This document shows, piece after piece, positions 1-49,973 of a DNA stretch of 49,973 nt (position 1 is the stretch's first letter; every line of letters begins with the position of its first letter). The DNA lies in NCBI GenBank assembly GCA_031257775.1, contig JAIROA010000057.1, positions 1 to 49,973 on the forward strand, read 5' to 3'. The notes beneath the pieces were generated by a model. That model was not told the origin of the DNA, ran no database searches, and saw only the letters and a list, made by a program, of their open reading frames with translations. This stretch comes from Synergistaceae bacterium. GTDB taxonomy: Bacteria; Synergistota; Synergistia; Synergistales; Synergistaceae. Position numbers and translations under genes: made by a program.

Positions 1-36
1 CTCCGGGATGTAGTCGATTACGTCCTTCGTGGCGTT

Positions 37-3000
37 CTACTCCAGATCCTTGATGTACACGCTGGTGACGAGCCCGCTCGCGCCTGGGATAAGTCTGCCC
101 GGGTTGTTCACCTCAGCCCTTATCCAAAAGGCTTCGTCATCGCCGGTTGACAGTGGATTCCCGGGATCCCCGACGCCGCTTGCCGTGTTCAGCGTACCCA
201 CGCTCAGAGTGAGCGCGCCGCTCTTTTCAGCGCCGGTAAGGTTATCTATTATGAAGCCCTTGTAGTTGCCGTCTGGCATCGCGCCGTTAGCGAACCTGTA
301 CTGCGACTTGCTGTCCCAGCCGGTGCCGCCCGAACGGGACAGGTCAGCGTAGATGGAGATGTTCTCGTTGCTAATGAAAGAAGGGTTCAACGGAGTTGCC
401 ATGCTGTCCAGCTTCGCCGCCGCCGCGACGTTTATCACGAACTTGTCGCCGTCCGTAAGTCCGCTGGTGTCAACTAAAATACCGTCAAAAGCGATTCCGC
501 CTATGGGGAGAATAATTGGCGTGCCATTAAGGATTGACGCGTTAATAGTGATGCTATCCTCGTCGATGGAACCTCCGCTCCTGCTGACTGTTTTCGTTTT
601 CACCTCAAAAAATGGATTTGACCCCGCGTGGTAGATGAACAGCAAAGATCCGTTCACGTCGTTCATCTTGTTCACCTGGACGCCCTTTACTACGTCGTCG
701 ATGCCGGCGCCGCTCGCTATGTGGTATGTGGTCTGTTCGCCGTAGTAAGCCTGCGCGTAATACGGCGTGGAGTTGCCGTTCGAGCCGTCCATGGCCCACT
801 CGTCAAAGTCGCCGCCGTTCGCCCGCTCGCCGTATGAGAACAGGATTGAGCTGGCAGTGCCTAAAATGCCGTCACCGATATCGATGTTATGCCGGAGGTT
901 TTCATACTGGTTTCCCGGCCCTCCGCCCGCCCAAGCCATCTGGTTGATGACCGGGGTACCGCCATAACTATTCAACCTATCCAACACCCCGTCGTCGAAG
1001 TAATAAGTGATGCCCTGGGATTGGAGTCCCTGGCCGTTCCTCGTCTGGTCATCCGACAGCTTCACGTTCAGCGAGTCGCCTCCTGTATTTGCCGCGTTAG
1101 TGAACATCATCCAGGAGTCGCCATCCGAGAAATCAGATCCTGTCGTCCCGCCATTAAGCACAAAATGCTCGTATAGCCCAGCGAGAGGCGTACTAAGTGT
1201 CTCGGCAAGCTTTGCGTTCATGAGCGCCGCGTTGTCGTAATCCTCATACACCTCGACCGTCCTGCTGCCCGGGCCAATGTCGTCCCCGTCGGCCTCGTTC
1301 CCCTCCCACGCCACAAGGAGCCTCAACGCGTCCTTGGCCTGCAAGGTATTTGAAGCATTTTGCGCACTGCGCTGTCCTGCCGTCATTGTGAACTCTATAT
1401 CGCCGTCCCCGACTGGAGCGAATATGCCGCGTCCTGTCGCGTTGATTCCGTCAGCAGCGTTGGTACTCGTTTGCTTAATTGTCAACAGATTCGACGTGCC
1501 GTTTATGAAAATAATTTTCCCCTCAAGCGGTCCGCTGTTTCCATTTGCCGAAACATCCGGATGAGCGGGTTGGGTTCCCAACGCTGTGCCGTTAGGGTCA
1601 TACCATGTCGAATCGGCTGGGTTGAAATAGCCGCCATTGGATGGATCCGTATAAAAATTAGTCGCTGGATCGTAATAAAGCCCGGTCGCGGTATCCAGCC
1701 AGACTGCCTTGACCCCGTCGAAATCTGTAGAGGCTACCGCGATCGCCAAGTTGATTTCATTCAGCGCACTTGCGATATCCAAACTATTGATGTCTATCTT
1801 AATCTGACCATTGCCAGGGGTGGTTCTGAGAGGATTGCTGGCGATGGTAGCAGTCGCGGCGTTTCGAGCCACACTGCTTCCTGTACTCGAATCCCAGAGG
1901 AGGGAGGCTATTGACGTCTTGCCAAAGGTTACGTCGTCATTGATTTCGATGTTGTAAGCGGAAGAGGCATTAGTGAAATCAATACCCGGAACAGCATCGC
2001 TAAACGAAGCGCCCGTACCGCTAAGTTGATCGGCGCTAAGCATGGCGTAAATAGCGCTATTTAGCTGCAACGCTATCGATGACGCGACACTGCCCGGTAC
2101 GATGTCTATAGTGATATCTTCGTCGACAAAAACACGGTTGCCATTTTCCTCTTTATCCCTATCCAAAGAGATTGGAGAAGGACCGAAAAGTTCTGCTAGC
2201 GTACCTTTGACGGAATCACTCAATTCAACCTTGTAAATCGAGTTATTTTGAAGTTCCAAATAAGATAGCTTAGAACTGCCGTACCCAGGATTCGTGTCTA
2301 TATGGCCTATAGCGCTAAACCCTGCCACTCCATTTGCTGTCATTGAACTGTTGATGATGCCGGCCAAGTCCTGGAGCGATTTATCGCCCACATCCTCACC
2401 TGTGATTCCGAGACGATCGATTATCGCGGCGCCTGTTATTCCGCCTGATCCTCCGGACTCTAAACCAGCTACTCCAAGTTCGGTTTCCACCTGCCCCTGA
2501 ACCGGCCCGCCGAAAATGATCGATCGAGTGCCCCCATCCCTGACAATCCTAAATGTTCCGGCTCGCTTGTCAGGGTCGTTGACTGAAACATTATACTCTG
2601 CATGGAAACCGTCACCGACGAGAGGGCCACTCGTGTCATTCAATATATTCACAATATCGTCAATATTCTGGCCTGAAAGGCCGGCAATAGATTTTTCCTC
2701 TCTCACAACAAATCCAGAAGACTTAATAGGAGGAGTGCCTGTAGTAGCGTTCGTGATGCCTATTCCGAGGGTTGCGGCTAAAGATCCGCCTATAGTCATC
2801 GTAATACCGGAATTCGTTTTATCAGTGAAGTCTATTTCAAGGTATCTTGAAGTCCCTCCTATTGCCGATGCACCAATGTCGACGTCAGAAAGCATTTGAG
2901 GTGTCCCTGCGGAATAAGCGGTCATTATCGCGTCTTTTATATCGTCCATATCCATACGGCCGGCGCTAAGGTAAGAAGTGACATCAAAGCTGTAAAAAGG

Positions 3001-4323
3001 CGTTCCCCCCGGGCCTTTGAACTCAAAAAGCAGGGTTTCGTTGTTCGTGTCGAACGTGTCGCTGACTTGGTAAAAAAACACATCGTCTGCCGCAGCGTAG
3101 TCGAGCGATATATCAATCTTGCTGCCAGCCTCAGTGCGGTAATCAAGGTTCAGGTTGACGGCTCCGTTTTGCGGCGAAATATACTGCGTATCGAGTAGCA
3201 GTTCAGCCGTTATCAAATCCCGTTCGTCCCTACCGGTCACCTCGTAGTACGTGTACACGTTCATATCCGTGTTAAACGTGTCAATCGTGCCAAGAGAAGC
3301 TGCCACACCCCGTAGTATATCGCTTTGTATCGTGCCGGTAACGGAGGCTGTGACGCTATCGCCGCTTGTCGCGACGAACGCGGCGTCGAACGTGTCAAGT
3401 CCTCTAATGTCATCGCCCGACGAGTCCGTGCGGATGCTCTGGTATATGTCGTCCACTTGGGTTGTGTCGAACGTCGCCATCATCGGCACGTTGTCCGACA
3501 GCTGTATCGCGTATTCGCCGGGCGCAAGATCCGAAACGCCGTTTTTCTCGAGCGTCGCTCCGACAGCGGTCGCGTCAGACGGGTTGTAATCCCCCTGGTA
3601 GTAATAAACGCCGCCGAACGGCTCCGCCCGCGTGTCCACGCGCCATACGCCCTCCACCATGTTGAGCGAGCTGAAGCTGTTTACCCCGGAGGACTCGTTC
3701 GTCGTCCCGTTCGTGTCCTGAGTGCCGTGCTTGAGGTAGAGGATGTTGGATTTTTGAACCTGCCCGGTTCCGGCCTGTACCGTCTCGAACGTGATCTTGT
3801 AATTTCCCTCCGCGTTTGTCGTCTGGCCGAAAATGTCCTTTTTGAGCAGCGTGCCGCCGACCAGCACGCGGATATCGGACGTGGACGCGCTCCACAGGAT
3901 GGCCGAGTCGCCGTTTAAGAGCTTTTTCTTGTTGAACTGGGTCTGATTGGCTATGTCCGTGATCTGGCGGCTGAGTTCGTTTACCTCGAGCTGTATGTAG
4001 TCGCGGTCTTCGGCGGTCAAGACGTCGCTCGCGGCCTGTATCGCCAGTTCCCTCATTCTCTGGAGCATGGAGTGGATTTCGTTGAGCGCGCCCTCCGCGG
4101 TCTGGAGGAGGGACATGCCGTCCTGGGCGTTCCTGGAGGCTTGGTCGAGTCCGCGGATCTGGGCGGTCATCTTCTCTGATATAGCCAAACCCGCCGCGTC
4201 GTCGGCGGCAGAATTTACACGCAAACCCGTGGCTAGTTTTTCGCTCGCCTTTGCCAGCAACCCCGTCGATCTCGTCACGGCATTGTAGGCCATGTACGAC
4301 ATCACGTTTGTGTTGATCCTCAT
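37..4323 (-). CDS. Giant flagellin with about 1,250-residue central insert; C-terminal domain not in this reading frame
   Basis: About 1,428 residues against 270-500 for most flagellins. Residues 1 to about 140 are a canonical flagellin D0/D1 start (MRINTNV, then SEKLATGLRVNSAADDAAGL and the long coiled region ending near NKKKLLNGD). The rest is an acidic, Gly/Thr/Asp-rich variable region that should lie on the filament surface. The ATG at 4323 is chosen because GGAGGTG lies 8-14 bases upstream and the flagellin start is conserved; an upstream in-frame extension to 4404 is not flagellin-like. Oddity: the frame ends in TAG at 37-39 without the C-terminal D1/D0 helices needed for polymerisation, and stays open for the 12 codons left before the window edge. 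It may be a broken flagellin, a sequence error, or a flagellin-like surface protein. Monocistronic as far as visible, divergent from the next gene. Confidence 0.85.
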   Translation of the reverse strand: MRINTNVMSYMAYNAVTRSTGLLAKASEKLATGLRVNSAADDAAGLAISEKMTAQIRGLDQASRNAQDGMSLLQTAEGALNEIHSMLQRMRELAIQAASDVLTAEDRDYIQLEVNELSRQITDIANQTQFNKKKLLNGDSAILWSASTSDIRVLVGGTLLKKDIFGQTTNAEGNYKITFETVQAGTGQVQKSNILYLKHGTQDTNGTTNESSGVNSFSSLNMVEGVWRVDTRAEPFGGVYYYQGDYNPSDATAVGATLEKNGVSDLAPGEYAIQLSDNVPMMATFDTTQVDDIYQSIRTDSSGDDIRGLDTFDAAFVATSGDSVTASVTGTIQSDILRGVAASLGTIDTFNTDMNVYTYYEVTGRDERDLITAELLLDTQYISPQNGAVNLNLDYRTEAGSKIDISLDYAAADDVFFYQVSDTFDTNNETLLFEFKGPGGTPFYSFDVTSYLSAGRMDMDDIKDAIMTAYSAGTPQMLSDVDIGASAIGGTSRYLEIDFTDKTNSGITMTIGGSLAATLGIGITNATTGTPPIKSSGFVVREEKSIAGLSGQNIDDIVNILNDTSGPLVGDGFHAEYNVSVNDPDKRAGTFRIVRDGGTRSIIFGGPVQGQVETELGVAGLESGGSGGITGAAIIDRLGITGEDVGDKSLQDLAGIINSSMTANGVAGFSAIGHIDTNPGYGSSKLSYLELQNNSIYKVELSDSVKGTLAELFGPSPISLDRDKEENGNRVFVDEDITIDIVPGSVASSIALQLNSAIYAMLSADQLSGTGASFSDAVPGIDFTNASSAYNIEINDDVTFGKTSIASLLWDSSTGSSVARNAATATIASNPLRTTPGNGQIKIDINSLDIASALNEINLAIAVASTDFDGVKAVWLDTATGLYYDPATNFYTDPSNGGYFNPADSTWYDPNGTALGTQPAHPDVSANGNSGPLEGKIIFINGTSNLLTIKQTSTNAADGINATGRGIFAPVGDGDIEFTMTAGQRSAQNASNTLQAKDALRLLVAWEGNEADGDDIGPGSRTVEVYEDYDNAALMNAKLAETLSTPLAGLYEHFVLNGGTTGSDFSDGDSWMMFTNAANTGGDSLNVKLSDDQTRNGQGLQSQGITYYFDDGVLDRLNSYGGTPVINQMAWAGGGPGNQYENLRHNIDIGDGILGTASSILFSYGERANGGDFDEWAMDGSNGNSTPYYAQAYYGEQTTYHIASGAGIDDVVKGVQVNKMNDVNGSLLFIYHAGSNPFFEVKTKTVSRSGGSIDEDSITINASILNGTPIILPIGGIAFDGILVDTSGLTDGDKFVINVAAAAKLDSMATPLNPSFISNENISIYADLSRSGGTGWDSKSQYRFANGAMPDGNYKGFIIDNLTGAEKSGALTLSVGTLNTASGVGDPGNPLSTGDDEAFWIRAEVNNPGRLIPGASGLVTSVYIKDLE

Positions 4324-4404
4324 TGGCCCACACCTCCGTGCGTGGAACACATACGCATCCTGCGCATAACGCCAACTGCGATACCTTATTCGACTAACGG
4401 TCAA

Positions 4405-4433
4405 AGTATATTACAAAAAATGCGCGCTGTAAA
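4405..4433 (-). promoter_or_regulatory. Sigma-70-type promoter for the flagellin gene
   Basis: Read on the minus strand: TTTACA (4428-4433), 17-base spacer, TATACT (4405-4410). Predicted start near 4398 gives a leader of about 75 bases. I see no good sigma-28 flagellar box in the same stretch, so transcription by the housekeeping sigma is the simplest reading. Confidence 0.6.
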
Positions 4434-4570
4434 GCGCCGCGCCGCAGACCGAAAAGCACCGAAAAGCCAGAGCCGCAGGGCATTTATGGCGATGCGGAAA
4501 CCAAATGCATAATATGTGTTATCATATGGCAGTGAATTTGCATATAGAGGGGGCCGCTGAAGGAACCAAC

Positions 4571-6298
4571 ATGAACAAGAATAAAAAATATAGAGGCTTT
4601 TTCGCTTGTTTTGCAAAAACAGCCTTCATTTTGCTGCTGCTTCTCACTTCCCAAAGCGTTTCCCGCGCCGCGACAAAAGCGGAATTGCTGGGCGCTCTTT
4701 TTTCGGAGCTGAAATATCCTGATGCTGACAAAGCCCCGCTTCCGGGGGACATCATAGCTTCGCATAAATACGCTAAGGCCATCGGCGCATCGATGAAATA
4801 CGGGTTCATCCCAAAAACGCCTTTTTCCCCCGACGCGCAGATCAACAGGCATGAGGCCGTAAAGCTGGCCCTTATGATGATGGGGTGGGGGTTCGAGGCC
4901 TCCCTTTACGAGTCGTTCGAAAGCCTCCCTGGCCTCGGCGGTTCCGGAGATCCTGTCTTTTTCCTCGCTTCCGAGATGCAGCCCCCGGCGCCGAAAGGGC
5001 TCCTGCTGGACGGCATGACGCCCCTTTCCGATTCAGGGAAGGACGCTATTTTGTCATGGGTTCGTAACTGCATGAAATCTGTCCGGTGGAACAGGGTCTT
5101 GAGCTACAGCGGGGTCGATCTCGTCATTTACAGGCAGGGGGTCGCTATGCCGGGCGTCCCTAACGATCACCCCAAGGGAGGAAACCCGCTCGCTTCGCCG
5201 CTTTGCGAGCCGCTCTTTGTCGCCGCCCTCGCGGTTCACCAGGACGCGGCGGATGCCAGGATAGCGTTCGCGGGGCCCCTGGGAATCGGCGCTGGGAGAG
5301 CGCCGATCACGGAGATATCGAACTCGTATGACGCGATAGCGGCGGTAAACGGCGGGTTTTTCGCGGAGGGCCGCCCGCTGGGGACGATGCTCCAGGACGG
5401 CCTGCACGCGGGCAAACCGCTGCCGGGGCGCTCCGCGGTCGGCTGGGACAACGCGGAAAATCTGCTGGTTTTTGGCGGAGGGAACGCCAGAATCGGCGTG
5501 TTCACTCCAAGCGGTTACGTCGAGTTCTCAAAGTTCAACGTCCCGCCGCCGCCCAATGAGGCGGCTCTATACACGCCGGGCGTGGCTATTTCGTCTATGG
5601 GCACGGCTTTAGACGCTCTGGAGATAGTAGTGCGCGAAGGCGTCGTCGCCGAGCGCAGGGAAATTTCCGCGGGAAACCGCATAATTCCAAGGGACGGTTT
5701 CGTAATATTGGCCCGTGGAAACTCGCGAAGCCTTCTTGACGGCCTTGAGCCCGGATCTCAAGTGAATATCCTCACTGATTGGGAGACGCCGGCTTTTTCC
5801 GCCTGCTCGGATCTGATACAGGCCGGCCCGATGCTGATGCGAAACGGGCAGTTCATAAATAACCCGGAGACGTTCAAGCCGGATATCCTGGATAAGCGCC
5901 ACCCCAGAACGATAATGGGGAGCGACGGCAGCAGGATGTTCTGGGCCGTGATTGACGGGCGCAATAACCTGCACAGCAGGGGCGCGACGATTGAGGAAAC
6001 GCGCTGGATCGCCAGATCGCTCGGGCTCGTTAACGCCATCAACATGGACGGCGGAGGCTCGTCTCAGCTCGTCTGGCGCGGCCTTACGATAAACTTGCCC
6101 TCCGACGGCAAGGAGCGCCCTCTTCCCTACGCGCTGCTCATGATGCCCAAGGGTTCTATGATGATCCCGAAAAACCTGCCGAGCTTTGGCGGCTATGATA
6201 GCCCGGTCCGGGAGGAATACGGCGAGTGGGGACCGCCACCGGGCGCGATGGACTCCATTATAATGGACACGTATGATCCTATGAGAGACGTGGACTGA
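4571..6298 (+). CDS. Secreted phosphodiester glycosidase (NAGPA/DUF2233) family protein
   Basis: 575 residues. Starts with a Sec signal (basic start, then the hydrophobic run FILLLLL, Ala-rich cleavage region near residue 35). Residues of about 75-100 (FSPDAQINRHEAVKLALMMM) look like a single S-layer-homology-type or SLH-like segment. The C-terminal half carries the phosphodiester glycosidase fold, shown best by NGGFF near residue 260 and INMDGGGSSQLVWRG near residue 488. Relatives hydrolyse N-acetylglucosamine-1-phosphodiester type bonds or act on envelope polysaccharides; the substrate here is unknown. The ATG at 4571 is preferred because AAGGA sits 6 bases upstream and the signal peptide begins there; an upstream ATG at 4505 would add 22 residues before it. 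Confidence 0.8.
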   Translation: MNKNKKYRGFFACFAKTAFILLLLLTSQSVSRAATKAELLGALFSELKYPDADKAPLPGDIIASHKYAKAIGASMKYGFIPKTPFSPDAQINRHEAVKLALMMMGWGFEASLYESFESLPGLGGSGDPVFFLASEMQPPAPKGLLLDGMTPLSDSGKDAILSWVRNCMKSVRWNRVLSYSGVDLVIYRQGVAMPGVPNDHPKGGNPLASPLCEPLFVAALAVHQDAADARIAFAGPLGIGAGRAPITEISNSYDAIAAVNGGFFAEGRPLGTMLQDGLHAGKPLPGRSAVGWDNAENLLVFGGGNARIGVFTPSGYVEFSKFNVPPPPNEAALYTPGVAISSMGTALDALEIVVREGVVAERREISAGNRIIPRDGFVILARGNSRSLLDGLEPGSQVNILTDWETPAFSACSDLIQAGPMLMRNGQFINNPETFKPDILDKRHPRTIMGSDGSRMFWAVIDGRNNLHSRGATIEETRWIARSLGLVNAINMDGGGSSQLVWRGLTINLPSDGKERPLPYALLMMPKGSMMIPKNLPSFGGYDSPVREEYGEWGPPPGAMDSIIMDTYDPMRDVD

Positions 6299-6362
6299 CC
6301 GCCGCGGCAGATGCCAGTACATGTAGCGTATATCAGGAGAATTGCTGATTTAACCCTTTCCG

Positions 6363-6383
6363 GCGCGTAAGCGCGCATATTTT
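6363..6383 (+). terminator. Weak hairpin terminator candidate
   Basis: GCGCG (6363-6367), loop TAAG, CGCGC (6372-6376), then an AT-rich tail ATATTTTATAA. The stem is only 5 bp, so this is a modest call for the end of the preceding gene. Confidence 0.35.
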
Positions 6384-6439
6384 ATAAATATGACTTTGGT
6401 TATTTCATGTGCATTTTCGCGTGTGCTTTTGGCATATCC

Positions 6440-6448
6440 TGATATAAT
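6440..6448 (+). promoter_or_regulatory. Extended -10 promoter for the PAP2 gene
   Basis: TGA followed directly by a perfect TATAAT (6443-6448), the extended -10 form that can work without a good -35; none is visible at the right distance. Predicted start is about 30 bases before the TTG start codon at 6485. Confidence 0.55.
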
Positions 6449-6484
6449 ACTACCCATATCAGTGGAAGGCAGGGTGAGTGCGCA

Positions 6485-6991
6485 TTGCTCACGGTTGTAA
6501 AGTTCGATAAGTCCGTTATGGAGTGGATACAGCAGCATTTGAAAACGAGGCGCATGGATAGACTCATGCTTTGGTCAACGCGCATGGGAGACGGCGGCGC
6601 TCTGTGGCTTCTCATTTCTTTTCTTTTGCTCTGTCGCGAGAAAACAAGGCACGCGGGTTTTGCACTGGTGTTTTGCGTCGTGATATGCGCCGCGGTGGGA
6701 AACCTTGCAATAAAGCCGATTTTCAGGAGGACGCGGCCCTGCAACCTGAATTTCTCATTGCCGCTTCTTCTAAAGCGTCCTGTGGATTCCTCTTTTCCGT
6801 CCTGCCACACGCTCACCTCTTTTGCGGCGGCTGTGACGGTCTGCCAGACGGGCGGTTTTCTGGGCGCCGCGTCGTTCTTCTTAGCGTCTCTCATATCGTT
6901 TTCCAGAATGTATCTTTACGTCCATTACCCGAGCGACGTATTGATCGGCGCGGTCATAGGAGTCGCGGCGGGAAGGTTTTTCCTGGCCTGA
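6485..6991 (+). CDS. PAP2-superfamily membrane phosphatase
   Basis: 168 residues with four to five hydrophobic helices. The three acid-phosphatase motifs are present in order: KPIFRRTRP near residue 76 (KX6RP), FPSCH near 103 (the usual PSGH with Cys in place of Gly), and SRMYLYVHYPSD near 140 (SRX5HX3D). Family members dephosphorylate undecaprenyl pyrophosphate, phosphatidate or related lipid phosphates at the membrane; which one is not readable. The start used is TTG at 6485 with AGGGTGAG just upstream; an ATG 33 bases downstream is the alternative, but it would cut a conserved N-terminal segment. Confidence 0.85.
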   Translation: MLTVVKFDKSVMEWIQQHLKTRRMDRLMLWSTRMGDGGALWLLISFLLLCREKTRHAGFALVFCVVICAAVGNLAIKPIFRRTRPCNLNFSLPLLLKRPVDSSFPSCHTLTSFAAAVTVCQTGGFLGAASFFLASLISFSRMYLYVHYPSDVLIGAVIGVAAGRFFLA

Positions 6992-7054
6992 CCGGCAAGC
7001 CTGTATGGGCTGTGCCCACACTCTAAAGGATTCGTGCCATTTTTTGGCGCCTTT

Positions 7055-7104
7055 TATTCCAATTCTAAATCAAATGAACCATAATTTGATTTAGAATCGG
7101 AATA
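7055..7104. repeat. 50 bp AT-rich inverted repeat
   Basis: Arms 7055-7075 and 7084-7104 pair over 21 positions with one mismatch (7061/7098), loop of 8 bases. The arm core is ATTCTAAATCAAAT. It lies between the PAP2 and PTS genes. There is no T-tract and the stem is AT-rich, so it is not a typical terminator; it may be an operator, a transcript-end hairpin or a small mobile-element remnant. The rest of 6992-7251 shows no gene. Confidence 0.7.
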
Positions 7105-7251
7105 GCGCAACGCAATGCTACGCCCAAAATTTATCTATGCGGCAAAAAAGCATGAAACGGGGGGATGCCGATGGCTGCCGCTTAAATGATGTGATAGGAA
7201 CAGAGGTCAGGCGTTTTTAAAAAATCATTGTTAAGGATGTGAGAAATCATC

Positions 7252-8688
7252 ATGATGAAGATACTGCAAAGACTCGGAAAATCTCTGATGTTGCCGGTTG
7301 CCTGCCTTCCGATAGCCGCTATTTTCATGGGCATAGGATACTGGCTGGATCCCTCGGGATGGGGCAGCAACAACATCGTAGCCGCTTTTCTTATCAAGGC
7401 CGGCGCCGCTCTTATAGACAGTATGCCAATTCTGTTCGCAATCGGCGTTGCCATAGGGATGTCGGATGACAACGACGGAACCGCGGCCTTGGCAGGTCTC
7501 GTATCATGGCTGATGATGCAGACGCTGCTCTCTCCGAGCGCTGTAAGCATGTTCAAGGGCATCCCGATAGAGGAAGTGAACGCTGCTTTTGCCAAGATCA
7601 ACAATCAGTTCGTCGGCATTCTCTGCGGCATTATAGGAATGATGTGTTACAACAGATTCAAAAATACGAAACTGCCTGACGCTCTCGCGTTTTTTAGCGG
7701 CAAACGCAGCGTGGCGATCGTGACGGGCGGCGTGACGATAGTCGTGGCTGCTGTAATGTTCGTCGCCTGGCCTGTCATATACACGGGCCTCGTCTCTTTC
7801 GGAAAGACTGTCTCGAACCTGGGCGCGATAGGCGCCGGGGTCTACGCCTTTCTGAACAGGCTTTTGATCCCATTGGGGCTGCATCACGCGCTTAACTCCG
7901 TTTTCTGGTTCGACGTGGCCGGCATAAACGATCTCGGGAATTTCTGGGCCGGCACCGGCGTTAAGGGAGTCACCGGCATGTATATGACGGGATTCTTCCC
8001 AATAATGATGTTCGGTTTGCCGGGCGCGGCGCTCGCTATGTACCACACGGCAAAAACGTCGCAGAAAAAAGTAGCGGCAGGGCTTCTGCTCTCCGCGGCA
8101 TTCGCCTCGTTCTTCACGGGCGTTACCGAGCCGCTCGAATTCGGATTCATGTTCCTCGCCCCGGTGCTGTACGTGCTGCATGCCGTCCTCACTGGCGTTT
8201 CCGGCGCTATCGTGGCCATGCTTCCGTGCCGCGCGGGCTTCAACTTCAGCGCTGGGCTCATAGATCTCGTTCTGAGCTGGAAGACGCCCCTCGCGTTGAA
8301 TCCCTGGATAGTGATCCCGGTCGGCATCGCTTTCTTTGTGATCTACTACGTGCTCTTCCGCGCTGTCATAGCCAAATTCGACCTCAAGACGCCGGGCCGC
8401 GAATTGGACGATTTCGCCGCGGAAGGGCAAATACAGCTTGACGCGCGCGACTTTGCCGCAGTGGCCGCCGCCATACTGGAAGGCCTCGGCGGCCCGTCCA
8501 ACATAAAGACATTCGATAACTGCATAACGAGGCTTCGCGTGGAAGTCATCGACTACGTGGCCGTCGACGAAAAGAAGATCAAGTCGTCCGGCGTGACCGC
8601 CGTTCTCCGCCCGAGCAAAACGAGCGTTCAGATCGTGGTTGGCACCCAGGTTCAGCACGTAGCGGACGAGCTTAAGAAAAAGCTTTGA
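7252..8688 (+). CDS. PTS permease IIBC, N-acetylglucosamine/glucosamine (glucose superfamily) type
   Basis: 478 residues. Residues 1-375 form the multi-helix IIC sugar channel, with family signatures LHHALNSVFWF near 210 and GVTEPLEFGFMF near 290. Residues of about 400-478 are the IIB domain with the phosphorylated Cys424 in NCITRLRV. The sequence is closest in style to NagE/GamP, so GlcNAc or glucosamine is the likely sugar, but I cannot fix it. No IIA domain is fused and no ptsH/ptsI lies in the window, so phosphate must come from genes elsewhere. AAGGATGTGA lies 9 bases before the ATG at 7252; a second ATG follows at once. Confidence 0.85.
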   Translation: MMKILQRLGKSLMLPVACLPIAAIFMGIGYWLDPSGWGSNNIVAAFLIKAGAALIDSMPILFAIGVAIGMSDDNDGTAALAGLVSWLMMQTLLSPSAVSMFKGIPIEEVNAAFAKINNQFVGILCGIIGMMCYNRFKNTKLPDALAFFSGKRSVAIVTGGVTIVVAAVMFVAWPVIYTGLVSFGKTVSNLGAIGAGVYAFLNRLLIPLGLHHALNSVFWFDVAGINDLGNFWAGTGVKGVTGMYMTGFFPIMMFGLPGAALAMYHTAKTSQKKVAAGLLLSAAFASFFTGVTEPLEFGFMFLAPVLYVLHAVLTGVSGAIVAMLPCRAGFNFSAGLIDLVLSWKTPLALNPWIVIPVGIAFFVIYYVLFRAVIAKFDLKTPGRELDDFAAEGQIQLDARDFAAVAAAILEGLGGPSNIKTFDNCITRLRVEVIDYVAVDEKKIKSSGVTAVLRPSKTSVQIVVGTQVQHVADELKKKL

Positions 8689-8802
8689 CCGCGCTATATT
8701 CCCGGACGCCTAAAATGCGTTTCGCGGATTAATGGGCGCTTCCCCGTAGCCTAATCGGACGATAAAAACGCGCGCTGTTCCCGAGGGCGCAGCGCGTGAA
8801 CG

Positions 8803-8832
8803 CGGGGCCTCCATAGCCGAGGCCCCGTTTAT
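8803..8832 (+). terminator. GC-rich hairpin with short T-run; PTS-gene terminator or attenuator
   Basis: CGGGGCCT (8803-8810) pairs with AGGCCCCG (8820-8827), loop 9 bases, followed by TTTATAG. A second hairpin (CGCGCTG with CAGCGCG) precedes it at about 8771-8797. Only about 20 bases separate the structure from the next start codon, so it is either the PTS terminator with read-through, or a leader attenuator of the next gene. Confidence 0.6.
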
Positions 8833-8851
8833 AGTAAGAGGTGGAAGCCGG

Positions 8852-9499
8852 ATGAAAACATATGACACGTACATCATTGAGTCGAAGGAGATGCTGGATA
8901 GCTGCCCCCTATTCCGCGTCGATAACGTGCTGTGGGACAGCAAGATCGCTCCGGCTACCGAGGGGCGGATGGGGTACGTGAGCGGCAAGGGCCTTTTCGT
9001 CCGGATGACCTCGAACGACCCTGACCCGCTCCGCACGATGACGAACCACATGGATATGGTTTGCCGTGACAGCGCGGTCGAGGCGTTTTTCGCCTTCCCG
9101 GACGCGCCAGCCTCGCCTGGGGAGGATTACAGGCCTGACGACGGCGGCCTTTATTTTAACTTCGAGATTAACGCGAACGGAGCGATGTACGCGAAGACGG
9201 GGCGCGGCAGGAAGGGACGGATGCCGTTGCTTCCAGAGGAGATGGAGGCTACGGGCGTGAGCGCGCGTATTTTTCAGGGTTGCTGGGAAGCCGAGTTTCT
9301 CGTGCCTCTGCCGCTTTTGAGGCGCCTTGCCGGGATTGATGAATATAAGCCCGATGACGTTTTCTTCTGCAACTTCTATAAAATTTCAGAAACCCCCGAG
9401 ATAGAGCATTATATGGCGTTCAGCCCGATCGAATCCGAACGGCCGAATTTTCACCTGCCGAGATTTTTTGCCAGATCCACCGTGAGGGAGCTGCCGTGA
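8852..9499 (+). CDS. CBM9-like carbohydrate-binding domain protein
   Basis: 215 residues. The sequence has the pattern of the stand-alone CBM9-like/DOMON-type domain: an early W-D, VCRDSAVEAFFAFP near residue 70, LYFNFEINANGAMYAKTGRGR near 102, and W-E-A-E-F-L-VPLPLL near 148. There is no signal peptide, so it appears cytoplasmic or leaderless. Family 9-like proteins bind sugars or sugar acids; no catalytic residues are evident. It lies between a PTS permease and a sugar-binding protein, which suggests carbohydrate use, but the substrate is unknown. AGAGGTGG provides the ribosome site. Confidence 0.7.
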   Translation: MKTYDTYIIESKEMLDSCPLFRVDNVLWDSKIAPATEGRMGYVSGKGLFVRMTSNDPDPLRTMTNHMDMVCRDSAVEAFFAFPDAPASPGEDYRPDDGGLYFNFEINANGAMYAKTGRGRKGRMPLLPEEMEATGVSARIFQGCWEAEFLVPLPLLRRLAGIDEYKPDDVFFCNFYKISETPEIEHYMAFSPIESERPNFHLPRFFARSTVRELP

Positions 9500-9576
9500 G
9501 GGGCATTGGCGACATTGGGGAGAAGGCGCAGGTCCTCTCCTACGTTACGCCCCTGCTCCTCGCCCCTGCTCTCGCG

Positions 9577-9605
9577 TTGACAAAATTTTTCTCACGTGAT
9601 AACCT
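9577..9605 (+). promoter_or_regulatory. Promoter of the sugar-binding protein gene
   Basis: Perfect TTGACA (9577-9582), 17-base spacer, weak -10 TAACCT (9600-9605). The leader runs about 50 bases to AGGAGGT (9647-9653). Confidence 0.5.
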
Positions 9606-9660
9606 GATTTTGTTGCCTATGTTACCCAAAAATTCAATAAAATCTTAGGAGGTCTGCGCA

Positions 9661-10611
9661 ATGAAAAGAGTGGTTGTTGTTTTGCTTGCTATCGTAACGA
9701 TATGCGGGTTGGTTATCGGGGGCGGCGTAGGCCCTGCGTCCGCGGCGCCATATAAGATCGGCATACTCGCACCGGCCGTCACGCACGGATGGGTCGCGGG
9801 CGTCGCTTATTACGCGGAACAGCGCTGCAAGGAGCTCGTGGCGGAAAATAAAGCGGCTTACACCATGTACACGAGCGAAAACGCGGAGCAGATGACGTCT
9901 CAGCTTGACGATCTGGAGAGCTGGGGCGCGCAGGCCATCATCGCGTTTCCTCAGTGGGCGGGGATGGAAGTTCCTATCCAGGCCGCTATTGACAGGGGCA
10001 TAAAGGTCGTAAACTTCGACATAGAGATCAACGCCAAGGGAGTCTATCGCGTATCTGGCAACAACGAGGACATGGGCGTTCAGGGCGCTAATTACATTGT
10101 CGGCAAAGTGGGCAAGGATGCGACCGTGGTGATACTTGAGGTGCCTACGTCCGGCTCTGTCTCAGAGCTCCGCAAGAAGGGTTTCCTAGACACTGTTAAA
10201 AACATCGCCCCCAACCTCAAAATCTCCACCTACGCGACAAAGTTCACCCGTGAGGACGGGCTGCGGGACTTCGCAGACATCCTAACCGCGAACAATAAGA
10301 TCGACGCCGTTTACTCCATGGACGACGAAACCTCCATAGGGGTGCTGCAGGCCATAAAAGAGGCCAAGCGCTCTGACATCAAGGTCGTGACGGGCGGCGG
10401 CGGCTGCCAGGAGTACTTCAAGATGATGCCGGAGGACAATAGCATCTGGATACAGAGCGCGCTCTACAGCCCGATGATGGTCATGGACGCGGTCAACATG
10501 GCGGTGGACTTGCTCGACGGCAAAAAAGTCGACCCGGTAAAGATCATCCCGACCACGATAGTCGACCGCACGAATTACGAGAAATTCATAGACCCGACGT
10601 CGCCTTATTGA
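9661..10611 (+). CDS. Sugar ABC transporter periplasmic-binding protein (RbsB type)
   Basis: 316 residues. Signal peptide (MKRVVVVLLAIV, cleavage near ASAAP at residue 29-30) followed by a type-I periplasmic-binding fold starting YKIGILAP. The pattern GANYIVGKVGKDATVVILE, then DGLRDFADILTANNKIDAVYSMDDETSIGVLQAI and GVLQAIKEA, is that of Peripla_BP_4 (ribose/allose/galactose binders). The sugar cannot be read from sequence. It has its own promoter and a strong terminator, and its probable ATPase and permease are 3.6 kb downstream, beyond two tRNAs and a sulfur operon, an unusual split. Confidence 0.85.
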   Translation: MKRVVVVLLAIVTICGLVIGGGVGPASAAPYKIGILAPAVTHGWVAGVAYYAEQRCKELVAENKAAYTMYTSENAEQMTSQLDDLESWGAQAIIAFPQWAGMEVPIQAAIDRGIKVVNFDIEINAKGVYRVSGNNEDMGVQGANYIVGKVGKDATVVILEVPTSGSVSELRKKGFLDTVKNIAPNLKISTYATKFTREDGLRDFADILTANNKIDAVYSMDDETSIGVLQAIKEAKRSDIKVVTGGGGCQEYFKMMPEDNSIWIQSALYSPMMVMDAVNMAVDLLDGKKVDPVKIIPTTIVDRTNYEKFIDPTSPY

Positions 10612-10646
10612 CAGGCGTAGTTGAATAGTTGCCGCTGAACCGAAAA

Positions 10647-10682
10647 AACGGCCGGCCCCCGCGCGACAGAGGCCGGCCGTTT
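10647..10682 (+). terminator. Strong intrinsic terminator after the sugar-binding protein
   Basis: A 10-11 bp stem AACGGCCGGCC with GGCCGGCCGTT (10671-10681), loop of 13, ending in TTT and preceded by AAAAAA, so it may act in both directions. Confidence 0.75.
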
Positions 10683-10685
10683 CGT

Positions 10686-10713
10686 GTCATGCCTGCCAGA
10701 CAGCCATATCATG
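10686..10713. repeat. 28 bp quasi-palindromic repeat, copy 1
   Basis: Matches 14172-14199 at 24 of 28 positions (GTCATG, then CTGCC, ending CATATCATG). The inner 19 bases also match the reverse complement of copy 2 at 16 of 19, because the unit is nearly palindromic. Copy 2 overlaps the promoter of the sugar ABC ATPase gene. Confidence 0.6.
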
Positions 10714-10756
10714 GCACCGATCCGATAGATTGGAGCAGAACAGAGGCGAGCGCCAA

Positions 10757-10779
10757 AAACCCGCCTTGCGGGCGGGTTT
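10757..10779 (-). terminator. Terminator of the tRNA transcript
   Basis: Minus strand: AAACCCGCC, loop of 5, GGCGGGTTT, then TT. 9 bp stem with T-run; it lies about 40 bases past the 3' end of tRNA-Gly. Confidence 0.75.
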
Positions 10780-10819
10780 CCTGTTCATTTTAGACGGTAT
10801 CGAATTGAGTTGGATTGAT

Positions 10820-10896
10820 TGGAGCGGGAAACGGGATTCGAACCCGCGACCTACGGCTTGGAAGGCCATCGCTCTAGCCAGCTGAGCTATTCCCGC
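10820..10896 (-). tRNA. tRNA-Gly (anticodon TCC)
   Basis: 77 bases including encoded CCA. Acceptor GCGGGAA pairs with TTCCCGC; D-arm GCTC/GAGC; anticodon loop CTTCCAA; T-loop TTCGAAT with stem GCGGG/CCCGT. Cotranscribed with tRNA-Pro, 18 bases apart. Confidence 0.97.
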
Positions 10897-10914
10897 TTAT
10901 CCAGTTTACTCTAC

Positions 10915-10992
10915 TGGTCGGGGCGAAAGGATTCGAACCTTCGACCCCCTGCTCCCAAAGCAGGTGCGCTAACCAGACTGCGCTACGCCCCG
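10915..10992 (-). tRNA. tRNA-Pro (anticodon TGG)
   Basis: 78 bases including encoded CCA. Acceptor CGGGGCG pairs with CGCCCCG; anticodon stem CCTGC/GCAGG with loop TTTGGGA; T-arm GAAGG/CCTTT around TTCGAAT. Confidence 0.97.
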
Positions 10993-11044
10993 ACATGGAA
11001 ACGACGGAGGAGCTTAAGCTACGCTCCTCGAATTCACGGGAGCA

Positions 11045-11073
11045 ATCATATCCGCGGTTTATCTTTATGTCAA
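11045..11073 (-). promoter_or_regulatory. Promoter of the tRNA-Pro/tRNA-Gly unit
   Basis: Minus strand: perfect TTGACA (11068-11073), 17-base spacer, TATGAT (11045-11050). It sits about 50 bases before tRNA-Pro; the leader contains a short GAGGAGC/GCTCCTC hairpin. Confidence 0.75.
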
Positions 11074-11158
11074 GGTGCCGCCGCCCACCTCGAAACACAG
11101 ATTGATGAGTTGAAAATCCTGTGGATGTAGTCTATTTCTGGGTTCAAGAGATTTTACT

Positions 11159-11179
11159 TTTTCACCCAACGGGTGAAAA
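11159..11179. repeat. Perfect 9 bp hairpin in the gap between the tRNA and sulfur-operon promoters
   Basis: TTTTCACCC, loop AAC, GGGTGAAAA. It lies in the roughly 200-base gap between the divergent promoters at 11045-11073 and 11276-11304, in which I see no coding sequence. Flanking A/T runs on both sides allow a weak bidirectional terminator or an operator. Confidence 0.45.
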
Positions 11180-11275
11180 TTCGATTTTGCTTGAATCGGC
11201 AATATCACCATTCTCAGAACCATTTTCAAGTACCCCAACCCATGGTTTCTCAACGACACACAACGACAAACGTCC

Positions 11276-11304
11276 TTGACAAAATACAGGCGGCATTATA
11301 ATAT
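11276..11304 (+). promoter_or_regulatory. Promoter of the sulfite-reductase/sulfur-carrier operon
   Basis: Perfect TTGACA (11276-11281) with TAATAT at 17 bases (11299-11304); an overlapping TATAAT lies at 15 bases. Leader of about 85 bases; no known riboswitch fold recognised in it. Confidence 0.7.
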
Positions 11305-11394
11305 CCGCAATGATGCAATATACCTATCAGTTTAATATGTTTTAATGTCCGGTATTGGCGCCGATTGATTATTATTCGCGGAAGAGGTGGAGGT

Positions 11395-12261
11395 ATGACG
11401 GCGGTTGACTACAAGGCCCTTAAAAATGGCGGTTTCATGCGCCAGAAGCAGAAAGACAACTTTTCGTTGCGTCTCAAGGTAATAGGCGGGAACCTCACCG
11501 CGGAGCAGTTGTTCGCGATAGCCAATGTCGCCGTAAAGTTCGGCGCGGGGCGCGTACACCTGACTTCGCGGCAGGGCGTGGAAATACCGTTTATAAAACT
11601 GAAGGATATAGACGCTGTAAAATCTGAACTGCTCGACGGAGGGGTGCATACGGGAGTGTGCGGCCCCAGGGTACGCACCGTCACGGCGTGTCAGGGAAGC
11701 GACATCTGCCCGAGCGGATGTATAGCGACCTACCAGCTCGCCGTAGAAATTTCCGAGAGGTATTTCGGCAGAGGGCTGCCCCATAAGTTTAAATTCGGTG
11801 TCACGGGCTGTCAGAACAATTGCCTCAAGGCGGAGGAGAATGACCTTGGGATTAAAGGCGCTTACCTTATAAAGTGGGAGAAAGGCTTGTGTACGCTCTG
11901 TGGCGTGTGCGTCAAGGCGTGCCGCCAAAATGCGATAAAAATATCAGAGAGTTCTATCGAATTGGAGAAAGTATCATGCAATTACTGCGGGAGATGCGTT
12001 AAATCGTGCCCGTCTGGGGCTTGGCAGGGGGAACCCGGCTATATCGTTTCCTTTGGCGGCACTTTCGGAAACAAAATCGCCAAGGGTAAGGAGTTGGTGC
12101 CGATCACGGCTGACAAAACGTCCCTTTTCCGCCTGGCTGACGCCGCGGTTGATTTTTTTGCCGAACACGCACACCCGGGAGAGCGTTTTCGCGCCGCAAT
12201 AGAGCGCGTCGGGTGGGATACCTTTAGTGACGCGATAGCGAAGGCGCACGCAGATGGATAA
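11395..12261 (+). CDS. Siroheme/4Fe-4S sulfite (or nitrite) reductase-like protein with two ferredoxin clusters
   Basis: 288 residues. N-terminal half is the NIR/SIR ferredoxin-like domain. The siroheme-linked 4Fe-4S ligands are complete: CX5C near residue 99 (CQGSDIC) and CX3C near 139 (CQNNC). Two ferredoxin motifs follow, CTLCGVCVKAC near 166 and CNYCGRCVKSC near 194. This single-subunit layout resembles AsrC-type and other small anaerobic sulfite reductases, which reduce sulfite to sulfide. First gene of a tight five-gene operon with sulfur-transfer proteins, so supplying sulfide for carrier thiocarboxylation is the likely role. ATG 11395 follows GGTGGAGG; the frame extends 30 bases further upstream without a better start. 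Confidence 0.85.
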   Translation: MTAVDYKALKNGGFMRQKQKDNFSLRLKVIGGNLTAEQLFAIANVAVKFGAGRVHLTSRQGVEIPFIKLKDIDAVKSELLDGGVHTGVCGPRVRTVTACQGSDICPSGCIATYQLAVEISERYFGRGLPHKFKFGVTGCQNNCLKAEENDLGIKGAYLIKWEKGLCTLCGVCVKACRQNAIKISESSIELEKVSCNYCGRCVKSCPSGAWQGEPGYIVSFGGTFGNKIAKGKELVPITADKTSLFRLADAAVDFFAEHAHPGERFRAAIERVGWDTFSDAIAKAHADG

Positions 12262-12508
12262 TGCGGCAGCTGATTTCGGTATTGACCTGACGGTTGACAT
12301 AACCGACGTGGTGTGTCCCATCACTTTCGTCAAGGCAAAGGTGGCGCTTGAGGACTTGACGGACGGACAAGTGGCCTCGATACGTATGAACGATGGAGAA
12401 CCTGTTCAAAACGTCCCGCGCAGCGTCAAGGAAGAAGGGCATAAGATCCTGAAACTGCTGGATAACAGGGACGGCACGTACAGCCTGATCGTGAGGAAGG
12501 TTGGCTGA
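12254..12508 (+). CDS. TusA/SirA-like sulfur-transfer protein
   Basis: 84 residues. Carries the TusA-family core: Cys21 in VVCPITFVKAKVALEDL, followed by an acidic turn and a GDGTYS-like beta strand. The conserved Cys-Pro carries persulfide sulfur in relatives. It overlaps the end of the reductase gene by 8 bases, so translation is probably coupled. In the W. succinogenes homocysteine cluster a SirA-like protein is also present. Confidence 0.85.
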   Translation: MDNAAADFGIDLTVDITDVVCPITFVKAKVALEDLTDGQVASIRMNDGEPVQNVPRSVKEEGHKILKLLDNRDGTYSLIVRKVG

Positions 12509-12528
12509 CAGCGAAAGGGGAAGACGTA

Positions 12529-12735
12529 ATGAACATAATTGTATCCGGGGTAAAAAAAGAGTATCCGGAAGGTTTGACCGTACAATCTCTCATCGAAGCG
12601 GAAAACGTGGAGGCACAAATGTACGTCACTGTCTCGGTGAATGAGGAGTTCGTGAAAAACGCGGAGTTTGCCGACACGGTGCTGAGTGAAAATGACAGCG
12701 TCGAGTTCCTGTACTTCATGGGCGGAGGGATTTGA
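12529..12735 (+). CDS. ThiS/MoaD-like sulfur-carrier protein with blocked C-terminus (GGGI); HcyS-like
   Basis: 68 residues, beta-grasp ubiquitin-like fold: MNIIVSG start, central VSVNEEFV, and C-terminal DSVEFLYFMGGGI. Working ThiS, MoaD and CysO end in Gly-Gly; here an extra Ile follows the glycines. In HcyS and QbsE type carriers such extra residues are removed by a partner JAMM protease, and that protease is encoded three genes on. Predicted role: adenylated by the neighbouring E1, converted to a thiocarboxylate, and used as sulfur donor. AAAGGGGAAG lies just before the ATG. Confidence 0.85.
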   Translation: MNIIVSGVKKEYPEGLTVQSLIEAENVEAQMYVTVSVNEEFVKNAEFADTVLSENDSVEFLYFMGGGI

Positions 12736-13544
12736 TGTCTTCCTTTTCAAACGAACAGCTGGAGCGATACTCCAGGCATATTATCCTGCGCGAAGTAGGC
12801 GTGAAAGGTCAGGATCGCCTGCTGAAAGCGCGTGTCCTGATAATTGGCGCGGGAGGTCTTGGCGCGCCCGCCGCCATGTATCTCGCCGCCGCCGGGGTCG
12901 GCGTCCTGGGGATTGCGGACGCGGACGCTGTCGAACTATCCAATCTGCAAAGGCAGATCATACACGGAACGCCGGATATAGGGAAGCCAAAGGCAGAATC
13001 CGCCCGCGCCTCGATGGAGCGAATCAACCCAGAAATAAAGGTCAACGCGTATCAGACGTATGTCTCAGCCGCCAACGTGATGGATCTGATGGCTGATTAC
13101 GACTTCGTCATTGACGGGACTGACAATTTCGCCGCGAAGTTCCTTATCAACGATGCGTGTGTCATCGCCCGGAAGCCCTTTTCTCATGCGGGCATAATCC
13201 GTTTTCAGGGCCAGCTCTTTACCTATGTTCCCGGAAATGGGCCATGCTACCGCTGCATCTTTGATTCGCCCCCTCCTCCGGATGCCGTGCCCACTTGCAG
13301 CCAGGCCGGGGTCATTGGGGCTATGGGCGGAGTGATTGGCAGCCTCCAGGCGATGGAAGCGGTTAAATTCATAACAGGCGCGGGAAATTTGCTAACCGGC
13401 TCGCTCCTCACCTGTGACGCGCTCCGGATGGAGTTCAGGAAAGTGCGGCTCCATAGGAGAAGGGAATGTCAAGTCTGCGGAGACCGCCCATCCATAACGG
13501 CGCCTTTCGACTACGCCGCGCCCGTGTGCGATATAGCGCCGTGA
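12735..13544 (+). CDS. ThiF/MoeB/HesA-family E1-like adenylyltransferase; HcyF-like
   Basis: 269 residues. Rossmann ATP-binding motif GAGGLGAP near residue 38, the adenylation-site DGTDNF near 127, and two zinc Cys pairs (CYRC near 172 and CQVC near 248). A Cys in VPTCSQAG near 186 sits where the catalytic Cys of MoeB/ThiF lies. No rhodanese domain is attached. It activates the carrier's C-terminal Gly as an acyl-adenylate. The ATG at 12735 overlaps the carrier stop (TGATG) with GGAGGG 5 bases ahead. Confidence 0.9.
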   Translation: MSSFSNEQLERYSRHIILREVGVKGQDRLLKARVLIIGAGGLGAPAAMYLAAAGVGVLGIADADAVELSNLQRQIIHGTPDIGKPKAESARASMERINPEIKVNAYQTYVSAANVMDLMADYDFVIDGTDNFAAKFLINDACVIARKPFSHAGIIRFQGQLFTYVPGNGPCYRCIFDSPPPPDAVPTCSQAGVIGAMGGVIGSLQAMEAVKFITGAGNLLTGSLLTCDALRMEFRKVRLHRRRECQVCGDRPSITAPFDYAAPVCDIAP

Positions 13545-13972
13545 GCGGCACGAACAGCGGCTACAGGCTGCGGATCGCAAGGCGTGATTACGGCGTTATT
13601 GAGGGCCACGCGAGGTCGGGATTGCCCAACGAATCCTGCGGCTTGATAGCAGGGCGGGTAGAGGGCTTCGTGAAAATTGTCGAACGCGTGTACCCGCTTA
13701 CCAACATCGACTCCAGTGAAGAACACTTTACCATCGAGCCGCATGAACAGCTCCGCGCTATCCTGGATATGCGCAAGAGCGGTCTTGTCCCGCTCGGCAA
13801 CTTCCACTCTCATCCCAATACCCCTGCCCGCCCCTCCGATGAGGACATCCGCCTAGCCCTCGACCCGTCCGCGAGTTACCTTATTATATCGCTGGCTTCC
13901 GAGACGCCGGTGATGAGGGCCTTTCACATAGAGTCAGGCATCGCCGCGGCCGAAGAAATAGAGATAGTGTGA
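13541..13972 (+). CDS. JAMM/MPN-family metalloprotease (Mec/HcyD/QbsD type)
   Basis: 143 residues. Shows the zinc site HXHX7SX2D as HSHPNTPARPSDED near residue 88, and an upstream Glu in LPNESCGLIAG near 28. Relatives clip residues or amino acids joined to the C-terminus of sulfur carriers (Mec on CysO-Cys, QbsD on QbsE, HcyD on HcyS). Here it should expose Gly-Gly on the GGGI carrier and/or release the carrier-bound product. The GTG at 13541 overlaps the E1 stop codon (GTGA) and has no own Shine-Dalgarno, pointing to coupled translation. Confidence 0.85.
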   Translation: MSGTNSGYRLRIARRDYGVIEGHARSGLPNESCGLIAGRVEGFVKIVERVYPLTNIDSSEEHFTIEPHEQLRAILDMRKSGLVPLGNFHSHPNTPARPSDEDIRLALDPSASYLIISLASETPVMRAFHIESGIAAAEEIEIV

Positions 13973-13988
13973 GCTGAACGATGAAAGT

Positions 13989-14104
13989 TTAAGGAAAGGC
14001 TGATTTATCGTTAGGGGCCTAAAGGGTGAAGATTTCAACCCTTGCAACAACTGGGCTCTTAAACGTTGAATGTCATTTAGGCGAATTAATCAGCGTTTCC
14101 TTAA
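13989..14104. mobile_element. 116 bp MITE-like element with imperfect terminal inverted repeats
   Basis: The left end TTAAGGAAAGGCTGATT and right end (reverse complement) TTAAGGAAACGCTGATT match over 17 positions with one difference. Further imperfect pairing continues inwards (CCTAAA on both sides). TTAA at both ends may be part of the repeat or a target duplication. An inner hairpin (GGGTGAA/TTCAACCC) is present. No coding sequence. It lies just after the sulfur operon. Confidence 0.5.
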
Positions 14105-14171
14105 CTTCAAGATGCAGCCGTTTCAGGCGGCGGAGAGCGTTATCCACGTGTTTGGCGGCTGGCTGTTTCGC

Positions 14172-14199
14172 GTCATGGCTGCCTGAGAGGCATATCATG
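14172..14199. repeat. 28 bp quasi-palindromic repeat, copy 2
   Basis: Partner of 10686-10713 (24 of 28 identical). It occupies the -35 to -10 stretch of the promoter at 14198-14206, a position expected for an operator. Confidence 0.6.
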
Positions 14200-14206
14200 T
14201 TATAAT
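14198..14206 (+). promoter_or_regulatory. Extended -10 promoter of the sugar ABC ATPase/permease genes
   Basis: TGT followed by perfect TATAAT (14201-14206). No -35 consensus at the matching distance. Leader about 22 bases with AGGAG before the GTG start. Confidence 0.6.
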
Positions 14207-14234
14207 TGGGACAAGCCGAAACACAGGAGCGTGA

Positions 14235-15752
14235 GTGCCTACGAAACTGGAAATGAAGGGCATAAACAAGGCCTTTGGCCCGAATATGGCATTGAAGGAC
14301 GTCGATTTTGCGCTATCAGGCGGTGAGATCTGCGCTCTTTTGGGGGAAAACGGCGCCGGAAAGTCGACATTGATGAACGTCCTGGGAGGCGTGTTTCCTG
14401 CTGACTCGGGCGAGATATATATCAACGGGGAAAGACGTAAGTTTTCTAAGCCTGCCGACTCGCTCAACGCGGGCATAGCCTTCATTCATCAGGAGCTGAA
14501 CCTCATAAACGACCTTCCCGTTTATGAAAATATGTTCATAGGCAGAGAGCAGCGCGTCGGCGGGAAAAGCGCTCGGAACGGAGGAATGTTCGGCCTGCTC
14601 GATCTGGAGCGCATGAGGCGCGAGACGGAGGAAATGTTTCAGAGGATGGGGATGGATCTCGACCCGTCCGTCATGGTCAGAAGCCTTGACGCGTCGTACA
14701 AGCAGATCGTTGAAATAACCAGGGCTGTCATGATGAACGCGTCTTTAATAATAATGGACGAACCGACGACATCGCTCACGGACACTGAGATAGAGCGGGT
14801 GTTCCGGATGATGCGGACATTGAGCGGGCAGGGCGTAGGCATCGTCTTCATCTCGCACAAGCTCCGCGAGGTCATGCAGCTATGCACGCGCTACGCCGTG
14901 CTGAGGGACGGAAGGATGGTCGCTGAGGGCGCGGTTTCGGATGTGACGACGGACGATCTCGCCCGCTATATGGTGGGGCATGATGTCCGCACGGAAACGT
15001 TGCAGCATAAACGCGGCCTTGGGAAGAGCGTGCTTAGGGGGGAGTGCCTTTCCGACTCCGTTCACTTTTCCGGCGTCAGCTTCGATGTCCGAGCGGGCGA
15101 GGTTCTGGGGGTGACGGGCCTTCTGGGCGACGGGCGCAGCGAGCTTTTCCTTTCTATTTTTGGCGCCGGCAGCGACTATACGGGGCAGATATACATCGAG
15201 GACATGCCGGTAAAGCTCCGCGGCACGACTCAGGCCCTTGGCTACGGCATAGCCTATTTGCCGCGCAACCGCAAGGAAAACGGGATCATAAAGGACATGG
15301 ACATACTCGAAAACGCGTCGATCACGATATGGCCGATCATATCGAGGCTCGGCTTCATTGACAGGGCGCGTCAGGACAGTCTCTTCGAGGAGCAGGCGCG
15401 CAGGCTCCGCATAAAGATGGGGCGGAAGACCGACATCGTGACGAGCCTCTCTGGCGGCAATCAGCAGAAAGTCGTGCTTTCGAAGTGGCTCTCCTCCAAC
15501 CCGAAAGTGCTTATTCTCGACAACCCGACTCAGGGCGTGGACGTAGGCGCGAAGGAAGAGATATACGATATCATCATGAGCCTCGCGGACGAGGGGGTAG
15601 CCGTCATAGTGCTGTCGAGCGAGGCGCAGGAGGTTATCCGCGTCTGCGACAGGGCGATTGTCATGTATCATGGCACTGTGATGGGGGAAACGTCCGGCAG
15701 CGAGATGAACGAGCACAACATAATGAGGTTAGCGACTGGAGGGCTTCCATGA
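14235..15752 (+). CDS. Sugar ABC transporter ATP-binding protein, double-domain RbsA/MglA type
   Basis: 505 residues with two tandem nucleotide-binding domains. Domain 1: Walker A GENGAGKST near residue 38, Walker B LIIMDEPTTSL near 171. Domain 2: degenerate P-loop GLLGDGRSE near 296 and signature LSGGNQQKVVLSKWL near 401, as normal for this family. It powers import of a monosaccharide with the next gene's permease. GTG 14235 follows AGGAG by about 6 bases; an ATG 18 bases later is possible. Confidence 0.9.
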   Translation: MPTKLEMKGINKAFGPNMALKDVDFALSGGEICALLGENGAGKSTLMNVLGGVFPADSGEIYINGERRKFSKPADSLNAGIAFIHQELNLINDLPVYENMFIGREQRVGGKSARNGGMFGLLDLERMRRETEEMFQRMGMDLDPSVMVRSLDASYKQIVEITRAVMMNASLIIMDEPTTSLTDTEIERVFRMMRTLSGQGVGIVFISHKLREVMQLCTRYAVLRDGRMVAEGAVSDVTTDDLARYMVGHDVRTETLQHKRGLGKSVLRGECLSDSVHFSGVSFDVRAGEVLGVTGLLGDGRSELFLSIFGAGSDYTGQIYIEDMPVKLRGTTQALGYGIAYLPRNRKENGIIKDMDILENASITIWPIISRLGFIDRARQDSLFEEQARRLRIKMGRKTDIVTSLSGGNQQKVVLSKWLSSNPKVLILDNPTQGVDVGAKEEIYDIIMSLADEGVAVIVLSSEAQEVIRVCDRAIVMYHGTVMGETSGSEMNEHNIMRLATGGLP

Positions 15753-16795
15753 ATCTTGATGCGGAAACTGAAAAACAAAATTTTGTCTCCTGGTTTGTGC
15801 AAAGCTGGAGCGGCCGCCCGCTTTTCAGCACCGGCGTCGTTCTGGCGGTTATGGTGGTTCTCCAGACGCTGGCGCTTGGGTTTGACTTCCCGTCATTCGG
15901 CGACTGGCTGCTCAGATGGTTCATGAACTGGAACAACATACTGCGGAACAACGCCGGGATCGGTATAATATCGCTCGGCATGACGTTCGTCATAATTTCA
16001 GGCGGCATAGATCTTGCTGTGGGCTCGACGCTCGTGGCTATAGGCGCTGTCGTCATGGTCCTGATAGACACAGGGCCGAACGGAGTCCTTCTCAAGATCG
16101 GCATAGCCGGCATACCGGCCTATATCGTAGCCATAGCGGCCGGAGTCGCTTTCGGCGCCCTCTTGGGCGAGATAACCGGGCTGCTCGTCACGAAAGGCAA
16201 GCTGCCGCCGTTCATAGCCACGCTTGGCACGATGAAGATCTGCCGCAGCGTCACGCAGCACTTCATGCAGGGCTACACCCCGCAGGTGCCGAGGGGCTTC
16301 CTGCAGATAGCGAGCTTCCCTGTAGCGGGGCAGCTCGTCATGCCCATTTTGTACTGGCTTTTCTTCGCGGTGATATTTTATATAATCTCAAAGCGCACCG
16401 CGTTCGGCCGCCAAGTGATCGCTGTCGGCTCTAACGAACGGGCCGCGCGGCTTTCCGGCGTGAACGTGCAGAGGGTGAAGCGCATGGTCTACACGCTCAT
16501 AGGGGTAATGGTCGCGTTTTCCGCGATACTGCAGGTTGCGCGCATAGGCTCGATGGACTACGCGAACGCCGGAAGCGGCAACGAGATGGACGCCATCTCA
16601 GCCGTCATAGTCGGCGGCACAAGCATGATGGGCGGCAGGGGCTTTATCCTAGGAACCGTCTTCGGGACGCTCATCATAGCCGTCATGAACAATCTGCTCA
16701 ATCTTCTGGGCGTCCCGCCATTCCTGAGGGAAGCGTTCAAGGGCTTCATAGTGATAGGCGCGGTGCTTCTTCAGAAGCGCGAAAGCGCGTCATAG
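15749..16795 (+). CDS. Sugar ABC transporter permease, RbsC type
   Basis: 348 residues with about nine membrane spans. Family signature SGGIDLAVGS near residue 85 and GKLPPFIATLGTM near 151, with AVGSNERAARLSGVNV near 228 (the EAA-like loop). Its ATG overlaps the ATPase stop (ATGA). No binding-protein gene follows, so the one at 9661 is the likely partner. It faces two oxidoreductase genes; the 174-base gap to 16969 shows no clear terminator. Confidence 0.9.
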   Translation: MNLDAETEKQNFVSWFVQSWSGRPLFSTGVVLAVMVVLQTLALGFDFPSFGDWLLRWFMNWNNILRNNAGIGIISLGMTFVIISGGIDLAVGSTLVAIGAVVMVLIDTGPNGVLLKIGIAGIPAYIVAIAAGVAFGALLGEITGLLVTKGKLPPFIATLGTMKICRSVTQHFMQGYTPQVPRGFLQIASFPVAGQLVMPILYWLFFAVIFYIISKRTAFGRQVIAVGSNERAARLSGVNVQRVKRMVYTLIGVMVAFSAILQVARIGSMDYANAGSGNEMDAISAVIVGGTSMMGGRGFILGTVFGTLIIAVMNNLLNLLGVPPFLREAFKGFIVIGAVLLQKRESAS

Positions 16796-16969
16796 GTCGG
16801 ATTTATTGATGGATGGTTTATGTCCTCGGTCGATGGGGTGTTTTTGACGCGCATTTATGAAAACGCGGCTTGGCTTTGTTATAGCGCGTTAACAAAAGAA
16901 CGCTACGTGGCAAATGTTCCGCGTCCTTGCAATAAGCGCTTTCAACGGTTTTAACTTCAGGCCTTTTAT

Positions 16970-17950
16970 TTAAATATCGCTATACGACCAGCCCTTTTGA
17001 ATGTCTTCCATTATCTCTATGGCGCTTACCGTCGCGGCTTCGTCCATTATAGGGCTTTGCGGGAGGCCGTCCCTGATGCAGCGGTTGAAGTGTTCTATCT
17101 CGTAGATAAGCTCGTGATCGCACGGTTCCCCCAGCGTCTGGATATCTCCGGAATTGAAGCGGACCGTCGCGTATCGCGCCTTCCAGTAGTCCGCTATCTC
17201 TATGCGGCCCTTGTCGCAATATATTACGGCTTTATTCTCCGCCATGACGTTCGTTGATATCTTGCTTATAGCCATTATGCCATTGCCGAGGCGCAGGCAC
17301 AGGGCGCACTGCTCGTCAACGGCGGAGTCGCCCTTCGTGCAGAGCCCTGAATATGCCGTGATGCCGGCGCCAAATATGAATTTAGCGATGTGGATCGCGT
17401 AGCCGGCGTTGCCGTAAAGAGCGCCGCCCCCGGCCTCACGCGAGTGAAGCCATTCGTTGTAGGACGGGCTGCAGGAACTTGTCATGTCCATGAAGTGCGC
17501 GCGGCCGAGGCGTTCAGAGGCGAGAAGGCGCTTTATGTCGCTCATTACCGGAAGGAATACCGCTTTCTGGGCTTCCGCGATAAAAAGCCCGCGTTCCCTG
17601 GCGATCGCGAAAAGCTCCCTCGCTTCGGAACTTCTCAGCGTGAAGGGCTTTTCGCACACGACATGCCGCCCGTGCTCCAGCGCCATCTTCGCGCATCTGT
17701 AATGCTCGCTGTTTATCGGTGCTACATAGACGACGTCGATGCTGTCGTCCGCCGCCAGCTCGTCGTAGCTCCCGTAGCTTCTTGCGATGTCCCACTCGGC
17801 GGCATTGAGGGCGGCTTTATCGGCGCTGCGCGACGCGATCGCGACGGCATCCCCGCTGCCGCTCTCGCGCAGGGCGGCTATGAATCGCGGCACGATGGAC
17901 GCTGTGCTGATAATCCCGTATCGCAGCGGCTTCACATAGGCGCCGCCCAC
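16970..17950 (-). CDS. Gfo/Idh/MocA-family NAD(P)-dependent oxidoreductase
   Basis: 326 residues. N-terminal Rossmann domain (RYGIISTASIVPRF, then IASRSADKA) and the family hallmark EKPFTL near residue 100. The C-terminal half is the substrate-binding alpha/beta domain. Family members oxidise or reduce sugars, inositols or sugar derivatives; the substrate is not readable. GTG start one base after the stop of the preceding gene. It is last in a long minus-strand gene series and converges on the sugar ABC genes. Confidence 0.8.
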   Translation of the reverse strand: MGGAYVKPLRYGIISTASIVPRFIAALRESGSGDAVAIASRSADKAALNAAEWDIARSYGSYDELAADDSIDVVYVAPINSEHYRCAKMALEHGRHVVCEKPFTLRSSEARELFAIARERGLFIAEAQKAVFLPVMSDIKRLLASERLGRAHFMDMTSSCSPSYNEWLHSREAGGGALYGNAGYAIHIAKFIFGAGITAYSGLCTKGDSAVDEQCALCLRLGNGIMAISKISTNVMAENKAVIYCDKGRIEIADYWKARYATVRFNSGDIQTLGEPCDHELIYEIEHFNRCIRDGLPQSPIMDEAATVSAIEIMEDIQKGWSYSDI

Positions 17951-17951
17951 G

Positions 17952-18977
17952 TCAGGCTTCTCTCTCTATCATGACTTTCGTCCCCGTTTCAAGGCTCTTA
18001 TGCACTGCCTCCGCGATCTTTTCCGCCTCCAGGCCGTCACGCGCGTCGGCGATAAACGGTTTGTTATCCAGCAGGCAGCGGATGAAGTCGTTGATAGGCT
18101 CTATGCCGAATCCGAATGGATGTCCGTCCGACTCACGCATGAAATACGGGTTCGGCGTGCCGTACTTTGTGCCGTCAAAGATCTCGACACCCCTGTTCTG
18201 GCTGTCCGACCGAAGCAGCGCGTTCTCGCAGAGAATCTGCGTGCGCCCGTCGTTGTTCTTCGCGAAACCGGAAGGATATATCCAGCCTGTCTCGACCGTC
18301 CACCAGCAGCCGTTCTCCATCTTGAGGAACGCCTGTACCGTGTCGTAGGTGTCTATGCCCTTGGACTTGAGCAGTTCCTTCGTGCCCACGGCGTAAACCT
18401 CCGTGACCTCGCAGCCCATGAACCAGCGGATCTGGTCGTAGCAGTGAGTGCCGAGGAAGTGCGCGGGGGATGAGTTCCTTGACCAGCTGAACCATTTCGT
18501 GGGCACGTCTATTATGTCGTCCATGTTCATGTACCCGCGAATGGGCTTCCCGGCCGAAGGCTTTGACAGCTCGTTGCGTATCTGGATCGCTGCTGGATCC
18601 CAGCGTTTGTGATAGTCGACCGCGACTCTGGCGCCGAATTCCCTTGCGGCGCTTATTATGGCGCGGGCGTCCGAGAGAGTCGTCGCGAGCGGTTTTTCTA
18701 TCAGGATGTCCTTGCCGCTCATGATGGCCGCTATCGCCGGTGCCGCGTGAAAGCAGTCCGGCGTCGCTATGGAGACCGCGTCGATATCCTCGCGCTCAAG
18801 CATGTCCTCCACGCGGGAATACGTCCTTATGCCATACTCCGCGCCCACCCGCTCGCGGATTTGCGGGTTGATGTCGCATACCGCCGTGAGTTCCGCGTCG
18901 GCGCTGTGTTTGTACGCTTGCAGGTGATTTATCCCGTAAATTCCCGCTCCGACTACCGCGGTTTTCAGGCGCTTCAT
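17952..18977 (-). CDS. Gfo/Idh/MocA-family NAD(P)-dependent oxidoreductase
   Basis: 341 residues. NAD-binding start KTAVVGAGIYGINHLQAY with GxGxxG, and IEKPLATTLSDA near 93, the family's EKP motif. DYHKRWDP near 120 carries the conserved His/Lys region. Clearly a paralogue of, not identical to, its downstream neighbour, which suggests two steps on one sugar-type substrate. Its ATG overlaps the larE stop (ATGA). Confidence 0.82.
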   Translation of the reverse strand: MKRLKTAVVGAGIYGINHLQAYKHSADAELTAVCDINPQIRERVGAEYGIRTYSRVEDMLEREDIDAVSIATPDCFHAAPAIAAIMSGKDILIEKPLATTLSDARAIISAAREFGARVAVDYHKRWDPAAIQIRNELSKPSAGKPIRGYMNMDDIIDVPTKWFSWSRNSSPAHFLGTHCYDQIRWFMGCEVTEVYAVGTKELLKSKGIDTYDTVQAFLKMENGCWWTVETGWIYPSGFAKNNDGRTQILCENALLRSDSQNRGVEIFDGTKYGTPNPYFMRESDGHPFGFGIEPINDFIRCLLDNKPFIADARDGLEAEKIAEAVHKSLETGTKVMIEREA

Positions 18978-19789
18978 CGCACGGCCTCGCTTGCCGGCAG
19001 GGTTTCGTTCATGCTTCCCGTTCTGTATCCGAGAAGATCGAGCGCGACATAAGCGAAGCCTATTTCGCGGAACTCGCTGTAAATCCGCTCACGGACGGTT
19101 TGATCGAAAAGCGCGTTAAAGCCGTCCTCGTCCGTCTCTATCCTGGCGATCGTGCCGTGATGCCTTACCCGGAGCTGACGCAGCCCCATATCCAGAAGGA
19201 ACTGCTCGGCGCGGTCAATCATCGCGAGCCGTTCCGGCGTGATGCTCTCGCCGTATGGGAAGCGCGACGAAAGGCAGGCGAACGGCTGTTTGTCCCATGT
19301 CGGCAATCCGAGTTCTTTCGACAGGCCGCGTATCTCTTTTTTGCATAGCCCGGCGTGGCGCAGAGGGCTTTTGACCCCCTGCTCGCGGACAGCGGCAAGG
19401 CCGGGGCGGTAATCGCCGTCGTCGTCCGTATTGGAGCCTTCCGCGACGTATGCAATTCCATTTTCCCGAGCTACAGCCCAGATTTTTTCGAACAGCTCGT
19501 TCTTGCACAGATAACACCTGTTCGCCGGGTTTTGCGAGAAGCCGTCTATTTCCAGCTCCTCGGAGTCGCAGATGACGTGAGTTATGCCCTCGCTTTCGCA
19601 AAAGGCCCTCGCTTCGTTCAGCTCGCGCTCTGGAAATGAGCGGGAGCGGGCCGTGACGGCTATGGCTTTATCGCCCAGCACGTCGTGAGCCGTTTTGAGA
19701 AGGAATGTCGAGTCAACGCCGCCGGAAAAGGCGATAGCCACGCTTCCGAGTTCGGCCAGATATCGCTTGAGATCATCGTATTTATCCAC
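18974..19789 (-). CDS. larE: LarE-like ATP-dependent sacrificial sulfur transferase
   Basis: 271 residues. PP-loop ATPase motif SGGVDS at 22-27, the NRCYLCK motif near 90-96 and Cys172 in PFACLSSRFPYG, at the place of the Cys that LarE sacrifices to sulfurate the pincer-nickel cofactor precursor. Canonical use is lactate racemase and related LarA enzymes, with LarB and LarC; none of those lies in this window. GTG 19789 is chosen because GAGGGG is 5 bases upstream and it follows the hydE stop; an upstream extension inside hydE is not LarE-like. Confidence 0.85.
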   Translation of the reverse strand: MDKYDDLKRYLAELGSVAIAFSGGVDSTFLLKTAHDVLGDKAIAVTARSRSFPERELNEARAFCESEGITHVICDSEELEIDGFSQNPANRCYLCKNELFEKIWAVARENGIAYVAEGSNTDDDGDYRPGLAAVREQGVKSPLRHAGLCKKEIRGLSKELGLPTWDKQPFACLSSRFPYGESITPERLAMIDRAEQFLLDMGLRQLRVRHHGTIARIETDEDGFNALFDQTVRERIYSEFREIGFAYVALDLLGYRTGSMNETLPASEAVR

Positions 19790-19800
19790 TGATGCCCCTC

Positions 19801-20856
19801 CTATTCGCCAATCGCGGCCAATACTTCCTGTTGCGCGTCTTTTACGTCCCCTCTGTGAACGGCTATGGCGTAGCCTGTGCTGGCAACGCGCCTGTCCAGG
19901 CAGAAACGGCACTCCGCCGCCTCCTCGCCTGTGCATATTTTGTCCTCGTAAAGCTCGTAGAGCTTTCTGACGCCGACGGGCGACAGATTGGGCATGACGA
20001 CGTTTGCCCCGTGCGTCAGGCCAAGTTCCCTGCCGTTGGGCGCTATGGTGCCGAGCGCGGTCGTGGCCGGCAGGAGCGCGTAAGGGAACATCAGCCTGAT
20101 GATGGATAACAGCCTGAGCGACAGTTCGAGCGAGCCGCTCTTGAAGTCCTTAAACGGCGTCTCTTTGTGCGTGATGTATGGCCCTATGCCTATCATTGCC
20201 GGGCGCAGCTCCTGCAGGAAGCGGATATCGGCAATGATGCTGGAGACCGTCTGATAGGGCGAGCCGACCATAAACCCGGCGCCTACCTGGTATCCGATCT
20301 CTTTTAAATTCCAAAGGCACTCCTTGCGATTCGCCAGGCTCATGGACTCCGGGTGAAGCATCCGGTAGTGCGTCTCATCCGCCGTCTCATGCCGGAGCAG
20401 ATAGCGATCCGCCCCCGCGTCGAAGATCGCCTGATAGCTCGCCTTGGGCCTCTCGCCGAGCGACAGCGTGATGGCGCAGTCGCCATGACGCGCTTTTATG
20501 AGGGACACTATTTCGCACATCAATTCGTCCGTGTAATAAGGATCTTCCCCGCCTTGCAGGACGAATGTCCGGAATCCCAGCCCGTAGCCCTCGTCGCAGC
20601 AGGAAAGTATCTGCTCCTTGCTCAGCCTGTAGCGTTTTACGGCCTCGTTGCTCTGCCTGATGCCGCAGTAGAAGCAGTTGTTTTTGCAGTAGTTGGAAAA
20701 TTCGATGAGGCCGCGTATGTAGACGTCCTTCCCGTAGACGCTCTGACGCACCCTGTCGGCATTTCGCGCCAATTCCGCGTCATGCCTGTCCGTGGCGATA
20801 AGCTCCGCAAGCTCCCCGTCGCTCAGATTCATTTCGCGCGTTAATTTATCTATCAT
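19801..20856 (-). CDS. hydE: HydE-like radical SAM enzyme ([FeFe]-hydrogenase H-cluster maturase family)
   Basis: 351 residues. Radical SAM cluster CX3CX2C at Cys57/61/64 (NYCKNNCFYCGIR), then VLQGGEDP near 119 and the HydE hallmark LGLTHGANVVMPNLSP near 300. HydE acts early in making the dithiomethylamine/CN/CO part of the H-cluster. HydF, HydG and a hydrogenase are not in the window, and its neighbours are sulfur genes, so a hydrogenase role is family-based. GAGGTGA precedes the ATG. Confidence 0.85.
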   Translation of the reverse strand: MIDKLTREMNLSDGELAELIATDRHDAELARNADRVRQSVYGKDVYIRGLIEFSNYCKNNCFYCGIRQSNEAVKRYRLSKEQILSCCDEGYGLGFRTFVLQGGEDPYYTDELMCEIVSLIKARHGDCAITLSLGERPKASYQAIFDAGADRYLLRHETADETHYRMLHPESMSLANRKECLWNLKEIGYQVGAGFMVGSPYQTVSSIIADIRFLQELRPAMIGIGPYITHKETPFKDFKSGSLELSLRLLSIIRLMFPYALLPATTALGTIAPNGRELGLTHGANVVMPNLSPVGVRKLYELYEDKICTGEEAAECRFCLDRRVASTGYAIAVHRGDVKDAQQEVLAAIGE

Positions 20857-20880
20857 GTTTTGTCACCTCTATGGCACACG

Positions 20881-21966
20881 TTAAACTATCGTGCCTCCTC
20901 CGAGAACGGTATCCCCGTCGAGGAGCTCATACAGCACTATCGCCTGACCAGGCGCTGCCGCCCGCTGAGGCTCGTCGAACGTCACCTTCACTCTGTCAGC
21001 GTCCGTCCACTCGACCGTGGCCGCGCATTCCTTCTGACGGTATCGCGTCATCGCCAGAACCCTGACTGGCCCGTGTGGCGCGGCGCGCGATATCAGGTTG
21101 AAATTGTCGGCGAAGACGGCGTTAGCGTAAAGCGATGCCTCTTCGCACAGCGTAATGGTATTGTCCCGGACGTTCTTTTTCCGCACGAAAAACCTTTCGG
21201 GATTCGGGATCCCCAACCCTCGGCGCTGGCCGATTGTGTAGCGGATAAGCCCTCTGTGACGTCCTATAATCTTGCCGGATTCGTCGATGAAATCTCCAGG
21301 CTCGCTCTTCCGTCCTGTCCGCCTCTCGATAAAGTCGGCGTATTTCCCCTCCGGGACAAAGCATATATCCTGGCTCTCCGGCTTCCGCGAGTTAATGAAG
21401 CCACGATCCTCCGCTATCCGGCGGACTTCGCTTTTCCTGAGGCCGCCCAGCGGGAAAAGCGTCCGAGAGAGCTGTTCCTGGGATAGCATGTATAAAACAT
21501 AGCTCTGATCCTTTGTCCTGTCCAGGGCTTTTTTCAGCAGATATCTCCCGCTATGCCCGTCCCGCTCTATCCTCGCGTAATGCCCTGTGGCTATGTAATC
21601 GCATCCCGTCTGCCTTGCCGTTTGAAACAATTTTTCGAATTTTAAAAAGCGGTTGCAGTCTATGCAAGGGTTTGGAGTGCGCCCGTTTTCATATTCGCCG
21701 ATGAACCTGCCTATAACGTGTTCGTCGAATTCGCGCGAAAAGTTGAATACATAGTGAGGAAACCCGACCTTAGCGGCCACGCTTCGCGCGTCCAGCGAAC
21801 CGCTTAAAGAACAACAGACATCGTCGCCCGAAGCGCCGATGTCCTCATTTGCGAAGAGCTTCATCGTCACGCCTGTGCATGAGTGCCCGCTCTCTTTAAG
21901 CAGACAAGCGGCGACGGAACTGTCCACGCCGCCGCTCATCGCAATCATAACACGTCTATCCGTCAT
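20881..21966 (-). CDS. mnmA: tRNA-specific 2-thiouridylase MnmA
   Basis: 361 residues. PP-loop SGGVDSSVAA at 11-20, catalytic Cys in NPCIDCNRFLKF near 105, second catalytic Cys in SQDICFV near 200, and RYTIGQRRGLG near 250. It thiolates U34 of tRNA-Lys/Glu/Gln using persulfide sulfur. The ATG at 21966 is chosen by alignment to the family start; the ribosome site is weak (GAAGTGG). A degenerate copy of the start region lies just upstream (22033-22109). Confidence 0.93.
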   Translation of the reverse strand: MTDRRVMIAMSGGVDSSVAACLLKESGHSCTGVTMKLFANEDIGASGDDVCCSLSGSLDARSVAAKVGFPHYVFNFSREFDEHVIGRFIGEYENGRTPNPCIDCNRFLKFEKLFQTARQTGCDYIATGHYARIERDGHSGRYLLKKALDRTKDQSYVLYMLSQEQLSRTLFPLGGLRKSEVRRIAEDRGFINSRKPESQDICFVPEGKYADFIERRTGRKSEPGDFIDESGKIIGRHRGLIRYTIGQRRGLGIPNPERFFVRKKNVRDNTITLCEEASLYANAVFADNFNLISRAAPHGPVRVLAMTRYRQKECAATVEWTDADRVKVTFDEPQRAAAPGQAIVLYELLDGDTVLGGGTIV

Positions 21967-21982
21967 TTGCCACTTCTTTCTT
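21906..21982. repeat. 77 bp direct repeat, intact copy over the mnmA start
   Basis: Covers the mnmA ribosome site and first 20 or so codons. It matches 22033-22109 at 68 of 77 positions. Confidence 0.85.
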
Positions 21983-22032
21983 GCTTTTACGCTTTGCCCT
22001 TCAGGCCCTTTGTTTCCGAATATTACAAATAT

Positions 22033-22109
22033 AAGCGGCGACGGAACTGTCCGCGCCGCCGCTTGCCGCAATCATAACACTTCCATCCGCCGTTTGCCAC
22101 TTCTATCTT
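22033..22109. repeat. 77 bp direct repeat, degenerate copy of the mnmA start
   Basis: About 88% identical to 21906-21982 and in the same orientation. Translated in the mnmA frame it gives a decayed PP-loop (SGGADSS for SGGVDSS) but has lost the start Met (ACG for ATG). Its outer end coincides with the metY stop codon. It is most simply the footprint of a partial tandem duplication. Confidence 0.85.
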
Positions 22110-23400
22110 ACGCGAATGCCTGCTCCAGATCAGCAATGATGTCTTTTATGTTCTCGGTACCGATGGACAGGCGGACTGTATTTGGCTTGATGCCCTGTTC
22201 CAGCAGCTCTTCCGGGCTCAACTGGGAATGCGTCGTCGTTGCCGGGTGAATGACGAGCGACTTCATGTCGGCTACGTTTGCCAGAAGCGAGAATATTTCC
22301 AGTCTGTCTATGAATTCCTGCGCCTCCGTGACTCCCCCCTTGATCTCGAAGGTGAAAATCGAGCCGGCGCCATTCGGGAAATATTTCTTGTACAGGCCGT
22401 GGCTGGGATCATCTGGGAGTGAGGGGTGGTGAAGCTTCTCTACCTTTGGATGGTTCTTAAGGTAGTCCAAGACGGCAAGCGTGTTTTGGACGTGCCTTTC
22501 TACTCGGAGAGAAAGGGTCTCCACCCCTTGCAGCAGCAAGAACGCGTTGAATGGGGAGATAGCCGCGCCGGTATCGCGCAGCAGGATGGCTCGCACCTTC
22601 ACGACGAACGCGGCGGAACCGACGGCCTTCGTGAACGAAAGCCCATGATAGCTTGGGTTGGGCTCCGTTATGGAAGGGAACTTTCCTGATCCCTCCCAGT
22701 CGAACTTTCCGCTGTCGATGATCGCGCCGCCTAAGGTAGTTCCGTGCCCGCCGATGAATTTCGTCGCGGAGTGTATTATTATGTCCGCGCCGTATTCGAT
22801 GGGACGCAGGATGCAAGGCGGCGTAAAAGTGCTGTCCACGACGAGCGGGATCTTGTTTTTGTGGGCAAGCGCCGCAAGCTCCTCTATGTCCACTATATTC
22901 GAGTGAGGATTGCCGAGGGTTTCTATAAAAATCGCCTTTGTGTTCGGACGGATCGCCTTTTCGAAAGAGCCTTTCTCGTCAGGGTCGACGAAGGTCGTCT
23001 CTATGCCGTATAGCGGCAGAGTATGGGCCAGCAGGTTGAACGTGCCGCCGTATATCGTCTTCTCCGAGACGATATGATCTCCAGCTTGCGCGAGGTTCAG
23101 GAAGGCGTATGTCACCGCGGCGGCACCTGATGCCAGAGCCAGCGCGGCAACCCCGCCCTCAAGGGAGGCAAGGCGCTTTTCGAGGACGTCCTGAGTCGAA
23201 TTCGTCAGCCTCGCGTAAATATTCCCAGCGTCCGTGAGATTAAATCGGGCGGCGGCATGTGCTGAGTCGTGGAAAACATACGACGTCGTCTGATAAATGG
23301 GGACGGCGCGGGCGTCAGACGCCGGATCCGGCGTTTCCTGCCCTATGTGGAGCTGTTTCGTCTCGAATGCCCATGAATCTGTGTTCTTAGCGATTGCCAT
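22108..23400 (-). CDS. metY: O-acetylhomoserine sulfhydrylase (MetY), PLP-dependent
   Basis: 430 residues, typical for MetY. Cys/Met-metabolism PLP enzyme: NIYARLTNSTQDVLEKRLA near 55, SGAAAVTYA near 85, PLP lysine in HSATKFIGGHG near 210, and SIGTENIKDIIADLEQA at the C-terminus. It condenses O-acetylhomoserine with a sulfur donor to homocysteine. In W. succinogenes the donor for MetY is the carrier HcyS thiocarboxylate, and a carrier of that kind is encoded at 12529-12735. 27 bases downstream of cysK and so in one operon. Confidence 0.92.
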   Translation of the reverse strand: MAIAKNTDSWAFETKQLHIGQETPDPASDARAVPIYQTTSYVFHDSAHAAARFNLTDAGNIYARLTNSTQDVLEKRLASLEGGVAALALASGAAAVTYAFLNLAQAGDHIVSEKTIYGGTFNLLAHTLPLYGIETTFVDPDEKGSFEKAIRPNTKAIFIETLGNPHSNIVDIEELAALAHKNKIPLVVDSTFTPPCILRPIEYGADIIIHSATKFIGGHGTTLGGAIIDSGKFDWEGSGKFPSITEPNPSYHGLSFTKAVGSAAFVVKVRAILLRDTGAAISPFNAFLLLQGVETLSLRVERHVQNTLAVLDYLKNHPKVEKLHHPSLPDDPSHGLYKKYFPNGAGSIFTFEIKGGVTEAQEFIDRLEIFSLLANVADMKSLVIHPATTTHSQLSPEELLEQGIKPNTVRLSIGTENIKDIIADLEQAFA

Positions 23401-23427
23401 CTCGAAACCCCTCTTTAGTGACGTATT

Positions 23428-24360
23428 TTATTCGGCTGAGAAGAGCGGCGTGGAAAGATAGCGCTCTCCGGTATCGGGCAGGATCGCCACGATGACCTTT
23501 CCCGCGTTTTCCGGGCGATTCGCGAGCTGCGTCGCCGCCCAGGCCGCCGCGCCGGAAGAAATGCCCACTAGCACGCCTTCAGCCCTTGCTATGGCGCGTC
23601 CGATCGCGAACGCGTCTGTATCCTGCACCGTTATCACCTCGTCATACAAAGACTTATCCAGCACGTCTGGGACAAACCCCGCGCCGATTCCTTGGATCTT
23701 GTGCGCTCCGGATCTGCCCTCCGAGAGGACAGGAGAATTTGCAGGCTCTACAGCCACGATCTTTATCGCGGGGTTTTTCGATTTCAGGAAGCCGCCCGCG
23801 CCAGTCAAAGTTCCTCCGGTGCCGACGCCTGACACGAATATGTCGACATTGCCCTCCGTGTCGTCCCATATCTCAGGGCCAGTGGTGGCACGATGAATCG
23901 CCGGGTTTGCCGGGTTCACGAACTGCCCCGGTATGAAGCTGTTCGGCGTCTCCTGCGCCAGCTCGTCCGCTTTCGCGATTGCGCCCTTCATTCCCTTAGC
24001 GCCCTCCGTCAGGACGAGCTCGGCGCCGTATGCTTTCAGGAGGTTGCGGCGCTCTATGCTCATAGTCTCCGGCATTGTCAGGATGATCCTGTATCCGCGG
24101 GAGGCTGCGACAGCGGCAAGCCCGATGCCCGTATTTCCGCTCGTCGGCTCTATTATGACCGAGCCTGGGCCAAGCAGGCCTTTTTCCTCCGCGTCCTCTA
24201 TCATGGACTTCGCGATACGGTCCTTCACGCTTCCGGCCGGGTTGTAATATTCCAGCTTGCCCAGGATTTTCGCCTTGATTCCGTTTTGCGCCACGTAGTT
24301 CGCCAGCTCCAGGAGCGGCGTTTTCCCGATAAGGTCCGTGAATTTCGCGTATATTGCCAT
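23428..24360 (-). CDS. cysK: Cysteine synthase (O-acetylserine sulfhydrylase)
   Basis: 310 residues. PLP Lys46 in [11 protein letters not shown], the substrate loop PTSGNTG at 72-78, and [10 protein letters not shown] near 176 binding the PLP phosphate. It makes cysteine from O-acetylserine and sulfide. GGAGGAG precedes the ATG. The 264-base gap to the Rrf2 gene holds no coding sequence I can support. Confidence 0.94.
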
Positions 24361-24526
24361 TTTTATCGTCTCCTCCGTCGAATTTTAAGTAACAAACAAC
24401 TTTTGCCAGCAACAGGAGGGGTAAAGAGTAAAACCCCGAGGACTCCCGCATTTCAAAATTTCAAAATGGCTATTTTGGATTTGGCAATGCCGTCAGCGCT
24501 CTCCAAGCGCAACCGAAAAATTTACC

Positions 24527-24547
24527 ACACGCCAGCGCGTGTTTTTT
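24527..24547 (+). terminator. Plus-strand terminator-like hairpin in the Rrf2-cysK gap
   Basis: ACACGC, loop CAGC, GCGTGT, then TTTTT. It points against the flanking minus-strand genes; on the minus strand the hairpin follows an A-run and lacks a T-tail. It may end an antisense or unannotated small transcript, or be chance. Nearby 24462-24477 is a second inverted repeat (CAAAAT, GGCT, ATTTTG). Confidence 0.35.
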
Positions 24548-24624
24548 GTTTTGCCCTCCCCTCCGTTGAATAATCGAGGCTCCAGATGCTCTTTGCCGTC
24601 TTTTACTTCCCTTTGCGCGTCCGC

Positions 24625-25062
24625 TCAGATTGAATAATCGAAGCCGTCTATATTCTTCTCCCGTTCGGCGAGATCATCCAGCCGGATTCCGTCGAGATAA
24701 TCGTTTATTACCTTGTCAAGCCCTGCCCAGACGTTAAGCGTCGAGCAGTCGGCACGGCGGGGACATCGGTTCGGCTTGTCCTCGAGGCAGGCGACGGGCG
24801 CAAGATTGCCCTCTACTGCCCTGAGTATTCCTCCGACTGTGTAATTCCTGGACGGCTTAGCGAGGCGATACCCGCCATCCTTGCCCCTGGTGCTTTTCAG
24901 GAAGCCGGCCCTGTTTAAAAGCGGTATGATCTGCTCAAGATACTTTATCGTTATCTCCTGCCGCGTGGAGACATTGCGAAGGGATATGAATTCCCCCGTG
25001 TCGTTTGCCGCTAAGTCGACCATAACGCGCAGCGCGTATCTTCCCTTTGTCGATATCTTCAT
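24625..25062 (-). CDS. Rrf2-family transcriptional regulator (IscR/CymR type)
   Basis: 145 residues. Winged-helix start MKISTKGRYALRVMVDLA, recognition region YLEQIIPLLNRAGFLKSTRG, and three Cys (92, 100, 106) spaced CX7CX5C. This is close to the IscR cluster-binding pattern (CX5CX5C) but with a longer first gap, so an Fe-S cluster is possible, not certain. It heads the cysK-metY sulfur series, which points to a CymR-like cysteine/sulfur role. Good promoter just upstream; likely autoregulated. Confidence 0.88.
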   Translation of the reverse strand: MKISTKGRYALRVMVDLAANDTGEFISLRNVSTRQEITIKYLEQIIPLLNRAGFLKSTRGKDGGYRLAKPSRNYTVGGILRAVEGNLAPVACLEDKPNRCPRRADCSTLNVWAGLDKVINDYLDGIRLDDLAEREKNIDGFDYSI

Positions 25063-25094
25063 AGATGTTACCTCCGGTTTCTATTTCTACAGTT

Positions 25095-25123
25095 ATCATA
25101 CATATTTAGTAGGTGAATGTCAA
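25095..25123 (-). promoter_or_regulatory. Promoter of the Rrf2 gene, with possible operator in the spacer
   Basis: Minus strand: perfect TTGACA (25118-25123), 17 bases, TATGAT (25095-25100). The spacer contains CCTACTAAATATGTAT, much like a stretch at the promoter of the divergent transporter operon. Confidence 0.75.
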
Positions 25124-25236
25124 GGACAAAAATCCAACCGGAATAATGCCGCCGCAACGCTGTCCGCAGGCAATTCCCAGTATTATTTTACAACAATTAT
25201 CATATTATTTCCCAGGGCTTTTGGAAAACGCACGTA

Positions 25237-25264
25237 TTGACAAAATAAAAAAACAATATATTAT
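25237..25264 (+). promoter_or_regulatory. Promoter of the nine-gene transporter/catabolic operon
   Basis: Perfect TTGACA (25237-25242), 16-base A-rich spacer, TATTAT (25259-25264). CCTAGTAAA (25270-25278) and ATGTATATA follow at the start site; the related CCTACTAAA/ATGTATGATA lies in the Rrf2 promoter. Confidence 0.65.
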
Positions 25265-25418
25265 ATATTCCTAGTAAACACATATGTATATAAAATATAG
25301 ACGGCGAGGTGGATCTTAAGCCAAATCTGCCGTGAATTGTTTGCATTTTGACTTTTGCCATGCGACTTATAGGAAAAATGATGACATGCGTAATTATCTC
25401 AGAACAAGGATGGATAAT

Positions 25419-26174
25419 ATGATCGAACTGAAAAATGTCCACAAGTCTTTTGGTAAAAACAAGGTTTTGAAAGGCGTAACGGTTCGTGTTGAAAACGGGG
25501 AAGTCATCGTCATTTTGGGAGCGAGCGGCTCCGGCAAAACGACACTTTTGCGTTGCCTCAACTTTTTGGAGAGAGCCGACGAAGGTGAACTGACGATTCA
25601 CGATTTTCACGTGAATTTTCACCAGGCGACGCGTAAAGACATACTTGCCGTCCGCCGGCGCACGGCGTTTGTCTTTCAGAATTACAACCTTTTTTTGAAT
25701 CAGACCGCGTTGAAAAATGTTATGGAGGGACTCGTGACGGCGCGCAAAATGCCGAAAGTCGAAGCCGAGAAAATAGCTGGTGCCGCTCTTGGCAAAGTTG
25801 GCTTGAGCGGCAAATATGACGCTTATCCGCACCAGCTTTCCGGCGGCCAGCAGCAGCGTGTGGCAATAGCGCGCGCTATCGCCCTCAAGCCGGACGCCAT
25901 CTTGTTCGACGAACCCACTTCCGCGCTGGATCCTGAATTGGTAGGAGAGACGCTCAACGTCATCAAGCGTGTCGTTTGTGACGAGAATATCGCTTCGATT
26001 GTCGTTACGCACGAAATGTCATTTGCTTCTGAAGTCGCGAGTCAAGTGTTTTTTATGGACGATGGAGTGATCGCTGAACAGGGGACTCCCCGCGAGATTT
26101 TCACGCGGCCGAAAGAGGAGCGGACTAAACAGTTTTTGCGGCGTATTCTTCCGGATACGGACTATCAAATATGA
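25419..26174 (+). CDS. Polar amino-acid ABC transporter ATP-binding protein (GlnQ/TcyN type)
   Basis: 251 residues. Walker A GASGSGKT near 35, Q-loop [11 protein letters not shown] near 89, signature [15 protein letters not shown] near 140, Walker [14 protein letters not shown] near 161. It drives import with the two permeases and binding protein downstream. The ATG at 25419 has AAGGA 8 bases upstream and gives the usual start [12 protein letters not shown]; an upstream GTG at 25332 would add 29 unlikely residues. Confidence 0.92.
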
Positions 26175-26187
26175 AGGGGATGGTAAT

Positions 26188-26901
26188 GTGATGGCCTATA
26201 CGGGCTGGAGAGCGAAGATCGGCGTTTTGGCGCCGACGACTGGAGCGGCGGTGGAAAACGATTTCCACCGTTACGCGCCGGACGGAGTCGACATAATCAC
26301 GACGCGGATACCTTTCGACGGGCCAACGCCGAAAGGTCTGCGCGATCAGGCAGATCGTCTCGAACAGGTTTCAGAGGTGTTTCGGGGCAGGGAAATCGAT
26401 TTGATCGTTTTCGCCTGTACGTCCGGAAGCCTTATCGGCGGGCCCGATTTTGACAAGGAGTGTGCCCTCCGCATACAAAAGGGCGCTGGCGACATTCCGG
26501 TTGTAACGACTGCCGGGTTGCTCGTGGACGCTTTCAGAACCGCCGGGGCCTCGAAGTTGACCGTATTTACGCCGTATCCGGCGGATACGACGGAAGCCGT
26601 TAAGATATTCCTCGAGGCGAACGGCGTTTCAGTGCCGCACATAGAGATCATTCCGGGGGCTTTTGAACAGACTGCCCATCATATTTTCCGATATTTGAGG
26701 AAAAGGAGCGGGTTGTTTGACGGTGACGCGGTATTCCTGAGCTGTACGGGGTTGGACGTACTTGAGATTATCGAACCTGCTGAGACAGATTTCGGGCTGC
26801 CGGTTTTCACAAGCAACCAGATTACCTTATGGGGTAGCCTGCGCAAAGCCGGAGTAAAGGAGAAAATAAGCGGCATAGGCTCGCTGTTGCTTCGGCATTG
26901 A
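26188..26901 (+). CDS. Asp/Glu racemase-superfamily enzyme (maleate isomerase/arylmalonate decarboxylase-like)
   Basis: 237 residues. Two catalytic-type cysteines: Cys77 in VFACTSGSLIGG and Cys186 in LSCTGLDVLEII. Maleate cis-trans isomerase and racemases of the superfamily use such a pair; arylmalonate decarboxylase keeps one, so isomerase or racemase chemistry is the better guess. FTPYPADTT near 127 is also typical of this branch. It sits inside an ABC importer operon, between ATPase and binding-protein genes, so it probably acts on the imported compound. GTG 26188 or ATG 26191; AAGGGGA lies 8 bases before the former. Confidence 0.75.
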   Translation: MMAYTGWRAKIGVLAPTTGAAVENDFHRYAPDGVDIITTRIPFDGPTPKGLRDQADRLEQVSEVFRGREIDLIVFACTSGSLIGGPDFDKECALRIQKGAGDIPVVTTAGLLVDAFRTAGASKLTVFTPYPADTTEAVKIFLEANGVSVPHIEIIPGAFEQTAHHIFRYLRKRSGLFDGDAVFLSCTGLDVLEIIEPAETDFGLPVFTSNQITLWGSLRKAGVKEKISGIGSLLLRH

Positions 26902-26957
26902 TTTAGCGTAGCGTAATGAGTTTAAGCATACATATTCAAAAAAAGGGGTGTTGGTTT

Positions 26958-27794
26958 ATGAAGCGGAAGTTTTTCCAAGTAACCGCGATTTTCGCGGCAG
27001 CGTTAATATTATCAGTGCCGTACTCTTCGCGCGGCGAGGCGGGCCAAAGTGCGCGCGAGATTATAGTCGCTGTCGGAAGCGCTTCGAATCCGATAGGTTA
27101 CATAGACGTTAAAGGAGAAATCAAGGGTTATGACCCCGCGGTACTGAGAGCGGTTGACGATCTGCTCCAGCAATATACGTTCAAGTTCGAGGCGACCGAA
27201 ATGAAGAATATCTTAGTCGGGCTGGAGGTGGGACAATACGATATTGGCGCTCACATATTCACGTGGACTCAGGAACGCGCGAATACGTTCGTCGTTGGCT
27301 CACGGCCTTACGGTTCGCATAATTACGGCCTTGCCGTAGTGAAGGGCAGGAAGGACATACAATCTTTCCGTGACCTCGAGGGTAAAAAAGTCATAACCGA
27401 TACCGGCAGCGCCGAATCATTTTATTTGAACAAATATAATGAGGAAGCGGCAAAGACCCCGATCGAGATCGTGTTCGGGGAAGTCACGACGGACGCAGTA
27501 GTTAAGGGGCTGCTCGAAGGGCGCTATGACGTGAAAATAGCGCAGATGTCCACATTCAAGAGATATCTTTCAGCTTATCCTGATTCGCTTGAGCGCGTTG
27601 GGAAAGATAACATTATACCCGGGTATTATTACCACTACTTTGCGAAAGGCCAGGAGCAACTGCGCGACGACGTGGACGCGGCTATCCAGCAGTTGAAGGA
27701 CAGCGGACGTCTCCGCGAACTCAGCATTGAGTACCTGGGCGACGATTACACTCTGAACGAGGATATAAAAGATCCAGGTCATTGGGAGTATTAA
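26958..27794 (+). CDS. Amino-acid ABC transporter substrate-binding protein, family 3
   Basis: 278 residues. Signal peptide (MKRKFFQVTAIFAAALILSV, cleavage near residue 25-30), then the family-3 pattern: IIVAVGSASNPIGYIDVKGEIKGYDPAVLRAV and DLEGKKVITDTGSAESFYL. Relatives bind amino acids, cystine or opines (OccT/NocT). The ligand is not readable. ATG 26958 is taken because the signal peptide begins there and AAGGGGTG lies upstream. Confidence 0.88.
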   Translation: MKRKFFQVTAIFAAALILSVPYSSRGEAGQSAREIIVAVGSASNPIGYIDVKGEIKGYDPAVLRAVDDLLQQYTFKFEATEMKNILVGLEVGQYDIGAHIFTWTQERANTFVVGSRPYGSHNYGLAVVKGRKDIQSFRDLEGKKVITDTGSAESFYLNKYNEEAAKTPIEIVFGEVTTDAVVKGLLEGRYDVKIAQMSTFKRYLSAYPDSLERVGKDNIIPGYYYHYFAKGQEQLRDDVDAAIQQLKDSGRLRELSIEYLGDDYTLNEDIKDPGHWEY

Positions 27795-27796
27795 AC

Positions 27797-28504
27797 ATGT
27801 ATAAGACGATCGATCTTGTACGCGTTTTGGAAGACTTGCCAATCGTCGCGCCTGGGATACTCAATACGATGTTTATTGTGATCCTGGCAAGCGCGCTTGG
27901 CATTGCTGTCGGCCTGTTGCTGGCTGTGGCGCGGGTCAACCGCGTGCCCGTACTGAACCAGCTTGCGGTCGTTTACGGTTCTTTCATGCGCGGCACGCCG
28001 GTGATCGTCCAGCTTTTCATAGTTTATTACGGTTTGCCGATGCTTTTTAAGCAATTCTTCAATATTAACCTGGCGCGTATGGCGAAGATAAACTTTGTTA
28101 TCGTCGCGTATGGATTGAACACATCAGCGGTGTACAGCGAGATTTTCCGGGGGGCGCTGTCGGGCGTTCCAATCGGTCAGCTTGAGGCGGCATTCTCCGT
28201 CGGGTTGACCAGATGGCAAGCGTTTCGGCGGATTATAGCGCCGCAGGCGTTTTTGTCGGCGCTCCCCGGCATATCTTCGTGCGTTATCGGTCTTATCGAA
28301 AATACATCGTTAGCGTTTACCATCGGCGTGGTGGACATTATGGGCAAGGTCAAGGTAATCGGCTCGGCCACAGAGCATTACATGGAGGCTTACATATGCG
28401 CTGCTATATACTTCATAGCCATGAGCCTTATCTTGAGACGCATATTCTCGGCTGTAGAAAAAGTGCTGCAATCAAGAGTAGCCGGGATAGGTAGTGCCGC
28501 GTGA
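27797..28504 (+). CDS. Amino-acid ABC transporter permease 1
   Basis: 235 residues, five membrane spans. Typical HisM/GlnP family: early LNTMFIVILASALGIAVGLLLA, FMRGTPVIVQLFIVYYGLP near 60, and the EAA loop QLEAAFSVGLTRWQAFRRIIAPQA near 132. It starts two bases after the binding-protein stop. Confidence 0.92.
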   Translation: MYKTIDLVRVLEDLPIVAPGILNTMFIVILASALGIAVGLLLAVARVNRVPVLNQLAVVYGSFMRGTPVIVQLFIVYYGLPMLFKQFFNINLARMAKINFVIVAYGLNTSAVYSEIFRGALSGVPIGQLEAAFSVGLTRWQAFRRIIAPQAFLSALPGISSCVIGLIENTSLAFTIGVVDIMGKVKVIGSATEHYMEAYICAAIYFIAMSLILRRIFSAVEKVLQSRVAGIGSAA

Positions 28505-29202
28505 AAGTTCAGAATTTTATAAACGCATTGCTGAGCGGGCTCAATTATATGCCGGCGACATTGTGGCTCACGTTTTTGCCATGCGTGGTCGGAGTAGCTG
28601 CTGGGTTGCTTATAGCAGCGCTCCGCGTATATAAAATCCGTTTCTGGGCTCGTCTATTCGGCGTCGTAATACCGATTATTAAGGCGATCCCGTCGATTCT
28701 AGTCATGTACATGACTTGGTTTCTGTTTTCGGACACGTTCAATATCGTTGCGGAACGCGCTGGCTGGGCAATCCGATCGAAAGATATAGATATTATCTGG
28801 GTCGGCATTATATCTTTGACGCTGACAGCGATCTCTATAATTTCGGAGACCTTTCGCGGGGCGTTCCTGTCAATCGGAAGCGGTCAGTACGAAGCTGCCT
28901 TTTCGGTTGGCCTGACGCGTACCCAAACAATGCGGCGAGTGATCATTCCGCAGATGCTGCCGGTTGCATGGCCTCTATTATGCTCGAATATCATAACGAT
29001 ATTGAAAGCGTCGTCGCTAGTATACCTGATCGGCGTGATGGAAATGTTGAACGGAAGCCTGCTGTCAGCTACCTCTAACTATAGCTATCTGCCCGCGTAT
29101 TTAGGGGCTGCCGCGCTCTATTGGGTGTTGAGCATCATCATCGAGCAGTGTTTCAGACTGACAGGCAAGCGGTTCCGGGCGTTCCACCGAGGCGCGGCCT
29201 AG
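28501..29202 (+). CDS. Amino-acid ABC transporter permease 2
   Basis: 233 residues, paralogue of permease 1. EAA loop YEAAFSVGLTRTQTMRRVIIPQMLP near 130; KAIPSILVMYMTWFLF near 60 takes the place of the usual RGTP segment. Its GTG overlaps the stop of permease 1 (GTGA), so the two are probably made in equal amounts as a heterodimer. Confidence 0.9.
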   Translation: MKVQNFINALLSGLNYMPATLWLTFLPCVVGVAAGLLIAALRVYKIRFWARLFGVVIPIIKAIPSILVMYMTWFLFSDTFNIVAERAGWAIRSKDIDIIWVGIISLTLTAISIISETFRGAFLSIGSGQYEAAFSVGLTRTQTMRRVIIPQMLPVAWPLLCSNIITILKASSLVYLIGVMEMLNGSLLSATSNYSYLPAYLGAAALYWVLSIIIEQCFRLTGKRFRAFHRGAA

Positions 29203-29275
29203 CTTTTGAACGCGCGGTATTTCAGGTGGCAAAGACTGGCATCAAACAAATCGGTTTTGGAGTAGGGTGATTATT

Positions 29276-30370
29276 ATGAGTAAACGAATATTGATTATCG
29301 GATATGGCGCGACGGCCCAATCTCTGGCGGCTATCTATACGTTGCGCGGGTTTGACGTCACGCTGGCATTCGGATCGAAGGAATCCGAAAAGCATTTCAA
29401 CGTCATTTGTGATAAGGGCGGAATATTATTGCGCGGGAATGGGCTTCGCGGCCTGGCCCTGCCCAAACTCACGTCCGACGTTGCTGATGCTTTGAAAAAC
29501 TCCGATATTATTTTTGTTAGCGTCATAGCTAATTTTCACGAAGAAATCGCCAGGATCATCTCGAACGGACTCAGAGACGGGCAGTTGATATTAATAGGCC
29601 CGGGGAATGCCGGAGCGCTTGTGTTCAGCAAGGTTTTCAGGGAATTGAGCGTAAGGGCGCGGGTTATTATCGCGGAAACGCAGGGCAATTTCCTCCCTGC
29701 CAGAATTACGGGGCCTGCTGAAGTCATCGCGGCGGCGGCGCTTCGCTCGAAAAAAATAGCCGCTTTCCCGTCCTCCGATACGCCTGAGGCAATAGCCGCG
29801 CTCGACGGCATCCTCGAAACAGATCCGCTTGCGCACGTTTTTGAAACGACGCTGAACAGTCCTAATGTCATTAACCATCTCGTTTCAACTGTCCTCAACG
29901 CTTCAAAAATTGACGATAAAGGCAAGGATTTTCGTCTGTTTATCGACGGCCTGACCGACAGCGTGTTAAAAGGCCTTGAAGCGGCAGAGGCGGAATGGGC
30001 GAACGTCTTGAGCGCGCTTGGCTATTGGCGTATGCCGTCATCGGTAGATCATCTGAGGATCGTGGCCGAACGCGGGAAATATCCCGAATTTGACGCGTTC
30101 CGTGGCCTGGACGGGCCGGATTCAATTCGTCACCGCTACGTGACTGAAGACGCGAGCGGCGCGGTTACCTTGCTTGTGTCGCTGGCACGGCTCGCCCGCG
30201 TCCCAGTCCCGTTTACGGAAGGGCTGATAGCACTCGTTTCCGCTCTGAACAGCGATGATTATTACGGTAAGGGAAGAAATCTCGACAATCTTGGTCTGGG
30301 CGGCAAAACGTTGCCGCAGATTCATGAAATTTTAGCGAAGGGGCGAGGTGCAATAACTGATGTCATTTAA
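29276..30370 (+). CDS. Opine (octopine/nopaline) dehydrogenase-family NAD(P) enzyme
   Basis: 364 residues. Rossmann start RILIIGYGATAQSLAA, and the octopine/nopaline dehydrogenase C-terminal domain with FETTLNSPNVINHLVST near 190 and the helical segment around ALGYWRMPSS near 245. The family reduces imines between an amino acid and a 2-oxo acid, or runs the reverse, splitting an opine. With an importer upstream, the oxidative (catabolic) direction is reasonable. ATG 29276 follows AGGGTGA. Confidence 0.78.
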   Translation: MSKRILIIGYGATAQSLAAIYTLRGFDVTLAFGSKESEKHFNVICDKGGILLRGNGLRGLALPKLTSDVADALKNSDIIFVSVIANFHEEIARIISNGLRDGQLILIGPGNAGALVFSKVFRELSVRARVIIAETQGNFLPARITGPAEVIAAAALRSKKIAAFPSSDTPEAIAALDGILETDPLAHVFETTLNSPNVINHLVSTVLNASKIDDKGKDFRLFIDGLTDSVLKGLEAAEAEWANVLSALGYWRMPSSVDHLRIVAERGKYPEFDAFRGLDGPDSIRHRYVTEDASGAVTLLVSLARLARVPVPFTEGLIALVSALNSDDYYGKGRNLDNLGLGGKTLPQIHEILAKGRGAITDVI

Positions 30371-31736
30371 TTCTCATCAAATTACAACGGATATAACGAG
30401 GACGCTTGCCCGCTACATAAAAGGAGCGAAATTCGAAGACTTCCCGCCTGCCGTCGTCGAACGGGTAAAGCTCATGCTGTTGCATACGATCGGATCAGCG
30501 TTGTGCGGGACTGCGCTGTGGCAATATCACGATGCCGCTGCCATAGCGAAAGAGTCGAGCTCTGGCGATGCCACGGGAGGCGCGACGCTCTGGGGGGATG
30601 GCAAAAAGGTAAGCGCTGAGGCTGCCGCTTTTGTCGCGGGGCTTTTGAGCGACCTGCTGGATTGGGAGGACTGCTCGTGGGGCGGCCATCCTTCGGCTGG
30701 CGTTGTCCCGGCGTCGGTAATCGGCGCTGAGATATATAAGAAAAGCGGCAAGGAACTCCTTACGGCCGCGATCCTTGGCTACGAGATCTATCAGCGCTCG
30801 TCGCGCGCGGCACCGGGTAATATCGTGGGGAACAACTCCTTTGCCGCCATTGTGCCGCTCATTAAATATTTGGATTTAGACGAAAGAGAGATCAACCGCG
30901 CTTTCGGCATAGCGACGGCTTGCGCTATTCTCCCAGTCAACTGCCATGAGGAAACAATGTCCGACGCGCTGAACTATCTCTACGGGCTTCGCGCTGAAAG
31001 CGCGTTTCTTCAGGCAAAGACGGCGCTTTACGGAATTGAGAACATGGAGGACGCGCTTGACGACCCAACGGCTTTTACCGCGCACATGCGCAGCCAGAAC
31101 CCCGAGTTTTTCACAAAAGACCTGGGCGTCGAGTATTACTTAATGGACATACTGATTAAACACTGGCCGGCAAATATGTATGTGCAGACTTACGCTGAGC
31201 TTGCGGATAGGCTGCGCCGCAAATACGGTTTCGCTCCCGATGACATCGAGGAGATACTTATAGATCCTGTGGTCGAATATCGTTACTGGTTCTCGGAAAC
31301 GGGCTTCCTGTCGCTTACGCAAGCGCAGTTCAGCATACCTTACGTTATATCGGCCGTTCTTCACCATCCTGAACCCGGCGCTGTCTGGTATGAGGAAAAA
31401 ACTCTGACAGACTCGGGCGTCGTCGCGCTTATGAACAAAGTCCGGGCGGTTTCTTTTATCAAGAACACGCCGGGGCACCTGTACCATTTGATAAAGGGCT
31501 ATCACCCCAAGAAGTTTATGACAGTGCGGCTCAAGGATGGCACTGAGTACCGAGATGGCATTTTCACTCAACCAGGCCACCCCTCTTACATGTTGACGCG
31601 CGATGAATTCGAGGAGCGGTTTCGTATAATGGCAAAAAAAGCGTTAACCCCCGAAAAAATTGAGTGGATAATAGATTTTCTCTCGGATCTCGAAAACCAA
31701 CCAGACGCTTCTCTTCTGGCCGGGTTTCTTTATTAA
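30360..31736 (+). CDS. MmgE/PrpD-family protein 1
   Basis: 458 residues. Family shape throughout: an N-terminal helical bundle, LLSDLLDWEDCSWGGHPSAGVVPA near 95-120, and KHWPANMYVQTYAE near 265. MmgE/PrpD enzymes include 2-methylcitrate dehydratase, cis-aconitate decarboxylase and iminodisuccinate epimerase; here DWED takes the place of the common D-F-D-D before HP. The substrate is unknown. It overlaps the end of the opine-dehydrogenase gene by 11 bases. Confidence 0.82.
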   Translation: MSFNSHQITTDITRTLARYIKGAKFEDFPPAVVERVKLMLLHTIGSALCGTALWQYHDAAAIAKESSSGDATGGATLWGDGKKVSAEAAAFVAGLLSDLLDWEDCSWGGHPSAGVVPASVIGAEIYKKSGKELLTAAILGYEIYQRSSRAAPGNIVGNNSFAAIVPLIKYLDLDEREINRAFGIATACAILPVNCHEETMSDALNYLYGLRAESAFLQAKTALYGIENMEDALDDPTAFTAHMRSQNPEFFTKDLGVEYYLMDILIKHWPANMYVQTYAELADRLRRKYGFAPDDIEEILIDPVVEYRYWFSETGFLSLTQAQFSIPYVISAVLHHPEPGAVWYEEKTLTDSGVVALMNKVRAVSFIKNTPGHLYHLIKGYHPKKFMTVRLKDGTEYRDGIFTQPGHPSYMLTRDEFEERFRIMAKKALTPEKIEWIIDFLSDLENQPDASLLAGFLY

Positions 31737-31768
31737 ATTCATTAACCTTACTAAGGAGAATAGCCGCT

Positions 31769-33193
31769 ATGCGATATAACCGCTTGTTGAAAGATAACGA
31801 TTTTTTGGTTGAGACGGAATACACAAAAACTTTGAGCGAATTTGCCGCGAGCCTGCGTTACGAGGATATTCCCACGACCGTCCTTGAACGGGCGAAAATG
31901 ATACTGTTGCAAACGATAGGCGTTTCATTGGCGGCAAAGGATTGCGATATTGCCCGAAAGATAAGAAAAATCGCTCTGGAAGCCAATAACGGTAACGGCG
32001 GCCCCGCGACAGCCTGGATAACCGGCGAAAAAATCTCGGCGGCTTCCGCAGCCCTGATTGCCGGCACAGTCTCAGATTTGCTTGATTGGGAGGATTGCTC
32101 GTGGACAGGGCACCCGTCCGCCGGAATTATTCCGGCCGCGTGGATAACGGCAGAAGAGCGCGGCAAGAGCGGGAAAGATCTCTTAACGGCGATCGTGACC
32201 GCATACGAGGTTTACCAGCGTATCGCTAATGCCGCGCAGCCCGGCCCAAGACGGAATGAACTTGGCTGGGGACTTACAAGCTGGCAAATATTTGGCGTTT
32301 CGGCAGCCGCGGCCAAAATTTACGGATTTGACCCTCGCCGCGTCGATCAGACAATCGGCATGTCTGTCGAGAGCAGCACGATCCCAGCTTGCTATCACAA
32401 TACTACAATGTCCGATTTCTACCATTACGAACACGGTTACCGTGCGAGAACCGGCGTGCTCATTGTCAAAGCGGTAGAAAAAGGCGTACATAACCAGCGC
32501 GATACGCTGGATGCCCCGAATGGTTATTGGGACATGATAACCGACGAGCCAAAGCTGGAATGGCTTCTGAAGGACTTGGGCAAGCAATGGCTGATAATGG
32601 AGACCCTGCTTAAACATTGGCCGGCGAATATGTGGGTTCAAGCGCCAGCGGAGGCACTTTCTGAAATCGTCGCCAATAACCGGATAATCCCGGAAGAGAT
32701 AGAGGAAATAGTCGTAGATCCCGGTATTGAAGACCGCATGTGGATTCCTGAAGAGGGATTCCGATCAGTGACGCAGGCAGAATTCAGCGTGCCGTTTGTG
32801 TTGTCCGCCCTTGTTCACGATCCTGTCCCTGGCGCGGCGTGGTATTCCAAGGCGAATCTATCGAATCCATCCGTAATACGGCTCGCTCAACGCGTCAAAG
32901 AGGGTGCTTCGAGACAGATTTCGCCGGGCGGAGGCTTCGCGAAATTCCGCCTGGGCGATTATCCAGCTCATACTGTTACAGTAAAAACGACCGACGGGCG
33001 CGTATTAACCGCGAAGGCCGGAAAACATCCAGGTCACCCGCATAATATGCTGACCACACGTCAATTTGTCGAACGATTCGAATTGCAAGCGTCGCCGGTT
33101 TTGCGAGGCGAGCGGCTTAAGAGTGCGGTCGATATACTGCTGAATATCGAGGGACAAGCAAATATCGCTGAATTAAGCCGCGTTGTGAGCTAA
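31769..33193 (+). CDS. MmgE/PrpD-family protein 2
   Basis: 474 residues. Paralogue of the gene before it: same DLLDWEDCSWTGHPSAG near 105 and KHWPANMWVQAPAE near 283, but clearly diverged, with an extra segment around PGPRRNELGWG near 157. Two complete members side by side suggest two related steps or a heteromeric enzyme. The ATG at 31769 has TAAGGAG 10 bases upstream; the frame also runs further upstream inside gene 1 without family similarity. Confidence 0.82.
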   Translation: MRYNRLLKDNDFLVETEYTKTLSEFAASLRYEDIPTTVLERAKMILLQTIGVSLAAKDCDIARKIRKIALEANNGNGGPATAWITGEKISAASAALIAGTVSDLLDWEDCSWTGHPSAGIIPAAWITAEERGKSGKDLLTAIVTAYEVYQRIANAAQPGPRRNELGWGLTSWQIFGVSAAAAKIYGFDPRRVDQTIGMSVESSTIPACYHNTTMSDFYHYEHGYRARTGVLIVKAVEKGVHNQRDTLDAPNGYWDMITDEPKLEWLLKDLGKQWLIMETLLKHWPANMWVQAPAEALSEIVANNRIIPEEIEEIVVDPGIEDRMWIPEEGFRSVTQAEFSVPFVLSALVHDPVPGAAWYSKANLSNPSVIRLAQRVKEGASRQISPGGGFAKFRLGDYPAHTVTVKTTDGRVLTAKAGKHPGHPHNMLTTRQFVERFELQASPVLRGERLKSAVDILLNIEGQANIAELSRVVS

Positions 33194-33229
33194 GAATTTA
33201 TCAGCGCAGAGAATAAAGGACGGCGCGAT

Positions 33230-34114
33230 ATGTCCCGGCAAGGCGTCTTTGCAAAAGTGTTCGGCTATATCGCTGAAGGAGTTGGGGTTGACGCGCCTTT
33301 ATACGATAGGACGCTCATAAAAGCGGAAGCGGCGGAATATTTACGCAGAATAGGCTTGGATCGTTTTGCCCGTCGTCTTTCTGGCGAATCCGGCGTATGT
33401 TGGGGACTTGCGGAATTAAATGCCATGATTCTGGCCCATCAACACTGTGTGCCGTTTGAGAATCTCGATACGTTTTTGTATAATCGCGTTCCAAGTCTGC
33501 GAACTGACGACCTTTTCGATAAAATTGTCATGCGTCGTCGCGGAGGGTGGTGTTTTGAGTTAAACAGCCTGTTTTTTTCGCTTATTTCAGCGACAGGTTA
33601 TTCCGTGACCGCTCATACCGCCGACGTTTGCCGGAGCGGCGCGTTTGCGTCAGTGAATAATTTGTCCGCTCATCGCGTAAACCTTGTCCGTATTGACGAC
33701 AAGGCGTATTTTTGCGATGTCGGCTTTGGCGGTACAATGCCGGGGTTCGCGGTCGAGTGGAGAGATTACATGCCGGAATCTGGCGCGGGCGGAGTTTTTT
33801 TCTTTGAGCCGGGCATCGACGGACACAAGACACTTGTCCACATGAGCGGGAAAACGAATAAAGCGTTGCTCCGCGTAGGCCCGAAACCTTTTCGCGGCGA
33901 GGACTTTCTTGAAGCTAACAGATATACCGCACTTTCCGGAGAATCGCGGTTTAACAAATTTCGCCTTGCTTATTTGAAGAAAGCTGACGGACTCCTGCGT
34001 CTCAAGGGAGACGAATTGATACTCGAAAGGGACGGCGCGGAGGAGAAAGTCGCGGTTGACGAATCAAAAATCAGGTATGTCCTTGGTCATAAGTTTGGAA
34101 TAAGGCTTGATTGA
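33230..34114 (+). CDS. Arylamine N-acetyltransferase (NAT)-family protein
   Basis: 294 residues. Catalytic triad is complete: Cys108 in RRRGGWCFELN, His148 in LSAHRVNLV, Asp163 in YFCDVGFGG. PFENLDTFLYNR near 75 is also a NAT hallmark. It has about 30 extra N-terminal residues before the usual YLRRIGLDR start. NATs transfer acetyl or acyl groups to amines, and some act as amide synthases. As the last gene of this operon it may acylate an amine from the imported compound, or detoxify it. AAAGGA lies upstream. Confidence 0.85.
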   Translation: MSRQGVFAKVFGYIAEGVGVDAPLYDRTLIKAEAAEYLRRIGLDRFARRLSGESGVCWGLAELNAMILAHQHCVPFENLDTFLYNRVPSLRTDDLFDKIVMRRRGGWCFELNSLFFSLISATGYSVTAHTADVCRSGAFASVNNLSAHRVNLVRIDDKAYFCDVGFGGTMPGFAVEWRDYMPESGAGGVFFFEPGIDGHKTLVHMSGKTNKALLRVGPKPFRGEDFLEANRYTALSGESRFNKFRLAYLKKADGLLRLKGDELILERDGAEEKVAVDESKIRYVLGHKFGIRLD

Positions 34115-34152
34115 TCTCGTTTCAAACTGGTATTAACGGGTTTGAGCGTCCT

Positions 34153-35565
34153 TTAACGCTGTTCGCGAGACGTACGGGAAGATACCGCGTTGTCGCTTGC
34201 GGGGGCGTTTTTGAGGCGCGCGGCGATGTCCGTCAGGAACCATGCGAACGTGCACAGGCCGCGCAGCGACGCGCTGACAGTTATGGCGATCCAGACGCCG
34301 TCGATGCCAAGCCTCCCTGAAAGGGCGTAGGCTAGCGGGATGCGGAGCGTGTTGCTTGTAATGCTTACGGCAGACGGGGGGAGCGTCCGGCCGAAACCCC
34401 TGAAGGCGCCGGATGAGGCTGCTTCCAGGCACCCGAAAATCTGGCAGGCCGCCAGGATACGCAAAAAAGACCTGCCCATGCCCAAAAGCGCCGGATCGGG
34501 GAGAAAGAACCAAAAGAGAGGCCCCCCGGCAAAAAAGAGCAGCGCTGTCACTATCGCGCCCCACGCGAAGGATGACGAGGCTGATATGCGGACGCCGCGC
34601 CTTATCCTCTCCCATGCCCCCGCTCCGTAGTTCTGCCCGACGAAGGCGGTGACGGCAGTCGAGATGCCCATCCCCACGAGCCAGCCAAGGGATTCTATCT
34701 GAGTGCCGACCCTGTAAACGGCCATCGCGCCGGGTCCAAAACCTGCGACTATGCGCGAGACGATTATGGTGAAAACCGTGAATAACATGCTCTCGATCGT
34801 CATCGGAAAGCTCCAGCGCAAGATGTCCGCGAAGAACCGTGCTTCAGGCTTCATTAAAAAGACAAAGCGCTCGAACGGTCGTCCGTTTTTTAACGCGAGC
34901 GAGGCAAGCGCCAGTCCTGCCGCCGCCACTTGGGCCAGGACGGTGGCTATCGCGGCGCCCCCGACGCCAAGGCCAAACGTGAATATGAAAATCGGATCCA
35001 GGACGGCGTTCGTCAGAAGCCCGGCAGCGTTGATCATAAATGGAACGCGAGAGTTGCCTGAGCCGTTAAATGTCCCGGCCACCGCCGCGCTGGCGAATAG
35101 AGCGGGCATCCCGACCGCGACGATCGAGAGATAGTTCATGGCGCTTTTTGCGACGGCCGCGTCGCTCATGCGGAAAAATCCGATCATGGGGCGCGCGAAA
35201 ATGAGGCAGACCGCGCCGAAAGCCAGCCCCAGCCCCAGGTTCAGGTATATCGAGCATAGCGCGAATTTCCGCGCCGACTCCGCGTCGCGCCTGCCCAGGT
35301 TCTGGGCGACGCCGATCTCCGCGCCCGTCCTGCCTATCAGCATGACTCCGGCGGAGAGCCACGTGTACATCCCGGCCATCCCTGATGCCGCGACGGCCTC
35401 GTGTCCGACCCTGCCAAGCAGGAACACGTCCACCATGTTATAGCTCATCATCATGAGCTGGGTGCCGATTATCGGCAGCGCCACGAGGAGCAGCCTGTCT
35501 AATATCCCGCCTTCCGTGAGGTCGTATTTGCCATTCGTTCCTGTGCCTGTCTCAGCCGTTTTCAC
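34153..35565 (-). CDS. MATE-family multidrug/metabolite efflux transporter
   Basis: 470 residues with about 12 membrane helices in two halves. MATE features: early LLLVALPIIGTQLMMMSYNMVDVFLLGRVG, repeated as MTIESMLFTVFTIIVSRIV in the second half, GNSRVPFMINAAGLLTNAVLDPIFIF near 170 and QNYGAGAWERIRRG near 305. It exports cations or drugs with Na+ or H+. GTG start with GAGGAG about 10 bases upstream. It converges on the nine-gene operon and diverges from an unknown membrane protein. Confidence 0.9.
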   Translation of the reverse strand: MKTAETGTGTNGKYDLTEGGILDRLLLVALPIIGTQLMMMSYNMVDVFLLGRVGHEAVAASGMAGMYTWLSAGVMLIGRTGAEIGVAQNLGRRDAESARKFALCSIYLNLGLGLAFGAVCLIFARPMIGFFRMSDAAVAKSAMNYLSIVAVGMPALFASAAVAGTFNGSGNSRVPFMINAAGLLTNAVLDPIFIFTFGLGVGGAAIATVLAQVAAAGLALASLALKNGRPFERFVFLMKPEARFFADILRWSFPMTIESMLFTVFTIIVSRIVAGFGPGAMAVYRVGTQIESLGWLVGMGISTAVTAFVGQNYGAGAWERIRRGVRISASSSFAWGAIVTALLFFAGGPLFWFFLPDPALLGMGRSFLRILAACQIFGCLEAASSGAFRGFGRTLPPSAVSITSNTLRIPLAYALSGRLGIDGVWIAITVSASLRGLCTFAWFLTDIAARLKNAPASDNAVSSRTSREQR

Positions 35566-35654
35566 ATCGCTGGCTCCTCGCTAAAAATAATCCGGCCCAG
35601 CGCCGCATGGTTAGGCGGCGATGACGGTTGCGGTTGCCTGATTTTTGAAGGATA

Positions 35655-35669
35655 ATACCAAAGTGGTAT
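35655..35669. promoter_or_regulatory. 15 bp palindromic operator candidate
   Basis: ATACCA, 3 bases, TGGTAT, in the 179-base divergent gap between the MATE and unknown membrane genes. It overlaps or follows a plausible plus-strand -10 (GATAAT 35651-35656 with TTGCGG 17 bases upstream). A half-like ATACCA recurs near 35719. Confidence 0.45.
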
Positions 35670-35744
35670 GTTACATGGACTTTTGCCGCTCCGGCGGCCG
35701 CTCCCGATGATTGAAGAATACCACATGATAAGGGACTTTGGGGG

Positions 35745-36584
35745 ATGCCTATGGCAGACAGAAAGCTGATCCGTAAATTCGCGATACTTGCGGCATCGTC
35801 ATTGATATGGCTCTTTTCTTATTTTATGAATAATTATTATCTGGCGGCCATGCAGGGCGTCGCGGTGCCGAAGATATCCATATTCATCAGTTTTTTTAAC
35901 TGGCTCGCTTATTTTTCGCTCTCAGCCGTCTGCCTTCTCCCCCCAGCCATAGTGCGCTACTTCTTTCCGGGGCGTGAGCTGGAGGGAGGGGGGGCTATAT
36001 TTGGCGCGTTCGTCAATGGCGGCACAGTGATCATGATAATGGCCTTCCCCTGGCGGCTTTTTACGGGCGGCCCTGAAAGCGGCGTTTTCTATTACCTTAT
36101 CTCGCGGCTTGCGAGAATAATCGTCTCCTCGATAATTATTTATTGCGGTTACGTGATCGTGACGGCCCCGGACGCGGAAGAGGGCCTGTCAGTGCCCGCG
36201 GACGACGTGACGAAATGCATGCTTAAGCTCACGGAATTCATGGATTCCGCGAAGGCAAGCCTTGGCCGGCAGGCGAATGCCGAAATGCTGTGGCAGACAG
36301 TTTTTTCTTATCTGAAAAATGACGCGCTCATCTCGGATGCCGTAAAAAAAGGGATACCTATAGACTCGATCGTGATGAACGCGGTCGGGGCGGTAGCGTA
36401 CAAACTTATCGAAAGCGGCATGTTTCACGCCGCGAAGGGCGTGCTGTCGCGGGACGGCAAATATATCGCCGACGTGTGGAAGATGGCGGCCCGCGAGCTT
36501 GTAAACCGCTCCTACAACACGGCGGACGATATGGCCAGGGGAGTCGCCGCGCTCAATGAGGCGATCGAGCGCGCGGGCGCTTGA
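35745..36584 (+). CDS. Unknown four-helix membrane protein with cytoplasmic C-terminal domain
   Basis: 279 residues; I do not recognise a family. Hydrophobic helices near residues 12-35, 43-70, 82-104 and 118-142, then a soluble, mostly helical region of about 135 residues with no motif I can name. No signal-peptide cleavage site. The gene stands alone between a divergent MATE exporter and a DtxR-type regulator with its own promoter. ATG at 35745 or 35751; AAGGGA upstream favours the first. Confidence 0.75.
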   Translation: MPMADRKLIRKFAILAASSLIWLFSYFMNNYYLAAMQGVAVPKISIFISFFNWLAYFSLSAVCLLPPAIVRYFFPGRELEGGGAIFGAFVNGGTVIMIMAFPWRLFTGGPESGVFYYLISRLARIIVSSIIIYCGYVIVTAPDAEEGLSVPADDVTKCMLKLTEFMDSAKASLGRQANAEMLWQTVFSYLKNDALISDAVKKGIPIDSIVMNAVGAVAYKLIESGMFHAAKGVLSRDGKYIADVWKMAARELVNRSYNTADDMARGVAALNEAIERAGA

Positions 36585-36660
36585 CGGCTGGGCCTAATAG
36601 CACTATAGTTTATGCGTTAACGGATTTAAAGAATATCTTGACGAATTTCGCGCTAGGCTA

Positions 36661-36699
36661 TTGACAACGTAAATTTTTGTAGTAAACTATCTTCTAGTT
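36661..36699 (+). promoter_or_regulatory. Promoter of the DtxR-type gene with overlapping inverted repeat
   Basis: Perfect TTGACA (36661-36666), 16 bases, TAAACT (36683-36688). AACTA-N5-TAGTT (36685-36699) overlaps the -10, where an autoregulatory site would be expected. Confidence 0.6.
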
Positions 36700-36740
36700 A
36701 GAGGCATCAAACTTAACGGGGCGGTGCCGAAGGAGCCGGG

Positions 36741-37421
36741 ATGGATTTAACCGCAAGGGTCGAGGATTACCTTGAGGCCGTTTTAGAAATTGAGATGACG
36801 GGCGAGATTGCTACCGTGACGCAAATTGCGGCTAATCTCGGGGTCACGAAAGCCACAGTCACCGCGGCGCTTAAAAGGCTGAAGCAGGAAAAGCTTCTTG
36901 AGCATGAGCGGTACGGGGATGTGTTGTTGACGGAAGACGGGCGGGCTAAGGCTCTTGCTGTATACCGTAGGCATGAATTTCTGTCGGATTTTTTCGTGAG
37001 GATACTGGGATTCTCTCGTGAGAGGGCTCAAAGGGTTTCATGTGTTATGGAGCATGAGATCGACGAGCAGACCGAGCGGAGGCTGGCCGCTTTTACCGAT
37101 GCTCTGGCACACGCCGAAAGAGGAAACGAGGAGTGGCTGAGAAAGCTGCAGGAGGCCCTCGAATCCCCAAAGGCTTTGCCGATGCCGCTTTGCATGATGC
37201 CGGATGGATCAGGCGGTGCGATAGCGCGCATTACGGCGCAGTATGAGTTGCGCAAGAGGCTCAATTCCGCTGGTTTTGTCCCCGACGCGCTCATAACGGA
37301 CATCAGGAAATTTGACGGGGCGCCGGGGGGGCTTTTTACCTTCACCATGAACGCGATACAGATCAGGATCGGCATAACGGAGGCATCTGCTATTTGGCTT
37401 TATCAGCCATCCATAGCCTGA
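36741..37421 (+). CDS. DtxR/MntR-family metal-responsive regulator
   Basis: 226 residues. Winged helix: RVEDYLEAVLEIE at the start, VTQIAANLGVTKATVTAALKRLKQEKLLEHERYGDVLLTEDGRAKA, then the dimerisation/metal domain with RRHEFLSDFFVRILGF and MEHEIDEQTERRL (the conserved E-H-x-x-S/D type ligand region). A C-terminal segment from about 155 probably forms an FeoA-like domain. It senses Fe2+ or Mn2+ in relatives; no metal transporter adjoins, so the regulon is unknown. AAGGAG precedes the ATG. Confidence 0.88.
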   Translation: MDLTARVEDYLEAVLEIEMTGEIATVTQIAANLGVTKATVTAALKRLKQEKLLEHERYGDVLLTEDGRAKALAVYRRHEFLSDFFVRILGFSRERAQRVSCVMEHEIDEQTERRLAAFTDALAHAERGNEEWLRKLQEALESPKALPMPLCMMPDGSGGAIARITAQYELRKRLNSAGFVPDALITDIRKFDGAPGGLFTFTMNAIQIRIGITEASAIWLYQPSIA

Positions 37422-37570
37422 GCGCGAGGGGTTTTTTATTTGCGCTTTGGTTAGTTAGTAGTTACAAACTTACGTTGATGTGTAATGCCATGTCGATATG
37501 ATAATGGCTTTGCGCTATAAAGGGTTTGGGCTGCTTTAAGCCCTGCCAATTCCTCCCATTCTTCCTCGTA

Positions 37571-37606
37571 TTAACGCCGAAGGGACCGCGAACCCTTCGG
37601 CGTTAA
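37571..37606. terminator. Bidirectional terminator between convergent genes
   Basis: Perfect 14 bp stem TTAACGCCGAAGGG with CCCTTCGGCGTTAA, loop of 8, in the gap between the DtxR-type gene and the purine permease. The A/T ends serve both strands. Confidence 0.85.
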
Positions 37607-37617
37607 ATTTCTAATGT

Positions 37618-38943
37618 CTACAGGAGCAGTTCCTTTGCCAGGAAGAGCGCGCCCAAGGCGAACACGATCGGGCTTACGCTCCTTGCGCGGCCTGTCGTTA
37701 TCTTGACTGCGACGTAGGAGATGAAGCCGTACTCTATGCCGGTCGCGATGCTGTAGGTGAACGGCATGGCGAAAATCGCTATCATGGCCGGCATTGCCTC
37801 AGTCCAGTCGGAAAAGTCCAAATTCCCGATATTCATCAGCATATACACCCCGACGAATATGAGAGCCGGAGCGGTGGCGCAGGAGGGGACGACGCTTATG
37901 ACAGGGTTGAAGAAGACGGCGAGCAGGAAAAGCGTTCCAGTGACAAGCGCGGTAAGGCCCGTCCTGCCTCCCACTCCTATCCCGCTCGCGCTCTCGACGA
38001 AGCTCGTTACGGTGGAGACGCCCAGCAGCGCACCCGCTGACGTTCCGACCGCGTCGGCGAGAAGGGCTTCCCTGGCCTTCGGGAGATTGCCGTTTTCATC
38101 TAGCAGACTCGCCCTGTTCGCGACCCCTACCAACGTTCCGACGGTGTCGAAGAAGTCGACGAAGAAGAACGTGAACACGATGACCCAGAAATTAGCGATG
38201 GCCGGATCGCTCAGATTTAAACTGATCATGGAAAAATCGAGCTTTGCGAAGATCGGGGCGATGGAGGGCGGCATGGAGACTATTGCCGTAGGGAGCTTAG
38301 CGGCCCCGGAAGGTATCGCGATGGCCGTCGTGGCGATTATGCCCCACAGTATGGCGCCCCGCACCTTGAGCGCTTCAAGAGAGCAGATGATTACGAGGCC
38401 CAAAAGCGTCAGGATTGCCGGAATATTGCCCCGGAGCCCGGCACCGCCCACGAGCGTCGCGGCGTTGGAGGTGACGAGGCCGCTGCCCTGAAAGCCGATA
38501 AAAGCGATAAAAAGGCCTATGCCGGCGGATATGCCGTGCTTTAGGGACATCGGTATGCCGTTCACGACCGTCTCGCGGACTTTAGCGAATGTCAGCATGA
38601 TGAATATTATGCCCTCGACGAACACGGCGGCTAGCGCCGTTTGCCACGCCACCCCCATGCCAAGCACGACGGTGAATGCGAAAAACGCGTTCAGCCCCAT
38701 GCCGGACGCGAGCGCGACCGGATAGTTGGCCAGAAACGCCATCAGGAATGTGCCCAGTGCCGCCGCGAGACAGGTGGACACCATCAGAGCGCCGAAAGGC
38801 ATGCCTGCTTTGGAGAGAATGTCCGGGTTGACGAATATGATATAAGCCATGGTCATGAAAGTCGTTACCCCCGCCGTAATTTCCGTCCGCACATCCGTTC
38901 CGCGTTCTTTGAGCTTGAATTGCCTTTCGATCCAATCGTTCAT
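37618..38943 (-). CDS. NCS2/AzgA-family purine permease
   Basis: 441 residues, 12-14 membrane spans. AzgA/PbuG pattern: EITAGVTTFMTMAYIIFVNPDIL near 20, ALASGMGLNAFFAFTVV near 77, FFFVDFFDTVGTLVGVANRA near 260, and STVTSFVESASGIGVGGRTGLTALV near 310. Relatives import adenine, guanine or hypoxanthine with H+. It follows adenine deaminase, so adenine is the likely substrate. GGAGG lies ahead of the ATG; the 60-base gap to the deaminase is AT-rich but has no clear promoter. Confidence 0.88.
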   Translation of the reverse strand: MNDWIERQFKLKERGTDVRTEITAGVTTFMTMAYIIFVNPDILSKAGMPFGALMVSTCLAAALGTFLMAFLANYPVALASGMGLNAFFAFTVVLGMGVAWQTALAAVFVEGIIFIMLTFAKVRETVVNGIPMSLKHGISAGIGLFIAFIGFQGSGLVTSNAATLVGGAGLRGNIPAILTLLGLVIICSLEALKVRGAILWGIIATTAIAIPSGAAKLPTAIVSMPPSIAPIFAKLDFSMISLNLSDPAIANFWVIVFTFFFVDFFDTVGTLVGVANRASLLDENGNLPKAREALLADAVGTSAGALLGVSTVTSFVESASGIGVGGRTGLTALVTGTLFLLAVFFNPVISVVPSCATAPALIFVGVYMLMNIGNLDFSDWTEAMPAMIAIFAMPFTYSIATGIEYGFISYVAVKITTGRARSVSPIVFALGALFLAKELLL

Positions 38944-39003
38944 GTCAGAACCTCCATAATGTTATTTGAAAAGTAAGAATATATTAAAGATAAAAAGGTC
39001 GGT

Positions 39004-40737
39004 TTATTCGACGAAAAGATCGAGCAGCTCGCCTCGCGCCGGATCGACATACCCCTGATCGGTCAGTTTCAGTTCCGGTATCACTGAGAGCGACAGGAAG
39101 CTCAGCGCCATGAAAGGCTGGGGCAGCACGGTCCCAAGAGCTTCAGCGGCCCTTGAGATCATGGAATATTCAGCGGCAAGCGCCTTGGGATCAAGGACGC
39201 TCATCAGCCCTCCTATCGGAAGAGGAAGGCACGAGGTCAGATCATCCCCGTCCGCCGTCGCAAGCCCGCCGTTTCGCTCAACGCAGGCGAGCGCCGTCAG
39301 CATCGAGCGGTCGTCCGCGCCGATTACGACGTAGTTGTGGGCGTCGTGAGCCACGGACGACGCGAGCGCGCCCCTCTTGAGGCCGAATCCCCTGACGAAC
39401 CCGAGCGCGGCGCGTCCGGTTCCCCTGTTTTTCTCGACTACCGCTATTTTGATGATGTCCCGCTCCGTGTCCGGCACCGCGTATCCGTCTGAAACCTTCG
39501 GCAAAAGAGTCAGGCTCTTCGTGATGACGAGCCCAGGCAGGGCTTCCATCACGCGTATCATGCGGCCTTTAACGGGAATTTTGAACGTTTCTTCGCTTGG
39601 GGTTATTTCCAGCTTCGGCGTTTTGGGCAGAGCGGCAACGGCCGAGGAGGCGGAAAACAGCGCTTTCCCGGACTCCGCGACGAGCTGTCCGCGTTTCCAC
39701 ACGCGCAAGGCGCGGCACTCTTCCGCCGAATCCACCATTACGATGTCGGCGATCCTTCCCGGAGCTATCGCGCCCCTGTCGCGCATCCTGAAATAGTCAG
39801 CGGGGTTTTTTGTGACCATGGCGAGCGCTATGATCGGCCTTATGCCTGAGGCGACAAGCAGGCGCACTTTATGATCCATGTGGCCGTCAGAGAGTATACA
39901 GGCCGCGGTGAGGTCGTCGCTCACCGCCATGCACCTCGCGTACCTGGATTCGTCCTCTAGGATTATCCGTGCCGTCTCGATAAGATTGTGTTCCGCCGCG
40001 CCCTCCCTCATCATGACCCATACGCCGCGCCGCAGTTTCTCTAGCGCCTCGTCGGCGAAGCTGCTCTCGTGATCCCCGTCGCAGCCCGATAACAGATAGG
40101 CGCAAAGCTCATGTCCCCTGACTCCCGGAAGGTGAGCCGTCTTCACCCTGTCGCGAGAGGCGATTATTTTGCTCCATGCCAGATCGTCTCCCCTGATGAT
40201 GCCCGGGTAGTTCATCATCTCCCCAAGATGCGAGCACCAGTTTTTGGAATAACACTCGGCAATCCCGCGGGCGCTTATCTCCCGGTAAGGCGTTTCGAAG
40301 GGGGAGGCAGGAACGCAGGACGGAGCGCCGAAAAACATGTCGAGCGGCGTGGAGCGCGACTCGTTCCACATAAATTCTATGCCGCTCAGGCCGCATGTAT
40401 TGGCTATTTCATGCGGATCCGGGAATACGGACGTCGTTCCTAGCGGCACGACGGCTTCCGCAAAGGCGGAGGGGCGGAGCATCGTGCTTTCGATGTGGAG
40501 ATGCGCGTCTATGAGCCCCGGAATGAGTATCTTCCCTGAAGCGTCCTCCACGCGGGCACCGCTGTACCCTTTACCTACGCCCACGATAATGCCGTCCTGT
40601 ATCGCTATGTCGGCGTCTTCGTATTCGAGAGACAGGACGTTAGCGACCTTCCCGCCTTTTATGAGCAGGTCGCACGCTGCCTCGCCCCTTGCGGCGGCAA
40701 GAAGCTTTTGATGCTTAATATCTTTAATGTTTTTCAT
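39004..40737 (-). CDS. ade: Adenine deaminase
   Basis: 577 residues, usual length. Amidohydrolase metal motif DAHLHIESTM near 76, VFPDPHEIANTCG near 105, HLGEMMN near 170, and VSDDLTA near 274. The C-terminal adenine-deaminase domain has SVAHDAHNYVVIG near 465. It converts adenine to hypoxanthine and ammonia. Eight bases follow the LUD gene; there is no clear Shine-Dalgarno, which suggests coupling. Confidence 0.95.
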   Translation of the reverse strand: MKNIKDIKHQKLLAAARGEAACDLLIKGGKVANVLSLEYEDADIAIQDGIIVGVGKGYSGARVEDASGKILIPGLIDAHLHIESTMLRPSAFAEAVVPLGTTSVFPDPHEIANTCGLSGIEFMWNESRSTPLDMFFGAPSCVPASPFETPYREISARGIAECYSKNWCSHLGEMMNYPGIIRGDDLAWSKIIASRDRVKTAHLPGVRGHELCAYLLSGCDGDHESSFADEALEKLRRGVWVMMREGAAEHNLIETARIILEDESRYARCMAVSDDLTAACILSDGHMDHKVRLLVASGIRPIIALAMVTKNPADYFRMRDRGAIAPGRIADIVMVDSAEECRALRVWKRGQLVAESGKALFSASSAVAALPKTPKLEITPSEETFKIPVKGRMIRVMEALPGLVITKSLTLLPKVSDGYAVPDTERDIIKIAVVEKNRGTGRAALGFVRGFGLKRGALASSVAHDAHNYVVIGADDRSMLTALACVERNGGLATADGDDLTSCLPLPIGGLMSVLDPKALAAEYSMISRAAEALGTVLPQPFMALSFLSLSVIPELKLTDQGYVDPARGELLDLFVE

Positions 40738-40745
40738 GCCATGAA

Positions 40746-41399
40746 TCAGTAGCCAAGATCTTCGCCCACGATTATGACATGAGTGTCGCGCCCGAACGTC
40801 GCCCTTTCAAGTATTAAAACGGCACGGCACATTCTGTCAGGGGCCTTGCAGTCCACGCAGTGTCCCATCTTGACGCATGGCTCTTCCGTCCCGACGCGCA
40901 GCGCGTTTGCCGGAGTCGCGACGTTCCGCGCCCTGGCCAAAGCGGCCGTCAGGTCCGGAGCGGCTTTGTTCACGCTAACGATGTAAAGCACGCTGCCTGT
41001 CCCCCATGACATTGCCGCGACCCGGTTTCCTGTGCCGTCGATGTTTATCATCTTTCCGTCGTAGGTCATGGCGTTGCTGCTCGTGACGAGCCAGTCGGAT
41101 GAGTTTTCCGCTTGCAGGCGTTCGGCTTTCTTCTCTGGCGCGAGATCGGGATCCCAGTGATGCCAGACGAGGCACTGTTTTGCCTCCAGCTTCTCTATCA
41201 GTCCTAACTGCCGGACTGTCACGCTCCCCGGGATCCCGACGGAAGCGCCGTCAGGGATTAGCTCCAGGGCAAGTTTTGCCGCGTCCGCCGCGAACGGAGC
41301 GTAAACCGCCGACTTGTAGCCATTGGCCAGAAAAGAAGCGCACATCCTTTTGCCCAGCGTTTCCTTGACCTCGCGCGTGAACACCGTTAAATCTCCCAT
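40746..41399 (-). CDS. LUD-domain protein (LutC/DUF162-like)
   Basis: 217 residues. LUD-fold pattern: GYKSAVYAPFAADAAKLALELIPDGASVGIPGSVTVRQLGL, then SSNAMTYDGKMINIDGTGNRVAAMSWG. The C-terminal Cys set CVKMGHCVDCKAPDRMC near 185 is typical of the clostridial-type stand-alone LUD proteins. Related LutC/LldG proteins work in lactate oxidation, but this branch has no assigned reaction, and no LutA/LutB lies nearby. AGGAGGGG precedes the ATG. Its place in a purine-salvage operon is unexplained. Confidence 0.82.
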   Translation of the reverse strand: MGDLTVFTREVKETLGKRMCASFLANGYKSAVYAPFAADAAKLALELIPDGASVGIPGSVTVRQLGLIEKLEAKQCLVWHHWDPDLAPEKKAERLQAENSSDWLVTSSNAMTYDGKMINIDGTGNRVAAMSWGTGSVLYIVSVNKAAPDLTAALARARNVATPANALRVGTEEPCVKMGHCVDCKAPDRMCRAVLILERATFGRDTHVIIVGEDLGY

Positions 41400-41423
41400 C
41401 CCAAACCCCTCCTGTGCAAACGA

Positions 41424-42587
41424 TTAAAGAGCTTCTATGAATTCCTTTATGCGCGAAACGCCTTCCCTGATGTCCGCCTCCGAGCAGGCGTATGATATGC
41501 GCACGTAGCCTGGGGCAAAGAACGCGGCGCCAGGCACCAGCGCGACGTACTTTTCTTCGAGCAGCCTGCGGCAGAACTCCATGTCATCCGGCAGGGGAGT
41601 GTTCCTGATGTCCAGCAAAACGTAAAACGCCCCATCCGGCAGGCCGGCCTTGATGCCCTTTATCCCGGACAAGAGCCCGCAGATGATGTCCCTCCGCGTT
41701 TCAAATTCCGCGCGGTTCTTCAGCACCTCATCCTCCGACTCCTGTATCGCCGCCGCCGCGGCCCACTGGGCTATGGATGACGCGTTGGATGTCAGGTGGC
41801 TCTGGATGTCGTCGATCTTTTTTATCACGTCGCCGGGGCCGAGCGCGTATCCTATCCTCCAGCCCGTCATGCAGTACGCCTTGCTGACGCCGTTGGCGAT
41901 TATCGTCCTGTCTTTGATCTCAGGCGCTGCTTGCAGGATGTTAACGTGCTTGGCGTTCCCGTATACAAGCCGCTCGTATACCTCGTCGAATATAACCCAC
42001 AGGTCATGTTTTATGGCAACGTCCGCGAGCATCCTGAGCGTTTCTTCGGAATATACGGCACCGGTCGGGTTGTTGGGGGTGTTTATTATCATGCCCCTCG
42101 TGCTGCCCGTGATCTTCTTCGCGATCTCGCCCGCCGTCGGGGAGAAACCCGTCGCCGCCGTCTCTACCGACACGGCTTTGCCGCCCGCGAGGCTTACCTG
42201 CTCCACGTAGCTCACCCATGCGGGCGCGAACAGCAGAACCTCGTCGCCCGGATCGACGAGCGCCTGAATCGTCTCGTAGAGCATGGCTTTCACGCCGCAC
42301 GTGACGACGACGTCCCTAGGCTGGTATTCGAGCCCGAACCTTTCTTTGTAGTAAAGGGCGACGTTTTTTTTAAGTTCCGCTATGCCGGAGTTCGGCGTAT
42401 AGTGAGTCTCCCCGCGCTCAATGGCCTTAGCGGCGGCGTCCCCGGCTGCCTTCGGGGTATTGAAATCCGGCTCGCCGGCGCTGAAGGACAGGATGGGCTT
42501 CCCCTGGGCTTTGATCTCTTTCGCTTTGTCGGAGATAGCGAGGGTGGCGGATGGTTTTATATTTATTGCCCGCTGTGAAAGTTTCAA
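41424..42587 (-). CDS. PLP-dependent aminotransferase, class I (aspartate aminotransferase type)
   Basis: 387 residues. Class-I motifs: GEPDFNTP near 38, NTPNNPTGAVYS near 165, DEVYERLVYG near 198, PLP lysine in NGVSKAYCMTGWRIGY near 234, and YVRISYACSE near 365. Probably transfers amino groups from aspartate or related acids. It heads the minus-strand purine operon. TTG at 42587 is chosen: GAGGAG lies 9 bases upstream and it gives the family start KLSQRAINIKPSAT; no ATG lies at the right place. Confidence 0.88.
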   Translation of the reverse strand: MKLSQRAINIKPSATLAISDKAKEIKAQGKPILSFSAGEPDFNTPKAAGDAAAKAIERGETHYTPNSGIAELKKNVALYYKERFGLEYQPRDVVVTCGVKAMLYETIQALVDPGDEVLLFAPAWVSYVEQVSLAGGKAVSVETAATGFSPTAGEIAKKITGSTRGMIINTPNNPTGAVYSEETLRMLADVAIKHDLWVIFDEVYERLVYGNAKHVNILQAAPEIKDRTIIANGVSKAYCMTGWRIGYALGPGDVIKKIDDIQSHLTSNASSIAQWAAAAAIQESEDEVLKNRAEFETRRDIICGLLSGIKGIKAGLPDGAFYVLLDIRNTPLPDDMEFCRRLLEEKYVALVPGAAFFAPGYVRISYACSEADIREGVSRIKEFIEAL

Positions 42588-42620
42588 GACATACAACTCC
42601 TCATGTAATGTAATGACGCG

Positions 42621-42649
42621 ATTATAAAAAATAAAACGGGAGGTGTCTA
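42621..42649 (-). promoter_or_regulatory. Promoter of the aminotransferase/purine operon
   Basis: Minus strand: TAGACA (42644-42649), 17 bases, perfect TATAAT (42621-42626). The leader is too short (about 25 bases) for a purine riboswitch. Confidence 0.75.
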
Positions 42650-42683
42650 TAACGCGGGGGCAGTAATTTGCGGCATACATCCA

Positions 42684-42712
42684 TTGCGGGCGGGGGGATG
42701 TGATGCTACAAT
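42684..42712 (+). promoter_or_regulatory. Promoter of the hibernation-factor gene
   Basis: TTGCGG (42684-42689), 17 bases, TACAAT (42707-42712) preceded by TGC, an extended -10. Confidence 0.65.
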
Positions 42713-42763
42713 CGAATCGCGATGGGCATCGGCACGGAAAAAAACATACTAGGAGGGGTGGCT

Positions 42764-43312
42764 ATGGATGTTCGTTTCGTCACTCGCAACGCTGAGACTT
42801 CCGAAGAGCTGAAAGATTTTATGGAAAAGAAACTTTCCAAAATCGAGAAGTTTTTCAACAAAATTTCAGATGTTCAGATAGTCCTCGATTACAAACGGGG
42901 AATGAATATCATTGAGATCACGGCGAACGTAAATGGCCTTGTCATGAGGGGAGAGGATTATTCCCCGGACATCAGGAAAGCTTTCGACAAGGCGCTCAAA
43001 AATATAGAGAGGCAGGTAAAGCGCCACAAGGATTACCTGAAAGATCGCTCGCACATCAAGAGCCCGGAGATCTCGTTCGGGCTCCCTGCCGATACGTTTG
43101 GCGACAACAGGGATCAGGACGACGTCTCGCCGAAGGACATCGTGAAGATAAAGCGTTTCCCCTTAACGGTCATGCTGCCCGCGGAAGCCACGAGGCAGAT
43201 GGATCTTCTGGGGCACAGCTTCTTTGCGTTCCGCAACGGCGAGACCGGCGAGTTCAACGTAGTCTATAGACGCAATGACGGCGCTTACGGCCTCCTGGAG
43301 CCGCAGGAGTGA
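42764..43312 (+). CDS. hpf: Ribosome hibernation-promoting factor, long form
   Basis: 182 residues. N-terminal S30AE domain (MDVRFVTRNAETSEELKDFMEKKLSKIEKFF, then GEDYSPDIRKAFDKALKNIERQVKRHKD) and C-terminal dimerisation domain (IVKIKRFPLTVMLPAEATRQMDLLGHSFFAFRN). The long form pairs 70S ribosomes into inactive 100S particles in slow growth. ATG 42764 has AGGAGGGG upstream; an earlier in-frame ATG at 42722 is unlikely. Confidence 0.93.
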   Translation: MDVRFVTRNAETSEELKDFMEKKLSKIEKFFNKISDVQIVLDYKRGMNIIEITANVNGLVMRGEDYSPDIRKAFDKALKNIERQVKRHKDYLKDRSHIKSPEISFGLPADTFGDNRDQDDVSPKDIVKIKRFPLTVMLPAEATRQMDLLGHSFFAFRNGETGEFNVVYRRNDGAYGLLEPQE

Positions 43313-43333
43313 CGCGAGTGTTTCCGAATGGCG

Positions 43334-43365
43334 GGGGAAGGCGGCTTCGGCCCCTTCCCTTTTTT
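43334..43365 (+). terminator. Intrinsic terminator after hpf
   Basis: Stem GGGAAGG/CCTTCCC (with G-C extension around a TTCG-like loop), then TTTTTT. It separates hpf from the helicase gene and rules against a helicase start at 43328. Confidence 0.8.
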
Positions 43366-43402
43366 ACTGCTTTTACTGCCGCCCTTAGGCGTTCAGGCTG
43401 TC

Positions 43403-45352
43403 ATGGCTGCGAAAACAAGCGCCCTTAATCAGAAGCAAAAAGAGGCGGTCGAGTGGTGCGACGGGCCGCAGCTCGTCCTGGCCGGCGCCGGGAGCGGCAA
43501 GACGAGGGTGCTTGCCGCTAAGATCGCGCATCTCGTGAAGGAGAAATCGGTGAGGCCGCATAAGATACTCGCCCTCACGTTCACGAACAAAGCGGCCCGC
43601 GAAATGCTCGAGCGAGTCCAGTCGCTCGTCGGGCAAGATCTGCACGGTATGCAGGTCTCGACGTTTCACTCCTGGGGCTTGAGGTTTCTGTACCGCAACA
43701 CGGCTTGCCTGCGCGAGATGGGATACTCCCTGCCGTTCGTGATTTTCGATCGGGGAGACTGCCGCAGCCTAGTAAAGCGCGTCGCGAAGGAGCTTGGGCA
43801 CGACGCCAAGTCCTATGACCCCGGTTATTTTATGGACGTCATATCAAAAGCGAAGACCGGGTGCGACCCCGCATCCCTTGAACCGGACATAGACGAGCGT
43901 TGGCGGCCCCTCTATGAAAAATACTGCGCGGAACTGAAACGTCAGGGTGCCCTGGACTTCGACGACTTAATCGCGCTTCCGCTTCACATGCTCTGCGTGA
44001 AGCGGGACGTGCTTGAGCGCGAGCAGGCCAGCACGCAGTGGATTTTGGTGGACGAATATCAGGACGTGAACGCGCAGCAATACATGCTCTTAAAGCTTCT
44101 GTCCGGGCAGTCGGGGCGCGTGATGGTCGTGGGCGACCCCGATCAGTCGATATACGGCTGGCGCGGGGCGGACATGTCCATAATTTTGCGCTTCGCGGAG
44201 CATTTCCCGGGCGCTCAGGTCGCGGTGCTGGATCAGAACTACAGGTCGACTGGGAACATCCTTGGCGCCGCGAACTATGTGATAAAAAACAACGCCGAAA
44301 GGCCGGAGAAAAAACTATGGACCGCGTCCGGCGAGGGCGCGCCCGTTCAGGTTCTTCTGTCGCTCAACGACTACGACGAGACCGCTTTCATAGCGGGCGA
44401 GATAGAGCGCCTGTCCGTCGATCATGGCTACCGTTACGGAGAGATGTCCATTTTGTACAGGATGAACGCCCTCTCCCGGGGATACGAGCAGTCCCTTTTG
44501 GAGAACGGGATCCCGTACAGGATCGTGCGCGGCGTGTCTTTTTACGAGCGGCGCGAGGTCAAGGATGTCCTCTCCATGCTGCGCCTTGCGGTAAACCCGC
44601 GCGACGCCGCGGCGCTTGAGCGGATAGCGAACGTGCCTCCCCGCGGGCTTGGCAAAAAGGGCGCCGCCGGTCTTGAGGCGTACCTGGCGCTTGCGGCGGG
44701 AGAGCCGGATAGCCTATGGGGCGAGATGCGTGACGCCCCGCCATTTAAAGGGAAAGCGCAGTCCGGGGCTAAGGAGCTTGCCCAGATGATGCTTGGGATT
44801 TTAACGGCCGGCACGATGGAGGGCGCGATCAATTTTATCCTGTATAATTGCGGATATGAGGACTATCTTCGCGAGGAATTCGCGGAGGACTGGGAGGACA
44901 GGGCGGAAAACATCCGCGAGCTGCTTTCCATAATGCCGGAGGGGGATATCGCGGAGGCTCTTGCGCAGGCCGCGCTCTTTACGGATCAGGAGACGGGCCA
45001 GGAGAGTGAGGATAAGGTGAATCTTCTCACGATGCATGCCGCAAAGGGGCTGGAATACCCCGTTGTGTTCATTGCCGGCTTAGAGGAGGGCGTTTTCCCT
45101 GGAGCGAGATCTGTCCTCTCGCGTGACGGCGTAGAAGAGGAACGCAGACTGTGCTACGTCGGCATGACGAGGGCCCGTGAGCGGCTTTATATGTCCGGCG
45201 CCAGGAGCAGGCTGTTATTCGGGCACTTTCAGCGCGCGCCTTTTTCGAGGTTCATAGACGAGCTTCCGGATGACGGCGTTGCGGTTCTCGACAGGACGAA
45301 AGGAAGCGGCAATGCTTACGGTAGCGGTAACAGGCGACGTTGGAGCTGGTAA
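43403..45352 (+). CDS. UvrD/PcrA-type superfamily 1 DNA helicase
   Basis: 649 residues. Helicase motifs in order: LNQKQKEAV (Q), AGAGSGKT (I) near 30, LTFTNKAA (Ia), VDEYQDVN (II) near 213, GDPDQSIYGWRGA (III), DQNYRST (IV), LTMHAAKGLEYPVVFIAG (V) near 558, and EERRLCYVGMTRA (VI) near 597. Unwinds DNA 3' to 5' in repair or replication restart. Somewhat shorter than PcrA, lacking the long C-terminal tail. The ATG at 43403 matches the family start; the ATG at 43328 would put a terminator inside the gene. The ribosome site is weak. Confidence 0.9.
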   Translation: MAAKTSALNQKQKEAVEWCDGPQLVLAGAGSGKTRVLAAKIAHLVKEKSVRPHKILALTFTNKAAREMLERVQSLVGQDLHGMQVSTFHSWGLRFLYRNTACLREMGYSLPFVIFDRGDCRSLVKRVAKELGHDAKSYDPGYFMDVISKAKTGCDPASLEPDIDERWRPLYEKYCAELKRQGALDFDDLIALPLHMLCVKRDVLEREQASTQWILVDEYQDVNAQQYMLLKLLSGQSGRVMVVGDPDQSIYGWRGADMSIILRFAEHFPGAQVAVLDQNYRSTGNILGAANYVIKNNAERPEKKLWTASGEGAPVQVLLSLNDYDETAFIAGEIERLSVDHGYRYGEMSILYRMNALSRGYEQSLLENGIPYRIVRGVSFYERREVKDVLSMLRLAVNPRDAAALERIANVPPRGLGKKGAAGLEAYLALAAGEPDSLWGEMRDAPPFKGKAQSGAKELAQMMLGILTAGTMEGAINFILYNCGYEDYLREEFAEDWEDRAENIRELLSIMPEGDIAEALAQAALFTDQETGQESEDKVNLLTMHAAKGLEYPVVFIAGLEEGVFPGARSVLSRDGVEEERRLCYVGMTRARERLYMSGARSRLLFGHFQRAPFSRFIDELPDDGVAVLDRTKGSGNAYGSGNRRRWSW

Positions 45353-46214
45353 AAGCACGCTAGCCACGATATGGGCCTCGCTTGGCGCGAACGTGGTCGA
45401 CGCGGATGCGCTGGCGAAGGCGCAGTGGCAAAAGCCGGAAGTGTTAAGCCAGGCCGTCGGGCGGTGGGGCGGCGCAGTGTCCCGGGACGGCGCGCCTGTC
45501 CCGGCGGAGATAGCAAAGAGGGCTTTTGCCAGCGAGGAAGAGTATAGATTCATGAATTCGCTCATACATCCCGGCGTCAGGGCCGACATGCGCAGGAAAG
45601 CCGCGTCGTTCCGGGGGCTGTCCGCGGTCGAGATACCGCTTCTGTTCGAGGCCGGGGGCTTCGACTGGATAGACTATATCGTTTACGTGAGCGCGCCCTG
45701 CGATCTGCGGGGCCAGAGGAACGCCTCAAGGGGGCTGGACGGCGCTGAGATAGCGCGGCGCGAGCGCTTTATGGCAAGCAGGGACGAAAAGAAGGCGAAA
45801 TCCGACCTTGTGCTGGTCAATGACGGGGATGCCGAAAGATGGAAGGCAGTCGCCCGAAGCCAGGGGGAAAGGCTCATCGAAATGGCCTCCGTCCGCGAGC
45901 TTACGACATTCTGCGGCTCGCTGGAGGACGCTCAAAGGATAGCGTCGCTCCTCGTGCGGGAACATCTTGCCGCCTGCGCCAATATCTCTCCCGTGAATAG
46001 CTGCTATTACTGGAATGGCAGCATATGCAACGAGCAAGAGTGGAGGATGTCGTGCAAAACGACGGAGCGGGCGCTTGTTCCCGCGATGGAGTGCATCAGG
46101 GCAAATCACCCCTATGAGCTTCCCGCGATAACGTCGGCGGAGCTGTCGCGCTCCGATATCCGCACCTTGGCGTGGATAGCTGACGCGGTTTCTAGGTCAA
46201 TAGAAAGGATGTGA
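45312..46214 (+). CDS. coaE: Fusion: dephospho-CoA kinase (CoaE) + CutA-like domain
   Basis: 300 residues. Residues 1-190 are CoaE: P-loop GDVGAGKST at 7-15, VDADALAKAQW near 32, the EIPLLFEAG motif near 100. CoaE makes CoA from dephospho-CoA. Residues of about 197-300 are CutA1-like: TFCGSLEDAQRIASLLVREHLAACANISP, YYWNGSICNEQEWRMSCKTT, and NHPYELPAI, matching the YWW-G, K-T and HPYE-P pattern of CutA. CutA trimers are linked to divalent-metal tolerance, but their biochemical role is unsettled. The reading frame is continuous across the junction with no internal ribosome site I can see. ATG 45312 lies inside the helicase's 3' end and follows AAGGA. Confidence 0.85.
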   Translation: MLTVAVTGDVGAGKSTLATIWASLGANVVDADALAKAQWQKPEVLSQAVGRWGGAVSRDGAPVPAEIAKRAFASEEEYRFMNSLIHPGVRADMRRKAASFRGLSAVEIPLLFEAGGFDWIDYIVYVSAPCDLRGQRNASRGLDGAEIARRERFMASRDEKKAKSDLVLVNDGDAERWKAVARSQGERLIEMASVRELTTFCGSLEDAQRIASLLVREHLAACANISPVNSCYYWNGSICNEQEWRMSCKTTERALVPAMECIRANHPYELPAITSAELSRSDIRTLAWIADAVSRSIERM

Positions 46215-46221
46215 TGGATGG

Positions 46222-46854
46222 ATGGGATTACTGTCGAATTTCGGCGATCCGAACTGGATAGCCGATTTCCTTCTCAGGCTTCCGGCTGTTCTGTGGGCGC
46301 TCTCTTTCCATGAATTCTGCCACGGATGGGTCGCGTACAAACTAGGCGACAGGACGGCCGCGTTCCAGGGGCGCCTCTCGCTCAACCCGCTGGAGCACCT
46401 CGACCTGGTAGGCACGATCATGCTCGTCGTCCTTGGGTTCGGCTGGGCAAAGCCGGTTCCGGTAAATTCGAGATACTTTAAAAACCCGCGCAGGGACATC
46501 GCGCTCGTCAGCGCGGCTGGCGCGGCAGGGAATTTTCTGACGGCCATAGCCTGCGGGCTCGTTGCGGGCGCGATGCCGTTTTTGATGCACGGCACGATGG
46601 GGCGCTTTTTGGCGCATCTTCTATTTATTAATATAGGCCTGGGCGTTTTCAACCTGATCCCCGTACCGCCGCTGGACGGATCGAAGATTTTGGGCGTCAT
46701 GCTTCCTCCGTCCGCCATGAGGTCGTTTTTTTTCCTGGAACGCTACGGCATGATAATCATCCTCGTCCTTGCCTTCACCGGGATCCTTCAAGTGATAATG
46801 GGCCCGATAGTGATACTGATGGCAAGGCTTCTCGCAAGATCATTCTTTTATTAG
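46222..46854 (+). CDS. M50 (site-2-protease-like) membrane metalloprotease
   Basis: 210 residues, five or so membrane helices. Zinc site H30-E31-x-x-H34 in SFHEFCHGW and the second M50 motif NLIPVPPLDGSKIL near 142. This short class without PDZ domain is widespread and of unknown substrate. AAGGATGTGA is 8 bases upstream of the ATG, seven bases after the preceding stop. Confidence 0.88.
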   Translation: MGLLSNFGDPNWIADFLLRLPAVLWALSFHEFCHGWVAYKLGDRTAAFQGRLSLNPLEHLDLVGTIMLVVLGFGWAKPVPVNSRYFKNPRRDIALVSAAGAAGNFLTAIACGLVAGAMPFLMHGTMGRFLAHLLFINIGLGVFNLIPVPPLDGSKILGVMLPPSAMRSFFFLERYGMIIILVLAFTGILQVIMGPIVILMARLLARSFFY

Positions 46855-46871
46855 GGAGGCAATATCTTATA

Positions 46872-47678
46872 ATGAAAATTCTTCTCACGAACGATGACGG
46901 CGTGATCTCGCAGGGAATCCAGATGATCTCAAAACTCCTGGCGGACAAGGGGTGGCTCTCCGCCGTCGTGGCGCCGGATCGCGATCGCAGCGGCGCGGGG
47001 CATTCGCTCACCGTCGAGCAGCCTGTGCGAGTGCGCCCGCTCGACCCGGGGATGTACCCCGGCGGAGTTTTGGCCTATGCCTGCGACGGCACCCCGACGG
47101 ACTGCGTGAGCATAGGGCTTGACGCGCTCTTCCCTCAGGCGGATTTCGTCGTGTCGGGGATAAACCATGGGCCAAACTTAGGCGACGACGTGACGTACTC
47201 CGGCACAGTCTGCGCGGCGCTAGAGGGCGTGATATTAGGCAGGCCCGCCGTCGCGGTGTCGCTCTGCACGAAGCCCGGCGACACGTTCGGGCATAACATG
47301 ACGGCCGCCATAACCGCGATGATGGTTCTGGAGTACGTCGAAAAGGAAAGGCTTCCGGAGGGCGTATTGCTGAACGTAAACGTCCCGAACGTCATGATAC
47401 GCGACATAAAGGGATTCATGCTCACGAGCAGGGGGAAGAGGAGATACATGGATAAATTCACCTGCGTAAAGGATCCGAGAGGCAAGGACTGCTACTGGCT
47501 GGCCGGAGACGTGGAAGAAGACCATGCCCCAGGCACGGACGTCACCGCCGTCGCGGAGGGCTACGTGTCCGTAACGCCGATATATCTTGACATGACAAAC
47601 TATTCGCTCCTATACGACATGAAATCTGCCGGAGTGGAGGAGAACCTGACGAAATTACTCAAGAAAAATTCAAAATAA
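46872..47678 (+). CDS. surE: 5'/3'-nucleotidase SurE
   Basis: 268 residues. SurE motifs: NDDG at 7-10, APDRDRSGAGHSLT near 36, DGTPTDCV near 75, and SGINHGPNLGDDVTYSGTV near 96. It removes phosphate from nucleoside monophosphates, active in stationary phase. GGAGGC precedes the ATG. Confidence 0.94.
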   Translation: MKILLTNDDGVISQGIQMISKLLADKGWLSAVVAPDRDRSGAGHSLTVEQPVRVRPLDPGMYPGGVLAYACDGTPTDCVSIGLDALFPQADFVVSGINHGPNLGDDVTYSGTVCAALEGVILGRPAVAVSLCTKPGDTFGHNMTAAITAMMVLEYVEKERLPEGVLLNVNVPNVMIRDIKGFMLTSRGKRRYMDKFTCVKDPRGKDCYWLAGDVEEDHAPGTDVTAVAEGYVSVTPIYLDMTNYSLLYDMKSAGVEENLTKLLKKNSK

Positions 47679-47722
47679 CCTCATTCGTCCTTATTCGTCC
47701 GTCAATATTATATGCCCGTTGC

Positions 47723-47790
47723 GTTGCCGTCGCTGTGACGGCAACAGTGCTGGCCCCCGCCTCCACGCGACGAGGGCCTAAAAATCTTTT
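47723..47790. terminator. Two hairpins between surE and the convergent surface-protein gene
   Basis: Hairpin one: perfect 9 bp stem GTTGCCGTC/GACGGCAAC (47723-47745), loop of 5, no T-tail. Hairpin two: GGCCC/GGGCC from about 47754, followed by TAAAAATCTTTT. Together they probably end transcripts from one or both sides. Confidence 0.5.
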
Positions 47791-47820
47791 CAATGATCTA
47801 TTGCTTTGCGCACTCCAACT

Positions 47821-49973
47821 CTATGGATTGACACGGCAGCCCCTGTTGCTGGGAGGCCCGTCATCATAGCCTATCCCGTATTCCACCAACGTGCCGCTCT
47901 GGCTGAACTCGTTGTCAGACACCGACGCATCTCTGTCATAGTTATAAGCGATTATACCGCCCTTATGTACCAGTCCGCTGGCAGTTGTGCCAGTGCTATT
48001 CCCGCCGACGATAAAACCGCTGTTTTTTTCGCAGCCGGATACTTCGCCGACACCATCCATAAACCCGACGATGCCACCAGCCATTACATCGCTAGAATCG
48101 GCGTAAGCAGAAATATTGGCGGACGAACGGGAGTTCGTCACTATGCCGTTTGCATAGCCAGCAACACCGCCTGCTGTGCTCATTCTGATGCTAGAAGAGT
48201 AAGAGTTCGATTCATGCGATTCAGCGAACACATAACCGCTGAAAGTGCATTCTTCTATCTTTCCATAACCCATCCCAGCGATCCCGCCGGCAAACGCCGA
48301 CGGCCCCAAAGAGGGAAAATTCACTTCAGGTAATGAAAGATATACAGTACTCCCTCTGTCGTTTGCGGCGAAGACCGCGCCATTGACCCTGCATCCGGAT
48401 ATTACTGTACCGCCCCCATCCAAGCCGACAATGCCTCCCGCAATAATGGCGGAGACGGAAACGCTGTCGATGTGCCTGTCAAATGTAGAGCAGCTCGCCA
48501 CAAAGCCGCCCTTAGTCGCTCCCGCTATCCCCCCCGCAAGCAGGGCAGCGGAAACACTGCCGTCGAACGCACAGGCATTTATACTGCCTTCGCTGTACCC
48601 GGCGATGCTTCCCGCGCGGCTCCCTGAAACGGATGAGACGTTGATGTTGACGCCCGCCATGTTGAGGCTGGTGATAAACCCTTCAGCCCCCACAGCTCCG
48701 AACAATCCGGCATAGTTGTCGCTATTTGTTCTGGTTATCGTCATGTCCCATATAGTGTGCCCATTGCCGTCGAATGTGCCCCGGAAAAGACGTTGGTATG
48801 TCCCAATCGGCGTCCACTCTTTCCCGGTAAGATAAATGTCCCTATCGATATAAACAGTCTTATTCCGAAAATCAGTTCCGTTATTTACCAGATACGCCAG
48901 TCCGGCGAGCTGATCGGCGTTGGCAATCGTGAAAGTTTCCGCAGACGTGTTGTTGTAATACCACTGAGTGCTGTTGTTGGCTGGCGTTGTCCCGCCGCTG
49001 TTGGTGCTGTCCAGGAATATAGGTATCACACTCGTCTCGGATGTAATAGTGATCTGCCGGAGGGTGGAGGACGCTGTGTTGTCGGAATTATGCGCCTCGA
49101 CGAAATAAGTGCCGGGCATATACGCGTACATGGACTTATATTCCCCGTTGGCGTCGGTTTTGCCTGATCGGATGAGCTGGGTTGCTGCGCTGTCAGAGTA
49201 AATTCTCACACCCGCGTTATTCACCGGGGCACCGTGATGGAATACCTGGAAAGTGATTGTGGGATAATTCGGATCAGGGTTGTCAGGGGTAGATGCGGCA
49301 GTGTTCAGTATCCTGTAATATTTAGCCGGTGTCAATGCCTCCCCTAAATCAGCCTCATGAGCATACAAGTTCTCCGCCGTATCGGGATCAGCAGAAGGTG
49401 TTAAGAATGCAGTCCAATACTGTTGAAGTTCATTTTTTCCAATTTCAGAAAGTAAATCACGGTATTTCTTGCTGCCAATCACTTCGGAAAGAGGAACCAT
49501 GCCTTCACCTGGAATATTAACCCATATTTGACTGGTTGGAGTGGATTTTACAATATCAATTCCAGCACCGTATTCGTATGCCGCCTCTACAAGCCCGGTG
49601 CAATTAAAGGCACCCTCAACATTACCTTTAACGAAGTCCTCGTGCATCATTCCGTATCTGGTACCAGCAAAATACCATATATTTACATATTTTTTGCCTA
49701 CCTGATCACTTGCCCACTGGACTGCTTTTTGGCGTTGAGCATCAGTAACTCCAGCCGGGTAAAATGCTCCCATATATGTATTGTCTCCAAAGGTCCCCAA
49801 TATACCGCCGTAAACATGTATACTCACTTTACCGTCGCCGATAAAAGGAGGATTCGCCTCAGTGACATATATCGTCTCCCCTGTTTCTGATACCCCTGTC
49901 ACTATTCCAACATGGCCGGGCGTCCATCTTCCGCTGTCATGTTTCCTGATAAGTATGTCTCCTTCTTTAGGGA
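47821..49973 (-). CDS. Large surface protein, permuted NlpC/P60-like domain plus GLUG repeats (5' end outside window)
   Basis: The frame is open to the window edge, so at least 717 residues; the GTG at 49902 is internal, since GDILIR and GHVGIV just upstream belong to the first domain. Domain 1 looks like a permuted papain-fold enzyme (YiiX/peptidase C92 style): His in PGHVGIVTG, acid in YVTEA, Cys in AFNCTGLVEAAYE, in that order. Domain 2, near ITFQVFHHGAPVNNAGVRIYSD, is a carboxypeptidase-regulatory/Ig-like fold. The C-terminal 330 residues hold several GLUG-type repeats (AGG-I/V-AG or VG spaced about 45 residues). This mix suggests an exported envelope or adhesin protein with a peptidoglycan/lipid-directed activity. 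Confidence 0.75.
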   Translation of the reverse strand, partial: PKEGDILIRKHDSGRWTPGHVGIVTGVSETGETIYVTEANPPFIGDGKVSIHVYGGILGTFGDNTYMGAFYPAGVTDAQRQKAVQWASDQVGKKYVNIWYFAGTRYGMMHEDFVKGNVEGAFNCTGLVEAAYEYGAGIDIVKSTPTSQIWVNIPGEGMVPLSEVIGSKKYRDLLSEIGKNELQQYWTAFLTPSADPDTAENLYAHEADLGEALTPAKYYRILNTAASTPDNPDPNYPTITFQVFHHGAPVNNAGVRIYSDSAATQLIRSGKTDANGEYKSMYAYMPGTYFVEAHNSDNTASSTLRQITITSETSVIPIFLDSTNSGGTTPANNSTQWYYNNTSAETFTIANADQLAGLAYLVNNGTDFRNKTVYIDRDIYLTGKEWTPIGTYQRLFRGTFDGNGHTIWDMTITRTNSDNYAGLFGAVGAEGFITSLNMAGVNINVSSVSGSRAGSIAGYSEGSINACAFDGSVSAALLAGGIAGATKGGFVASCSTFDRHIDSVSVSAIIAGGIVGLDGGGTVISGCRVNGAVFAANDRGSTVYLSLPEVNFPSLGPSAFAGGIAGMGYGKIEECTFSGYVFAESHESNSYSSSIRMSTAGGVAGYANGIVTNSRSSANISAYADSSDVMAGGIVGFMDGVGEVSGCEKNSGFIVGGNSTGTTASGLVHKGGIIAYNYDRDASVSDNEFSQSGTLVEYGIGYDDGPPSNRGCRVNP

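Follow-up and report, generated by a model that had tools for sequence, protein, structure and literature searches.

The closest described systems are permuted papain-like enzymes and GLUG proteins. (i) In YaeF/YiiX-like proteins (PF05708, Peptidase_C92), such as YiiX (2if6) and BcPPNE (3kw0), the active-site residues share the order His, acid, Tyr, Cys and are accompanied by a GD motif (PMC3142127), which is a feature of the NlpC/P60-CHAP cluster (PMC10318531). The role of the signature Tyr of NlpC/P60 enzymes has been described, and the pocket of YiiX contains a fatty acid (PMC3142127). (ii) Tox-Act1/TseH, LnsA, and the LRAT/HRASLS proteins follow the same permuted active-site logic (PMC12994826, PMC7387801). 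Tox-Act1 is a phospholipase (PMC12994826), TseH was active on phospholipids in one assay, and LnsA is involved in lipoprotein N-acylation (PMC12994826, PMC3142127, PMC7387801). Several permuted papain-like enzymes are in this way emerging as lipid acting, and one of them is an antibacterial toxin. (iii) Members of the permuted C97/PPPDE family cleave isopeptide bonds (PMC10318531). (iv) In the insect-gut archaeon Methanimicrococcus blatticola, GLUG repeats (PF07581) are part of acquired membrane-bound proteins, which are predicted to lie outside the cytoplasm (PMC9723798).

The window, that is, the whole stretch of 49,973 nucleotides analyzed here, ends in a gene that probably encodes an exported lipoprotein, rapidly evolving and horizontally acquired, in which a permuted papain-like enzyme is combined with adhesion-type repeats. 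Each part of this protein is of a known kind and the combination is new to us; we recognized no description of a permuted papain-like domain joined to GLUG repeats in the open-licence PMC literature. With the C92 proteins it shares the order of residues, the GD motif, and a similar spacing, 29 residues between Tyr95 and Cys124 compared with 27 between Tyr127 and Cys154 of BcPPNE (PMC3142127). It differs from them in scoring below the Pfam cutoff, in the Cys motif FNCTGLV instead of YCTELVW, in the GLUG fusion, and in a lipoprotein leader, seen in its ortholog; FNCTGLV resembles the canonical DCSGLV as much as it resembles the C92 motif. Unlike Tox-Act1/TseH, LnsA, and LRAT/HRASLS, the window protein is a multidomain protein with GLUG repeats, and scans of Pfam, NCBIfam, and PHROGs gave no membership in these families. 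Compared with CHAP (PF05257) and NlpC/P60 (PF00877) enzymes, its His half is CHAP-like and its Cys half NlpC/P60-like, with the halves in the opposite order, and relative to the archaeal GLUG proteins it adds a thiol-enzyme domain.

The features of the gene are listed in Table 1. The window is the whole of one contig (C13) of a genome estimated to be 80% complete (G000). The frame, which is on the minus strand, reaches down to position 47821, and its 5' side is truncated by the contig boundary at position 49973; the gene's own 5' end was sought in this genome and not found. The sole near relative found is an ortholog in a sister species of the same genus (G002, 85% complete), which has approximately 400 additional residues upstream of the part present in the window (contig overlap counted once). 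By comparison, the missing 5' part of the window gene would encode the leader and about 400 residues. The frame, the named motifs, and the GLUG region noted in the earlier sequence-only reading are all present, and its interpretation is partly supported; the region it described is real but, as judged from the ortholog, is the C-terminal portion of a protein that extends further upstream. The horizontal history, the raised dN/dS, the further lipoproteins with similar leaders, and the recombinase module described below could be recognized only by comparison with other genomes. A two-row profile matched 3 of 185 genomes of the phylum, namely, the source genome, G002, and G154 of the same order; the G154 match is a short decayed fragment preceded by a stop and was used solely for Cys conservation. 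Among 389 genomes reaching beyond the phylum, 5 were matched: these three, G298 (E = 8.3e-5), which is related only at the level of the domain Bacteria and hence belongs to another phylum, and G382, a false match that was dropped, its frame being antisense to a gene that we take to be HisS. A hairpin resembling that 3' of the window gene was also seen by eye 3' of the stop of the G002 ortholog, and the hairpin may be a terminator.

Table 1. Features of the lipoprotein gene and its 3' flank in the window
Feature	Position	Strand	Basis or remark
Lipoprotein-gene fragment	47821..49971	minus	Single open frame, 716 codons plus stop, 5' side open
Predicted permuted papain-like domain, residues 1-160, His half then Cys half	49492..49971	minus	3' limit approximate
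Gly4-Asp5, GD motif opening the His half	49957..49962	minus	Invariant in 3/3 aligned homologues
Candidate catalytic His20 (GHVGIV)	49912..49914	minus	Invariant in 3/3
Candidate third polar residue Glu38 (EANP)	49858..49860	minus	Identical in G002
Candidate Tyr95 (GKKY), at the NlpC/P60 signature-tyrosine position	49687..49689	minus	Invariant in 3/3
Candidate nucleophile Cys124 (FNCTGLV)	49600..49602	minus	Conserved in 4/4
Linker, residues 161-235	49267..49491	minus	Diverged well beyond the other parts (dS 0.75)
Carboxypeptidase-regulatory-like beta-sandwich, residues 246-312 (weak)	49036..49236	minus	Pfam CarboxypepD_reg
GLUG repeat region, residues 337-676	47944..48963	minus	Weak GLUG stretches, repeat-unit starts, homologue
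GC-rich hairpin 3' of the stop	47752..47778		By eye; between the lipoprotein gene and convergent surE

Residues 1 to 160, which are 87.5% identical to those of the G002 ortholog, very likely form a divergent domain with a permuted papain-like order. The isolated His half matched Pfam CHAP with 27.0 bits (cutoff, 26; E = 6.7e-6), and the His half of the ortholog scored just under the cutoff (25.1 bits). This match involves only positions 46 to 81 of the 81 profile positions and, since it is restricted to the last 36, the Cys half must be elsewhere. On the ortholog's contig, the 217 residues that precede the domain contain no Cys. The ortholog's 5' piece contains three Cys residues (positions 2, 27, and 83, of which Cys27 lies in what we take to be the lipobox), and none of the three is part of a Cys-half motif. 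In the G298 homologue, the domain follows closely after a signal peptide identified by eye. These data thus place the Cys half after the His half. Cys124 is the sole Cys within residues 1 to 330. The sequence-only reading had made its assignment depend on the conservation of this residue, and a Cys is present in all four homologous sequences (the window, G002, G298, and the G154 fragment). The window, G002, and G298 all have the His, Tyr, and Cys, which are conserved between phyla at a sequence identity of 32%. Glu38, which lies in TEANP and corresponds to the YVTEA of the sequence-only reading, is a Glu in two of the three sequences; the G298 column holds Ile, and the Glu of its IEALG is found one column later. 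Between the window and G002, 20 of the 160 domain residues differ, none of them at position 4, 5, 20, 38, 95, or 124.

Profile comparisons gave the same order. In all 10 C92 domains compared, which likewise come from Synergistales, the Cys segment of a family profile made of three members (the window, the G002 ortholog, and G298) aligned with the C-terminal Cys motif, and it was preceded by a His-side stretch in all 6 of those reporting one. Against five canonical NlpC/P60 domains (four distinct sequences), the ones among 30 loci that passed a strict motif filter, the same segment aligned with the N-terminal Cys motif in every case, and the His stretch came after it in four of the five, which corresponds to a swapped order. 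The family-profile scores were mostly low and inside the shuffle range: two of the ten C92 sequences exceeded all 2,000 shuffles made (1,393 scored), and none of the five NlpC sequences exceeded all 1,000 (818 scored). The reciprocal test with single C92 and NlpC models resulted in the same orders, colinear with C92 and swapped relative to NlpC. With the C92 model, the window and ortholog domains were each above all 1,000 shuffles; with the NlpC model, the ortholog domain was above all 1,000, and the window domain was below 1 of 1,000. The G298 domain was outscored by 2 of 1,000 shuffles with either model. The position of the CHAP-like His half and these alignments agree with the permuted papain-like arrangement that the sequence-only reading had deduced from the order His, acid, Cys.

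The scores do not place the domain in an established family. Pfam Peptidase_C92 gave 15.1 and 15.6 bits for the window and the ortholog (E = 0.025 and 0.017, respectively) and 18.1 bits for G298 (E = 0.0029 for the domain piece, covering profile positions 40 to 127, and 0.02 for a longer piece). The window score is under the cutoff of 27, as is that of the ortholog, and the domain was therefore not filed as a C92 member. The YCTE motif of the 10 Synergistales C92 domains is absent, and FNCTGLV or FRCDGLV stands in its place. In hhalign comparisons with C92, 25 columns around the Cys were aligned with probabilities of 8% and 37% (E = 0.004 and 0.0004, each for a single comparison), and the C92 alignment itself matched YiiX 2if6 (E = 6.9e-11) and 3kw0. 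Pfam NLPC_P60 matched neither the whole protein nor its halves, and the order of CHAP, with the Cys half before the His half, was not found, and the ortholog has no Cys half upstream. Queries of PDB sequences with the domain, the Cys half, and two profiles retrieved nothing papain-like, and the NCBIfam scan gave no relevant match. AlphaFold models of the 229-residue domain region and of an 887-residue piece of the ortholog, both from two-row alignments, had a mean pLDDT of 34 and were discarded. As for mobile elements, two PHROGs families were weakly matched by the domain, one lacking an assigned function (E = 0.004 and 0.018) and the other a minor-tail family (E = 0.2 and 0.02); 162 pattern matches in viral contigs included no relative; tblastn against plasmids and phages gave one match at an E value of 0.5 and three at 0.6 to 0.7; and the G298 homologue had no plasmid match at an E value of 0.01. 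The source genome also encodes an ordinary, YiiX-like C92 protein (contig C124, 4058-4717, plus strand), located in a run of what are presumably FHA-domain- and phosphatase-like genes.

Downstream of the linker, the CarboxypepD_reg match scored 18.4 bits (E = 0.0028), under the cutoff of 32.3. The GLUG profile gave no match in the source genome at an E value of 0.001 and none for the whole protein. The C-terminal part scanned alone contained three weak GLUG stretches (15.2 bits, under the cutoff of 20.5), and the region has six repeat-unit starts of the AG(G/S)(I/V)xG kind. BLASTP aligned it with a protein from the same genus, L107, at 31% identity over 355 aligned columns (E = 1e-23), and L107 passes the GLUG cutoff with 34.7 bits. 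The GLUG fusion noted earlier is thus supported through this homologue, and the GLUG homology suggests a possible adhesin role.

The 5' piece of the ortholog lies on a second contig; an exact 119-base end is common to both contigs, and the pieces were read separately. This piece starts with the lipoprotein leader MSKKKFALWAFLSIFLFVFVAAGC, identified by eye, followed by a Gly/Ser-rich linker, and has no Pfam match above the cutoff. By homology, the window protein is probably a lipoprotein as well. The export that the sequence-only reading had assumed is consistent with this leader and with the G298 signal peptide; the window's own leader would lie beyond the contig end. An S-layer domain, which it had also considered, was not detected, since Pfam identified no SLH or other S-layer domain in the part of the protein that the window retains or in either ortholog piece. 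As to its description as a surface protein, the export signal is that of a lipoprotein, and a location on the outer surface is possible.

A similar leader recurs in four of the four genomes of the genus. The likeness is limited mostly to the hydrophobic leader and the Gly run, with E values from 2.9e-12 up to 0.18 outside the gene itself, so that a common origin of these leaders is only plausible. Proteins with a similar leader include one in G002 with a CHAP/NlpC domain in canonical order (L102; contig C28, 1198-2691, plus strand; CHAP, 26.0 bits at a cutoff of 26; NLPC_P60, 21.1 bits at a cutoff of 23), two GLUG-only proteins (G001 and G003), an alpha/beta hydrolase and an amidohydrolase (G000), and others. 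The GLUG homologue L107 (G003, contig C104, 1409-3760, minus strand) is a lipoprotein, also with a similar leader, that combines GLUG with a weak match, below the cutoff, to what we take to be a C25 protease and in this parallels the window gene. A further lipoprotein (G001, contig C101, 1633-3498, minus strand) has a BACON domain and a weak leukocidin-family match below the cutoff.

The silent divergence of the gene differs from that of its surroundings. Relative to G002, its dS is 0.186 (95% interval, 0.145 to 0.232), compared with 0.846 to 1.416 (median, 1.15) for 16 syntenic genes, whose values are 4.5 to 7.6 times higher. Without residues 161 to 235, the dS of the gene is 0.139; these residues alone give 0.75. 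Of the 41 window frames tested, 19 matched the fetched G002 stretches, namely, the lipoprotein gene, the 16 genes counted, and 2 that were dropped: 20308-20841 (dS, 0.17; dN, 0.29), which is antisense to a presumed radical-SAM gene, and 46200-46742 (dS, 0.68), antisense to a frame that we take to encode an M50-type protease. The homology between the window and G002 ends sharply at the stop codon, and the neighbors differ, with surE in the window and presumed alcohol-dehydrogenase- and RnfC-like genes in G002. Taken together, the mosaic of dS values, the end of homology at the stop, and the different neighbors suggest that the gene was transferred or exchanged after the two species had separated; we hold with high confidence that a recent event of this kind occurred in at least one of the two sister species.

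The dN/dS ratio of the gene is 0.76 (0.57 to 1.01), and the domain taken alone has a value of 0.61, with a broad interval (0.32 to 1.28). There are 266 base differences between the copies, for which some 9.2 stops would be expected if the gene were neutral; the codon alignment contains none as far as residue 649, which indicates that the frame has been kept while the protein changes fast. Past residue 649, near its 3' end, the G002 copy is frameshifted, which is either real or an assembly error. The slot after surE (47678-47821 in the window) is variable, as if it were a preferred insertion place: 3' of surE there is a transporter in G002 and a protein with what we take to be a DnaJ domain in G001, and the G003 contig ends just past a tRNA-Cys gene. 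Elsewhere in the window, about 9 kb (25320-34111) is missing from the syntenic place in G002; it presumably comprises ABC transporter genes, racemase-like and reductase-like genes, two MmgE/PrpD-like genes, and an arylamine N-acetyltransferase-like gene.

The explanation that best accounts for these data is an exported, permuted papain-like lipoprotein with acyl chemistry, GLUG-mediated binding, and recent transfer, a composite to which we assign a little less than an even chance. The protein would run from a lipid-anchored N terminus, seen in the ortholog and predicted for the window, through spacer domains to the thiol enzyme, the beta-sandwich, and the C-terminal GLUG part. In the enzyme, Cys124 would be activated by His20, with Glu38 orienting and Tyr95 in the substrate-carbonyl site, and would attack a fatty-acyl ester or amide near the membrane of its own or a neighboring cell, the outcome being acyl hydrolysis or transfer. 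The GLUG part would bind a partner surface or glycan, and rapid protein change would be as expected for an interaction protein. A GLUG-fused, fast-changing, and mobile version of such an enzyme with a lipoprotein leader points to contact with neighbors or a host. Acyl chemistry is our first choice because Tox-Act1 is a phospholipase and the YiiX pocket holds a fatty acid. With the permuted isopeptidases taken into account, an acyl-lipid substrate and a peptide or isopeptide substrate are about equally probable.

Peptide-type substrates are a serious rival because C97/PPPDE enzymes cleave isopeptides and the Cys motif is NlpC-like. With the same permuted fold, the enzyme could be an amidase or (iso)peptidase acting on peptidoglycan or proteins and engaged in wall remodeling or surface-protein processing; this has an appreciable probability, lower than that of the composite explanation above. 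It gains from CHAP being the best match of the His half, as well as from L102, the G002 lipoprotein that combines a leader of this type with a CHAP/NlpC domain in canonical order, and loses from the link to lipids of Tox-Act1, YiiX, LnsA, and, in one assay, TseH (PMC12994826, PMC3142127, PMC7387801). The same comparison disfavors the cell-wall activity proposed in the sequence-only reading (PMC12994826, PMC3142127), with the C97/PPPDE isopeptidases as a counterexample (PMC10318531). The compactness of the domain makes it suited to testing the lipid-versus-peptide question. A catalytically dead papain-like domain retained as a binding module of an adhesin is improbable: it would be compatible with the dN/dS of the domain and its wide interval and with the third polar residue out of register in G298, but His, Tyr, and Cys are conserved across phyla, and none of the changes between the sister species affects the GD motif or a candidate active-site residue.

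Two further alternatives concern the architecture and the history of the gene, and both are far less probable. If the domain were a canonical CHAP/NlpC domain with its Cys half past the contig end and FNCTGLV unrelated to it, the restriction of the CHAP match to the His half, which in CHAP comes after the Cys half, would be explained; the upstream sequence of the ortholog, lacking a Cys-half motif, and the closeness of the G298 domain to its signal peptide largely refute this. It is also very unlikely that the low silent divergence is an artefact of binning or contamination, with a fragment of one organism in two bins. Both contigs do end within the gene, and both genomes are incomplete, but the window gene shares its contig of 49,973 bases with 16 genes that are syntenic with G002, a 65,523-base contig with other neighbors carries the copy of G002, and the copies differ at 266 sites.

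A tyrosine recombinase gene (L069; G002, contig C95, 787-1613; Phage_integrase, E = 8e-26) is located beside the start of the ortholog. It is flanked by inverted repeats that match exactly over 22 bases and whose 32-base arms are separated by 763 bases. On another contig of the window's genome (C113, 8762-9555), a recombinase gene 84% identical to it (L071; dN/dS, 0.11) is enclosed by a perfect 21-base inverted repeat, 752 bases apart and unlike that of L069 in sequence. In first-order resampled controls, inverted repeats did not exceed 14 bases in 200 trials each. The gene to the right of L071, of which 249 codons remain before the contig ends, has a hydrophobic N terminus and no Pfam match; on the left, an RNase H-like gene is oriented away, so that either neighbor is a possible target. 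In G002, the recombinase is directed away from the lipoprotein gene, and in G000 it faces the truncated gene. Both are candidate self-inverting phase switches. No inversion was seen, no promoter was identified with any confidence within the recombinase segment, and the upstream region of the window gene is missing; the recombinase module was therefore kept outside the main claim. Four of five further recombinases had no inverted-repeat pair of at least 18 bases (contig ends truncate part of the flanks of two of them, L022 and L025). At L028, two imperfect pairs (71% and 80% complementary) were read as chance, and no repeat pair flanks a 65%-identical recombinase on contig C114 of G000.

A broader reading, which we consider doubtful, is that of a mobile phase-variable cassette: leader-sharing lipoproteins across the genus with interchangeable payloads (permuted papain-like, canonical NlpC/CHAP, C25-like, and hydrolases), several of them on GLUG display, would be spread horizontally and turned on and off by a small tyrosine recombinase next to the gene, which would invert itself between the 21- to 22-base inverted repeats. 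In a survey, inversions were found in one of two species of the phylum (PMC5903667). If the module beside the ortholog inverts, it would offer a phase-variation system open to testing in Synergistota.
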